Shown: one piece after another, positions 1 to 64,000 of the stretch
Position numbering within the stretch: position 1 is the first letter of the stretch
Layout: the number at the start of each line of letters is the position of its first letter
Notes under the pieces: generated by a model
Seen by the model: the letters and a program-made list of their open reading frames with translations, nothing else
What the model was told of the DNA's origin: nothing
The model's database searches: none
Program-made: the position numbers and the translations under genes
Origin: Hydractinia symbiolongicarpus
Lineage: Eukaryota > Cnidaria > Hydrozoa > Anthoathecata > Hydractiniidae
Length of the DNA: 64,000 nt
Assembly (NCBI RefSeq): GCF_029227915.1
Contig: NC_079878.1
Span: forward strand, 5,456,001-5,520,000
Direction: 5' to 3'

Positions 1-455
1 TTCTGTTACTTGCATATATTAAATTACACGTGTGGCTAAGTAAATATACAAGTAAATATTAACAAGTAATTTTGAATAAATACAAACAAATACAAACGTA
101 TACAAATAACTTATTACCTACAAGTGCTTAGCGTAACTTTAAATTACTTCAATCGAATCTTCGTTCGCAAATCAAATTGTTGTTAGCCTCACTAACATTT
201 TTTTGTGTTCTTCTAAATGTCCAATGTTATCTGTGCACAAAATACTAAAAAAACTAATATATATAGCAAATAGCACGACACACAACGGACATACAACGTC
301 ACGGTACAACGCGTAAATCGTGAAAGTCAAGAATATACGTTGCTATTTTAAGGGTAATTTATAGTATAGGGAACATAATGTCAAAATGCTGTCCTGATTT
401 CTTAAAATATTATATTATTATTTTCGGGAAATGTAGCTGAAAGGTTGTGTTTTAG
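1..455. other. Upstream flank or intron of MAM-ShKT gene
   Basis: A+T-rich sequence with no coding exon that I can support. It ends in the splice acceptor tgtgttttag (446-455) that opens the first visible exon of the MAM-ShKT gene. The exon carrying the signal peptide and the first MAM cysteine is probably to the left of the window or unrecognised here. Confidence 0.5.
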
Positions 456-3400
456 CATTTCCACAAGACAACAGCTTTGACAGTGTCGCATGGGGAAACT
501 GGAAGTCAAAGGGTTTTACAATAAAGTATACTTCGCATACAAATTCATGGAATGAAGGACCATCCAGAGATCACACATCAGAGATTAGAGGGAGAACCTA
601 TAAAAGTAAGTATGGTATTTCTAAAAAGATACCTTTGTTGTTTCCTTTAATAATAAAATAAGGTATGATCAAAATTTGACATTTTTAGCTTAGCTTTATC
701 TCTACTTGTGACCTGATCCTGGTAAACTAGATTGATGGTGCACCCAGACATCATCATTGTATCATAATAACCCTTAAAAAAATGAAATTCAAATTCTTCT
801 TATCTAGGTTTTTGATCAAATCACCAAGTTTCTTCAGAGAAAAAAACAACAAGTAGAGGGGCACATAAAATAGTCCAAAAATAATATTAAAGAAACTAAA
901 ATGACAGCAAATAACGAACAATAATTACTAAAGTTATAAAAAACTGAAAATAAATCATTTTACTTCTTAGGTTATTACGCATCCGCAAAAAATCAACCAG
1001 GGAAATATGAAAAAATGCAACTTTGGAGTCCATTTATCCATAGCTTCAGTGGTCAAAAATGTTTATCATTCTATTACATGCTAAACGGAGTCAATCTCCA
1101 TCCGACCAACGCTTTGAGTGTCTTTTTGAAAGATCAAAAAAATAACTATTTGAACTTGGCATTCCATCAAGGTGGGCATCAAGGCAACTATTGGAAACGA
1201 CATTCCCTTCGTATCAGTTCTGTGAAAGCGCCTTTCCAGGTAACGTATTGATACTTTTACTGTATTTCATATCAGTTCTCTGCGCCTCCTATACACTGAA
1301 TTTATAAGTGGTAAGAAGAATTGTTTTAATGGGAGACATTGATTATTAAAGTTTATTCTGAAATAGATTTTCTACTGTACTTACCTTTACTTATATTCTG
1401 TGCACACAATTGCAAGTATTATTGTTAAGTTTTTAATTCAAGCCAATACCAAATAATAATAACCAAAACGACCTTGCCAAAACGATATTACTTTTTAATA
1501 ATAAATTATCGCCATTTCAGTTTGTCTTTGAGTTCCAAACGTGGGGTTATCGACCTTCCGAAGTCGCCATAGATGACATATTTTTTGATCACAACGATTG
1601 TCAAAAAGGATTGACAGGTTAGTCACCCCAAGTTTATTAGTATAAATAAACCTTCACATTACCTTCTTAAGTATTGCAAACCCGACGGATCAAAAGCATA
1701 GTTGGTACAGCAATCATCTTGGCAAGCGAGAGGTCATTCATTCAAGTACCACGTATATTAGCTTGGCAGGATATGGGAAGCTAATGTACCTATTATACCT
1801 GATCTTTCTTGCATGTTCATCTCATTTTTTTACCCAAAACAAAGAAACTTGAAATGTTTAGATTGTATTATATTTTATGCATGCATCAAACATGTGTTGT
1901 GACATATTGTTTTGCTTACGCCACGGTTACTGGTTGTAATGACTGATGGGAGTTCACAACAAGCAAATACCTACTGGTACCTCGAAATGGACTGGATAAA
2001 TATCCAGTAAAAGTCAATAGTTACCGAGACTTAAAATTTTATGCCAGCTCCACAAGACAAAACGTGATTGGAACTAAAGTTGGATTTTGATTTTTATGCT
2101 AGTCTTCCAACTAAACAACACATAGAGTTGATCTATTCGAGTGGAGATGGTAGTGCATTCGACTTATAATCAATAGTTTTCAGGTTCGAGTCCACACAAT
2201 TTGGAGTTCTTTGAATGTAGTGTTGTGAGTCCATTTGGTGCCATCTACTGACCGCCAATTTGTTTTTGTGTGAAACAAGCAAGTTAGAGAAATGCTAGAC
2301 GTATTTCTACCAAGTAACGTAACATGGTTACAGTCAGAATGGAGGAAGAGCCAGCCATTAGGATGAAATTCCCAATGGTATTAAAACTTCCTGTTACTTA
2401 CTTACTTGCTTGATAGAAAGTGAACCAGCAACGAATAAACAACAGAAAGAAACTTACTTGCTTGATAGAAAGTGAACCAGCAACGAATAAACAACAGAAA
2501 GAACCTTAAGCAACATTGAGCCTCAAACAGGATTATTGTGTGGCTAATAATAGAAAGTTCATACCACTCATATCGGAAAAAGTTTGTTTGCAAATACACG
2601 TTAGGTGTTTCATTGGATTTGTTTGTTTTTCCATACACTCCTTATAATTACAATTTCTTCATTCCATATCAGGATGTACAGATGTGAGAAAAGATTGTCA
2701 ACAATTGGCTTCTACAGGTTTATGCAACTCAAAAACAGAATTCCGTAAAATGTTGGGAGAATGTTGTGCTACATGCAACGGTGTGTTCGAGTTTTTTGTT
2801 CCTATTTGCGTATATTAAATTGTTCCTTGATTATTCCATTATAAGCATAAGACTTGATGCTAAAGAAAAGATATCAAACAGGATTTTGTTACACAGTCAC
2901 CTTTAGCTACACGAAGCATGTTCTTTTTCTTTAGACCCCAAATATCAAAAGATCACAGAAACATGCACGGATTTAAAACAAGCTTGTTACTATTGGTCTA
3001 AAGAAAATCTTTGTAAGGGTGGAAAATTCGAAGCTTTCATGGGTCAAAACTGCTGCGCATCGTGCAAGGGAACACCAACATGTAAGATATTTTCTTAGTT
3101 TTTTATTTTAATTTCTCTGCCATCTTTTGATTACACTCTTCGTGTGGTACAAGCGGAGATGGTGTAGTGGTAGCGCATTCGGCTTGTAATCATAAGGTTT
3201 CAGGTTCGAGTCCACCGCTCTGGCGCACTTTAAACGTATTGTTGTCAGCTCATTTGGTGCCATCTACTGAGTAAGTCAGAGCAATGCTATAAGTATCTCT
3301 AGCGGTAATGTAACATAGTTACACTCGGAGGGGAGGAAGAGCCAGCCATTAGGATAGAATCCCCACGGACGTTAAAACTCCCTGTTACTTACTTACTAAA

Positions 3401-3795
3401 TTACTTACTTCGCGAAAAGGATTAAGCAACGCAACGAGTTTTGTTCCTTTTTTTCTAAAAACTTAGAGAAACAATAATTTTATGCTGGTGTAATGTAATG
3501 AGAAAGATGTGTTAGAATAGCCTCGTCATTATTACCATTGCGTGTGCCGAAAGTAAGGCCTTATCACTAGCACGTGGCATTGCAGAGACTCCCACCACAA
3601 AGACTGGTAGTGTAAAGCTGTGCTACAAAATAATTATTCGAAGAAGCCTATGCATATACTCGAATATGTGTTTCTTTAGGTAAAACCGACGACAATGCCA
3701 AATGTGAAAAGTGGGCAAAGGAAGGAGAATGTAAAAAAAATAGAAAATGGATGCTGATAAATTGTTGCGCATCATGTTTCAAATTTGGTCAATAA
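456..3795 (+). CDS. Secreted MAM + triple ShKT domain protein, 5'-partial, six exons
   Basis: Exons are 456-605, 971-1239, 1521-1617, 2673-2780, 2935-3081 and 3680-3795 (stop TAA). All junctions are GT-AG and every phase matches. Exons 1-3 encode a MAM domain: the GPSRDHT start signature, CLSFYYMLNG core and VAIDDIFF end followed by Cys are all visible. Exons 4, 5 and 6 each encode one ShKT module with six cysteines ending CCATC, CCASC and CCASC. Domain borders coincide with phase-1 introns, so the gene looks built by exon shuffling. MAM domains mediate extracellular adhesion or assembly. ShKT modules occur in sea-anemone potassium-channel blockers and also in many non-toxic secreted cnidarian and nematode proteins. 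The Lys-Tyr dyad of channel-blocking ShK is not cleanly kept (Lys-Phe in module 2, Lys-Trp in module 3), so calling it a toxin would be speculative. The 5' end, with any signal peptide or catalytic domain such as astacin, is missing. Confidence 0.85.
2139..2412 (+). repeat. tRNA-derived SINE, diverged copy
   Basis: It lies in the intron between the MAM and first ShKT exons. A tRNA-like head has a degenerate box A near 2145 and box B ggttcgagtcc near 2183. The body shares ggtgccatctactga and ggaagagccagccattagga with the copy at 3152, and it ends in a (TTAC)n tail. It has lost several head bases relative to the other copy, so it is the older one. Confidence 0.75.
2401..2504. repeat. 52-bp tandem duplication at the SINE tail
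   Basis: Two near-perfect direct copies (2401-2452 and 2453-2504) both begin cttacttgcttgatag. The duplication starts inside the SINE's CTTA tail and takes in flanking intron sequence, which suggests slippage or unequal exchange at the tail. Confidence 0.85.
3152..3410 (+). repeat. tRNA-derived SINE, better preserved copy
   Basis: The head (3152-3224) looks like a tRNA. It has a box A-like ggtgtagtggtagcgc, a TGT at the anticodon position (threonine-type) and box B ggttcgagtcc. The acceptor arms are roughly complementary but the anticodon stem is poor. A unique body and a (TTAC)n tail follow. The same arrangement at 2139 shows this is a mobile family and not a tRNA gene. It sits in the intron between ShKT modules 2 and 3. 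Confidence 0.8.
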
Positions 3796-3796
3796 A
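3791..3796 (+). terminator. AATAAA polyadenylation signal overlapping the stop codon
   Basis: The TAA stop of the MAM-ShKT gene (3793-3795) lies inside an AATAAA hexamer. A second AATAAA is at 3965-3970 and would give a more usual 3' UTR. Which one is used cannot be decided from the sequence. Confidence 0.4.
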
Positions 3797-5959
3797 AAGT
3801 GATGTAACGCATCTGCCGCATGTGACGACATGTGACAGATGCGTGACATATGACAATTGTGTCACGGATGCACCTATGTAACAGCGTGGACGTGACGAAG
3901 TATGGATATTAAATATGCACATTTTTTGAGATTGAGATTTTTTTGTTTGATATATTTTTTGTATAATAAATAGTTTTGTATATCACATAATCTTAAAAAC
4001 ACATACGTTGTAGTAATGAGTGTGTTTATTATTCCGCAGTAACAATTTTCTGGTAGTAGTTCTATCAGATCCCCAAAGAACCCCAAAAGGTGTCTTAATG
4101 ACGTCTTAAGCTAGAATTTAAAACGTGATATCTTTTCCGAACTTTAAAGGACATCTTTAAAACCTTATTACGTGGGACACAAGTTTACAAAAATTGCCTT
4201 CATCTTGTAGCATTTTAAAACGCTTATACGGATTCAAAGAAAGCCTCAAAGAAGACTTTCTTTTATTCGCTTTAATATTTTAATTTGTTTAAACTCACGT
4301 ACCAAAATGTGTAAATTTTTAAATACAGATTTAACCGGATTCGAAAAAAAAATTTCGGAAACTTTTCTGTTTTTATTCTTATCATTTTTATGCTGAATCC
4401 GTGGAATTACCAACATTTAGTGTGGACGCAATTCATACACATTTCTATTTTCAGTAGTTGGACTCATGAGTCCGGATAAATTTGCTGAAGTGTAAACGCA
4501 ATGGTTGCTTTCTATAAATACAAGCTAACCATTGCATAATTAAAAATGTAATAACCAGGACAGTTCGAATTCATAAGGAAGATAAAAAGAACGTTGCTGC
4601 TTTTACTGCATGAACTGCAGTCATCCGAAGATTTATGACATTTATAATTTAGTACAGCGATCAATAATATAAGATTGATGAAAGAACTAAGCGGTTAGAC
4701 CGCACTAAAACTAATATTTAATTATATCACAATAACACTCATCTTTTAGGGCAGTTATACTTTGTATTGTCGTACTGCTGCCTTCGTCTTTGACGGATCT
4801 CGCCATACTGATTTGCAGACCGCGGTCTTCTCAATTTTATATCAGGGGTTTGGGAATAACCTTGGTATAATTTGAAGTTTGATACACTCCAGTGTATTAT
4901 ACCAAAGTCTAATATATTTTTTTCACTCAAAATTTGCATTTTCCCAAACACCCCTGCCATTCATTAATTTTCACTTCTTCACCAGGCCATTAATTCGAAA
5001 TATTCCACTTGTGAACAAAACAAAACAAAAATTATCCGCGGGCTCAGGACCGTAGATCGAGGGTAGAAGACAATTTTCCGAGATAAGACGCAGGATCGGA
5101 AAAAACTAATACTTCATGGCAAATGCATAAGAGATTGGTATCGTTTGACCTGCTCCGTTTTCTATTAGGATCGTCCGTGACGTCCTTTCTTCCTTTTCCT
5201 GACACTATCGGTAAAGTTGAGAAAAACTGGCAATACCACTAATATTCATACCAGTAGAAATCTATTTCCTTAATATTACTGGGACGTTGCTCTTTCCTTA
5301 AAGCTCCAAATACACGTCAAACTGTTGGGAGTGAGTACACAACGTGTGTACCTTAATTTTAAACTGTGGTTGTTATTAATTGAAAGGGAATAGTGGTTTA
5401 GAAGCATAGCTTTAAAGTGCTCGAGCAAAGTTGATACCAGAATCAGATCAAAGGAGATTTTATGAGATGAAATCATGTGTGTTTGAGTGTTTGAAAAGTT
5501 TGTATCGTTCAACGTTAACTAAGTGCCTCAACTTGTTGTATATTGATAAACTTTAAAAATAAGAAATTACGTAAACATGCTAGACACAAGATAGAAGAAA
5601 TTTAAAACCTTAAACAAACATCAACTTATAATGTTTAAACGTTTAATATGAATAAAAGATTTTCAAAAGCCATAGCATTTGTAATTGAGGAGGGTTTCTA
5701 TTCACCTTTCGAATTAGTTGATTCTTAAAATAAAAGATGAACGCTGATAAAAAGTGGAGGTGCTGAAAGTTAAATTTTAAAAAAAATTACTCTGAAATAC
5801 CGCTATGTAAATCTTCTTCGTCAAAACTGCAACGAGGAAACCCAGTGTCAGGAGACAGCTGAAGTGTACCAGGCTGGCAACGGTATTTAAAACGTGTTAA
5901 GAAAATTTTTATTATTGACAGAGAGTTACAGCAAGACGTGACAAAGTTTTTCTTGGACC
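3797..5959. other. Intergenic, no gene recognised
   Basis: Short reading frames here have no domain-like composition. A stretch at 3800-3890 is rich in degenerate tgtgac/gtgacg words. The only defined structure is the foldback at 4843-4956. Sequence before 5960 is the 5' flank of the first GPCR. Confidence 0.6.
4843..4956. mobile_element. Small foldback element (MITE-like)
   Basis: The ends are imperfect inverted repeats: caggggtttgggaa on the left and, read on the other strand, caggggtgtttgggaa on the right. A second nested dyad, ttggtataat / attataccaa, with an inner atacact-cc-agtgtat, lies at about 4862-4906. I see no clear target-site duplication, so the class is unassigned. Confidence 0.55.
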
Positions 5960-6871
5960 ATGTCGAGTTTTGATTGCGATGGAAATATTACAGCTCCTCA
6001 CGCCTTGTCTATATTTACTGCCAGCACATCATGTTTGATTGCGTTTATAGGAACTATTGGCAACTCTTTGATTATCAGCGTGGTTTTGTTGGATCCTTTG
6101 AAGAAGCTCCACACACCATTTAATTATTTTGTTGTAAATTTATCAGTCAGCGATCTAGTTGTTGATGCAGTATTTTTACCAATATCTGTGTACGCTCACA
6201 CTTTGGAAGCTTTAAAAGAGTTGACAGACAAAGGAGCTAATGTGTTTCACATTTCTTTCTTTATATCAATGACAGCGAGTATCTTGAGCTTGACTGCGTT
6301 GACTGTGGACAGACATGTTGCCATAACATATCCTATAAAATACCGAACATACTTGAGTTGGAAAAGATGTTTCCTAATATCTTTAGGAATTTGGGTTTTT
6401 GCATTAACAGTGCCATTCGCATACGACGAGAGTAAGAACTTTGTCCATTTTTTGATGGCATATTCAAATGTTGGTATTCTAGTCGCGCTTATAACTTTTA
6501 TTGTCACTTATGTGAGAATATTAAAATTCTTAAAATCGCAAAGTGAAACACTGAGGAAGCATTTAGAAACTTCAAATACAGAAACAGACCAATTTGATTT
6601 GCATCGCGTTGCCATGGAAAAGAAGATTACACGTGTGTTATTAATTGCATTGTTTTTGTTTATTTTAACATATCTACCAGCTTCTATAATGATTTGTCTT
6701 TTGCAGTTCATCAAGGCTAACAAAGAGTACTGTCCAATTCGTCATGTTCTTCGCGATTTATCCTTTTTATTCATTGCTTCAAATAGCTGTATGAATCCGT
6801 TCGTGTATGCAATGCGATTGAAACCATTTCGAAAATCTATTGTGGCTTTATTGAAATGTCGTAAGGAATAG
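5960..6871 (+). CDS. Class A (rhodopsin-family) GPCR, intronless
   Basis: This 303-residue seven-helix receptor acts at the plasma membrane, where such proteins couple ligands to G proteins; the ligand is unknown. Visible landmarks are a TM1 GN (N35), TM2 NLSVSDL (D65), a DRH triplet at the end of TM3 (117-119, in place of DRY), TM4 Trp145, a TM6 proline (P240) without the CWxP motif, and TM7 NPFVY (279-283). The N-terminus is short with one glycosylation sequon (N9) and the C-tail is very short. The conserved TM3 cysteine that pairs with ECL2 is absent, ECL2 is minimal, and TM5 lacks its usual proline. These traits recall the melanocortin/cannabinoid/EDG/adenosine group, but that assignment is inference. 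The nearest similar gene is the broken paralogue at 8964. The start is the first ATG of the frame and gives a complete TM1. Confidence 0.92.
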   Translation: MSSFDCDGNITAPHALSIFTASTSCLIAFIGTIGNSLIISVVLLDPLKKLHTPFNYFVVNLSVSDLVVDAVFLPISVYAHTLEALKELTDKGANVFHISFFISMTASILSLTALTVDRHVAITYPIKYRTYLSWKRCFLISLGIWVFALTVPFAYDESKNFVHFLMAYSNVGILVALITFIVTYVRILKFLKSQSETLRKHLETSNTETDQFDLHRVAMEKKITRVLLIALFLFILTYLPASIMICLLQFIKANKEYCPIRHVLRDLSFLFIASNSCMNPFVYAMRLKPFRKSIVALLKCRKE

Positions 6872-6939
6872 AGAGGAAATCTCTCACTCGCTACATTTGA
6901 GGGATATCGAAAACCTATATATAGGAAGATGCTTGAGAG

Positions 6940-6945
6940 AATAAA
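6940..6945 (+). terminator. AATAAA polyadenylation signal of the first GPCR
   Basis: The hexamer lies 69 bases after the GPCR stop codon, on the same strand and at a plausible 3' UTR distance. Confidence 0.45.
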
Positions 6946-8963
6946 ATGATAAGAATTAACGCACTTAATGGTGAATTTAACCAGGTCAACACCTACAATT
7001 TATAAGAAACACTAATAACAGAAATACAGACCACAAAAAAGATTTCAGAGGCATCGCTTATCACAAATTTGTTGTACATTTTAAGATAATAAAATCAATC
7101 TGTTATAAAAAGCAGAGATAAACAGTCCCGAAGAAGAAAGGTTTTAATGATGCAGGTGGTGGATGCCTAGCTGCAATTGCGCTCAACTTTATAAAGAAAT
7201 AAAGCATTTATTCTTGTTGGTATGCCAATTCCTCTGTTTACCTTTCATGTACTATTCAAGAAAGTGGTTATTTGATATAACACTACACATGTTTAATAAA
7301 GATGTTGTTCTCACACAAACATTTGAATTTTTCTTTGCTGTTCTTTATTAAAATTGAAAAATATCTACGCCTTTTTTTCTTCGTTTTCACCTCATTTTTT
7401 ATTAGTTTTCTACTTCAAGAATGTGACACTAAAGCAAGATCTTCGGAAATTGAAAAATAAATTTATAACAAATTACTTATTCTTATATTTCTTTGAAACA
7501 GCCATATCAGAGACTAGCCGTCTTACAAAGGTGCTTTAAAAGACGACGACCACCCGCCTGAGATGACGACCCCCTGCCTAAGACTCTTTTCCCCAGTCCC
7601 CAGAGCTTTCGTCTCATTCGGGTTTGACTGTGTAGTATTCATATTTTTATTTACTAGAGGAATATACAAGATATAATTTGGTTTGAGACCTAGGCTAAAC
7701 GTTAACGTAGCCATATTCATATTCTTTCTCTCGATGGACCGTAATATGCCTTCGTCCGACTGATTGGCGTCGGAGCAAGGCGCAAATACCAACCCCCCAC
7801 TAACGTTATCTATTGACTTTAACTTGTGGTTACTTTAAGATATCAAAATAGCAGAAAAAAGTTGTTTATTAGATTCAAAGCAATGCTGAATAATGGTTGC
7901 AAAAAAAGATTAGTAGTCCTATTTATAGCAAAGACAGTTTTTTTTATTCACCTTCATGCTTAGCTTAATTGATTCAAATTGAGGCTGGTTGTTTTCTATT
8001 CATGGCGATGTTGATTGATCGTTTCAAAGAAATGTGGCAATTTGCCCGTTATCTTCTGAGAAAAGATTACTTTTATTATGAACAATATACAATTTGACAT
8101 GTTCGTTCACGTAACAAAGAAATGATTTCAAATTCTTTGAAAAATTGTTTGTTTTAAAATACTTAACTTTCGGACACATCAATAATGAAACAGAAAATTA
8201 GGGCCGGTTTAAACAAGCTAGAAAATAATCTCAAGCATCACATATATATATTAGCGATTATTAAACACCGAAGCAGTTCATGCCAGACGTCTCAAAGCTA
8301 CTGCGATAGCGCAACCATTTGTACCAGTAAAGGCATATTTCACAAAAAATGAACAGATAAATATACAAAAAGCCTCACTTCAACAAAATTCAAACCGCGA
8401 AAAGAATGAATTTACGAATCTTTTTTAAAAATTTTGTTGTTTCTTAATCAAATTTTCTACCCTGGCAAGATAGACACGTATTGGCGCACCAAAGTGTAAA
8501 AAGCGCTGTGAATTATGGGAGTAATACTGTTGGATTTTCACACACGTGTTGCCACAAGCGATTTAAAAAAGGAATGGGTAGGCTCAATTTTTTGTGAAGT
8601 GCAATCGTAAATTGAAACTTTTTGAAAATGACGCAATATTTTTGTGTGTTTGTTTTGAAATTTAGAATTCTTTAAAAAAACTTTAACATGTTAGTACGTA
8701 AATCTTATAAAGATTCTCCTTTGTTTATTTTTACAAAAGGTGACGCTTGAGACGTTTAAAGTACTAATGTAGTATTATTTTCAACGCCAATTTATTTAAT
8801 TTGTAAAATTATCGGGTTCAAAAACGTGTAATGTGGATATAGCCTTACATCATTAAACAACACTCGTATTACATAGGAATGTGAAAAGACATCATAAAAA
8901 CAATCGTTAAGAAATAGTGATCTGTGACAAGAAATAAGAAGCGTTGGTTATCTTAATAGAAAG
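6946..8963. other. Spacer between tandem GPCR paralogues
   Basis: It separates the two GPCR genes by about 2 kb of A+T-rich DNA. Short frames at 7163-7539 (+) and 7523-7792 (-) show no domain, signal or relation to the GPCRs. I see no transposon ends. Confidence 0.55.
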
Positions 8964-9934
8964 ATGAAAATGTCGCAGATGGCATGCAACGGAACTTGGG
9001 CTCCAACTTCACTATCAATATTCACCACTTCTATGTCCTCCATATTCTGTGTTATCGCAAGTCTTGGAAATGTTCTTATTGTGTTAGTAGTGGTTAAAGA
9101 TCCCTTAAGAAAATTACGTTCACCATTTCTCTACTTTATTGTGAACCTGGCTATTAGTGATCTTATTGTTGGAATGATAGGTATGCCAGTCTCCGTGTAC
9201 ACACACACTATAGAAAGTCTTGGAAAATTGGACGACGCTACTGCTAAAGTGTTTCACATGTCATTTCTGATATCAGTGACAGCCAGCATTTTGAATCTTA
9301 TCGCTTTGTCAGTAGATAGGTATGTAGCCATAACTTTCCCTTTGAAATATCGGAAATATTTAAGTTGGAGAAGATGCTGGACTATCTCGTCCTTGATATG
9401 GTTGTTTTCGGTTACCGTCCCTTTTGCATATCTTAAATTAGGTTTTATCAATTATTTGATGGTATAGCGTTCGTTATTTTAACGTTCACCAGCTTTCGAA
9501 TTCAAAGGTTTTTAAGAGCTCAAACACACCACATGAAAAAACAAATACGAACAAACACCACTGCAGCCGAAGAATTTCTCTTAAAACGACTTGTAATGGA
9601 AAAAAAAGTAACCCGCGTTTTTGTTATCATTTTGATTTTGTTTATCGCAACATACGTTCCAGCTACGATAATGATTTACATTTTACAATATTGCCTTAAA
9701 TGCGACTGTACATTTCGACATTATTTGCGCGATTTTGAGTTCTTATTGATCGCGTCAAACAGCTGTATGAATCCTTTTGTGTACACGATGCGTTTCAAAC
9801 CATTCCGACAATCGGTGGGACACTTGTACAGATCATGTAAAAGACGTTTTTCATGTACAGTAGAGAAGAGTTACGTTAGTACTGCAACAACCAGCACTAA
9901 CAGCACCACACCACTTTCCAACAAAAAAGATTGA
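8964..9934 (+). pseudogene. Class A GPCR paralogue broken by a frameshift at ECL2/TM5
   Basis: The first part (8964-9461) encodes TM1-TM4, with N36, D66, DRY at 118-120 and Trp146. The frame then meets TAG at 9465. Reading resumes in another frame from 9461 (GIAFVILTFTSFRIQRFLRA), matches TM5 and loop 3 of the intact neighbour, and runs through TM6 and TM7 (NSCMNPFVY) to the stop at 9934. Relative to the neighbour, a few ECL2/TM5 residues are missing and the frame is shifted, as expected from one small deletion. No GT-AG intron explains the break and the paralogue has no intron. The C-tail is longer than the neighbour's and rich in Ser and Thr. TM3 again lacks the conserved cysteine. Codons on both sides of the break remain clean, so the lesion is recent or an assembly error. 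Confidence 0.8.
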
Positions 9935-10526
9935 TACTCGAGAAAATTGAAGAAAACCCATGACTTCAGCAGATTTTAATCCTGACAGGAGTGAATTTAT
10001 CGAATAGTTATATTTGTTATTTGCAAAGCTAGATTTTTTTCTTACAATTTTGAAGAGAAAACATCCTGACTGAATTATCAGAAATTGCTCGATAATTGAC
10101 AATTTGTTATCGACAGATTTGGTTATTCTTCACACTTGGTCTTAAACCAATTTTAATTAGGTAATTCGGTGACCGGTGAAACAATTAGCTTAATTAAGCC
10201 AATCATTCTTATATTCATCAAACTTTCGTTATTTGTTTCACTTCAGCGAAATAGATACAATTAAATATTTGATTATGATATTTGTAATTTTTATGTTCTT
10301 TTTAAATTCTTAGTATTATTTAATTACCCTAACAACTTCTCAAATTATTTACTTATAATTTTTTATTAATATCTCACAACGAGTAAATATGAAAGTTATG
10401 AGCATGCAACCTTTTTTTCAGTCTTTTTTCATCAGTATTTGTCGTATTTTAAAAGATTGTAATAAAATAGATGTTAAATGTATAAATTGATGTGTTGTTT
10501 TCACCAATCTCTACTCAAGAAGAGTC
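9935..10526. other. 3' flank of the broken GPCR
   Basis: Very A+T-rich sequence with no gene or repeat that I recognise. Confidence 0.5.
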
Positions 10527-10862
10527 TTTAAAACTAGTCGTTAGCCCGTTGAAAAACCCACGGGTTTGCCCGTCCTTTTTATACTGCATTGCGTGCGTCT
10601 CGCTAATCGCGCAGCTAAGCTATCATTTTGCGAGACAGACAGACGTATACGGGTATTTTAATATAGACTAGCCGTTAACCCGTGGAAAAATTCACGGGGT
10701 CGCCCGACCTTTTTATATCGCATTTCGTGTTTCCGCCACGGGACTCGCCTATCACGGACAGACACACAAAATACGGCTATTATTAAAGTGACTAGCCGGT
10801 AGCCCGTGGAAAAATTTTTATCGCGCACAAACAGAAAGACGGAATACAGCTATTATAATAGA
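10527..10862 (+). repeat. Cluster of three head-to-tail copies of a dispersed hairpin repeat
   Basis: Three successive copies start near 10527, 10669 and 10790. The first is about 140 bp. Each opens with ctagycgttarcccgtgg (degenerate) and carries a short inverted repeat of the type cccgtgg-aaaa-ccacggg. Full copies then have gcattgcgtg, cagctaagcta and gacagacagacg, and end tatacgggtattttaatataga. The second and third copies are internally shortened. Related copies occur near 13690, 18409, 19760, 31474, 32780, 42112, 47945 and 55979. There is no coding capacity, and I cannot assign the family to a transposon class. Confidence 0.75.
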
Positions 10863-13800
10863 GATTATTTCGAAAGAAAACGCCAAACGTAAAATATTAA
10901 AATTTAATTAACGACAGGGGCGTTAAATACTTCAGCAGGTAAGTCTATAAAAATTAAAATAAACTCTTTTACTACTAATAAAAATTGTTGGATTTGTTTT
11001 CAACCAATGAATTGAAGACAATCCCATGACTTCATACATGCTTTATATATGACCAATCTCATAAGCACAAGCCTCAATTGACGAAATGCCAGAAAATATG
11101 TTAGTGATGCCCAAAGTAGTTCTTCACCAATATGACTTACACCAATTAAACCTGCTAGTCATGATCGGAAGTCTGATTGAGGTGAAATATTCTCTGTTGA
11201 GTATGGTCACTCGGATGTGACTTGACAAAGATTCAAGGGCGGATCCAGTGTACGTCAGCGCCGTCACGCGACTGACATAATTTTTACTAAGAATCGTAAA
11301 AAACAATAGGGTACTTGATCCCGCAGTCCCTGAGACTGTTCACCTTTATTTTACGGATCTTCCTCTTGTGTGACTGAATTGATGGATACGGCAAAAAGCA
11401 ACTGACATCCGAAGAATTTTCATGCAATTTGATTGGTTTGCCGGCCGAAATAACGTAGTCTGATTGGTTTACAAAAAGCTAACGACTTTGACCCATATTT
11501 ACGGCATTCGAAATGTGACACAGCAGGTATTTTTCAAGTGAATTTTTTTGTAACCGATGCCGTGTAATTTGAATTTCGGACCAAACGAAAGCAATTAGGA
11601 GGGTTTTTCGGACCAAATGAAAGCATGCAAGTAACCAGGCATGGTGACTCACGACATGTGTGCTGCAATGAGATGCAATTATTTTATGTGCAAGAAATAT
11701 GCGCAAAGTTATTACATTAAATCAAGTCTTGGAACATATGTAGCTATAGCTAGCTAGAAATTTCAATGCAGAGTGGATTATTTTTTAACTTTGTTGACCA
11801 AAAACTTAGAGAGTTCTGCAATTGCTTTATGTTAAGAAGATAATGCTTTGTTATTCTTGTTATCTTAAACTCTTGTAATATTTAGCTAATAAAAGCATGC
11901 ACCACCTAAAGTGTCAATTTTATGTGGGTAATATAAAAAAACATACTTTTTGCTAATGGTAAAAGTCCAAAACTTGTGCAAAATTAAAACAATGGCTTAA
12001 AACTTGATATGGTATAGTTTTAGACCAGATTGATGAAAGAGAGCCATTGTAGTCTTTAAGTTTTTCAATTTAGGCATTTTCGGGGACGCCGATAAGGTAT
12101 TTTTACAGCATATCTGTTTTAACACAGATACAAGTGCAAAAACCATTAAAAGCAATTTTCGTGGTTGAAATAAGTCAAAAAGGAATTGATGAACTAGTTT
12201 AAGCCCACATTTTTTAACCAGTCCAAAGAAATTGTAAAGTACCGGAATGTTCAACTTAAATTATGTTGGTACAAAAGCTTAATCATGATTACGACTACGG
12301 TTTAAGTGATAAAATTTTTGTTTGTCCTTTATTATGTTATCCATTGAATAATATTTGAGCAAACACATTTTGCAGAATAGGCAGTGACCAACCGTATGGG
12401 TGCATATATGTTTTATTCTGTAGTGCTACATCCGACATGTTGTATAATACAGAAGTTTGTTTCGACAATTTACTTATTTCCTGGAATTATTTTTAGATTA
12501 TAAAATCACTGGAAATTAGTTTGTACAGCTACATGTTCTAGCTACATGTTGGTCACAATACACTGGTTAAATTGCTGCAACATTCCATAACTGGGGTTTT
12601 TCCTTTACCCTGAGGTATATAGGCTTACCAAGCTTTTCGAAAAAAACACTCTGTTGTTAACGCTGGGCTAAGCGTACAGTAGTACAGCTAAAAAGAGTTG
12701 AACAGGCGTATAGGCGTAATGCCTTTTTTCAAGAAAACTTCTTGCAACTTCAGTTTAACAAAGAAACAGAGAACAGACTGTCGTTACCTTGTCCAGCTAT
12801 TTTGTTTCACAGAAGAATTTTTTAGGAAAATAAGAAAAGATGTAGCTACCTAACTAACTGCATTTAGCATAAGATTTATTCTTTAGGAATATTGCTGTAG
12901 CAAAACTGCATTTTTATACTTTCACTTTTTAGCAAAAGATATAGGTAAGGAGCTACCTAAATAGCAGGAGCCTCAACATAAACGTAAATGTTGGCTAGAA
13001 TAAAAATCTCTTATATCATACAGAATGGTAGAAAGTAAGGCTCTTGTTAGTTAGCTGGCTAGCCTTCAAAATCTTTGTTCCTAGCCAAAAATCCTAAAAA
13101 TGGTGCGTTTAAGATTTGTACAGGGCTAAAAAACGTGGCAACAATTTTATCTTAGCATGTAAAGAGATATAGAAAACTAATATTTTATAATAAAAAGCTT
13201 TTAGAAGACAAATAAGGTCAAACAGACCTACAAACCCAGCACTGACCACGATCTCTTTCAAAATCAAACCGGTCTTCGTCGTCATGTTCCTTCGTTGGTA
13301 TGTCCAGGCCGCGAGAATCTTGGATTGGTTTTTCAAAGAATCAAGCGTTTTGATTGGTATAGTACGTGCGCTCGCACGGTCAAAGCAAAGCCAGTAAAAC
13401 TGTCGGTAAAACTGTCCTATTTGTTTTCTGTGACAACTGAGCAAAAACAGCGGTTAAGATCATGGGAGTAATTATCATTAAAAATAGCGTATTAAAATAA
13501 TGTATTCATTTTTTTCACCTAATTTATTTTTCATAATTAAGACAATATAAATTAAAGTAATTAAATTAATTCAGGAAATAAATAAATTTTGAAAATTAAT
13601 TTCACTCAATTAAAAAGTTTTTGACTAAACAACTCCCTGGTTCTTGAAAACTCGCGGAAAGATCAAAGGAATATCGGTAACTCTTTTGAACAGACAAAAT
13701 ACGGCTATTATTATGGAGATGTTATTAGGGCAGTTGCGCAGTTGCATCAACACTATGGTGTACAACTAATGTTCTCTAAGATGTGCATTTTGTTGTTTAA

Positions 13801-16664
13801 TTCGCAATTCAATAATGCCTATTAGACGGCTTCATACAAACGGCGTTGGCTTAGTTTTCTATATAGCACATGACTGTGAAACAGTCATTCGTAAATACAT
13901 TTTAATAGACTCCACTTTAAACTGCTGTGTTCTCGTGAGAGGAAGCACCGGATTAGTTTTTTATATAATACTATGGTATTCAAATTATATCGGTCAAAGT
14001 TACACACGCATTCAACAATTTTGGATTATTAGTTGTATGTAAGCGAGTAAGAGATATGCTTATTGTGTTTCTTCTCCAACTGTTGTAAGGAATACAATAT
14101 GGAAGAATTCTGCTTCTTTGTTGTATTGTAATTAGCGTGGCTGTTATCTGATAATGGCTATAAATGCTTGAATAACTTTTAACAAAACTAAATCTTCTAA
14201 GAACAGATACCGTTAGCTGCATTAGACATATCTTTTGTGTCCAGCAGGCTAAGGTTATAATAGCTTTATGTACTAAAAGTCATTCTCGCCATGTTAGTTG
14301 AGCATTTTCCACACCTGTCATCATAAAAATAAAATGGCAGGCAACACAACACTTTTCACTTTGTTTGAAGTAAAACTTGACAGTTTTTTTGACACTTGCC
14401 AGCACAGCACCACAGCAATACAAAGTAATTATTAGTTTTTTATTTTAAGATCAATGGAATCACAAACAAATAGCTTCACCTCGAGGCATGGTCATTGGAG
14501 TAATACTACGATTTTCATCTAGTAAAGGCCGAGACTTTTTCTTCGACACCGATGTAGATTAAATTTTCTTCAGTAATTACTCTGCTCATCAACGTTGCTC
14601 TATCTTTATTCAGCACTCGTACAATCCAAGTTTTAAATACGCAAATATTATTATTTTTTTACTATAAGTCAAAACAAGACTATTCCCCTCCCCAGATGAC
14701 AATTTTTCACTGGGCAAGCGCCAAACTGGCCGAAGTCTCAATCGGACCCTGTAGTTACCAATAACTACCTTCTTTCTGTTGTTGGGAACATAACGTTTGG
14801 CCGCTACCGTTCCGCCATTGTTGATCGCATAAATTAATAAATTTCTTATGACGCATTTGCATAATTTAGCTACATATTAAGTATCGATACAGGGTATTTT
14901 TCATCTCCCTCATCATATTGTAATAACAAATTTCCTGGGAATGAGTATGTCACTTATCCCTGACAAGGATATTCCAATTTAAAACAGCGTTAAACAAATT
15001 ATTCACATAATTAGCATACGATTTGATAAACAAGGAGTATTTGACGGAAATTCCCTGTTATTACGCCAGTATAACCTTAATCCTTAAACTTCCTTGTTGA
15101 TATCTATGAAGCAGAATAATGCATGCTGTTCAGTTATTAGAAAAAAGCCTGTTCAGATACGTTTTACAAGCGTTGCTATAAAAAGCACCTTTAATAGGCG
15201 TGATTTGCAATCTTGCAGGATTTTTCGGAATGCGCTACTTACAAAGCATACTTTAGATATTCGAACCCTCTAAAGCTTCAGTTCTCTTTTTGTAGTAGTA
15301 TGAGCGTCCTCTAAAAAAATTTTATATTGTAGCTTTTTTTACAGCTTAATGGCATCAATACAACTACAAAAGCTGCACTGTTTATCGGCATACTTTGTAA
15401 GTGGCGATGTGCAAGTGATGGTGGCAATAAGACCATCATTGTTTAATAACTAAGAAAACAGAATTAATTAATTCCAACAACCAATAAAATGCGCCAATAT
15501 ATCCAACAACTTCCTTATACGACAAGGAATTTTTTTTTATAAATTCATAAATAAACACTGATTTAACTATTTTGTCAAAACAGCCATTTACATACCATGT
15601 GGCATGCCTGTTAATGACCACGACACTAAATTATGTATTACACTATGTATTATCACTAAATAATGTTTTGTAATTACTCTCCAGCATCGTTTCACAACTT
15701 TTCAGTACTTGCGGAAGAGTCTAAAGATTTTAAACTTACTCTGATGGAGAGCTTATTAATTGAGCGTGACCGTCCCATTTTAAATAACACGGTAAAATCT
15801 ATGCCTTTAAAATTATTATAATAGCTCTATTTTCTTCTTATTATATCCTATCATGTTTAGTATTTTATCTCTAACTTGTAAAATAAAATTTAGCAGCAGT
15901 GTGAACATGCCAACCTGGGCGTTGGCGAAAGCTTGCTGAAAGATATATTTGGATATGTCGTAGATTTTGTCGTTCGTATTTTTTAATAAATTATGTATTG
16001 TTGAAAAAAGGTTTCGAAGGTAAGGTTTCAGTAAGCAACTACTTACCATACCAATGTAAATAACACGATCGTCAATGGCGATAAAAAGTTGTAATGGCGG
16101 GAAGTTCCAACGTTCATTTACTGCTATGGTAATTTCTTACTATAATTAAATCACTACCAATAAAAGCTGTTATGTAGCCGTTGTTTTTGTTGTTGTTCTT
16201 GTGTTATTAAACACTTTGCAACAGCTTCAGGAAGGGGATAAATATTCGACAACTGGCAGGATACGTACATACCAAAGTAAGTATTTACTTCCGTGCTCTC
16301 TACTACGGGTGACATCAGTTCAGAATATGTTGGTTTGGTATAAATACAGCATTCACGTTAAAGAAGTAACAACGTTACACTTCCTACAAAAAATCAAAAA
16401 GAATGTGTTATACATGTGCTAATATTTTAGCATAAAATTCCGAAATTTGTTAAAAATAAAAACAAAGTTACAACATAAGTTACATAGGTAGTTATACTCA
16501 GCTTTTTTTCCAGCATTATTTAATAACAGTTTAATACCTAGAAGTTTTAATATCTAATAATTCGGATTTTTGCCTTCGCTTATAATTTATGTCTCCGTGC
16601 TTAAGTTTGTTGTTTGGTCAACGAAAATTCCCTACAAACAAGATAATGAAGACAATCAAAATCG
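10863..16664. other. Long intergenic region, no gene recognised
   Basis: I found no reading frame with recognisable domains. The largest, 13109-13444 (-, 111 residues), has no family signature. Visible fragments are agggcggatccag near 11237, resembling one hAT-like terminus seen elsewhere in the window, a short direct repeat of ttcggaccaaa near 11574-11620, and a partial hairpin-repeat 3' end near 13690. Non-coding RNAs or regulatory elements here would not be detectable by reading. Confidence 0.5.
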
Positions 16665-17640
16665 AACTAGTAACTTGTGGTAAATCATTTTATTTATCTA
16701 CAATTTCAAGCTGTAAACTTCCAGGCACTTCTAATGTATGAAGTAATTAGTGTTTAGCATGAGATTAGGCATTATGGTTAATTAGTTGTGTATTTGAGAG
16801 GTTTCTGCAGCTTATCTTATTTTGGTTATAATTTTACCAACCGGATTGTTTTATTTACAAAAACTAGGTGTGATAAGTTTTAATCTCGTTATTGCAACTA
16901 TTCTTTCAATAATGACATCAGTATTGATGTTTTGATCTCAACTTATTTCTTTCATAGTCATAGCATTTGTCTTTCTCTAAGTTCGACGTGGCCAAATTTG
17001 TACCCACCAACTAAAACAATAACCAAATTAACCCCTTTCCCAGAATAGTAGGGTTAGTGATACCTTTTGCAAAACCATTATTGATAGCAGTATTGTAAGG
17101 AACACGTTAGTGAAATCATGATAATACATACACGCAGAAACTTAATACAAGCACGCAGAAAACAACTTCAATTTTTTGACATATCCACCGTTTAGGTTAG
17201 ACGTTTTAAGAAAGGCTTTTACTCTATTCCGTCGAAGAAGAAAATATATAATCATTCTGTAAATTAGACATATGATTACTTTGAGTTTTCTCAATTTTTA
17301 CCCAAAAATCGAAATATGTCGCTATTGGGGCACCTCTGGCATTTTTTCATGCATTAAACCGAAAAATATGTTAAGTAATTTTTATTTGGCTGTCAGAAAT
17401 TTAAGCAAAATGTTAGAATTCGTACTGGGACGAAGGTAACTGAATTGTACGCAATGGTAATTCGGACAAATTTTTAAGCTTCCAATGACGTTACAGAAAA
17501 ATTGATAATTTATTGCTGCCATTTTGTTTATTTCATGACGTAGTACGGTGTACCAAATTTGATTTAATGTGGACAAATCTATCAAAAATTATAGTTGGTG
17601 ATTTTTTTACTATCTATTAAAATTTTCATATTTTCTGGTG

Positions 17641-17654
17641 GTTGTCATAGCAAC
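17641..17654. promoter_or_regulatory. RFX X-box-like palindrome upstream of BCCT gene A
   Basis: GTTGTCATAGCAAC is a near-perfect dyad fitting the RFX X-box (GTNRCC, short spacer, RGYAAC type). It lies about 0.9 kb before the first coding exon and is conserved in unit B at 28371-28384. Conservation here only reflects the recent duplication, and function is not shown. Confidence 0.3.
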
Positions 17655-18408
17655 AAGCAATTTGACAGCCACGTGTTAGACCAAAAACCCAAATAGTTTG
17701 TTTTTTCTAATTGTTTCAGTTTACTCACATTCGTCGTTATGTGAAACTTGCTAATTTTTATCACAAGGAAAGTCTTGTAACTGATTTTCTGTTGCATTTT
17801 TAAGTTAGACCACACCAGGTCGGCTGTTCTTGCAATCTGCTTTATTGAAGGATTCCAGTCTCATGTTGCTTATAAAATGCGTCTTTGTACAAGAAAGTGA
17901 TATTAATGGTGATGTAGGTATTGCTTGATGCTGCTGTGAAAAATATGTATTCCATTGGGGTAAAAAAAAATTACAAAAAATTTATCAAATGCCTTACTTT
18001 TAAACGTCTCCTGTTTTAAACGCCTTCTTTCTAAAAATCATAAAATTTAATAATGGACATTTTTGAGGCATTACAGTGACATCTTTTCCATTCGCAAATA
18101 TTTGAAACGTTGCTAGGAGAAAAGAAAATATACAAGGGTTTTACGGAAGTGTAAATCGAAAATTGGAATGTATGGGTACTAACTATATCTTCTATGGTTG
18201 TTAATTGTTATACCATTTGTGGTTTGGACAAAACATATAAACGGACGTCGTTACAATTACGAATCTCATTAGTTATTGTCACTACATACAGAAAAAGTCA
18301 TTTAAGCTGGTGGCAAGAACTCTACATCTATGTGATACCTAAAAGGATGCTACACACTGTTTCTCTTTCTGCGCGATTTTACAGTTGTGGTACGGAGAGG
18401 AATAAAAA

Positions 18409-18455
18409 AACGTGGGAACCCGTGGAGTTATCCACGGGCTATAGAATACTATCAA
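18409..18455 (-). repeat. Hairpin-repeat fragment 5' of BCCT gene A
   Basis: Read on the minus strand, it contains the family hairpin tagcccgtgg...ccacggg. The same fragment is at 31474-31522 in unit B, so it predates the duplication. Confidence 0.6.
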
Positions 18456-18580
18456 AAATTAGTTACACTTGAATTAGGGCTCTTGCAGATGAAATGTACC
18501 TAGAGACACTTTCGTATCAAACAGTATGTTCATCTTGTTTTTCTTAAGGGTTGTTTAACAAAGTAAATTATATTTAGGTT

Positions 18581-21500
18581 ATGGATGATTCATCAGCGAT
18601 TCAAGTGAAATCTATTAAAGAAAGGCAAGCTTTGATTCGCAAAAAGTAAGAGTTTTTTTAGAAATTACTATTACAAAAGCTTTTCATCAAACACATTCTT
18701 CCCTTGAAGCAATGAAATAAAATGGCACAAGGTGATGAAGGCCTTTTAAGTATACACGGATTCGTAGTAATTTAAAGAAGTGCGGACTTGAGGTCAGCAT
18801 TGCGAGAGATTCTTTACCAGGTTAATGCTTGGTTATTAAATTATATGATGTATTTAACACTTTTAAGGGAAAATTTTGTAAAGACACAATATAACCCATA
18901 ATATATCGAGAAATAAAAAGTCTAAACATTCCTTAATACTTTTAGATATATAACATGGGAAGGTACAATTGGAAGAATATCATTTGACTGCAATCCAGTA
19001 GTATCAATTGCAACCATACTTTTCATGTGCTCTCTGATTACTTGGTCATTTGTTGACTCTAATATTAAAAATCATTTGGCAGCTGTCCAGAGTTGGGTTA
19101 TTGATCGTTTCTCATGGTTATTTGTTGCAGAACAAGTCATTTGCACCGTCTTTGCTGTCATTGTTTATGTTAAGTGGAGACATGTCAAATTAGGTATACT
19201 CAGATTAAACATCGTTTTATTCAAAAGCAAAAGATTCTTAATATACCTACGTGACAGCCAAGAATTTCTTTTATACTAATATGTATCTCTCAAGCATTTA
19301 CAACATCATGAAGCAAAATTTCTTATTACTGTGGAAAAAATATCTTCACAATTTCTTATATTTTAGGTAAAGAAGGCGACAAACCAAAATATGGCAACTT
19401 TGCGTATTTTAGTATGATATTTTGTACTGGTTTTAGTGCATCCAAATTTTCTTTTTCGGTGAAGGAACCAATAATGCATTACTCTGGTAATGGGAGTTCC
19501 TTGGTAAATTTGGGAAGGTAACACTTTATCATTTCTTATCTCTGTAATGATGGTTGTATATTATTCGCGTTTAAAATGTTTGCATCGGAGATTAAATTCA
19601 GATCGCGGCGAGTATTCGTACGTCGTTTTCATCCTGCAGTAGATAATTTAAATAATAATGTTTTATACAGGTGTTTCAAATTTCTCGTGCCTCAAATTTA
19701 GGATCAATCCCACCCCACCCCACTCCCGCAGAGTAATTCATAGCTTTACCCTATGAAAAGTCTATTCCAGTGGATTTTTCCACAGGCTAAGAAATAGTGA
19801 TAGTATACGAAGCTTTGCAATTAAGCTAAAAATGTTCCAATATGTCAATTTCTTTCTATAATTAGATATGGAGAGGCAGAAAAAGCTCAAAACGCAATAA
19901 ATCTTGCATTTTTCCACTGGAATTTTCTTGGTACATCCGCATATGCTATTCCGGCTATACTACTCTCGTTTCTGGTATATCGTAAGGGATTACCACTTAC
20001 GACAAGGAGTTGTTTTTACCCTGTGTTCGGGTCGACTGTGTTCGGAAGACTTGGTGACTTCATTGATACACTTGCAATCATCTCAGTATTTGTTGGCACA
20101 AGCATTGGCTTAAAGAATGGATCGAAAAGCATCTCAGCAGGACTTGGACAAAAAATAGAAAGTTACGAAGAAAGCACACGAAATCAAATTTTCTTAGTAT
20201 GGGCGATGATTGTAACTGCAACCATATCTGTTGTGTCTGGCCTGATGATTGGCATAAGACGGCTGTCTGTGATTACAATGTCAATGAGTTAGTAAATAAT
20301 ATATGATATACTAGTTGAATGATGTTTTGGATATTCTGTTACATGTCCATTGGAACCGACATCATTTTTTTGCAAAGGAGTAATCAATCATCTGTTAACT
20401 GTCTATTCATAGGAATTAGTTAATAAGATTGAATGTTTTCAGCTCATCACCACAGGAAGCAAGGGGAAACATTTGTGTATTCTCGTTTAAACTTTAGCAG
20501 CAAGTAAACGCTGTTTTAGGAAAAATTTTGTAAGAAGACGGAGCCCAGATTTTGCCAAAAATTAAGAACAAAATTATGGTCTGTAGGTCAAATTATCAAT
20601 TTAAAAAAATTAGAAAAAACTCAAGTCAAAATTTTGCCATGAACTTGCGAAAATATACAAAACAATAAGAAAAAATCCAGAGACCTTGAGCAGTCTTTTT
20701 CCATGACTAAAACTGAATTTATGAGCCATGAGCCAAATGACAATATATCAAATATGAATTATAATGTATATTCGTTTTATAGGTGCAACATTTTTTATGG
20801 TTATCTTCTTCAGTGCTGAAACCTCATTTTTGTTAAAAGTAATTGTTCAAACTGTTGGATTTCACTTACAGCATATAATTGGTATGTCGTTAGACACTGC
20901 AGCTTTTTCTGGGAATGATAATTTTCCTAATAAGATAGAAATAACAGATGGAAATGTGTGGACACATGCTGACACAATATTTAACGGTATGCATAGCTTT
21001 ATTTCACGGTTTTCGAGCTTCTTTAAGTAATAAGTTAGGTAATATTTTCTTGCGTCCTAACCCTATTTTAATCAGCAAAATTTTATGTTGAATATTAAGT
21101 AGATATACAGCGCAGTTGAATATAATATCACCGAGGGTTAATAAATCCAATAACCTATGTTTACCTATTGTATATATGTTTTATTATATACCCAAAAGAG
21201 ATTGTTATAATTAATATATTACTTATTTTGTTTTGTGTTTGTTTTGTTTTCGTTTCATTTTATAGTGTAGATCGAAACATTTTTTTGTGAAATCGACATG
21301 TTTTCGAAATGTTGTTGAAATCGACACGGTACAAAGAGACAACAAAACTATTGTTACGTCACAAGCATTGAATAATACGGGTGGAATACGATTATTTATT
21401 CAATGGCTGTTTTTGCTTACGGGTATATAATAATAAGGGATATTAAGACCTTGCTTAATTACTATCCATCTTAATTACTGGATACATAAAGTATATGCAC

Positions 21501-23238
21501 CAAACCTAGTACACATATTATTAAGACCTGATCTGACTTATATCAATAAAGAGAATACATACTAAGCGTGTATTTCACTATATAGATATAATGTCAAAAA
21601 TATTTATCAGTGTTTCCGAAAATAGCTAAATACAGAAGCTCAGAAAGACAGTGGAATTTGGCTCCATTATCTGAAACCAGTCCAGAAACATATCATACTT
21701 CAAGTCATTATTTCAATTCCAACTCAAGTTATTTAATGTTAGAAAATTTCTCGTCTAGAATTTTTCGCGAATTCGCGAATAAGTCTCCAATTCGCAAAAT
21801 CCGCGAAATATTCCATTTTGACCGATTTGTGGAATTTAATTCATGCAAAATGTAAAAAAATACGCGAGTGAACCGAGTCACAAAATTTAACTTCCAGTTA
21901 TTCCACTTAGTCTTTAAACATATGTATGAAACTTTGTCACAAAAGTGAAATTTTCTCTTTTAGTTGCTTGGTGGATATCGTTAGCTCCCTTGATTGCAGT
22001 ATTTACAGCTCGTATAAGCAAAGGTCGCACAATTGGGGAAGTAATTCAGTATACGATGTTCTATCCAGCGCTATTGTTACTTGTTTGGTTTTCAGTGTTC
22101 GGTGGTTTGGCTATTGATATGCAATACGCTGCAATGAAAGGAAACATTACTTGCGACATGTACGACTCAAACTTCCACAGGTTGGTAGTTGCTGCTAAAT
22201 TTTGCTAATTTGCTTTTAACTAAAAAGAGACACACATGCAAAAAAGTAGTATCATATTAGTAACATAGAGTTACTGGCAACAGCATTATTTTTATCAATT
22301 TACTTTATAGAATTAACAATAGTCGATGGAATGCAAATAATATGCACATTGGTGAGAGATTAGATTGCAACCCAGATGATGGTTTTTACGCTTTAATAAA
22401 TCAGTTAGATACTTCATATTTTCCTTTCTTGCACGTGTTGTCAATGTTGGCAATCGTTCTTCAATTTACTACACAAGCTGATAGTTCTTCTCTTGTAGCT
22501 GATATCATTTCTTCAAATGGAAATGAAAATGCCCCTGTTTTGCAACGTTTTGTTTGGGCAATTCTATTAGGAGCCAGCGCAACAGCTGTAGTACACTACG
22601 AAGATGATATTTTTGCCTGGGTTGTTTTGCTGTCGTTACCATGGGTGTTAATGCTCTTATTTTTCTGTTACACTATATGGAAAGTCTTAGATAACGAAGA
22701 GGAATGGTTCATAGGGAATGTCAAGGAAATGGAGTGGTCATCACCGTATGGTAATTATAAGGGAAAATCATTACTTTCTCATTTGATGTTGGCAATCATC
22801 GTTCCTTGGTATTTCTTAGGGAAGATTGAAATACGAGAAAGACAATCTTCACACAAGATCAAACAAATGTCTTTTTACTTGAAATTTGCTTTGCCTTTTC
22901 TTGCTTGGTTTTTACTTGTGGTTACAGGATCAACAGGCCATGGTCTTACAATATTTGGCTGGGTTTCATTAGTCTGGTTTTTTGTCTTGGTGGCTATTTG
23001 TCGCAGCAAAGTTCGGAGAAACAGTGACATCAAAGGTCACCCTTTTGGTGATTTTGTGTTAGCGTGCATTTATCCACTTGTGGTTCTGCAACTTTTGGCC
23101 GAAACCGAACTCCGAGGTAATAACAATGCATCGATATCTGTTAATCAGTACATCGCGGAAGAATATTCTCAGAAAATGACAAAAATAAATTCTACTGAAC
23201 AGGTTCAAAATAAAGGAGAAGTTGAATTGGATGTCTAA
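18581..23238 (+). CDS. BCCT-family transporter, copy A (seven exons, 744 aa)
   Basis: Coding exons are 18581-18645, 18946-19193, 19367-19517, 19866-20287, 20783-20986, 21964-22180 and 22311-23238. All junctions are GT-AG, phases agree, and the summed length is 745 codons. BCCT proteins carry betaine, carnitine or choline across the plasma membrane through about 12 helices. Family landmarks are FDCNPVV before TM1, EPIMHY after TM3 (about residue 140), HW in TM4, WWISLAPL and ARISKGRTIGE (about 365-390) and TTQADSSSLVADI (about 480-490). The glycine-rich TM3 stretch is reduced to TGFSASKFS. Two of the aromatic substrate-box positions are non-aromatic (HPWAIY region reads LGTSAY; third Trp of WWxxW is Leu). 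The substrate may therefore differ from that of bacterial BetP. Start: an in-frame stop lies just before ATG 18581, which follows an acceptor-like tatttag, so a 5' UTR exon is probable upstream. Confidence 0.9.
19750..19805 (-). repeat. Hairpin-repeat fragment in BCCT A intron 3
   Basis: On the minus strand, tagcctgtgg-aaaaat-ccactgg matches the hairpin core of the dispersed family with mutations. Its counterpart in unit B is near 32783-32838. Confidence 0.5.
21100..21437. mobile_element. 338-bp segment present only in unit A (intron 5)
   Basis: Unit B reads straight from gaatattaag to ggatattaag (about 34143-34153); unit A has 338 extra bases between them. The segment ends in taataag, resembling the left flank attaag, so a short target duplication is possible. 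I see no clear terminal inverted repeats. It is either a small non-autonomous insertion in A or a deletion in B. Confidence 0.6.
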
Positions 23239-24738
23239 GTTTCGACCTACATTCATTTCAAAGTTGGTATTACATTATCTTATTGTAATTTACCTATATT
23301 ATATTTTTGTTTATATTGATTGACTGGTGAATATGCTTACCCACATATGTAGTAAAGTAGACATAGTGAATCTTCACTCTTCGCACTTTTAAGGAAAATA
23401 CATATTATTCTAATTCTTGGATAGTACTCTAGTGTCTGGGGATTATAAATGTATTTTTATTTGCTTTGTATGCATTGTACAATATTTTTCACACTGTAAC
23501 ATGATCTGGTTTTTTTTGCGGTTATTGTGCGTTAGTTAGCTATGAAATTGCGCATTTTATTCCAAATTTATTATAAAGAATTTTTTCAATTAAAAATTAA
23601 AAACTAAATGAACGTCTTTCTGCTCATTTGCTTAATTGTGTTAAGTTTTCAAGGGATGACAATAAACCCTCGTTAAAACATAGACCTATTTCAAACTGAA
23701 ATAAATACAGAGGAAATATAAAAAAATAAACACGCCTTAATTTAAAAATGAGCAAGAACTAAAAATGAATAATATATGTTACCAAATATTCATTTGGCGG
23801 ACTTGGATACTTTTGTTAAAGAGGCGAAACTCAAGACTAGATAAATTTTTACACTTTTGTCCCACTTCTTGGGTGAGAATGAATCAAATAATCCGCAAAA
23901 AAACTACATCTCATTTTTTTCTTTTTTTGAGAAATATATAATTAGGACACAACACAAGTTTTACCGATTCGACACAAGTTAAATACGCAATGCATAACGA
24001 AAGAACAAAGAAAACACACGTAACATTCATATTGAAAACAAAACGATCATAGAGGGATATATATATTGTAACATATATATGCAACATATCTATTGTAACA
24101 CAAAGTCAAGTTAATCTGTTAACTGTGCAAATTGTCGCCACAAATAGTGGGCAAATTCAGGCGAAATAGAATATCATTTAAAGTATCAAAATGATGATTA
24201 ATTAAAAAAGTATTGACGCTAGTCCTCTTTTTTCTATGAGCACATTGACATGGTAGTCCACCACAACCCTCCACATAACATCCCTCTCTCCAAATTTAGG
24301 TTAAAAGTGTGAGTTAGTAGCTACGATGTGTTTTAATGTAGCGAATATAGGCCAAGCATGCAGTTGAGATGCCAATATCCAAATTAAGTTTAATATAGTC
24401 AGAAAAATAAACAAGCGATTTTGGAGGGTTTCTTTACCTTGAACTCGGTCCAGTTTCCCAGATGTAATCTAACCGCTATATATCACTAAATATTTTATTA
24501 GCTCAAAATTATCAAATCGTGCCTTTAGGATCAATTTGCATTTTACTCGCTGTCGCCTGATCAGCTCTGCGTTAAGAGTACGAAATACTCCACTACGTCT
24601 CTCTACATCAAAGTCATGCTCAGCAAGTTTTTCTTGTAGACAGGTTGGGTAGCTCATATTTAAAACTTTGAGACAGTTGTAGTAAAATTGTAAATTTTGG
24701 ACAAAATAAATATTTAATTTTGATTAACAGGCTAACTG
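23239..24738. other. 3' flank of BCCT gene A
   Basis: A+T-rich sequence shared almost base for base with 35935-37450 of unit B. I recognise no gene. Confidence 0.55.
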
Positions 24739-26970
24739 CAGGGGCGGATTCACACATTGGCGAATTCGGCACTCGCCTAAGGAGAAATTTAGCCTCCCCG
24801 CGCTTTCTAGAATCGTTACAATTTGGTTTTCACTTCGCTTTTTTATATTATGTTGTAGCAGCATCTCCTTCGAAGTGCTTTGCCGAGTCTGTAAGATTTT
24901 TCCTAGTGCTACGGTACCGATTTAATATTTTGTCCTATTTCATACTTCAGGTCTGTTCCAAGTGACTCCATAGGCTACCGTAAAATTTGGTAAAGTCGGC
25001 GAGAAGCACATCTCGCCGACTGGGGAGTGCTTTTTGCCGACTATGGGTAAATTTACGGTAGTTTTCTATAGGCCGACAGAAAGTCCACCTTACAAGGACA
25101 ATTGTTTATATTACTCGCTGACCGTTGCATATGACAATCTCGCCAAGGTAGGCTAAGATTTCCCTATTTCAATTCTTTCCATTCATGGATTTAGCAATGA
25201 ACATGAGGAAACGTGTAAAGTCTGCTGTAAGAAGCGATAAAACCAACGATGTTAGAATTTTGCACGCGAGAAAGAAAAAATATTACTGGAAATTTATTCC
25301 CTGTGTCGCCTGTGATTGCAAAAGAAAAGCAGTTTGGCAGAAAAGCAGGCTTTGACTTTACAAAAATAATAGCATTAACTCGATGACTACGCTTTAAGGT
25401 AGTTTACTTTTAATTCCATTGAACTTAGAGCTGTTTATGGTTTCACTTTCAACAAATTTGAAAAAGCTTTGTGTCAAATTCAAAAGAGCTTTATGTTGTC
25501 TTGGGTTTCTTTTTTATTTAAGTAACAAGAAATTTTATAACATCACAATAAATCGAATAGCTAGCCAGCTGGTTATTTTTTGTAGCTGGTGAAGGTGTAA
25601 TGTATATAACAATTTGTTGACTTCAGCTGGTTATTTTTTGTAGCTGGTAAAGGTGTAATGTATATAACAATTTGTTGACTTCGTAACAACTTTGTATGTT
25701 TACTTTGTAGATTCAAGTCTTCTGGCAGTAGCACTTTTGAAACGACTTTTTAACATGCCACGAGGCCAAGGAAGAGAACACTAGTTTTGGGAGGTAAACT
25801 TTGACAAGACTTTATGATGTTTTGGTGTAAAATCTGGAGCCTCGTATCGAAATAATTCCTGGAAATGGTCCTAATTATATACAATTCGAATAAGAAAAAG
25901 GCATGGCTTTATTTAACGAATGAAATGACAAAAGTTTTTCACACTTTCACTAAAGAAGTTGTCTTGCTGATAGACTTAAAAAATGTTTGTGATTCTGCCA
26001 ACATGGCGAACTTGACTTAGTATATATACTTATTACAACCCTATCCAGATGGACACAAAAACGTGTAATAATGTAGTTGTGATATCTGTTTTTGAATGAT
26101 TTTGTTTTGGTAAAAATTTAAAGTATTTATAGTAATTATGGCATAACAGCTAAAAGGTATTTTCAAGTTTGTTTCAACATTTTAAAAGTCTGAGCTAGAA
26201 ATAGTTACCAAAAAATAAAAACAGTGTTTTCTTGTTATTAGGCTAATAGGGCTAAATATTTATTGACTGAATGTTGTACTAAATCAGTGTTCATTCTCTC
26301 GTTTTTGTAGGTTGTTGTGTTGTAAAGTTGTTTTTAATTAGCTATATAATCTTGCCATTTTTATTTTATTGCATTTATCTGTTGTTGTTTATGTTGTTGT
26401 TACTATGATGAAATAAAGCCTATTTACATATGCATTTTTGTGATGTTGTTTTTTGCTTATTTTTCTTTAAGGCCTCCTTTTTCATGTTATTGAATGTTTT
26501 GAATAGATTAAATATGAAAAAATTTTATTAGTAACATATAGTGTTTTGCATTACCGAATTATAAGAATTATGTCTTTTTTACTTAATTTAGCTTCGAAAA
26601 ATTTATAGCCTTCAAGAGCTATTATATTCACCCATAACTTGCAAAAAAAATTCTGGATGTGGAAGAAAGAAGAAGTTTTGCTAATCTTAGCACTAATTCT
26701 TCTGAAAACATTATTTAGCTTTCATTTAAGAATTTTATGATTGTTTTTTCCAAATAAAATGTAAGAAATAGACTTGTAAAGGTGTCATGTCTGCTGCATT
26801 TTGAAGTGCTGAAATAGGTAAATAAGCTAAAGCTTCGCCCAAGATCCTACTTAGGGGGATTACAGCGCTTCCCAAGACCCCCATCTGATTTTAACACGCG
26901 CAATTTTTGGGCAGCTTTGGCTCGCTTCGCAAATCCGCCTAAGGAGAAAAAAATCCTGTATCCGTCACTG
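24739..26970. mobile_element. hAT-like non-autonomous element, unit A copy
   Basis: Terminal inverted repeats are CAGGGGCGGATTCA on the left and CAGTGACGGATACA on the right (read inward). The element is flanked by the 5-bp target duplication aactg (24734-24738 and 26971-26975). It is 2,232 bp long with no transposase frame. A nested dyad at about 24967-25070 contains gtcggcgaga / tctcgccgac, and a 58-bp minisatellite follows at 25566. The same element sits at the same site in unit B, so it was present before the duplication. TIR sequence suggests hAT, but typical hAT target duplications are 8 bp. Confidence 0.8.
25566..25681. repeat. 58-bp minisatellite, 2 units
   Basis: Two direct copies begin cagctggttattttttgtag at 25566 and 25624, inside the hAT-like element. 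The equivalent array in unit B has six units. Confidence 0.93.
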
Positions 26971-28748
26971 AACTGATGTGACTCAATTTAGATAATTCTT
27001 TTTGTAATGGAAACTTTCAGTTATTGAATCGTTTTTATACTTCTTTGTGCTTTTTATACTTCTTTATCTACTATATCTCTTTACATCTTTAGTTAGTTAT
27101 AGATGGAATGTATTCTTTCATTATATTTTACAAACCTGAAAACAGTATTCTAAAAACGAAACAGATTAGAGACATACAACTGTTTAATACTTTAATACAA
27201 AAAGTTCTCAAATGAACTGAAAGAAGATTAATCTAGTTTCTGTCCTATACATGTAGTCTTAAAGCAACCATGTCAACGCAGCAAGGTAAACTACAGTAAA
27301 TCCCCTTCGATTACGGTAGTGATCACTTCATTTCTTGGCGTCGATCAGAAAACAGCTATATGTCACCAACTAGTAACTTGTGGTAAATCATTTTATTTAT
27401 CTACAATTTCAAGCTGTAAACTTCCAGGCACTTCTAATGTATGAAGTAATTAGTGTTTAGCATGAGATTAGGCATTGTGGTTAATTAGTTGTGTATTTGA
27501 GAGGTTTCTGCAGCTTACCTTATTTTGGTTATAATTTTACCAACCGCATTGTTTTCTTTACAAAAACTTGGTGTGAAAAGTTTTAATCTCGTTATTGCAA
27601 CTATTCTTTCAATAATGACATCAGTATTGATGTTTGATCTAAACTTATTTCTTTCATAGTCATAGCCATTTGTCTTTCTCTAAATTCGACAAGGGTGGCC
27701 AAATTTGTACCCACCAACTAAAACAATAACCAAATTAACCCCTTTCCCAGAATAGTAGGGTTAGTGATACCTTTTGCAAAACCATTATTGATAGCAGTAT
27801 TGTAAGGAACACGTTAGGGAAATCATGATATTACATACACGCAGAAACTTAATACAAGCTCGCAGAAACATAATAAAAACACGCAGAAAACAACTTCAAT
27901 TTTTTGACATATCCACCGTTTAGGTTAGACGTTTTAAGAAAGGCTTTTACTCTATTCCGTCGAAGAAGAAAATATATAATCATTCTGTAAATTTTAGACA
28001 TATGATTACTCTGAGTTTTCTCAATTTTTACCCAAAAATCACAATATGTCGCTATTGGGGCACCTCTGGCATTTTTTCATGCATTAAACCGAAAAATATG
28101 TTAAGTAATTTTTATTTGGCTGTCAGAAATTTAAGCAAAATGTTAGAATTCGTACTGGGACGAAGGTAACTGAATTGTAAGCAATGGTAATTCGGACAAA
28201 TTTTTAAGCTTCCAATGACGTTACAGAAAAATTGATAATTTATTGCTGCCATTTTGTTTATTTCATGACGTAGTACGGTGTACCAAATTTGATTTAATGT
28301 GGACAAGTCTATCAAAAATTATAGTTGGTGATTTTTTTACTATCTATTAAAATTTTTATATTTTCTGGTGGTTGTCATAGCAACAAGCAATTTGACAGCC
28401 ACGTGTTAGACCAAAAACCCAAATAGTTTGTTTTTTCTAATTGTTCAGTTTACTCACATTCGTCGTTATGTGAAACTTGCTAATTTTTCTCACAAGGAAG
28501 GTCTTGGAACTGAGTTTTTGTTGCATTTTTAAGTTAGACCACACCAGGTCGGCTGTTCTTGCAAGCTGCTTTATTGAAGGATTCCAGTCTCATGTTGCTT
28601 ATAAAATGTGTCTTTGTACAAGAAAGTGTTTTATAGGTTGTATAGGCTGACGATGACGATAATAATGGTGATGTAGGTATTGCTTGATGCTGCTGTGAAA
28701 AATATGTATTCCATTGGGGTAAAAAGCATTACAAAAAATTTATCAAAT
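26971..28748. other. Unit A/B junction region without genes
   Basis: It holds the tail of unit A, the junction at 27367/27368 and the start of unit B. The minus-strand frames at 17382-17585 and 28112-28315 are the same sequence in both units and have no domain. An X-box-like dyad is at 28371-28384. Confidence 0.6.
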
Positions 28749-31059
28749 CAGGGGCGGATCTAGACTTTTTCAAGACTTAGTCAAAATATTGCTGCTGCGC
28801 AGCAATATTTTAAATTAGTCTTGAATTTAGCAGCTGGGGGTCCTGGGGGGTGCTGTAAGCGGGTACAAAAATCGCCGAAAATTGTCTTCCGATTTATCTA
28901 GTTATTAATAAAATTGACAAAAAAAAACGCTAAGCTAAGAACATCATATAAGAAAATCTCCTAAGAACATTTTTTATAAGAATAAACTCTCAGTCTTACA
29001 CATCCTATTTTAGATAGATAAAAGCACTAAAATTAACAGGGATTAACTACAATAAAGTGAGACAATTGTGAATATATTTCATTATTTATAAACTCCTGCT
29101 GTTTCTGCCAATATCAGGCTTCATCAGCATGACTAGGTGAATCAAATGATCACACCGGCCATGGACAGCAAAATGAAACACAATCATAACAAAAACAGTA
29201 AGAATATGGAAAGATCAGAATAATGAAGATGAAATGTACATACATGTGACATGATACATACACACCTTAACCCATGTATTTGTTCAGATATATTTGTTTA
29301 TTCAAAGGGCTAAACTCAAGTTTCGTTTGAACTTTAAAAGAAGAATTACGAAGGGCAGTTTTCTGCTTTTTGCATGCTGAAATACGAAAATGCAACTTTC
29401 GCTTAAAAAAGTTGCAACCTGGAACAAGGGGGAACGTAATGATTTGATGACACCAGACTTAACGATACCTTCATAACAAAATAAAGTTTCTAACTGATCT
29501 TCATCAGGTAAAATAGATGGGCGTGGCAATATACACTGTGTAAAGAGAGTTTGAAACCGTAACAAGCGAACTGTGGGTAAAACGTATTAATTTTTCTCTT
29601 TATTACTGTTGACAAGGCAATTGATAGAAAAGGAGACCATGTCTTGGGGGTACAGTTGTTGATTGCTTCTGCTTTAACTGCCTCCTCAGGAGAAAGAGTC
29701 ATATCACAAACAATATGGGAAAGGGAAAATCTAAATAAACTTTTTTCAGATATAAAAATATTTGCCTTTTGGTTTTTAAAAGCAAATTGAAAACAAGGAT
29801 AATTGGAATAACAGGAAGGATGCAAGAAAAGTTCTGTGGATGTCATGATTATTAAAACATCAACAAGAGAATTATCACCTACCAATACCAACGATGCTGA
29901 GCTGTATAGACAGTCTCCTGATGGATTGGATCTAAAAATAATATATTTTGCCATGACCTTTCACTCAACAAACTTTGTTTCCTAATAGCCAAAAGAGTTT
30001 TTTTCATCACCAACCTTAGCTACTTATTCAGTTCTTGCTTCTAATAACAACACAAATATTAATTGAGAAAGAACTCCTCCACAATGCTGAAAATTCTGTT
30101 CAAGGCTCATGTTACAAAAACAATTAGCCAGCTAGCTAGCTATAGCTAGCTAATTAAATATTTTTGTATTTGTTTTTAATAGTCTGTTGTAAAAAGCTCT
30201 CCCTCAACTAGCTCTTCGTTGCGAATATACTGAAAACCTTTAAATAAATGCAAGGTGTGTTGAAGAGTAAAAAACATACTTCTCACTTTAAATCAATAAT
30301 TCCTTTATCTTCACACCTCGCCTCAGATGGAATGTTTATATCTGCACCTGAATTCCGATGAAAACTTTTACCAACTAAGGGATAAATATCCCCAGATAAC
30401 AAAAATGTCCGAGAATAAACACTTTCTGAAAGTTCTTTTTGCATTTTACGAACAGATTCAACATTATCACACTTTAAATAAATCAGTAAGCACCCGCGTC
30501 AACATTCTGCAGCAGCCATGATAGTACGGAAGGAATCCAAGCCAAAAGGCGTGAGTCTTTGACTAATCCTGACGGATGGGAGTTAAAACTATAGCCTAAC
30601 AGGTTATAAGTAACCACGCAGTACGGAACCTAAATTTTCTACGCTGGCTGCGGGCCACATATTGTTGGACTACGCATAGAGTGTGAAAATTACGTCACGA
30701 TTTTGACGTCACATGCCCCTTAGGTGAGATGGGGAGGGTTGCGGGCCACAGCTATTTGATTTTTAACTTACTGAGTGACTGATTAGTCAAAATGAATCAG
30801 TCAAAATCTGTAAGCTATAATTTGCAACCCTCTCAGTCTATATGGTAGCGACGTCACAACTTTGACGTCAACATCGCCATAGGCGAAATGGAGAGGGCTG
30901 TGAACCATGGCTTTTTGCCGTAAATAAATTACAATCTGATTTTTTAACGTGCTCCGTCTGCAACACCTGGATCGTCGACATCATTCGCTTGGCTAACATT
31001 TTTCGTCAAATTTACACTTAGTCACGCGACTTATCTGACTAACCCTGTATCCGCGCCTG
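28749..31059. mobile_element. hAT-like element carrying an OTU-like gene, only in unit B
   Basis: The 2,311-bp element has terminal inverted repeats CAGGGGCGGATCTAG and CAGGCGCGGATACAG and the 5-bp target duplication caaat (28744-28748 and 31060-31064). Unit A has the empty site tatcaaatgcc at about 17984, which proves insertion after the duplication. It encodes an OTU-like frame on the minus strand (29490-29954) and no transposase that I recognise. Its right part (about 30655-30912) has two diverged blocks built around gacgtcac and gaggg. Confidence 0.88.
29490..29954 (-). CDS. OTU-like (vertnin-like) domain protein fragment inside a transposon
   Basis: This 154-residue frame contains SNPSGDCLYSSASLVLVG (residues 9-26), which resembles the catalytic-Cys motif of OTU-type cysteine proteases (Cys15 would be the nucleophile). 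It also has WSPFLSIALSTVIKRKI and FYPQF further on, a layout I know from vertnin-like OTU proteins. OTU proteases usually remove ubiquitin. The frame probably lacks N- and C-terminal parts. Minus-strand sequence near 30520-30320 can encode another piece ending SGADINIPSE before a donor-like AGGTGTGA, so an upstream exon is possible. The segment is confined to the hAT-like element of unit B. A captured host gene or a selfish accessory gene are both possible. Confidence 0.55.
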   Translation of the reverse strand: MAKYIIFRSNPSGDCLYSSASLVLVGDNSLVDVLIIMTSTELFLHPSCYSNYPCFQFAFKNQKANIFISEKSLFRFSLSHIVCDMTLSPEEAVKAEAINNCTPKTWSPFLSIALSTVIKRKINTFYPQFACYGFKLSLHSVYCHAHLFYLMKIS

Positions 31060-31473
31060 CAAATGCCTTACTTTTAGACCTCTCCTGTTTTAACGCCTTC
31101 TTTCTAAAAATCATAAAATTTAATAATGGATATTTTTAAGGCATTACAGTGACATCTTCTCCATTCGCAAATATTTGAAACGTTGCTAGGAGAAAAGAAA
31201 ATATACAAGGGTTTTACGGAAGTGTAAATCGAAAATTGGAATGTATGGGTACTGACTATATCTTCTATGGTTGTTAATTGTTATACCATTTGTGGTTTGG
31301 AAAAAACATATAAACGGACGTCGTTACAGTTACGAATCTCATTAGTTATTGTCACTAAATACAGAAAGTCATTTAAGCTGGTGGCAAGAACTTTACATCT
31401 ATGTGATACCTAAAAGGATGCTACACACTATCTCTTTCTGCGCGATTATACAGTTGTGCTACGGATAGGAATA

Positions 31474-31522
31474 GAAAAAAACGTGGGAAGCCGTGGAGCT
31501 ATCCACGGGCTATAGAATACTA
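31474..31522 (-). repeat. Hairpin-repeat fragment 5' of BCCT gene B
   Basis: Counterpart of the unit A fragment at 18409, with the minus-strand tagcccgtgg...ccacgg core. Confidence 0.6.
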
Positions 31523-31645
31523 TTTAGTTGCATTTGAATCAGGGCTCTTGCAGATGAAATGTACCTAGAGACACTTTCGTATCAAACAGTATGTTCATCT
31601 TGATTTTCTTAAGGGTTGTTTAACAAACTAAATTATATTTAGGTT

Positions 31646-34600
31646 ATGGATGATTCATCAGCGATTCAAGTGAAATCTATTAAAGAAAGGCAAGCTTTGA
31701 TTCGCAAAAAGTAAGAGTTTTTTATAAATTACTATTACAGAAATTTTTCATCAAACACATTCTTTCCTTGAAGCAATAAAATAAAATGGCACAAGGTGAA
31801 GAAGGCCTTTTAAGTATACACGGATTCATAGTAATTTAAAGAAGTGCGGACTTGGGGTCAGCATTACGAGAGATTCTTTACCAGGTTAATGCTTGGTTAT
31901 TAAATTATATGATGTATTTAACACTTTTAAGGGAAAGTTTTGTAAGGACACAATATAACCCATAATATATCGCGAAATAAAGAGTCTAAACATTCCTTAA
32001 TACTTTTAGGTATATAACATGGGAAGGTACAATTGGAAGAATATCATTTGACGGCAATCCAGTAGTATCAATTGCAACCATACTTTTCATGTGCTCTCTG
32101 ATTACTTGGTCATTTGTTGACTCTAATATTAAAAATCATTTGGCAGCTGTACAGAGTTGGGTTATTGATCGTCTCTCATGGTTATTTGTTGCAGAACAAG
32201 TCATTTGCACCGTCTTTGCTGTCATTGTTTATGTTAAGTGGAGACATGTCAAATTAGGTATACTCAGATTAAACATCATTTTATTCAAAAGCAAAAGATT
32301 TTTAATATACCTAAGTGACAGCCAAGAACTTCTTATATACTGATATACAATCTCCCAAGTATTTACAACATCATGAAGCAAAATTTCTTATTACTGTAAT
32401 TTTAGGTAAAGAAGGGGACAAACCAAAATATGGCAACTTTGCGTATTTTAGTATGATATTTTGTACTGGTTTTAGTGCATCCAAATTTTCTTTTTCGGTG
32501 AAGGAACCAATAATGCATTACTCTGGTAATGGGAGTTCCTTGGTAAATTTGGGAAGGTAACACTTTATCATTTCTTATCTCTGTAATGATGGTTGTATAT
32601 TATTCGCGTTTAAAATGTTTGCATCGGAGATTAAATTCAGATCGCGGCGAGTATTCGTACGTCGTTTTCATCCTGCAGTAGATAATTTAAATAATAATGT
32701 TTTATACAGGTGTTTCAAATTTCTCGTGCCTCAAATTTAGGATCAATCCCACCCCACCCCACTCCCGCAGAGTAATTCATAGCTTTACCCTATGAAAAGT
32801 CTATTCCAGTGGATTTTTCCACAGGCTAAGAAATAGTGATAGTATACGAAGCTTTGCAATTAAGCTAAAAATGTTCCAATATGTCAATTTCTTTCTATAA
32901 TTAGATATGGAGAGGCAGAAAAAGCTCAAAACGCAATAAATCTTGCACTTTTCCACTGGAATTTTCTTGGTACATCTGCATATGCCATTCCGGCTATACT
33001 ACTCTCGTTTCTGGTATATCGTAAGGGATTACCTCTTACGACAAGGAGTTGTTTTTACCCTGTGTTCGGGTCGACTGTGTTTGGAAGACTTGGTGACTTC
33101 ATTGATACACTTGCAATCATCTCAGTATTTGTTGGCACAAGCATTGGCTTAAAGAATGGATCGAAGAGCATCTCAGCAGGACTTGGACAAAAAATAGAAA
33201 GTTACGAAGAAAGCACACGAAATCAAATTTTCTTAGTATGGGCGATGATTGTAACTGCAACCATATCTGTTGTGTCTGGCCTGATGATTGGCATAAGACG
33301 GCTGTCTGTGATTACAATGTCAATGAGTTAGTAAATAATATATGATATACTAGTTGAATGATGTTTTGGATATTCTGTTACATGTCCATTGGAACCGACA
33401 TCATTTTTTTGCAAAGGAGTATTCAATCATCTGTTAACTGTCTATTCATAGGAATTAGTTAATGAGATTGAATTATTTCAGCTCATTACCACAGGAAGCA
33501 AGGGGAAACATTCGTGTATCCTCGTTTAAACTTTAACAACAAGTAAACGCTGTTTTAAAAAAAAATTTTGTAAGAAGACGGAGCCCAGATTTTGCCAAAA
33601 AGTAAGAAAAAAATTATAAACGGTCTGTAGGTCAAATTATCAATTTCAAAAAATTAGAAAAACTGAAGTCAAAATTTTGCCATGAACTTGCGAAAATATA
33701 CAAAACAATAGGAAAAAATCCAGAGAACTTGAGTAGTCTTTTTCCATGACTAAAACTGAATTTAAATGTGTTATTCTTGTTAAGAGCCAAATGACAATAT
33801 ATCACATATGAATTACAATGTATATTCGTTTTATAGGTGCAACATTTTTTATGGTTATCTTCTTCAGTGCTGAAACCTCATTTTTGTTAAAAGTAATTGT
33901 TCAAACTGTTGGATTTCACTTACAGCATATAATTGGCATGTCGTTAGACACTGCAGCTTTTTCTGGGAATGATAATTTTCCTAATAAGATAGAAATAACA
34001 GATGGAAATATGTGGACACATGCTGACACAATATTTAACGGTATGCATAGCTATATTTCACGGTTTTCGAGCTTCTTTAAGTAATAAGTTAGGTAATATT
34101 CTCTTGCGTCCTAACCCTATTTTAATCAGCAAAATTTTAGCTTGAATATTAAGGGATATTAAGACCTTGCTATCCATCTTAATTACTGGATACATAAAGT
34201 ATATGCACCAAACCTAGTACATATATTATTAAGACCCGATCTGACTTATATCAATAACGAGAATAACCTTTAATACATACTAAGCGTGTATTTCACTATA
34301 TAGATATAATGTCAAAAATATTTATCAGTGTTTCCGAAAATAGCTAAATACAGAAGCTCAGAAAGACAGTGGAATTTGGCTCCATTATCTGAAACCAGTC
34401 CAGAAACATATCATACTTCAAGTCATTATTTCAATTCCAACTCAAGTTATTTAATGTTAGAAAATTTCTCGTCTAGAATTTTTCGCGAATTCGCGAATAA
34501 GCCTCCAATTCGCAAAATCCGCGAAATATTCCATTTTGACCGATTTGTGGAATTTAATTCATGCAAAATGTAAAAAGATACGCGAGTGAACCGAGTCACA

Positions 34601-35934
34601 AAATTTAACTTCCAGTTAATCCACTTAGTCTTTAAACATATGTATGAAACTTTGTCACAAAAGTGAAATTTTCTCTTTTAGTTGCTTGGTGGATATCGTT
34701 AGCTCCCTTGATTGCAGTATTTACAGCTCGTATAAGCAAAGGTCGCACAATTGGGGAAGTAATTCAGTATACGATGTTCTATCCAGCGCTATTGTTACTT
34801 GTTTGGTTTTCAGTGTTCGGTGGTTTGGCTATTGATATGCAATACGCTGCAATGAAAGGAAACATTACTTGCGACATGTACGACTCAAACTTCCACAGGT
34901 TGGTAGTTGCTGCTAAATTTTGCTAATTTGCTTTTAACTAAAAAGAGACACACATGCAAAAAAAGTTACTGGCAACAGCATTATTTTTATCAATTTACTT
35001 TTATAGAATTAACAATAGTCGATGGAATGCAAATAATATGCACATTGGTGAGAGATTAGATTGCAATCCAGATGATGGTTTTTACGCTTTAATAAATCAG
35101 TTAGATACTTCATATTTTCCTTTCTTGCACGTGTTGTCAATGTTGGCAATAGTTCTTCAATTTACTACACAAGCTGATAGTTCTTCTCTTGTAGCTGATA
35201 TCATTTCTTCAAATGGAAATGAAAATGCCCCTGTTTTGCAACGTTTTGTTTGGGCAATTCTATTAGGAGCCAGCGCAACAGCTGTAGTACACTACGAAGA
35301 TGATATTTTTGCCTGGGTTGTTTTGCTGTCGTTACCATGGGTGTTAATGCTCTTATTTTTCTGTTACACTATATGGAAAGTCTTAGATAACGAAGAGGAA
35401 TGGTTCATAGGGAATGTCAAGGAAATGGAGTGGTCATCACCGTATGGTAATTATAAGGGAAAATCATTACTTTCTCATTTGATGTTGGCAATCATCGTTC
35501 CTTGGTATTTCTTAGGGAAGATTGAAATACGAGAAAGACAATCTTCACACAAGATCAAACAAATGTCTTTTTACTTGAAATTTGCTTTGCCTTTTCTTGC
35601 TTGGTTTTTACTTGTGGTTACAGGATCAACAGGCCATGGTCTTACAATATTTGGCTGGGTTTCATTAGTCTGGTTTTTTGTCTTGGTGGCTATTTGTCGC
35701 AGCAAAGTTCGGAGAAACAGTGACATCAAAGGTCACCCTTTTGGTGATTTTGTGTTAGCGTGCATTTATCCACTTGTGGTTCTGCAACTTTTGGCCGAAA
35801 CCGAACTCCGAGGTAATAACAATGCATCGATATCTGTTAATCAGTACATCGCGGAAGAATATTCTCAGAAAATGACAAAAATAAATTCTACTGAACAGGT
35901 TCAAAATAAAGGAGAAGTTGAATTGGATGTCTAA
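31646..35934 (+). CDS. BCCT-family transporter, copy B (seven exons, 744 aa)
   Basis: Coding exons are 31646-31710, 32010-32257, 32406-32556, 32905-33326, 33837-34040, 34682-34898 and 35007-35934. Every exon has the same length and phase as in copy A. The product is a 12-helix betaine/carnitine/choline-type transporter with the same features as copy A, including the altered TM3 glycine stretch and substrate-box positions. By direct comparison I find only about four amino-acid changes, for example FDGNPVV for FDCNPVV, DRLSW for DRFSW, LALFHW for LAFFHW and GNMW for GNVW. Exon 7 is identical at the protein level. Both copies are open, so both may be functional. A reading frame beginning at 34954 that seems to extend exon 7 is intron read-through caused by a shorter intron 6 in this copy. 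Confidence 0.9.
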
Positions 35935-37450
35935 GTTTCGACCTACATTCATTTCAAAGTTGGTATTACATTATCTTATTGTAATTTACCTATATTATAT
36001 TTTTGTTTATATTGATTGACTGGTGAATATGCTTACCCACATATGTAGTAAAGTAGACATAGTGAATCTTCACTCTTTGCACTTTTAAGGAAAATACATA
36101 TTATTCTAATTCTTGGATAGTACTCTAGTGTCTAGGGATTATAAATGTATTTTTATTTGCTTTGTATGCATTGTACAATATTTTTCACACTGTAACATGA
36201 TCTGTTTTTTTTTTGCGGTTATTGTGCGTTAGTTAGCTATGAAATTGCGCATTTTATTCCAAATTGATTATAAAGAATTTTTTCAATTAAAAAATAAAAA
36301 CTAAATAAACGTCTTTCAGCTCATTTGCTTAATTGTGTTATGTTTTCAAGGGATGACAATAAACCCTCATTAAAATGTGTGTATAACTTTTTTTAACATA
36401 GAGCTATTTCAAACTGAAATAAATACGCCTTAATTAAAAATGAGCAAGAACTAAAAATGAATAATATATGTTACCAAATATTTATTTGGCGGACTTGGAT
36501 ACTTTTGTTAAAGAGGCGAAACTCAAGACTAGATAAATTTTTACACTTTTGTCCCACTTCTTGGGTGAGAATGAATCAAATAATCCGCAAAGAAACTACA
36601 TCTCATTTTTTTCTTTTTTTGAGAAATATATAATTAGGACACAACACAAGTTTTACCGATTCGACACAAGTTAAATACACAATGCATAACGAAAGAACAA
36701 AGAAAACACACGTACCATTCATATTGAAAACAAAACGAACATAGGGCGATATATATATTGTAACGTATATATGCAACATATCTATTGTAACACAAAGTCA
36801 AGTTAATCTGTTAACTGTGCAAATTGTCGCCACAAAAAGTGGGCGAATTCAGGCGAAATAGAATATCATTTAAAGTATCAAAATGATGATTAATTTAAAA
36901 AGTATTGACGCTAGTCCTCTTTTTTCTTTGAGCACATTGAGATGGTAGTCCACCACAACCCTCCACATAACATCCCTCTCTCCAAATTTAGGCTAAAAGT
37001 GTGAGTTAGTAGCCACGATGTGTTTTAATGTAGCGAATATAGGCCAAGCATGCAGTTGAGATGCCAATATCCAAATTAAGTTTAATATAGTCAGAAAAAT
37101 AAACAAGCGGTTTTGGAGGGTTTCTTTACCTTGAACTCGGTCCAGTTTCCCAGATGTAATCTAACCGCTATATACACTAAATATTTTATTAGCGCAAAAT
37201 TATCAAATCGTGCCTTTAGGATCAATTTGCATTTTACTAAATGGGGTTATAATAAATCTCGCTGTCGCCTGATCAGCTCTGCGTTAAGAGTACAAAATAC
37301 TCCACTACGTCTTTCTACATGAAAGTCATGTTCAGCAAGTTTTTCTTGTAGACAGGTTGGGTAGCTCATATTTAAAACTTTGAGACAGTTGTAGTAAAAT
37401 TGTAAATTTTGGACAAAATAAATATTTAATTTTGATTAACAGGCTAACTG
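35935..37450. other. 3' flank of BCCT gene B
   Basis: Shared with unit A (23239-24738) apart from small indels; no gene recognised. Confidence 0.55.
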
Positions 37451-39920
37451 CAGGGGCGGATTCACACATTGGCGAACTCGGCACTCGCCTAAGGTAAAAT
37501 TTAGCCTCCCTGCGCTTTCTAGAATCGTTACATTTAGGTTCGTTTTCACTTCGCTTTTTTATATTATGTTGTAGCAGTATCTCCTTCGCAGTGCTTTGCC
37601 GAGTCTGTAAGATTTTTCCTAGTGCTACGGTACCGATTTAATATTTTGTCCTATTTCATACTTCAGGTCTGTTCCAAGTGACTCCATAGGCTACCGTAAA
37701 ATTTGGTAAAGTCGGCGAGAAGCACATCTCGCCGACTGTGGAGTGCTTTTCGCCGACTGTGAGTAAATTTACGGTAGTTTTCTATAGGCCGACAGAAAGT
37801 CCACCTTACAAGGACAATTGTTTATATTACTCGCTGACCGTTGCATATGACAATCTCGCCAAGGTAGGCTAAGATTTCCCTATTTCAATTCTTTCCATTC
37901 ATGGATTTAGCAATGAACATGAGGAAACGCGTAAAGTCTGCTGTAAGAAGCGATAAAACCAACGATGTTAAAATTTTGCACGCGAGAAAGAAAAAATATT
38001 ACTGGAAATTTATTCCCTGTGTCGCTTGTGATTGCAGAAGAAAAGCAGTTTGGTAGAAAAGCAGGCTTTGACTTTACAAAAATAATAGCATTAACTTGAT
38101 GACTACGCTTTAAGGTAGTTTACTTTTAATTCCATTGAACTTAGAGCTGTTTATGGTTTCACTTTCAACAAATTTGAAAAAGCTTTGTGTCAAATTCAAA
38201 AGAGCTTTATGTTGTCTTGGGTTTCTTTTTTATTTAAGTAGCAAGACATTTTATAACATCACAATAAATCGAATAGCTAGCCAGCTGGTTATTTTTTGTA
38301 GCTGGTGAAGGTGTAATGTATATAACAATTTGTTGACTTCAGCTGGTTATTATTTGTAGCTGGTAAAGGTGTAATGTATACAACAATTTGTTGACTTCAG
38401 CTGGTTATTTTTTGTAGCTGGTAGAGGTGTAATGTATATAACAATTTGTTGACTTCAGCTGGTTATTTTTTGTAGCTGGTAGAGGTGTAATGTATATAAC
38501 AATTTGTTGACTTCAGCTGGTTATTTTTTGTAGCTGGTAGAGGTGTAGTATATATAACAATTTGTTGACTTCAGCTGATTATTTTTTGTAGCTGGTAGAG
38601 GTGTAATGTATATAACAATTTGTTGACTTCGTAACAACTTTGTATGTTTACTTTGTAGATTCAAGTCTTCTGGCAGTAGCACTTTTGAAACGACTTTTTA
38701 ACATGCCACGAGGCCAAGGAAGAGAACACTAGTTTTGGGAGGTAAACTTTGACAAGACTTTATGATGTTTTGGTGTAAAATCTGGAGCCTCGTATCGAAA
38801 TAATTCCTGGAAATGGTCCTAATTATATACAATTCGAATAAGAAAAAGGCATGGCTTTATTTAACGAATGAAATGACAAAAGTTTTTCACACTTTCACTA
38901 AAGAAGTTGTCTTGCTGATAGACTTAAAAAATGTTTGTGATTCTGCCAACATGGCGAACTTGACTTAGTATATATACTTATTACAACCCTATCCAGATGG
39001 ACACAAAAACGTGTAATAATGTAGTTGTGATATCTGTTTTTGAATGATTTTGTTTTGGTAAAAATTTAAAGTATTTATAGTAATTATGGCATAACAGCTA
39101 AAAGGTATTTTCAAGTTTGTTTCAACATTTTAAAAGTCTGAGCTAGAAATAGTTACCAAAAAATAAAAACAGTGTTTTCTTGTTATTAGGCTAATAGGGC
39201 TAAATATTTATTGACTGAATGTTGTACTAAATCAGTGTTCATTCTCTCGTTTTTGTAGGTTGTTGTGTTGTAAAGTTGTTTTTAATTAGCTATATAATCT
39301 TGCCATTTTTATTTTATTGCATTTATCTGTTGTTGTTTATGTTGTTGTTACTATGATGAAATAAAGCCTATTTACATATGCATTTTTGTGATGTTGTTTT
39401 TTGCTTATTTTTCTTTAAGGCCTCCTTTTTCATGTTATTGAATGTTTTGAATAGATTAAATATGAAAAAATTTTATTAGTAACATATAGTGTTTTGCATT
39501 ACCGAATTATAAAAATTATGTCTTTTTTACTTAATTTAGCTTCCAAAAATTTATAGCCTTTTTAAAAGCTATTATATTCACCCATAACTTGCAAAAAAAA
39601 TTCTGGATGTGAAAGAAAGAAGAAGTTTTGCTAATCTTAGCACTAATTCTTCTGAAAACATTATTTAGCTTTCATTTAAGAATTTTATGATTGTTTTTTC
39701 CAAATAAAATGTAAGAAATAGACTTGTAAAGGTGTCATGTCTGCTGCATTTTGAAGTGCTGAAATAGGTAAATAAGCTAAAGCTTCGCCCAAGACCCCAC
39801 TTAGGGGGCTTACAGCGCTTCCCAAGACCCCCATCTGATTTTAACACGCGCAATTTTTGGGCAGCTTTGGCTCGCTTCGCAAATCCGCCTAAGGAGAAAA
39901 AAATCCTGTATCCGTCTCTG
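37451..39920. mobile_element. hAT-like non-autonomous element, unit B copy
   Basis: Same element, termini and aactg target duplication (37446-37450, 39921-39925) as in unit A. It is 2,470 bp; the excess over copy A is explained almost entirely by four additional 58-bp minisatellite units. Confidence 0.82.
38282..38629. repeat. 58-bp minisatellite, 6 units
   Basis: Units start at 38282, 38340, 38398, 38456, 38514 and 38572, each beginning cagctg(g/a)ttatt. Units 3-6 share the variant gctggtagaggtgta, which marks them as products of a local expansion after the A/B duplication. Confidence 0.93.
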
Positions 39921-40321
39921 AACTGATGTGACTCAATTTAGATAATTCTTTTTGTAATGGAAACTTTCAGTTATTGATTCGTTTTTATACTTCTTTGTGC
40001 TTTTTATACTTCTTTATCTATTATATCTCTTTACATCTTTAGTTAGTTATAGATGGAATGTATTCTTTCATTATATTTTACAAACCTGAAAACAGTATTC
40101 TAAAAACGAAACAGATTAGAGACATACAACTGTTTAATACTTTAATACAAAAAGTTCTCAAACGAACTGAAAGAAGATTAATCTAGTTTCTGTCCTATAC
40201 ATGTAGTCTTAAAGCAACCATGTCAACGCAGCAAGGTAAACTACAGTAAATCCCCTTCGTCACGGTAGTGATCACTTCATTTCTTGGCGTCGATCAGAAC
40301 TTCTAACAGCTATATGTCACC

Positions 40322-40745
40322 TTCTTTTGTTTCTTTAACACAAAAATTAACAGACGAAGTTGCAAATTTTTGAGCCTATCCACCCTCTTTTTAACCTGTA
40401 ATGGTTCATGGAATAACTAATGTGTAATTCGAAAAGTTTTAGAGTTAGTCAAATTTATGTGTAATTTTAGTAGCATGAACATAAGATGTAAAGTTTAGGA
40501 ACATTTTGTACAAAACTGGTTAAAAATCAAGTAACGACTTTAACGTCGAGATATTACGCTATACAGAACATATGGAGAAAACCTTTCATCCCATATACTA
40601 CGTAAATCTTCTTTGACAGAAATAAGTTTCAATTGAAATGGAGAGAGAAAATGATAGTATCATGAGACACATCTTCACATCTGAGAATGTGGTGAATTGT
40701 GTGTCAAAATTAGTGTTTCTAAACAAACTACTTTTTATTTAGGTT
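40322..40745. other. Flank between unit B and the BCCT relic
   Basis: Unique sequence beginning just after the unit B breakpoint. No gene is recognised until homology to BCCT exon 1 resumes near 40720. Confidence 0.5.
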
Positions 40746-43490
40746 ATGAAAGATTCATCAGCGATTCAAGTGAAATCTATTAAAGAAAGGCAAGCTTTAA
40801 ATGGTGAAAAGTAAGAATTTCTTATAATCTCTATGGACTTTGCAGAAACTGCACAGTAAATATTCAAAAATTTATAAACTGTATCTAGATTTTTTTAACA
40901 CATCCTATTTTTATTTACTTTAAACGATAAAATTGAAAAATTGCCTCACAATCGGATTTTCTTGTTTTCGTGCATAATCCCAAAAGGGTAGTTGATTTGA
41001 TTGGCCATATTTTACCCTTTAAAATATGGGTGGTAGATAGCTTCAACACTTAGTACTGGGTTAAATGGTCAATTAAAGATATTATTGCGTAGCAAATATG
41101 CCAGTAATATAATATTATTTTGCAAAACTTGAGGCCGGAAAAATTAGATTTTAACATCTGTCTCTGCTTGGATCACAAGTAAACAGAACAAAATTTGTAA
41201 TATATAGCAATGACGTTTTCTTGAAGACGCTTATTGCAGAAGTCAGTTACTCAAAGTTATCAGTCAGTCAAAAAGTCAGTTATCTTTTTACAATCAGAAA
41301 CTAAAAATCCCACCACAAGGAAGTAAAAGAAAACGAATAAACAGTACAGAGTATTGGCACATTCTAACTGAAATAGTTACACATTACCAATAAAATTTTT
41401 GTCGTAATTCAAGTAACCACGAATCATGTTTGATATAACGACGGATGCTTAGCAAGTTAATGCAGGATTATAAAATTGGATAATGTACTTACGACATCAA
41501 AAAGAAATTTCGGTATTGTAAAGATATAGCCATTATCTTGTAACACAAAGTCTAAATATTCTTCAATACGTTTAGATACATATTATGCCAATGTACAATT
41601 GGAAGAATATCATTTGACTGCAATCCAGTAGTATCAATTGCAACCATACTTTTCATGTGCTCTCTGATTACCTGGTCATTTGTTGATTCTAATATTAAAA
41701 ATCATTTGGAAGCTGTAAAGAGTCGGGTGATAGATCGTTTTTCGTGGTTATTTGTTGCAAAACAAGCCATTTGCACCGTCTTTGCGGTCATTGTTTATGT
41801 TAAGTGGAGACATGTCAAATTAGGTACACACAGATTACACATCTGTGTATTTAAAAGCAAAAGATTCTTAATATACCTACATGACAGTCAAGAACTTCTC
41901 ATATACTGATATACAATCTTCCAAGCTTTTATGATATCATGAAGCAAAATTTCTTATATTTTAAGTAAAGAAGACGACAAACCCAAATATGGCAACTTTG
42001 CGTATTTCAGTATAAGAACCCCCATTACTTTGGGAGTAATAGGAGTTCTTTAATAAATTTTGGAAGGTGACACTTCATCATTTCTTATCCCTGTAATGAT
42101 GGTTGTATTTTGTATGTGACAAGTCCATTCCGATGGACCTTTCCACGAGTTAAATAATAGTGATGGTATATATATAGTTATGCAATTGAACTAATAAAAA
42201 TTGATGTTCCAATGTTTCATTTTTTCTATATTTATTGTAATTTTCTCGGTACATCTGCGTATGCTATTTTAGCTATTCTACTCTCATTTCTTGTATATCG
42301 TAAGGCGCTACTGCTTATGACGAGGAGTTGTTTTTACCCTGTGTTCTGGTCGACTGTGTTCGGAAGACTTGGTGATTTCATTGATACACTTAAATTCATC
42401 TTAGCATTTGTTGGCACAAGCGTTGGTTAAAAGAATAGATCGAAAAGCATCTCAACAGGACTTGGAAAGAAAATAGAAAGTTACGAAGAAAACACTCGAA
42501 ATCAATTTTTTTAGTATGGGCGATGATTTTAATTGCAACCATATCTGTAATAGCCTGTGCTTTCAATGCAAATGAGTTAGTAAATAATATGTTATAGCAG
42601 TTATACGAATGTCAGCTTAAACTATGTAGCTTTCTATCTTCCATTAAAACCGACAGAAATCATCGTCAACAAATTTTTTCGCAAATAATCTATCGCAAAC
42701 ACATGTCGGGTGTTGTTTCCATTCACCAGAATTAATTCATGAGAATCAATTCTTTTCAGCTCATCACCATGGGCAGCGAAAGAAACATTTGTGTGTTCTC
42801 GTTTAACTTTGAGACCAAATATGCATTGTTTTATGAAAAATTTCATAAAAAAATAAATTAATTTAAAAATAAAATTTCATTTTCTATCGTAAAAAAATCT
42901 ACGACAGAATTTAAAAATAACCGGGTACTTAAACAAGAATTAGTCTTTTTAGCAATGATCATTTGCGCAAATTTCTGGCAGTGAACACTTAGCTTAGGCG
43001 AAATGCAGAAGAAGATCAATGTCTTTAAAAATTTGATGACGTCAGCAATAGTCTATTTACAAAAAAATTCTTTAACTTTTGTTTCTTATGTAGCTATAGG
43101 ACCTTATACCACCGGGAGGTTATCTGTGTGTTTGAAGATCTTACAAAGTGTTCGACCTTCTTCTAAGCCCTTATTATGCAACTTTTCCATCAACTCAAGT
43201 ACCAGGTTTAGCTTTAAGTTGCTTGCCAATGTCAAATGTACATCACCTGTTCACATATGAATTATAATGTAAATTTGTTTTATAGGTGCAACATTTTTTA
43301 TGGTTATTTTCTTCAGCGCAGAAACCACCTTTTTTGTTAAAGGTCATTGTTCAAACTGTTGGATTTCACTTTCAGCAAATAATTGGGGTGTCGTTACACA
43401 CTGCAGATTTTTCTGGGAAAGCTAATTTTCTAAATAGGACAGAAATAACAGATGGAAATGTGTGGACACATGCTGACACACTATATAACG
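40746..43490 (+). pseudogene. Third BCCT transporter copy, decayed and 3'-truncated
   Basis: Exon 1 (40746-40810) and exon 2 (41576-41823) are still open and correctly phased. Exon 3 has an altered acceptor (ttttaagtaaag instead of ttttaggtaaag), an internal deletion of about 50 bases and a stop. Exon 4 (about 42236-42590) has lost its start and carries a stop where ggc-tta became ggt-taa. Exon 5 (43286-43490) has an extra base in cctttttt. Exons 6 and 7 are missing. Homology to intron 5 continues to about 44275 and then ends. Divergence from A and B is far greater than that between A and B, so this copy came from an earlier duplication. Fragments could still be transcribed. Confidence 0.85.
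42112..42165 (-). repeat. Hairpin-repeat fragment in the BCCT relic
   Basis: The minus-strand sequence taactcgtgg-aaaggt-ccatcgg corresponds to the core of the dispersed hairpin repeat found in intron 3 of copies A and B. The insertion therefore predates all three BCCT copies. Confidence 0.45.
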
Positions 43491-45297
43491 GTATGCACTG
43501 CATAAAACGAAATATGTGTGAATTTTGCTCCTTGTAAACTGTACACATTCTTTTTAATAAATAATTTACTTTTCACTCTGATATTGTCCGGGGTTTTTTG
43601 ACCATATTATGACCGGGTGGTCACAAAATATGTTCAAAAAAATATGTTTTTCTTATAGCAGCATTTTTTTTCTGTGACATCATCAGAAGCTTGACATTTG
43701 TCCAAAATACCACTATCTGCTTATAATTCAATTACTTTAATTTTAGAGCAAATCTTGACATTGTATTTATAGTTTCTGACAGCCACATTGAAGTTATTGA
43801 CATATTTGTGGGTTTCCGATTTTTTCGGATTTCAGGTAAAATCCGAAAAAATCGGAAAGTCAGTTCAATTACGTGTCCAATACATACAGAGTGATCCCCG
43901 TCGATTAAATATAGTTGTGTTGTAAGTTTAAAGGTTTAAAGATAATCCTAACGAAAGTTATTATAGACTTTTAGGGGTAGCATCAAGTAATACCCAATAT
44001 AGCCAAAGACTTTGAGAGGTATGGTTCCAAAAAACCGCACTTCAAGATTTGAAATCTATTTTTTAAAGTAGATGCATAGTACACATATTGTTTAATACTT
44101 TTTGAACATATATGGTGTCGAAACAATTTATCAGTGTCTCCGAAAATACATAAACTAGACATTATTAAAAACTTAGAAAAAACAGTGGAATTTTCATCCA
44201 TTAAATGAAAACGATCTAAAAACATATCGTACCAAGCTTCAAGTAATTATTTAATTCCAAATAAAGTTATAAGTACGTTTTTTAAATGTTGATAGCGAAA
44301 TAGCCAGTGCGAAATGTTGATGTATTCACCGTCCCGCAATGATACAAATTCTAAAATAATATATCACACTGAAAAGCTATTTAATATCTGTAGACATTTA
44401 ATTTTAATGCGATTGGAAACAGTTTAAAAACCTTTATTCCTGTCCATCCACTCTCAACAATATGACTGTAATTTGAAAAGCTTTTAACTGCTCCTTTGGA
44501 AGTCAGCGTTGTATTTCTTGAGAATTAATTTTCGCAAGGTGAACAGATGAAACATCGCGGAAATTAATTTTTCCGGTCACTAATTGGCCGCCGCGAAAGT
44601 CGTGGGTTACATATTGTCATATTACATATTGTCCCTAACAAAAATGTATTTTTTCAGTATGTAAATTGCTACTTACTTTTAAAAAAATTAACGGCTCTAT
44701 GAAAGTCAATCTTAAAATATCGCTAAATTTTCGCAAATTGTGACTACCAGAAAAAAAGAATTCGAGGAAACTATTTTCGTCATATTCAAGGGCCTTAAAT
44801 ATTTGGCGACCATTAAATATCACGAAATGGGCGAAAAAAGTAAAATTTTCGAAAGAAATAAAATTATTAATAATAATTATTAATAATCCTCTAACCGTAA
44901 GCACAAGGATCAATCATTTTCACTGTCACAAGAATCATTATTGTTCCATCTGACACTCTCCTCAAACCTGAACCCTAACCGGATGTACGATCAGTTAGTT
45001 ACACGTACCCGTCACTTACGATTGATTTTTTAACTGTGTTGTTTTATACCGGATTTATTGAGCAATTGTATTTAAAACACGTCTGGACAACGAGAACACA
45101 CACGACGCTTACATTACACAGTTGTAAACAGTTGACATGGGTGTGTGATATAGTTATCTTGTATTAAATTTTTACTTCCTGGGTGTCGAGTATGGCACCA
45201 AAATTGTTTCGAAAGTAAGATCACAAAGTAAGACTAATTTATTTTAGGGTATATAAAAATCTTTTCAAATTAAGTTTTTATAAATACTGTCCAATTC
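43491..45297. other. Decayed BCCT intron remnant and 3' flank of the receptor-channel gene
   Basis: Bases up to about 44275 include remnants of BCCT intron 5 (match near 44130-44275). It also holds the perfect hairpin at 43813-43858 and cgcgaaa-type repetitive sequence at 44540-44860. An AATAAA on the minus strand at 45238-45243 lies 55 bases past the stop of the minus-strand channel gene. Confidence 0.55.
43813..43858. repeat. Perfect 20-bp inverted repeat
   Basis: Arm tttccgattttttcggattt (43813-43832) is matched without mismatch by its complement ending at 43858, with a loop of about six bases (caggta). It would form a strong hairpin in RNA or DNA. Confidence 0.9.
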
Positions 45298-46692
45298 TTA
45301 ACAGTTCAGTGCACGTCTCATTGATGCAACATCATCTTTTAAATAATCAATCTCCTTGCTCAGTTTCCTAATTTCGATAAATGAAGTTTTTAACACATTA
45401 CGATAAATTTCTTCGTCTGTTTTAGACTCTGCGTTTGAGACAACGTTCTTTTGGAACAATGTAATCCTTATAGTTTCGTATATACAGCCAGCAACCACCA
45501 AAAATATCGTGAGACCCAGCAATATCTGCATATAGATGCTCTCTTTAAAAAATTCTTTTATTGACCCACGGTAAATCGTAATCGTCTTACAATACCGCAC
45601 GATAGAATTTTCTGCTTCTGTAAAAATGTCTAATCCAGAAAAAGTTGAGCAATTGAGAAGACTTGTTACAGTTTTGCTTAATCCGAAGAGTGCATTTATT
45701 GACACTGGCTTGTTTATGGTGTATACAACATGCAGCGGTTGTTTGTGATTTCTAATGTCATCTTGATTCCATGACGCTACATGAATATTTATTAGAGCTG
45801 CATCAGCTTTATCTTTTCGAATTAAATCAAATACAGCATCCAGTGAATCGGCTGTTATTATGTCAGCTTCGTAATCATCCTTAGCTATCAGTGCTTCAGG
45901 TGAGTCACTTAAAACAGCTACTTTCTTTCCATATATGTCTAGAGAAGAAGTACCAGAAATGTTGTCAGTAATGGTAGCTGTCATGACACAAATCATGGCA
46001 ACTCCAAATAATGTCCATACACCACTGATGGTTCTTCCAATCACATAACGTGGCACCAAATCACCATAACCCACTGAGGTCATTGTAACAAATGACCACC
46101 ATACTCCCTGGCTTGCTCCAGTGATAAATGACTTGCCAAAGTCACCTCCATACAGCATTTCTGATGCCCATATAATTATGCCAAATATAATGCTAATTAA
46201 AACGGAATAAATTATAAGGCTTCTACAGCTTGTAATACCTTGCAAGATCTTTGCTGGCAATGATATCTTACTTTGGGACATAACAACTGCTAAACTTCTA
46301 CAAGTGAAAAAAGCAAATTTCATAAGCGGCGCTTTTTCTAATAAGGAGTTTAAAATTACATTATCTGCATAAAACGGGACCCAGAATGAATTTTGAAGTG
46401 TCACATTTTTAAGCTCGTTTTCTCCGTACGCTGATATCTGTTCTTTAGTTGCATTTTTTTTGATCAAATTTATAAACGAATTTCTGTCTGGCAATTTCTT
46501 GACATACTTAAAAACTCGTGTTCCATTTGCGCATAGGTTTTCTGTAGCTTTAAAAATTCTTGGAAATAAACCGTCCATATCTCCGTTTTCATTTCTGAAT
46601 ATATATGGCTTAATTTCCCAGTACACGATATCGATGCTTTGATTTGATGCTAGCACTGTTACGAACAATATCATAAACAATATGCAGTACAT
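45298..46692 (-). CDS. Glutamate-receptor-like ligand-gated channel with a K+ selectivity filter, intronless
   Basis: The protein has 464 residues. In order: signal peptide (1-16); a short extracellular S1 half of a periplasmic-binding-protein-like ligand domain (about 18-130, opening IDIVYWEIKPYIFRNENG) with sequons at N17, N56, N80 and N96; M1 (about 158-177); a pore loop ending TSVGYGD (205-211); M2 (about 219-241); the S2 half (about 250-380, with YGKKVAVLSDSPEAL and KADAALINI); a third helix (about 388-408); and a cytoplasmic tail with a predicted coiled coil (about 426-460). This is the layout of bacterial GluR0 plus the extra helix of eukaryotic iGluRs. Pore and M2 resemble prokaryotic K+ channels (GVWWSFVTMTSVGYGDLVP). 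Expected role: ligand-gated K+ current that hyperpolarises the cell. The ligand is unknown, because I do not see the standard S1 Arg motif of glutamate receptors, and S1 is shorter than usual. There is no amino-terminal domain. The gene is a single exon, unlike its multi-exon neighbours. Confidence 0.88.
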   Translation of the reverse strand: MYCILFMILFVTVLASNQSIDIVYWEIKPYIFRNENGDMDGLFPRIFKATENLCANGTRVFKYVKKLPDRNSFINLIKKNATKEQISAYGENELKNVTLQNSFWVPFYADNVILNSLLEKAPLMKFAFFTCRSLAVVMSQSKISLPAKILQGITSCRSLIIYSVLISIIFGIIIWASEMLYGGDFGKSFITGASQGVWWSFVTMTSVGYGDLVPRYVIGRTISGVWTLFGVAMICVMTATITDNISGTSSLDIYGKKVAVLSDSPEALIAKDDYEADIITADSLDAVFDLIRKDKADAALINIHVASWNQDDIRNHKQPLHVVYTINKPVSINALFGLSKTVTSLLNCSTFSGLDIFTEAENSIVRYCKTITIYRGSIKEFFKESIYMQILLGLTIFLVVAGCIYETIRITLFQKNVVSNAESKTDEEIYRNVLKTSFIEIRKLSKEIDYLKDDVASMRRALNC

Positions 46693-49600
46693 ATTTGCTA
46701 TCGTCCTTTCTTGAAATACATTGTTGCCTGTTTAATAGTGGCAATGTTAATGGTATATCATCCTACGAACTTTTTTTCACTTGCGTTTAAATTAATTAGT
46801 CGTCGACTACACACCACACAACTTAAATTATAGCTAAATGTGTATGAAATTCATTGGGATAAATATTAATAACACGCGTATCAATGTGTTACTAACAGAA
46901 ATAGAACTTTTGTTTCATTCAATGAAGAATGAACTATCTAACATAAAAAAACAACTGTGAGAGGTGTCAAAGTATTGGTGAATAATAATGAAATTAAAAA
47001 TGGCAGACAACAAGATGGTAGGTATGATGTAGATTTGGCGGCATTACTTCTAAAATCTCATTCTACTCTGCATGCTACTTATTAAAAAAAAAAAAAAAAT
47101 GGTCAAGATTTAACATGCTCAGGTTGCCTTTTATCGATTTTTAGGATTATCGATTTTTACACTATTATTCTTATGAACAGACAAAGATTTATCTGTTCCA
47201 GTATTACAATTTTGAGAATTTAAGTCCTAAATGTATTCAAAATTTCTGACAAAGCAATTTAGCGATATGGGAATTTACGTACAGCTTTGGATTACTCAGA
47301 GCTTCTTTTTTATGATATCTAGTATACAGAAACATAACCTTGGTTTTACGCTTTATTATATTACAAAATGTTACGAAAATTATACAGCCAAAGGGTCTTT
47401 TTTGCTTACAAGTGCCCAAATACCCTAGCTACTTGCTACTTAATAGTTTTCATAAAAAAGCGACTAGAAGTCAACCGTCATTTTTGCTAATATTTTTAAA
47501 ATTGTGCTAACTTTTAGTGATAACTTTTTTGATGTCATCAAATGTATCCTTACTAAAACAAAACAATCTACGTAATTTGCCCTTCACATCACTACAAACA
47601 GAACATAGACGTTTCACTGGATCGCTTGGTGTTCTTTAGAAAAACTGGTCTAGAATATGCAAAAGTCACTAGATATTGACATACAACCTTTAAAAATCGT
47701 AACCAAGATGACTCGGTCTGTACGTCACAGGTAGTGAAAGGGTTAACAAGAAACGCATTATACGCGCACATGACGGTACGCAACCAAAATACAAAAACGT
47801 AGCATATAATAAGCACAGAGGAAAGCTTTTAAACACATATTGTTGCACGTATTCACAGCATTGGTATCTCGTGTATTCTTACTGTGTAAGAAGAATCCGT
47901 AAAAACATACGCATAATCATTATAAATACACAAAAACGGGGTGTCGTTAGCTCGTCGAAAATCAACGTAATTAGGGTATGTGATGTCGCAGAAAATATTT
48001 TGTGTGTCTGAAAAACACAACCTCTTTCTCGCACAAAAACAGAAAGAATATTAATATTATTATATTGAGACTAGTAGTTAAACTCTTAAAAATTCCACAT
48101 GTTTGTCCGTCAACAGACTTTACCTTGCGGGACTAGTATAAAGCTGTGCGAAGCCATATTGGAAAACAAAGCACGAATATTATCCCTATTTATACTGTCG
48201 TTTTTTGTAACAAATATTCTGAAAGGTAGTGGATTTAACCATTTCAAATAACTGTGAAATGACTTAAGCTATATTGATGGAACAAGACAGGAATATAGTG
48301 CCGCATAAGAAATTATTTAGTGGGGATTAAAAGCTGCTGACGTACGTAATTCTGACACAAGGTTATCATTTCATGTCATCATTATGAGTCTTTTAAAACG
48401 GTTTTTATGTGAATATTGTTTACCAAACGGTTTCTATGGGCATCCATGGTAAAAATACCGTTTTTGTAACAATGCAGAAGGTGAGTTTAAACAATGCTAA
48501 GACACATCAATATTTTTTCTGGGACTACATTTTGAAATACGGTTGCTATGGAAACTCCCAAATTGCATTTTCAGAAATTTTTCCATGAAAGGTCGCTATT
48601 TTGTCTAAGTCGCTATATTGTTAGCCCTGCTGGAGAAGTAATTTAAGAGCTATAATAAAAGCGATTTTGTGGTGAAATTCTTCCCTCATCCCCCACCCAA
48701 ATATAGAAAGGATTAACAGAGAAAAAATATGGCCTCGATCATAAAAGAAGGGAAAAGAGTAGAACAAAGTGTTTTTCTTTAAAGTTTGAAGCCTATTCGC
48801 ACTGATCTCAGGATTAGCTGAAATGTTTCAAGCGCGTTTCTTTGTCTGGCTAAAGTTGGTAAACAAGTCAGTTACGGTTAAAAATAAACACATAAAAACC
48901 AACCCCTAATGTGCTATTACGTCAAAAGGATCTAAAATTACTTCTCTTGTGTAAGCAACGCTGTATCCGTTAGTACACGTAAAAAAATATCGCGATTTAT
49001 CGATTTATTTACGTCATTAATTTTTATAAAAAAGTTGTTTGTTTATAACAAAAGTTGTAACCAGGGCAACGGAATATAATCATACATTCTTGTTTTCCTT
49101 TAGTTCTTGTGAGTTATTTTTGAGAAATAATTTTGGTGGATTATTTTTTTGCAACCGGGGAAAATTTTAAATTTTATGACTAATTCTATAGTTGCAGTTT
49201 TAGTAACAGCTCTAGCTTTTTTCGGCACACTTTCTTAACAAAGAATTATACATATGTTTAAGCATGTTTTTTCGTTTGTTTTTTATGAAATGAAATTAAT
49301 CAGCTAAGGAAACAAACTCATTTCCATTTACCTGGTAGATTTTTTTAAGAGAGATGGATAAAGCACGTAGACAGACAGGCACCTAGACAGACAGGGCGTT
49401 TAACTAATTTATATTAGAACCTTGTATTTTATTTTAAATAAGCGGTTAGACAAGTTTCTGGGCGCCTGGTCTGGTATGCAATTAAAATTCGACAAATTAA
49501 CATTAATTTTAAATTTTAAGAAGGCTGCTCCTTCGGTGCAACATATATATTTTTAAAAGTTTTTATTAAAATATTGGTGTAAGCCTATCGCAGGAATTTC

Positions 49601-50192
49601 ATTGATTGCTACTTGTTTTTAATCTTTTGTTAAACTAACAATCATCTTCTGATAATTTGTTACGAACGGTTACATAAATGCAATTAACAATTATACAATT
49701 TTTAGGTCATATAAACAACAGCATATTATGAGCTTACCGTCTAAAGAGGATGAACAAAATGAACGCACGAGACAGAGCTGTGATTGTAATTAATATTTTT
49801 AATAATACGTTTTGATGTTGTCAGGAAGGTAGAGGAAAAGGGATGGCCAATAAGAGTTACCGAAAGCATTATTGTGCTGATATCAGTTTGGCACAGAAAA
49901 TAATTTCAAAAAAGTCATCCTAGCAAAACGTTTAAACAAAAAAATTGGAAGAACGATGTAAAGTCAATCTTAGTCATGTAAATGTACTGAAATCAAAAGG
50001 TCAAAAAATTATTGTAATCATGTGTATTATATCGCTTAGTGACCACACGGGTGGATTACAAATTAACTAATTAAGCGAAATACGATCTAAGATTTTTCAA
50101 CAAGGAATGTACAACTAAAATTTCATTGGATTACAATTCTTAAACTAATATAATTTATTCAAAATTTTTAATAAACATTTTAAATTTACAAA
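46693..50192. other. Intergenic with hairpin-repeat fragments
   Basis: No gene is recognised between the two minus-strand genes. Two fragments of the hairpin repeat lie at about 47945-48070 and 48072-48125. An A run is at about 47084-47098. X-box-like dyads lie at 48542-48555 and 49057-49070. A minus-strand AATAAA at 50154-50159 lies 34 bases past the stop of the next gene. Confidence 0.55.
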
Positions 50193-51599
50193 TTAGACAA
50201 TTGATTCGATCATAACGCGTCTTTTTGAGCAATCAGGCGTCAGTGATAACACGCCTGGCGTAATGTTTTTAGGTAAACTCTTTGACCGTTTTTTAAACAA
50301 TTTTGAAAATACGGATTGTTTTCTTTTTGTATTCGTACTCAATACAGGTAGTGTCTTTGTTCTTTCCCGTCGCTGCCCTCTCTCGCTGTCACAGATATTG
50401 TTTTCAGACAGAGATAAAGAATCGTCTATTATTTGAGTATCTACTGAATTGTATGAACTGGATCTTGATTTTCTTAAGTCAAATAAACTCTTTGGTCTTT
50501 CCTTTAACGTTAGTTCTTTTTTAAATGAAAATATTGGTGACGAGTTGTTCGAGGTCGGACTAAGGAAGTTATTGCGGTCTGTGTTACTCCCCTCTGTCGT
50601 GTAATCATTTAGGTTAGGAGTGCTCACGAAGACTTCATTTCGCGTTGGACTACATGGACTGTCAGTTGTTGTACTTAGTGTAGTAATTTTCTCAAATATT
50701 TCTGGTCTACCACTTTTTTTTATACTTCTGAAAGAATTTTCTTCGGTGTGTTTATTTTGTCCAACGAGAATCTCAATGCTGGTGCAATAATAAGAATTAT
50801 CGCTCGTAAATACAGATGAAGAGTCTGAAAAAGTATGTTCGTTTTCGCTATCAGTACCGTAATCCGATCTAAAGGAATGCAAGCTTGCTGTGCTCGCAGT
50901 AACATTTTGAGCGGATATACTTCTGTATTTTAGTGTGTTAGAATTGTAATCGCGTTTTACAGACTCGTTATCGTCAGCTAAATTGACAGTTATCGTTGGT
51001 TTGTTTTTAGAAGTAAACCATGGTGTTGTTAAAGGTGTGGAATAGCCACTCGTTCGACCGGACTTAACTTTTTTTTTGTTTGCTTCGCAGCTACGAGTCT
51101 TCGTCACCTTTTTATGATTTTTCAATGTGTTTAACTCTTGAAAGTCGCTACAACTCCTTGAACGCTGATCGTTTTTAATTCCAAGACTTTGTTTTCTTGA
51201 ATCATTAACTTTTAATCCTGGCACCAATTTGTCGGCATTTTCTCGATGTTCTTCCGAATGTTTCTCTTGTTTCTTATGTCTAAATGGTAGGATCTCCAAA
51301 CTAGGTGTTCTATATACAGCGTTCTTTAAACGTTCGCCAACGACCTCGACACGTTCAACTAACGTTTTGGATCGTGCACGACCGTTTAGTTCCTTGTTTC
51401 TTTGATTAACACCATTTAAGAAACTAATGTTGGGGTAACCTTTTGATTTTGAATTCGAGCTTTGTCGTTTCTTCTTTGACTTAAAATGGTGTTGAGCATC
51501 GATGTTGATGTCGAGGTTAAATTGTAGGTAACTGATAGGATTATATTCGAACGTTTCCACATCTTCTTCTTTGACCACCATGTCTGGTGTTGTTAAATC
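50193..51599 (-). CDS. Ser-rich basic cytoplasmic tail with C-terminal PDZ ligand, last exon of a larger gene
   Basis: The open frame starts just after an acceptor (ttgtattgtag on the minus strand, AG at 51601-51600) with phase 0. It reads DLTTPD before the ATG at 51581, so the ATG is probably internal and the 5' exons lie to the right. About 468 residues are encoded here. There is no membrane segment, signal or folded domain that I recognise. The composition is disordered: Ser/Thr-rich with many basophilic-kinase-like sites (RKQS, RSRSCS, RPKSL, RKSRSSS, KRSKSL) and a strongly basic patch near the end (KLFKKRSKSLPK). The last four residues, ESIV, fit a class I PDZ-binding motif (S at -2, V at 0), as in tails of receptors, channels and adhesion proteins. 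Function unknown. Long open frame and regular composition make it a convincing coding exon. Confidence 0.7.
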   Translation of the reverse strand, partial: DLTTPDMVVKEEDVETFEYNPISYLQFNLDINIDAQHHFKSKKKRQSSNSKSKGYPNISFLNGVNQRNKELNGRARSKTLVERVEVVGERLKNAVYRTPSLEILPFRHKKQEKHSEEHRENADKLVPGLKVNDSRKQSLGIKNDQRSRSCSDFQELNTLKNHKKVTKTRSCEANKKKVKSGRTSGYSTPLTTPWFTSKNKPTITVNLADDNESVKRDYNSNTLKYRSISAQNVTASTASLHSFRSDYGTDSENEHTFSDSSSVFTSDNSYYCTSIEILVGQNKHTEENSFRSIKKSGRPEIFEKITTLSTTTDSPCSPTRNEVFVSTPNLNDYTTEGSNTDRNNFLSPTSNNSSPIFSFKKELTLKERPKSLFDLRKSRSSSYNSVDTQIIDDSLSLSENNICDSERGQRRERTKTLPVLSTNTKRKQSVFSKLFKKRSKSLPKNITPGVLSLTPDCSKRRVMIESIV

Positions 51600-54500
51600 C
51601 TACAATACAAAATAGATGCTAATTTTAATGTTAACTCCAGATGAACTAAGCAGGTGAATGATCAAAATGCAGAAACAGTTGTTTTTATAATGTTTATTGC
51701 AATTTCCATGTTTTGTGTGTTAATGGTTTCTCGACAAAATTAATTTCATTACATGAATAAAAGCGGCGGACATTCTTCTGTCGGTATTTCTCCCGTTACG
51801 TATTTATTGTCTCGGCTAGAAATAACTATACGTATCCATCTACACCCGGATAGAGAAGAATATATAATTAACGAGACAGGTTTAATGGATGTACTGTTTT
51901 GAGCAACAAGTCGTTTCATTTTCCTGTTGTTAATATCTTAAGTAATTTACAAAAATATAAAAATAAGGAATACGTAACTAGCAAACAAACATAATAAAAA
52001 AAAATTAAAAAAAAGTGACGATACGAATTACTTTTAACATCATCGTAAAATTCAGATTAATACGGAAAATTGAAACATAATTTTATTTTTTCAGATCAAT
52101 CAACAATGCTAATTGACAGCTAATTAAAATAATCTTACTGTTTACTGCTCGAATTATGTGTGATCTCATTTATACAAGTCAATAGTTAAAAATACATATG
52201 GTGTAATGAAAGGTACATTTGAACTCTTAATGTGCTCACTCCAAAACAACAAAATAAGAGTAGAAGATAACTGAGTTATGTTATGTCCCTACTCTACAAT
52301 AAATTTCAAATTAACTGAATCAGAAAAATTTGAATCAAACAAACTGGAAAATACTTTTAAGAGATATACTTCTGCTACCCTAAGTGAAGAAAGTAAATTG
52401 AAAATAGTGGTTGTAGATGAAAATATATTTTTTAATATTTCATTTGTTTGTAAAGCGCATTTGTCTGTGAAGCGTTTTTCAATTTGTGAACACTCCAACA
52501 ATACATCAACCTTATATTGACCTTCACTCCATTTCATTTGCATATCACGTAGTTTTCAAGTGACAACAGCTTCGTGCAGGTAGGTATAAAGAGGAAATTA
52601 GATGTAAAAATTGGATTATCAAGCTAGCTTGTGTATTCCTGAGTTTTTACACATCAAATTGACGTCTTTTGTCATCAATGTATGCCGACACCAATGTGAA
52701 GAAGTAAAATGACAAATATAGTCTCACATGAAACATCACAAACTTAGATGGTGCAGTTATTGCTTTCACTGTGGCACAAGCGCAGTAAGGCTTCATGTTT
52801 AACACAGTTTGCGTGCCAAAGATCTTTTCCTTGTTTATAATGAGTAGTAATCAAATTCTTGTTTAAGTGACAAACTCTGAAAAAACTAATTGAAATATAG
52901 TCTTACTTCTTGTCGAAAACGTGATCAAATCTGGAAGGTTACATTTATTAACTTTTAGACTTGCATAACGAATATTGTGCGGGCGTCTTAAAGTTGTGTA
53001 AGAATGTTTAAAGGAAATTAAAGAATGAGCAAATAGGATTTATAATATCATAAACCGTAATATTTAATCAACATGTCGTGATTTTGTTCCATTTTCATTA
53101 AATATGAATACTTTTGTGGAACATTTTTTTAATTATATTTATTAAACTGAAACTAGCTATCTTCCTGTTTTTGTTGCTTTCGTTTGAAATGCTGAATAAC
53201 AGTGGTTAAATTTTTTGGTTAGGTTGTTATAATGGTGGTGGTAGTTGTTCCGGTGAAGTCTGGATTGTAATAGTCGTTGTTAATATTCAAATGAGTACAG
53301 CTGAACAAGGGAAGGAAGGAGAAGGGGGGGGGGAGGAACCAAAAGCTCTCTTAAAAGTTTTGGTAGCTAACAGAATTTCCAGGAAAATTTCTAATTCTTG
53401 ACTTAAATGTTCTAATAATAAATTAATAATAATAAAGATTATTAAACATATTTTTACACTATGCCAACGATTTTAATTATCTACATTTCTATTGTATACA
53501 TGGTAGCAACAAAACAATGAATATCCTTTTGTTGACATTGTAATTCTTGTTGTTTTCGATTTTACAAACATATATTATCGTCGTGACCTCACTATTATTT
53601 CTTTCGTCACTCACAAAGATTTAACGAGAACAGAAAATACAACAGGTAGCAACCTGTAGCTAAATTGCATAGCTAGTTGAATTCGACCACCTACGGGAGG
53701 TAGCTAAAGTTCAATAATTGATTTTTGTACAGAGTTAGGGTTTATTTGTTTAATTTGTATATTTTATAAATTAATACAATTAATATAACCATTTCTTTCC
53801 TTTATTGCATTTAATATCACAGTTTCTTGAAAAAAACATCAACACTTTGCTTCCGATAATTTTCAACTATATAGGCTTAAATTAGTCTCGTTATTAACGT
53901 TTTAAAACAAATAATCCTCCTTCATCTTACTACCATGTACACAGTTTACTCAAAGCCAATTGAAAATTCTATTTTCACGCCTTATGATAACGTCACTTTT
54001 TATTTTTTTAATCTCTCACGCATTTTTTACAGCGATATCAATAACAAAAGTATTATTACACTGTTATTTTCTTCAGCAATTTTTCAACAAGAATGATTTT
54101 TATTTGCGCAAACCTTCCTTTAAAATATATAAACATATCATTCTGCGTTTCAAGGAATCATATACTAGATTCCTTAAAATTGATGCAGCAATGCATACTT
54201 TTTTTTGCTGATGACAATAAAATTGCATTTTTTACTCCTTTTTCAACAAATAAGAATCAAATAAGCTTAAAATTAACAGATGATGAAAATTAAAATAAAT
54301 TTATGACTACATTTTTCATATATATAGAATGTCAAATATAAAAAGTTGGCTGCAGTGATAAATAGTATGATAAATAGTATTAAAATTGGTATAATTGAGA
54401 TAAATTAAAACTTTGAAAATAATTCAACAAATTTATTTGGAGTTTTTCCCTTCAAAGCTCAATAATACTTTGGGCAATGTGCAAAAATCGATTGTTTACA

Positions 54501-54823
54501 ATCAAAAATGGAAAATGGTAAATATTATGTTTTCATACTTGCCGTGTAAGATTTGATAAAACACGCTTAATAGTTAAAGGTTTGTGTTCATACAAATTGC
54601 AAGTGTACTCTGTCAAGCGGAACAAAGAAAAATGCGCCAAGAAAATAAACGCTGTTAAGAACCAGTGAAAAAAGGTCTATGTTGACGAAAGTTCTTTAGT
54701 TGTAAGCAGTTGCTTAATCTTTCGTAACTGACAAAATCTATGCTTCAAAGTTCAGCTGAACTCTGTTTAGAGAAAAATAAACAAAACAAAAAAATAAAAA
54801 CAAAACTATATTTATATCAACTA
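51600..54823. other. Intergenic or upstream intron, no exon identified
   Basis: Upstream exons of the minus-strand gene are expected here or further right, but none stood out. Overlapping opposite-strand frames at 52278-52543 have no domain. A G-run occurs near 53326-53335. Confidence 0.45.
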
Positions 54824-55219
54824 CAGTCGACGTTATTGTTAAAGTTCGAGAAATACCCGTACTTGTTTACAAAAGTTTACGTTTTTGATTAGATCGTTTA
54901 TAGCTGAAAACAGAAGAGTATATAGATAATAGTATGTATTCCTTAGTAAGAGAAAAAGTAATTCAATTCATTCTCTCAAAAGAAGCTTAAAATATGAATC
55001 GAAGGTGTTTGTTCGAAAAATAAGGGAAAAGTTGGAGTTAACGTGATGAATGAGCTAGAGGAACCGAAAAATCATTCGACAAAACGAAGGCTTGAGATAA
55101 CGGTGTTCAAGGTATAGAACGTAATTTTGCCTACATGCAAGAGATTGCAATGACGTAAGAAAAGTTTGAGACAGCGAAAGTTCGAGATAACGGGTATTCG
55201 AGATATCGAAGGTCGTCTG
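54824..55219. mobile_element. pogo/Tigger-like non-autonomous element
   Basis: The 396-bp element is flanked by TA on both sides. The left end CAGTCGACGTT and right end CAGACGACCTT (read inward) are imperfect inverted repeats. They are followed by aagttcgag and multiple cgagataac/cgagatatcg words typical of pogo/Tigger terminal regions. No transposase frame remains. Confidence 0.65.
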
Positions 55220-55564
55220 TATAAAGTTTTACTTCCCTATTTCGAAAAAAAGAAAGATATTAAAAAGTGGTTTCTAGCAATAACTTTAAAATACGGATGT
55301 GATAAGAAGCAATGACTTTTAGTTACATTTTTGTATCATTAAGATTAAATATGTCTGGTTAATTATTTTTCGTATGTACTTGTTAATATTAACCATGTAG
55401 TTAATAATCTGTAATCTAGAAAAAGCAAAATACAATTTTTATATAATTGCACTGCATCAACAGGAAATAAAAATGGCGATGACTCCAATAATCAGGGAAG
55501 CTTTAAATGAAGTTAGTCATGCAAAAATTGTGAACATTTATAATCGATGTTTTCGTTGTTGTTG

Positions 55565-55593
<29 letters not shown>
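55565..55593. repeat. Poly-T tract of 29 bases
   Basis: Uninterrupted T run after gttgttgttg. It could be the A-tail of a minus-strand retrotransposed copy, but I recognise no such copy beside it. Confidence 0.9.
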
Positions 55594-55596
<3 letters not shown>

Positions 55597-55978
55597 TAAA
55601 ACACGACACTAGAAACACAGCAAAAAGACATGCTATTAAATATATTTTATAAGATGGAGCTCATTTAGGGGGCGTTTATCAAGAGGCGTTTATTATACCT
55701 TTTATGGTATTTCTTATTTATTTATTCCTTATTTAGTATTGATTTTACAACGCCCACTTTTAGTAACTTGCACTAACGGAATCAAAGAACAGAAAAAAAT
55801 AAGTGAAAATTCAAAAAAAAGGAAATAAACATGCTCACGGTTTGTTTAAGCAATGTTTCCAGACTTCTTTTTGTGTATCAATGCATTGCCGAATTAACCC
55901 GTTGAAATTCTAAACACTGAACTAGCTAAAACGTAAGGTTAAATTGCTAAGCTTCTTATGCTTTTGTATTTATAATTA

Positions 55979-56124
55979 CTAGTCGTTAGCTCGTGGAAAA
56001 TCCACGGGTTCACCTATCCTTTTTTACCGCATTGCGTGCTTCTTGCTACTTCCACAGCTAAGCTACCATTTTGCGTGACAGACAGACGGACGGACAGACG
56101 TATACGGGCAATATAATATAGATA
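55979..56124 (+). repeat. Full-length copy of the dispersed hairpin repeat
   Basis: It runs from actagtcgttagctcgtgg through the ccacggg hairpin arm, gcattgcgtgc, cagctaagctacc and gacagacagacgg to tatacgggcaatataatataga. It aligns end to end with the 140-bp copy at 10527. Confidence 0.8.
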
Positions 56125-59100
56125 TTTCAAAGTCTTTAAAAATCAAATGAAACTGCGATAAACTGATTTATAGAGAAACGAAGTATAAGTTTTTACTATG
56201 GTTACATTGTTCAAGTCATTTAATATCAGAAGGAGAAAAAAAGCCTGGAAACGAATTTACATGTATCTATTCATGTGATAATTTTTTAGAAAATCGCAAT
56301 TTTTTGCCTCTTCTTTTACGCTTGTAAACATTGACAAGTGAACTTTGACAAATTGTATGGATCTAATGAGAAGAGATGAAAAAAATATCCCAATATCCCA
56401 ATAACTTTCTAAGCAGAATTGGAGCTTCTGCTTTCCGTAGTTTTGAGTTATGACTAAAAATGATATGCGTTGCATCTACAATTAAAGACAACCTTTATAC
56501 AACTCTTCCTAGATTGTTAGTGAGAAACCACAAAAAGAATCTTAAGATTTTTAAGGTTTACTTTTAAGATACGAAACCATCAAAAGGCTTTAATGCTTCT
56601 TAATTCATTCTTTTAAAAGTTTTTGGCCGTATCTTTTAGTAGAACACTTTACATGTTTTTTCTTTTTTAAAAAATGTGTAGCAAAATAATAAATCAATCA
56701 ATCCTGCTACTAATTGGGTGTCCAAAACATTGTTTCCATGGAAACGCTCGTGGTAACAAAAGATGCGAAAATTACAACCTCATCTTAATTTAATAAAGAT
56801 AGTTGTTTTGTGGTTGTGGGTTAATTTTCATTAAATTAACATTGACATATTTGTTGATTTATCCTTGCAAAATGGAACCCTATGCAACATTTTTGTCCCC
56901 AATCTAAAGTAGGTAGAATTCTGAAGTTATTGAATTGTACACCTGTCGCAGTTAGTATGGTTAATTTGAAGTAAGGTGATTCAACATGTCAAACTAAGTA
57001 ACAATGTGTTACTAAAATATTTTACACCAAATTGTTTTCTTACTTCGCTAATTATTTTGTCATACAAACATATAGTGTAGAATATTATTTCAAACCTTAA
57101 AAAATTAGTTTCTATAGTTGTTTCCTTGATCATTATTTGTTGTTTCGTTTTCTCTGTTTTTGCTCACAAGTTGCTTCGTTTTTTTAAGGATTTGAACCTC
57201 GTGTTTCTAATAAGACGTTGCTTTTAGAAAAAGGTATATCGCTTATTTTATATATTGTACACATGAACACAATACGGGTAATCGCAAAAGGTACATTCCT
57301 ACAAAAGAATGTATGTGTATAAGGTTTGCTCATAAAACCTTTAAAACTTCGTTGTTTACAATAACTATTTTGGTAATTCTTTATATTCAGTGTGATTAAA
57401 ACTGCAAAATCCTAAAAACTCTTGAGTATTTCTAAATAATACGTCTTTTGTTGACTAAAACGATAAACTCATTCATACTGGCTCTTGAAATAATTTTTAT
57501 GTTAATCGCTGCATTTTATCTTTAATTAAAAACAATTTATAACACGAATCAAGGTTTAGCACCTAATCCCTTTACCTGACTTCTTCCATAACACGTGTAA
57601 CCCTTTTATAACGAAACGTTACTTTGTAAACTCGTAATGCAATTTCATGCTGATTGACATGTCCTCACTAAGCTTAAATTAATAACAAATTATCAACGAA
57701 TTTGAAAAGGAAAAGTAAGAATTCCGTCAATATAACAATGACCTTCAGTGTTATTTTCAGTTTTATAACATTTATAAATTGATAAAATTCTCTTTCACCA
57801 GCCAAGAGAAGTGCTGGAATGTGAAACAGTTTTTTTAGCGTTTTAATTATTACTATCAAGAAATGCATCCAAGAATTCAAAAGTTTGTCTTTTTTTGAGA
57901 GGAAAAGAAGAAAACAATATCTGACCTCCATTTAGTTACAGCACATTTGACCATGACCACGAAAAGACAATGCTTATAGATAAAATTCTTTAAACTTCCT
58001 TCAGTATCGAATAATTTTATGTGGTCGTGTGGAGATACGTAATACTACTCTCTTAAATGCTTCAAAACTATTGTATCTAAAAATTTCCGAACTTGTTACT
58101 GTAAAAGCTTCGTGTTTTTTGAAACAAATCCTATCTTTCTTGTAGAAAAAATCTACACAAAATCAACTGATATACCTTCATGAATTTTATTTGATTATAT
58201 CTTCTCAGTATGTCTTTCTTTCTTAGTTGTTCTCCACGTCTGAGTTCTTTATCAATTTGCTGTGAGCTTTTTATCTGACAGTTAATTTTTGTCATTTTTT
58301 GTTTATATTAAGATATACTGTCGTTTCTTTTTAAGTCAACAAGATTATACTGAAGCTGTTTTTTTAATTTAGTAAATTAACTGAGAAAATTAAATTGTGT
58401 TGACCAAAATCCCAGATGATCACCATTGATAGAGAATACTTCTCTGAGACACGAATAAAAAAATAAAATGATGGGATCTTATCGTGTAACAATTTTAATG
58501 ACAAAAAAAAACCAATTTAAAATAGTTGAACACATGAGAGCTGTGTCGTTTTGAAAGAAAATTCCTCAGTATACAAGAAATTACCAACTCGTCCCTAGAG
58601 CTCTTTGAGGTAAACGTTTATCTCAAAGAACTCCGGGGACGTGAATCAGAAACTACGGTATACGAGGAAAGTTTTCCGGCCGAGATGTCGGTTTATTAAC
58701 AAATTACCGCGAAAAAGTCTATTTCTCCCTCCTTCCCTTGGAATCGAGATCTGGGTTGAGCGGGAAGAAAACTTCTCACTGGACAAGATAAATTAATACA
58801 CAATACAATTTCACCACATAACATTTTCTTCCCCTGCGCCACATGGACAGAATAAGCAATTTTCTGTCAACCAATGAAATATTTTCCCTGCTCTGTTTAT
58901 CCGTAGATCTATTTTTTGATTTAAGTGTTCTAAAGTCAAATATGTGGAAAATCTAGTTTTCTAGTCAATTGTTTCTTTTTCTAGTTTTGCATAAAATTGC
59001 GGATTACTATTTTTGTGGCCATGAAAAAAAAAGTATTTGAACGAATCTTTAAAAATTTTAAAGCTGAAAAATTCTTCGTGTACCACTTAAAGATAAAATT

Positions 59101-62100
59101 TCTAACAACAAACTTTGCTTTTACATACATTTTTTATTCATTTTTGTGGTCACTAACAAAACTAGATTGTTATGTCTCTGTGAGAGCCTGCTTAAGTGAT
59201 ATCAAAAGTGACTTCTCATACGTTACAACTTGCCACTGAACTCTGTTAATTTAACAAACATTACAACGTAAGAGATCTCTTCTTTACAATGTAGCTACTT
59301 GACTTTCTTAAGACAACAATGTCTTTGATTTAGCTACTTGTGACGCATTTCTCACTTCTTCCTGGAGTGTCTGACAAGTAGTTAAGTATAGGCATAATAA
59401 TGAATAACGAATCAGAATGCAAGCACACAATTTAGTGAATAAATCTGGACAAACATGCATATAAAGATAGTTAAACAACGTTTTGTAAGAAAAATACTGC
59501 GCATTAAGCTGCGTTAAACTCGCTATTGTTATTTTTGTTGTTGTTGTTGTTGATGTTGCTATTGTCCAGCCCTACCTTGCTTTCTTTATCTTTTATTTTT
59601 GACGCATTCTTGAAAGACCTTCTTTGTCTACCTATCAAATTTCGAAAACGTCAAAACAAATTCAGACTATTATTTTTTTTGTTCGTTATAACGTTCCCTA
59701 TTATTTAAACTTTATCGATTTGACAAAAGAATTTGCACTGAGGCACAATAGCAAAACAAAACTTTTTCAAACTAAGTTTTATTTACAACTTTTATATTCT
59801 TTAAATACTTCAAGAACTAGTATCATTAAAATCAATTTTTTTTTAAATATTTTGTGAAAAAACTTCAAAAAATTGGCTTCATTGAAACAGAGTTTTTAGT
59901 TCCTTAAAATCTTTTTTTTTAAATATTTCGTGAAAAGCACATAAAATAATATTTGAAGTATTCTGACGTCACTGTCGAGGAAAGCATACTATGTGCTTAC
60001 ATAAACGTTTTCAATAACATTATGTTCAGATTTTCACCGGACATAACAGAATTAAAGCCATTTCCTTTTAACCTTTAACAAGCTTAAGAACGTGGTTGCA
60101 TGTCTTCTGACCAGATTACACCCCCATAAACTGCAGCATAATTACCCGACATATTTACTGGTAGTTAGTGTTTTCAGGTAAACTAATGATCTGTTGCACC
60201 CGTCTTTTTTCAAGGAATATTTGTGGGAACGGATGTGTTTAAAATTCCGAAAAAAAAGCGGGGGAATTAAAGAAAGAAAAGCAATGTTTTGAATTAAAAA
60301 GCAAATGCGTGGTACTATAAACTGCGAGTTATAAAAGCCTGCGTAGCAAGAAACATTGCGCCTTTAGGCTCAGTCGAGAAATTGCGGCAGAAATAAATAC
60401 TTTTACTTATTTGATCCAGGGGGTTGGGGCGAATTCCGTCCCAATCCCTAACGGGTCTGTTTTAACAACTCTTTCCTGCTAAGTCCAATACTTATTTACT
60501 TTTTATATTTACCTATTTGACATCTACATACTAAATGTCAAATCTTATACCCCTCAGAGCCTTAGATATTAGAGCCATCACTCAAAACTATCCCTTTATC
60601 GGGAAAATAAAATTACTTTTGATTGTCTTTAGTATTTGAAACTTGCAACATAACTTACTTTCACAAAGGCAAATCATTTGAAATCAATACTTTGGGCACG
60701 TGATAAAACTCGATTACTCGATTTTGTCGGACAAATTTCAAGCTTCTGGTAACGTCACAGAAAAAGTGCTGTTTTATAGTTTAGTTTTAAGTGTACCTGC
60801 ACCGAATAGGGTTTTACTATGTGAAAGCTAAAAAAATTAGTTAGTGTAACTTAAAAAAACAACAGAACAACAAACACTGGTTCTACAAAACAACCAAAAA
60901 AAATATCTTGTACAATTAAACCTCCTTGGTACAATTGAATCATTATCCAGTTTAAAAAAGTAGTTTAATTTCATTTAATACAAAATCAAAACTACATGTT
61001 TTAACATTTATGGCAATCGACATGTATATTATATTATGCTCCTGAAACTGAATATTTTTTAAACAAATTTTATCAGGATAAGATATTTTATAATACAAAA
61101 GCTCAAGCGTATTTTGCTGCAATTTGAAGTATGCTTTAGGTCAATCGAATCACGTATTTACGATTAAAAACTAAACTCAACATTAAATAGAAAAATACCT
61201 CTACTGAAGACAAGCGAAACCTTGAAAGTCGCATTTTATACCTCTCCCACATGCAATATGTCTTTTTAGGTACTATTCACGTTATATTCTTGACTCTACT
61301 TGATTTCAAAGTTGTCTAAACTTATTCTCAAATATAAATCAAATGTCCAATCTTCACCGTATTTCCTTTCGTTGATGTTTTTATTGAAAACTCAAATGTC
61401 CATTTAGGTAACAATATTTATTTTGATCGTTTACCTAGTTTACTTTGGCACGTGCAACAGCTTTTTGATATTTTTGGTCCTTGAAGTTTTTAATTTGAGA
61501 TGTTTACGTAACGATTCCTATCTATTGTCAAAACATAACACTATTTGTCATACTCTAGGTTTTGTATTACACAGCGAAATTATTCCATGCTCATGTGACA
61601 TGAATACGAGATAAAACAAATATAATGTTGTTGTTTTTTTTCTTCTGATCAGGTGCTAAGAGACGTCATTTCTTTACAGTGACGTTTCTTTCGACGTGGT
61701 AAACAGTGTGATGTTCTTAGATTTTCTTTATCAATATTTCCGTCACTTATGTGATAAAAATGAGCAAAAGTAAATTGACGAAGTAATATTGGCGAACATT
61801 ATTTCCATTGTCGATCTGTTGGCTTTTATGGAACAAATAGCTTGCATTCGTCCACAATGCACACGCGTGGTTCCAAAAGACTGTCAACGTTAACCAAGTG
61901 TCCGTTACATAAATATTTGTTCTATGAGAGTGACCGTTATTTGGCTCATTGTAATTTGAGAATGTTAATCAAGTGTCTGTTCTTACTTAAGGTGCCCTTA
62001 TATAGGACACATTATGGCAAGAACTGACAGTGTCTCTCACCAGAACAGTGTCTCTAAAAAGAAAACCTCAGAATTTAGCTTAGTTTTTTTTTTAGGAATC

Positions 62101-62163
62101 CTCTCCAGTAAGCGTTTATGGTTTCAGCATATAGAGCGTCGACACGGTAGAAGCCTATATATA
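56125..62163. other. Gene-poor region
   Basis: No exon that I can support. It contains the palindrome gtttccatggaaac at 56732-56745, the foldback at 58558-58675, and a patch near 60720-60790 (gtcggacaaattt...aagctt...acgt.acagaaaaa) that resembles 17458-17495 and 28188-28225 of the duplicated units, so it is probably another member of that unnamed repeat. Confidence 0.5.
58558..58675. repeat. 118-bp imperfect foldback with no loop
   Basis: Dyad centre is taaacgttta (about 58612-58621). The inner arms ctctttgag / ctcaaagaa and cgtcccta / ggggacg pair, and the outer arms attcctcagtatac / gtatacgaggaaa pair again with mismatches. It may be a MITE or a hairpin transcript source; no target duplication is evident. 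Confidence 0.65.
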
Positions 62164-62780
62164 CAGTACACTCCCGATAACACGAACCTCCAAGGAACCA
62201 AAAAAATAGTTCGAGTTATCGAATGTTCGACTTACCGGGGGCAAGAAAGGTATACAGTCATAGTTATACATCACTGAAAAAAGTTCTAATGTGACTCTGT
62301 TTCATTGTAGTAGTAACGTCTTTTTCAATTAAAATTAAGAGTGCATTGAGCTTTCGTTGAATATCTTCACCGCGCATAGAGTAAAGAGCATGTAGTCATG
62401 CAGCACTTGCAATGCCTCCCGAATATCGCTAACTTTGGGCAAACTGGGTCCAAAAGAACATCCTCATCATCATCCTCATCACCATCATCTTCATGCCTGC
62501 TGATCTTTTTGTCAAAGTGAAGTGAAGTGAAGTTTTTGTCAACTTTGGAAGAACAATTTATATCATTGAAAGAAAAATAGTCACTTTTTACTGAGATTGT
62601 TTTCATTTTTTCTCTGAAGTTTGAGTTATCGGGGGAATTTCTGTCCAGGGGACAGGAAAACAAATGTTCGAGTTATCGGGGGATCAAGTTAGCGAGTGAT
62701 TTTTGTGAAAAAGTATTAGTGAAGTTTCAACGGGAATTCAAAAACAGTTCGAGTTACTGGAAGTTATCGGGAGTGTACTG
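62164..62780. mobile_element. pogo/Tigger-like element, internally deleted
   Basis: The 617-bp element has near-perfect inverted repeats CAGTACACTCCCGATAAC at both ends and TA on each side (62162-62163, 62781-62782). Sub-terminal gttcgagttatcg words repeat. A minus-strand frame (62367-62663, 98 residues) holds an acidic run EDDGDEDDDED, like the C-terminal end of Tigger/CENP-B-type transposases. It is probably the remnant of the transposase gene. Confidence 0.85.
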
Positions 62781-64000
62781 TATATATAAATGCTCAATTT
62801 TTATTAAATTAAAGTTTGTAGTTTGTTCAATATTTTTATTAATTGTACGCAATCGTCCGCCTGTCAAAAGTAGAAAACGTTGCGAGCAGAAAAAAATTTT
62901 AATGGTCATGCCCACAGTTGCGGACAAGAACACTTTAATGGAAAGTGTTCTTTTTTTTCTTAAAGTTCTTAAACCGAGGATCCTTTTTGCTGATGCAGCT
63001 CAATATTTGTGTTCAAAAACAATCACATCATTATTCATATTACTTCGCAGTTATTGTACGTGAGAATTCACATGCTATTTCTTATTTTGAAGAAAGGATT
63101 TTAGGATAAATTTTTTTCTGGCAAAGCCTGAGCATTGTTTTCCTACGTTATACTGTGGCAAAGATGCTGGTAAATTCCACCACCAATTACAACAATTCCT
63201 AAAATTGAACACCCATAGTTGATCTGTTTTCCCCAATACTAATATACAAATATATAGGATTTTCTGGAATTTTCAAATATTTCTTACTTTTCTGTGAACT
63301 GAAAGAGTTAGTAAGCTGACGAAAACAGAACGATATCACATCAGGACGTTGGAACGTTGGATGATGCAATTTTTCGTAATTCTAGAATAACTGATGACCG
63401 TGACAAAATTGATGCTGACATCAGCAAAAAATAACTATATTATTTACTTGGAAGTAATCTACCAGGAAGGAAATAACGTTTTCTTCTTGCAATGCTGTCA
63501 AGTCTTATAAAATAGATCTTAAAACAAGATACAATCATCAGATTATCAAATTTCTTGTGGTTTTTAACGACATCGAAATATATTACACCTACGAAATATA
63601 AGAACAAAAGTCATTCTCGTCAAGAAAGTATTGTTCCACTTTTCAAAGTGACTTGTGTGAAAACAAGAGCAATGATAACGCCTTCAAATAAATTCAATAA
63701 ATTAACTTAAATTTCCCATACATACTTTGGCTGAGGAAGAAAATTGAGATACTTTGAAATTGAGGAAAAAAATGGAAACAACTCATTAAGGAAATAGAGA
63801 TAAAGCAAAGTTATTGGTGTTAACAAAGTTTTGTCTGGCCAGTAAGCAATATTTGGGTGTGGCCGGTTGCTAGCATCGGTTTTTTTGTGTGTAAGTATCA
63901 GTGCTGATAGCTTTTTCTAATTCAGTACTGATTGTCGTGTCCGTTAATAGTCCAACTTTCCAACATAAAAATGATGTATGATCGTTTGTGGTCGGCGTTA
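62781..64000. other. Right-hand end of window, no gene recognised
   Basis: The 114-residue frame at 62719-63063 starts inside the Tigger-like terminus and has no domain signature. The rest is A+T-rich with no repeat ends that I can define. Confidence 0.5.

Follow-up and report, generated by a model that had tools for sequence, protein, structure and literature searches.

Does an uninterrupted reading frame in the hydrozoan Hydractinia symbiolongicarpus encode an animal glutamate-receptor-like channel with a potassium-channel filter, as a first-pass annotation of this DNA had proposed, or is it an ordinary K+ channel or a gene of bacterial origin? We analyzed the surrounding stretch of 64,000 nucleotides (hereafter, the window; G000:C4:5456001-5520000). 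The proposal of a cnidarian iGluR-like K+-filter channel, and candidate inhibitory receptor, was supported by the gene itself and its homologues, by the filter and the order of the domains, and by the modelled fold. We consider it probable that the product of the gene assembles, as one of four chains, into ligand-gated K+ channels of a cnidarian family belonging to the iGluR superfamily.

Domain order and modelled fold of the window protein

The coding sequence occupies positions 45298..46692 on the minus strand, as do all parts listed here, and runs without introns from ATG to TAA, yielding a K+-filter glutamate-receptor-like channel subunit of 464 amino acids with homologues. The TSVGYGD filter motif is intact, as annotated, at residues 205-211 (46060-46080). 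A hydrophobic N-terminus forms a putative signal peptide (about residues 1-16; 46645..46692), followed by the S1 half of the ligand-binding domain (about 17-145; 46258..46644), TM1 (157-180; 46153..46224; AF2 model and hydropathy) and the pore helix with the filter (189-211; 46060..46128). TM2 (217-246; 45955..46044), placed by model, alignment and hydropathy, is what we take to be the equivalent of iGluR M3, based on alignment with GluR0-type channels. The S2 half (about 247-381; 45550..45954) and a third transmembrane segment seen by hydropathy, the putative M4 equivalent (about 382-405; 45478..45549), complete the core. Hydropathy alone placed segments at 2-20 (signal-peptide-like), 158-176, 224-242 and 382-400. 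A candidate polyadenylation signal, AATAAA, lies 55 bases beyond the stop codon (45238..45243).

Domain searches by themselves would point elsewhere. Of the domains expected from the annotation, Pfam returned Ion_trans_2 (E 1.7e-10), whereas Lig_chan stayed below its cut-off (0.011) and no SBP domain was detected in the window protein; SBP models at E 0.01 likewise matched 0/30 A1 proteins and 0/28 A3 proteins. Across Pfam, NCBIfam and PDB-sequence searches the pore was the sole match, with bacterial, Kv and KCNQ chains among the best PDB rows, joined by K2P chains when an alignment was used. This is what an ordinary Kv- or K2P-type channel would give, were its flanks to resemble a split binding domain by chance, but we regard that reading as highly improbable. 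With the pore left out, hhalign matched the family S1 to the bacterial GluR0-type S1 (E 6.5e-8) and the family S2 to the bacterial S2 (E 3.1e-7), and the modelled fold agrees. Moreover, the chain has one transmembrane segment between signal peptide and pore in place of an S1-S4 voltage sensor, and one pore loop rather than the two of K2P channels; in the pore tree described below, the family also stands apart from Kv channels. Single-sequence profiles see the pore alone, which may explain source names such as 'Potassium channel domain-containing' and 'uncharacterized'.

In an AF2 monomer model built from 15 sequences (mean pLDDT 76, pTM 0.62), two alpha/beta half-lobes flank TM1-pore-TM2, beyond which come one long helix (386-423) and a final one (426-463). 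Together with the hhalign matches, this predicted fold bears out the annotated ligand-binding domain split around a pore, its halves being modelled as the lobes of a binding domain. Whole-chain TM-scores to iGluRs were low (0.32-0.45 by query length), and the clamshell match was tied with bacterial glutamine-binding proteins; AvGluR1, the rotifer receptor discussed below, was not among the 50 matches listed for the modelled fold, which rules nothing out. As in the iGluR superfamily, a pore module splits the ligand-binding domain and a third transmembrane segment follows S2; of the GluR0-type traits, TxVGYG is present between S1 and S2, but the chain does not end after S2 without a transmembrane segment. 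The annotated coiled coil fared less clearly: the last helix (45304..45417) is modelled, but with low confidence, so a coiled coil is plausible there. By eye, P0003, P0004 and P0009 carry similar tails.

Elsewhere in the window, a 298-residue multi-TM protein is apparently encoded twice on the plus strand (22342-23238 and 34954-35934), the shared part being alike in translation by eye, as from a recent duplication or an assembly repeat. Two further plus-strand stretches (5960-6871 and 8964-9934, the second in two pieces) hold reading frames that by eye resemble rhodopsin-class GPCRs.

A gene family in Hydractinia and other cnidarians

At an E-value cut-off of 0.001, the 481-Mb Hydractinia genome gave 68 matches, some of which are ordinary K+ channels. 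In 21 of 28 inspected places, the window gene counted, we found intact single-exon reading frames from ATG to stop, 419-516 amino acids long, each bearing the filter pattern G[YF]G[DE]. The other seven comprised a frame without S1 (L007), a match with two stops (L017), an exon of a class-2 gene (L024) and four places where no intact frame with a filter was seen (L025-L028). The intact genes lie partly in tandem, for example at C13:7.74-7.85 Mb and C5:21.36-21.37 Mb, and two relatives carry the H. symbiolongicarpus names LOC130641990 and LOC130641991. Full-length relatives of the window protein include one at 89% identity, and eight more (P0003-P0010) share 34-41% identity across 83-98% of its length. 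Given these full-length homologues and 20 further intact single-exon genes in the same genome, the window reading frame is not a chance one. dS could be measured in five of seven paralog pairs, whose dN/dS ratios of about 0.2-0.42 indicate purifying selection across the whole reading frame; the other two, including the window gene's pair, were saturated in dS.

Besides this intronless kind (class 1), to which the window gene belongs, there is a second, divergent, multi-exon kind (class 2). Among 20 multi-exon loci fetched from 89 genome matches, S1 similarity was present in 19, partially in some, and GYGD was readable in all 20. A further multi-exon gene lies on C1, with our own model of 663 residues; the protein P0016, encoded on a contig of 2,210 bases, matches all 605 residues of the query at 96% identity, agrees in length with the 663-residue model and spans an intron of the C1 gene model, like a spliced transcript. 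Some near-copies may be assembly duplicates. Hydractinia apparently possesses a large, undescribed family combining an iGluR-like body with a K+-channel pore.

All but one of the 20 multi-exon loci (19 loci, L136-L154) have a phase-2 intron after the second base of the first GYG glycine codon (GG^N TAY GGN), so that the filter is complete only after splicing; the exception, the P0030 gene, has a contiguous filter. This count rests on a pattern built for the GG^N split, which gave exactly one pair per locus, and in 11 loci both exon ends were also placed by tblastn. Splice choice at this intron could give rise to filter variants. L136 and L137, two multi-exon relatives, have variant filters such as THGYGD. 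An intron at this spot of the filter is often found in K2P genes. We fetched three K2P-like Hydractinia loci, the label being drawn from two adjacent Ion_trans_2 stretches: L156 (G000:C9:20974150-20975400) was read at both exon ends, L157 at the acceptor only and L155 at neither. In L156 the intron interrupts that glycine codon behind base 1 (phase 1) rather than base 2, and shared descent with K2P channels is therefore not read from the intron. The available portion of PMC4906011 makes no mention of introns.

A profile search with A1 added P0015 alone, so we searched with a divergent class-2 protein, which opened up the family and returned 115 proteins. The 56 rows P0016-P0071 (E about 5e-27 or better) show the family architecture in whole or in part; 18 of them are labelled with an organism, in every case a cnidarian (Clytia, Hydra, Hydractinia, Xenia, Porites, Nematostella, Rhopilema, Actinostola, Actinia, Montipora and Oculina). 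Rows below P0071 were mostly SBP-bearing channels, bacterial where named, along with a Stylophora fragment (P0076) and pore-only matches to Kv and plant channels. That all named rows are cnidarian holds within a search that depends on shared short words, in which 7,991 candidates were scored. P0119, P0125, P0128 and P0129, whose lengths had suggested mollusc or other non-cnidarian members, read like Kv fragments. Some members carry additional domains ahead of the binding domain, namely Ig and CUB domains in P0038 and P0045 and fibronectin III in P0014, which might stand in for the amino-terminal domain of iGluRs.

Descent and known K+-selective receptors

We next placed the family in trees. 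In a pore tree (86 rows, quick method, two of six iGluR rows included), the cnidarian rows and P0014 grouped together (SH-aLRT 94), separate from the Kv channels of animals, contrary to the grouping with ordinary K+ channels that would have spoken against the annotation. In a full tree with all six iGluR rows (69 rows), the cnidarian rows and P0014 stayed together (41/41, SH-aLRT 100), several of these rows being without organism name; the intronless class was a clade at 98 and the rest at 73. With iGluR and cnidarian rows constrained together, the best tree was ahead of the free quick tree by 1.17 log units (AU p 0.54), a result compatible with a place beside the iGluRs and with one among the bacterial channels.

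A bacterial origin, by contamination or by descent through transfer from a GluR0-type channel, also has to be weighed. The window gene is intronless, its nearest non-cnidarian relatives are bacterial SBP-K+ channels in searches that lean on short words and the filter motif, and a transfer long ago, to an ancestor of the cnidarians, would be compatible with the tree test. Speaking against a bacterial gene, however, are the 36-Mb contig, paralogs on seven large contigs and the multi-exon relatives, as well as the exclusively cnidarian named rows and the single clade. In the same line, the third helix proposed by the annotation proved to be a hydropathy-defined transmembrane segment after S2 in 31/31 class-1 and 30/30 class-2 proteins, compared with 0/27 bacterial channels. 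We thus consider a bacterial origin unlikely. The third segment favours kinship with eukaryotic iGluRs, although it could have arisen by convergence.

GluR0 of Synechocystis and the bacterial SBP-K+ channels share the S1-TM1-pore(TxVGYG)-TM2-S2 order and the clamshell fold with the cnidarian proteins, but the third transmembrane segment and tail belong to the cnidarian members, which mostly lack the binding Arg and have no SBP Pfam match. In their available portions, the papers reviewed name GluR0 and AvGluR1, from the rotifer Adineta vaga, as K+-selective iGluRs, in agreement with the precedents cited by the annotation, and name no cnidarian one (PMC12226733, PMC12464821, PMC6307864, PMC3483616, PMC12332018, PMC13335744, PMC13099474, PMC4906011). 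Among the papers listed in literature searches that covered few subscription journals, none dealt with a K+-filter iGluR from a cnidarian, which is weak evidence of absence. AvGluR1, compared here by its description in the accessible text, is likewise an animal protein with eukaryotic iGluR architecture and a K+ signature filter; it is selective for K+ over Na+ (PMC12332018, PMC12226733) and gated by amino acids (PMC12226733), whereas the window protein lacks the carboxylate Arg. With eukaryotic AMPA, kainate, NMDA and epsilon receptors, the window protein shares, in its model, the ligand-binding domain plus M1, re-entrant loop, M3 and M4, but it has no amino-terminal domain, and a GYG filter replaces the Q/R/N-site loop. 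No GYG was found in the 6 readable of 16 fetched exons of Hydractinia's own ordinary iGluRs.

A K+ filter sequence is no proof of K+ selectivity. Filter variants such as THGYGD might indicate a pore that is non-selective despite its GYG, with iGluR-type pores being inverted and the surrounding cavity different; yet the window filter is canonical, and GluR0, oriented opposite to KcsA, is still a K+ channel according to the accessible part of PMC13099474. We judge a non-selective pore to be quite unlikely.

Ligand site, gating and possible roles

In amino-acid-binding iGluRs (not in all iGluRs), the ligand backbone is held by an Arg and an acidic residue, as given in the available text of PMC6307864; both are missing in the window protein, which has Ile at the Arg column, where the S1 alignment is uncertain, and Asn at the acidic column. 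At this uncertainly aligned Arg column, Arg occurs in 42/46 bacterial, 2/31 class-1 and 1/30 class-2 proteins, and is hence lost in 58 of 61 family members. The acidic column holds Asp in 44/46 bacterial sequences, plus one Glu, and Asp or Glu in 30/30 class-2 proteins (15 of which carry a cnidarian name), compared with 23 Asn, 7 Asp and 1 Ser in the 31 class-1 proteins. Because of these changes, ordinary amino-acid binding is unlikely, and another ligand or none has to be considered. The ligand is probably something other than a plain alpha-amino acid held in the usual way.

With the Arg absent and Asn at the acidic column, ligand binding could also have been lost; the protein would then be a K+ channel with constitutive activity, a co-subunit that stays silent, or a protein that modulates other channels. 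In the accessible portion of PMC6307864, 28 metazoan iGluRs are inferred from residue changes to have lost amino-acid binding. Against a non-binding clamshell stand the acidic residue kept throughout class 2 and purifying selection over the whole reading frame of the paralog pairs, and we give this reading only a minor share of the probability. Moreover, ligand binding in insect variant receptors does not require the canonical residues. Like the cnidarian genes, the insect variant IRs are expanded, divergent iGluR-type genes without a canonical amino-acid site; the K+ filter is the feature of the cnidarian family.

For the preferred reading, a ligand-gated K+ channel, the N-terminus and S1/S2 clamshell would lie outside the cell, the pore would be built from TM1 and TM2 together with an inverted loop that bears the K+ filter, and the third transmembrane segment would anchor the chain, leaving the tail cytoplasmic. 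A ligand would close the clamshell and pull the TM2 gate open rather than shut, and the ensuing K+ efflux would hyperpolarize and inhibit the cell; clamshell position and gating are here read by analogy from GluR0. The many divergent, partly tandem paralogs suggest that the family senses external or intercellular chemicals. More tentatively, these proteins might be inhibitory chemoreceptors, the hyperpolarizing equivalent of insect IRs, with a remodelled ligand site and dozens of genes in a single species; such a family may have gone unnoticed since profile searches miss its binding domain.

In animals, chloride channels are credited with most fast inhibition, whereas iGluRs are associated with excitation. 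The family would supply actual sequences for studying how binding proteins and K+-channel pores came to be joined, a long-standing question, and is readily testable, with intronless genes, a genetically tractable animal and standard recordings. If eukaryotic iGluRs as a whole proved to be its sister group, it would preserve, in living animals, the stage at which a K+-channel pore turned into a glutamate-receptor pore. A cnidarian-wide expanded family of this kind, if true, would mean a separate route to ligand-gated inhibition in nervous systems near the animal root.
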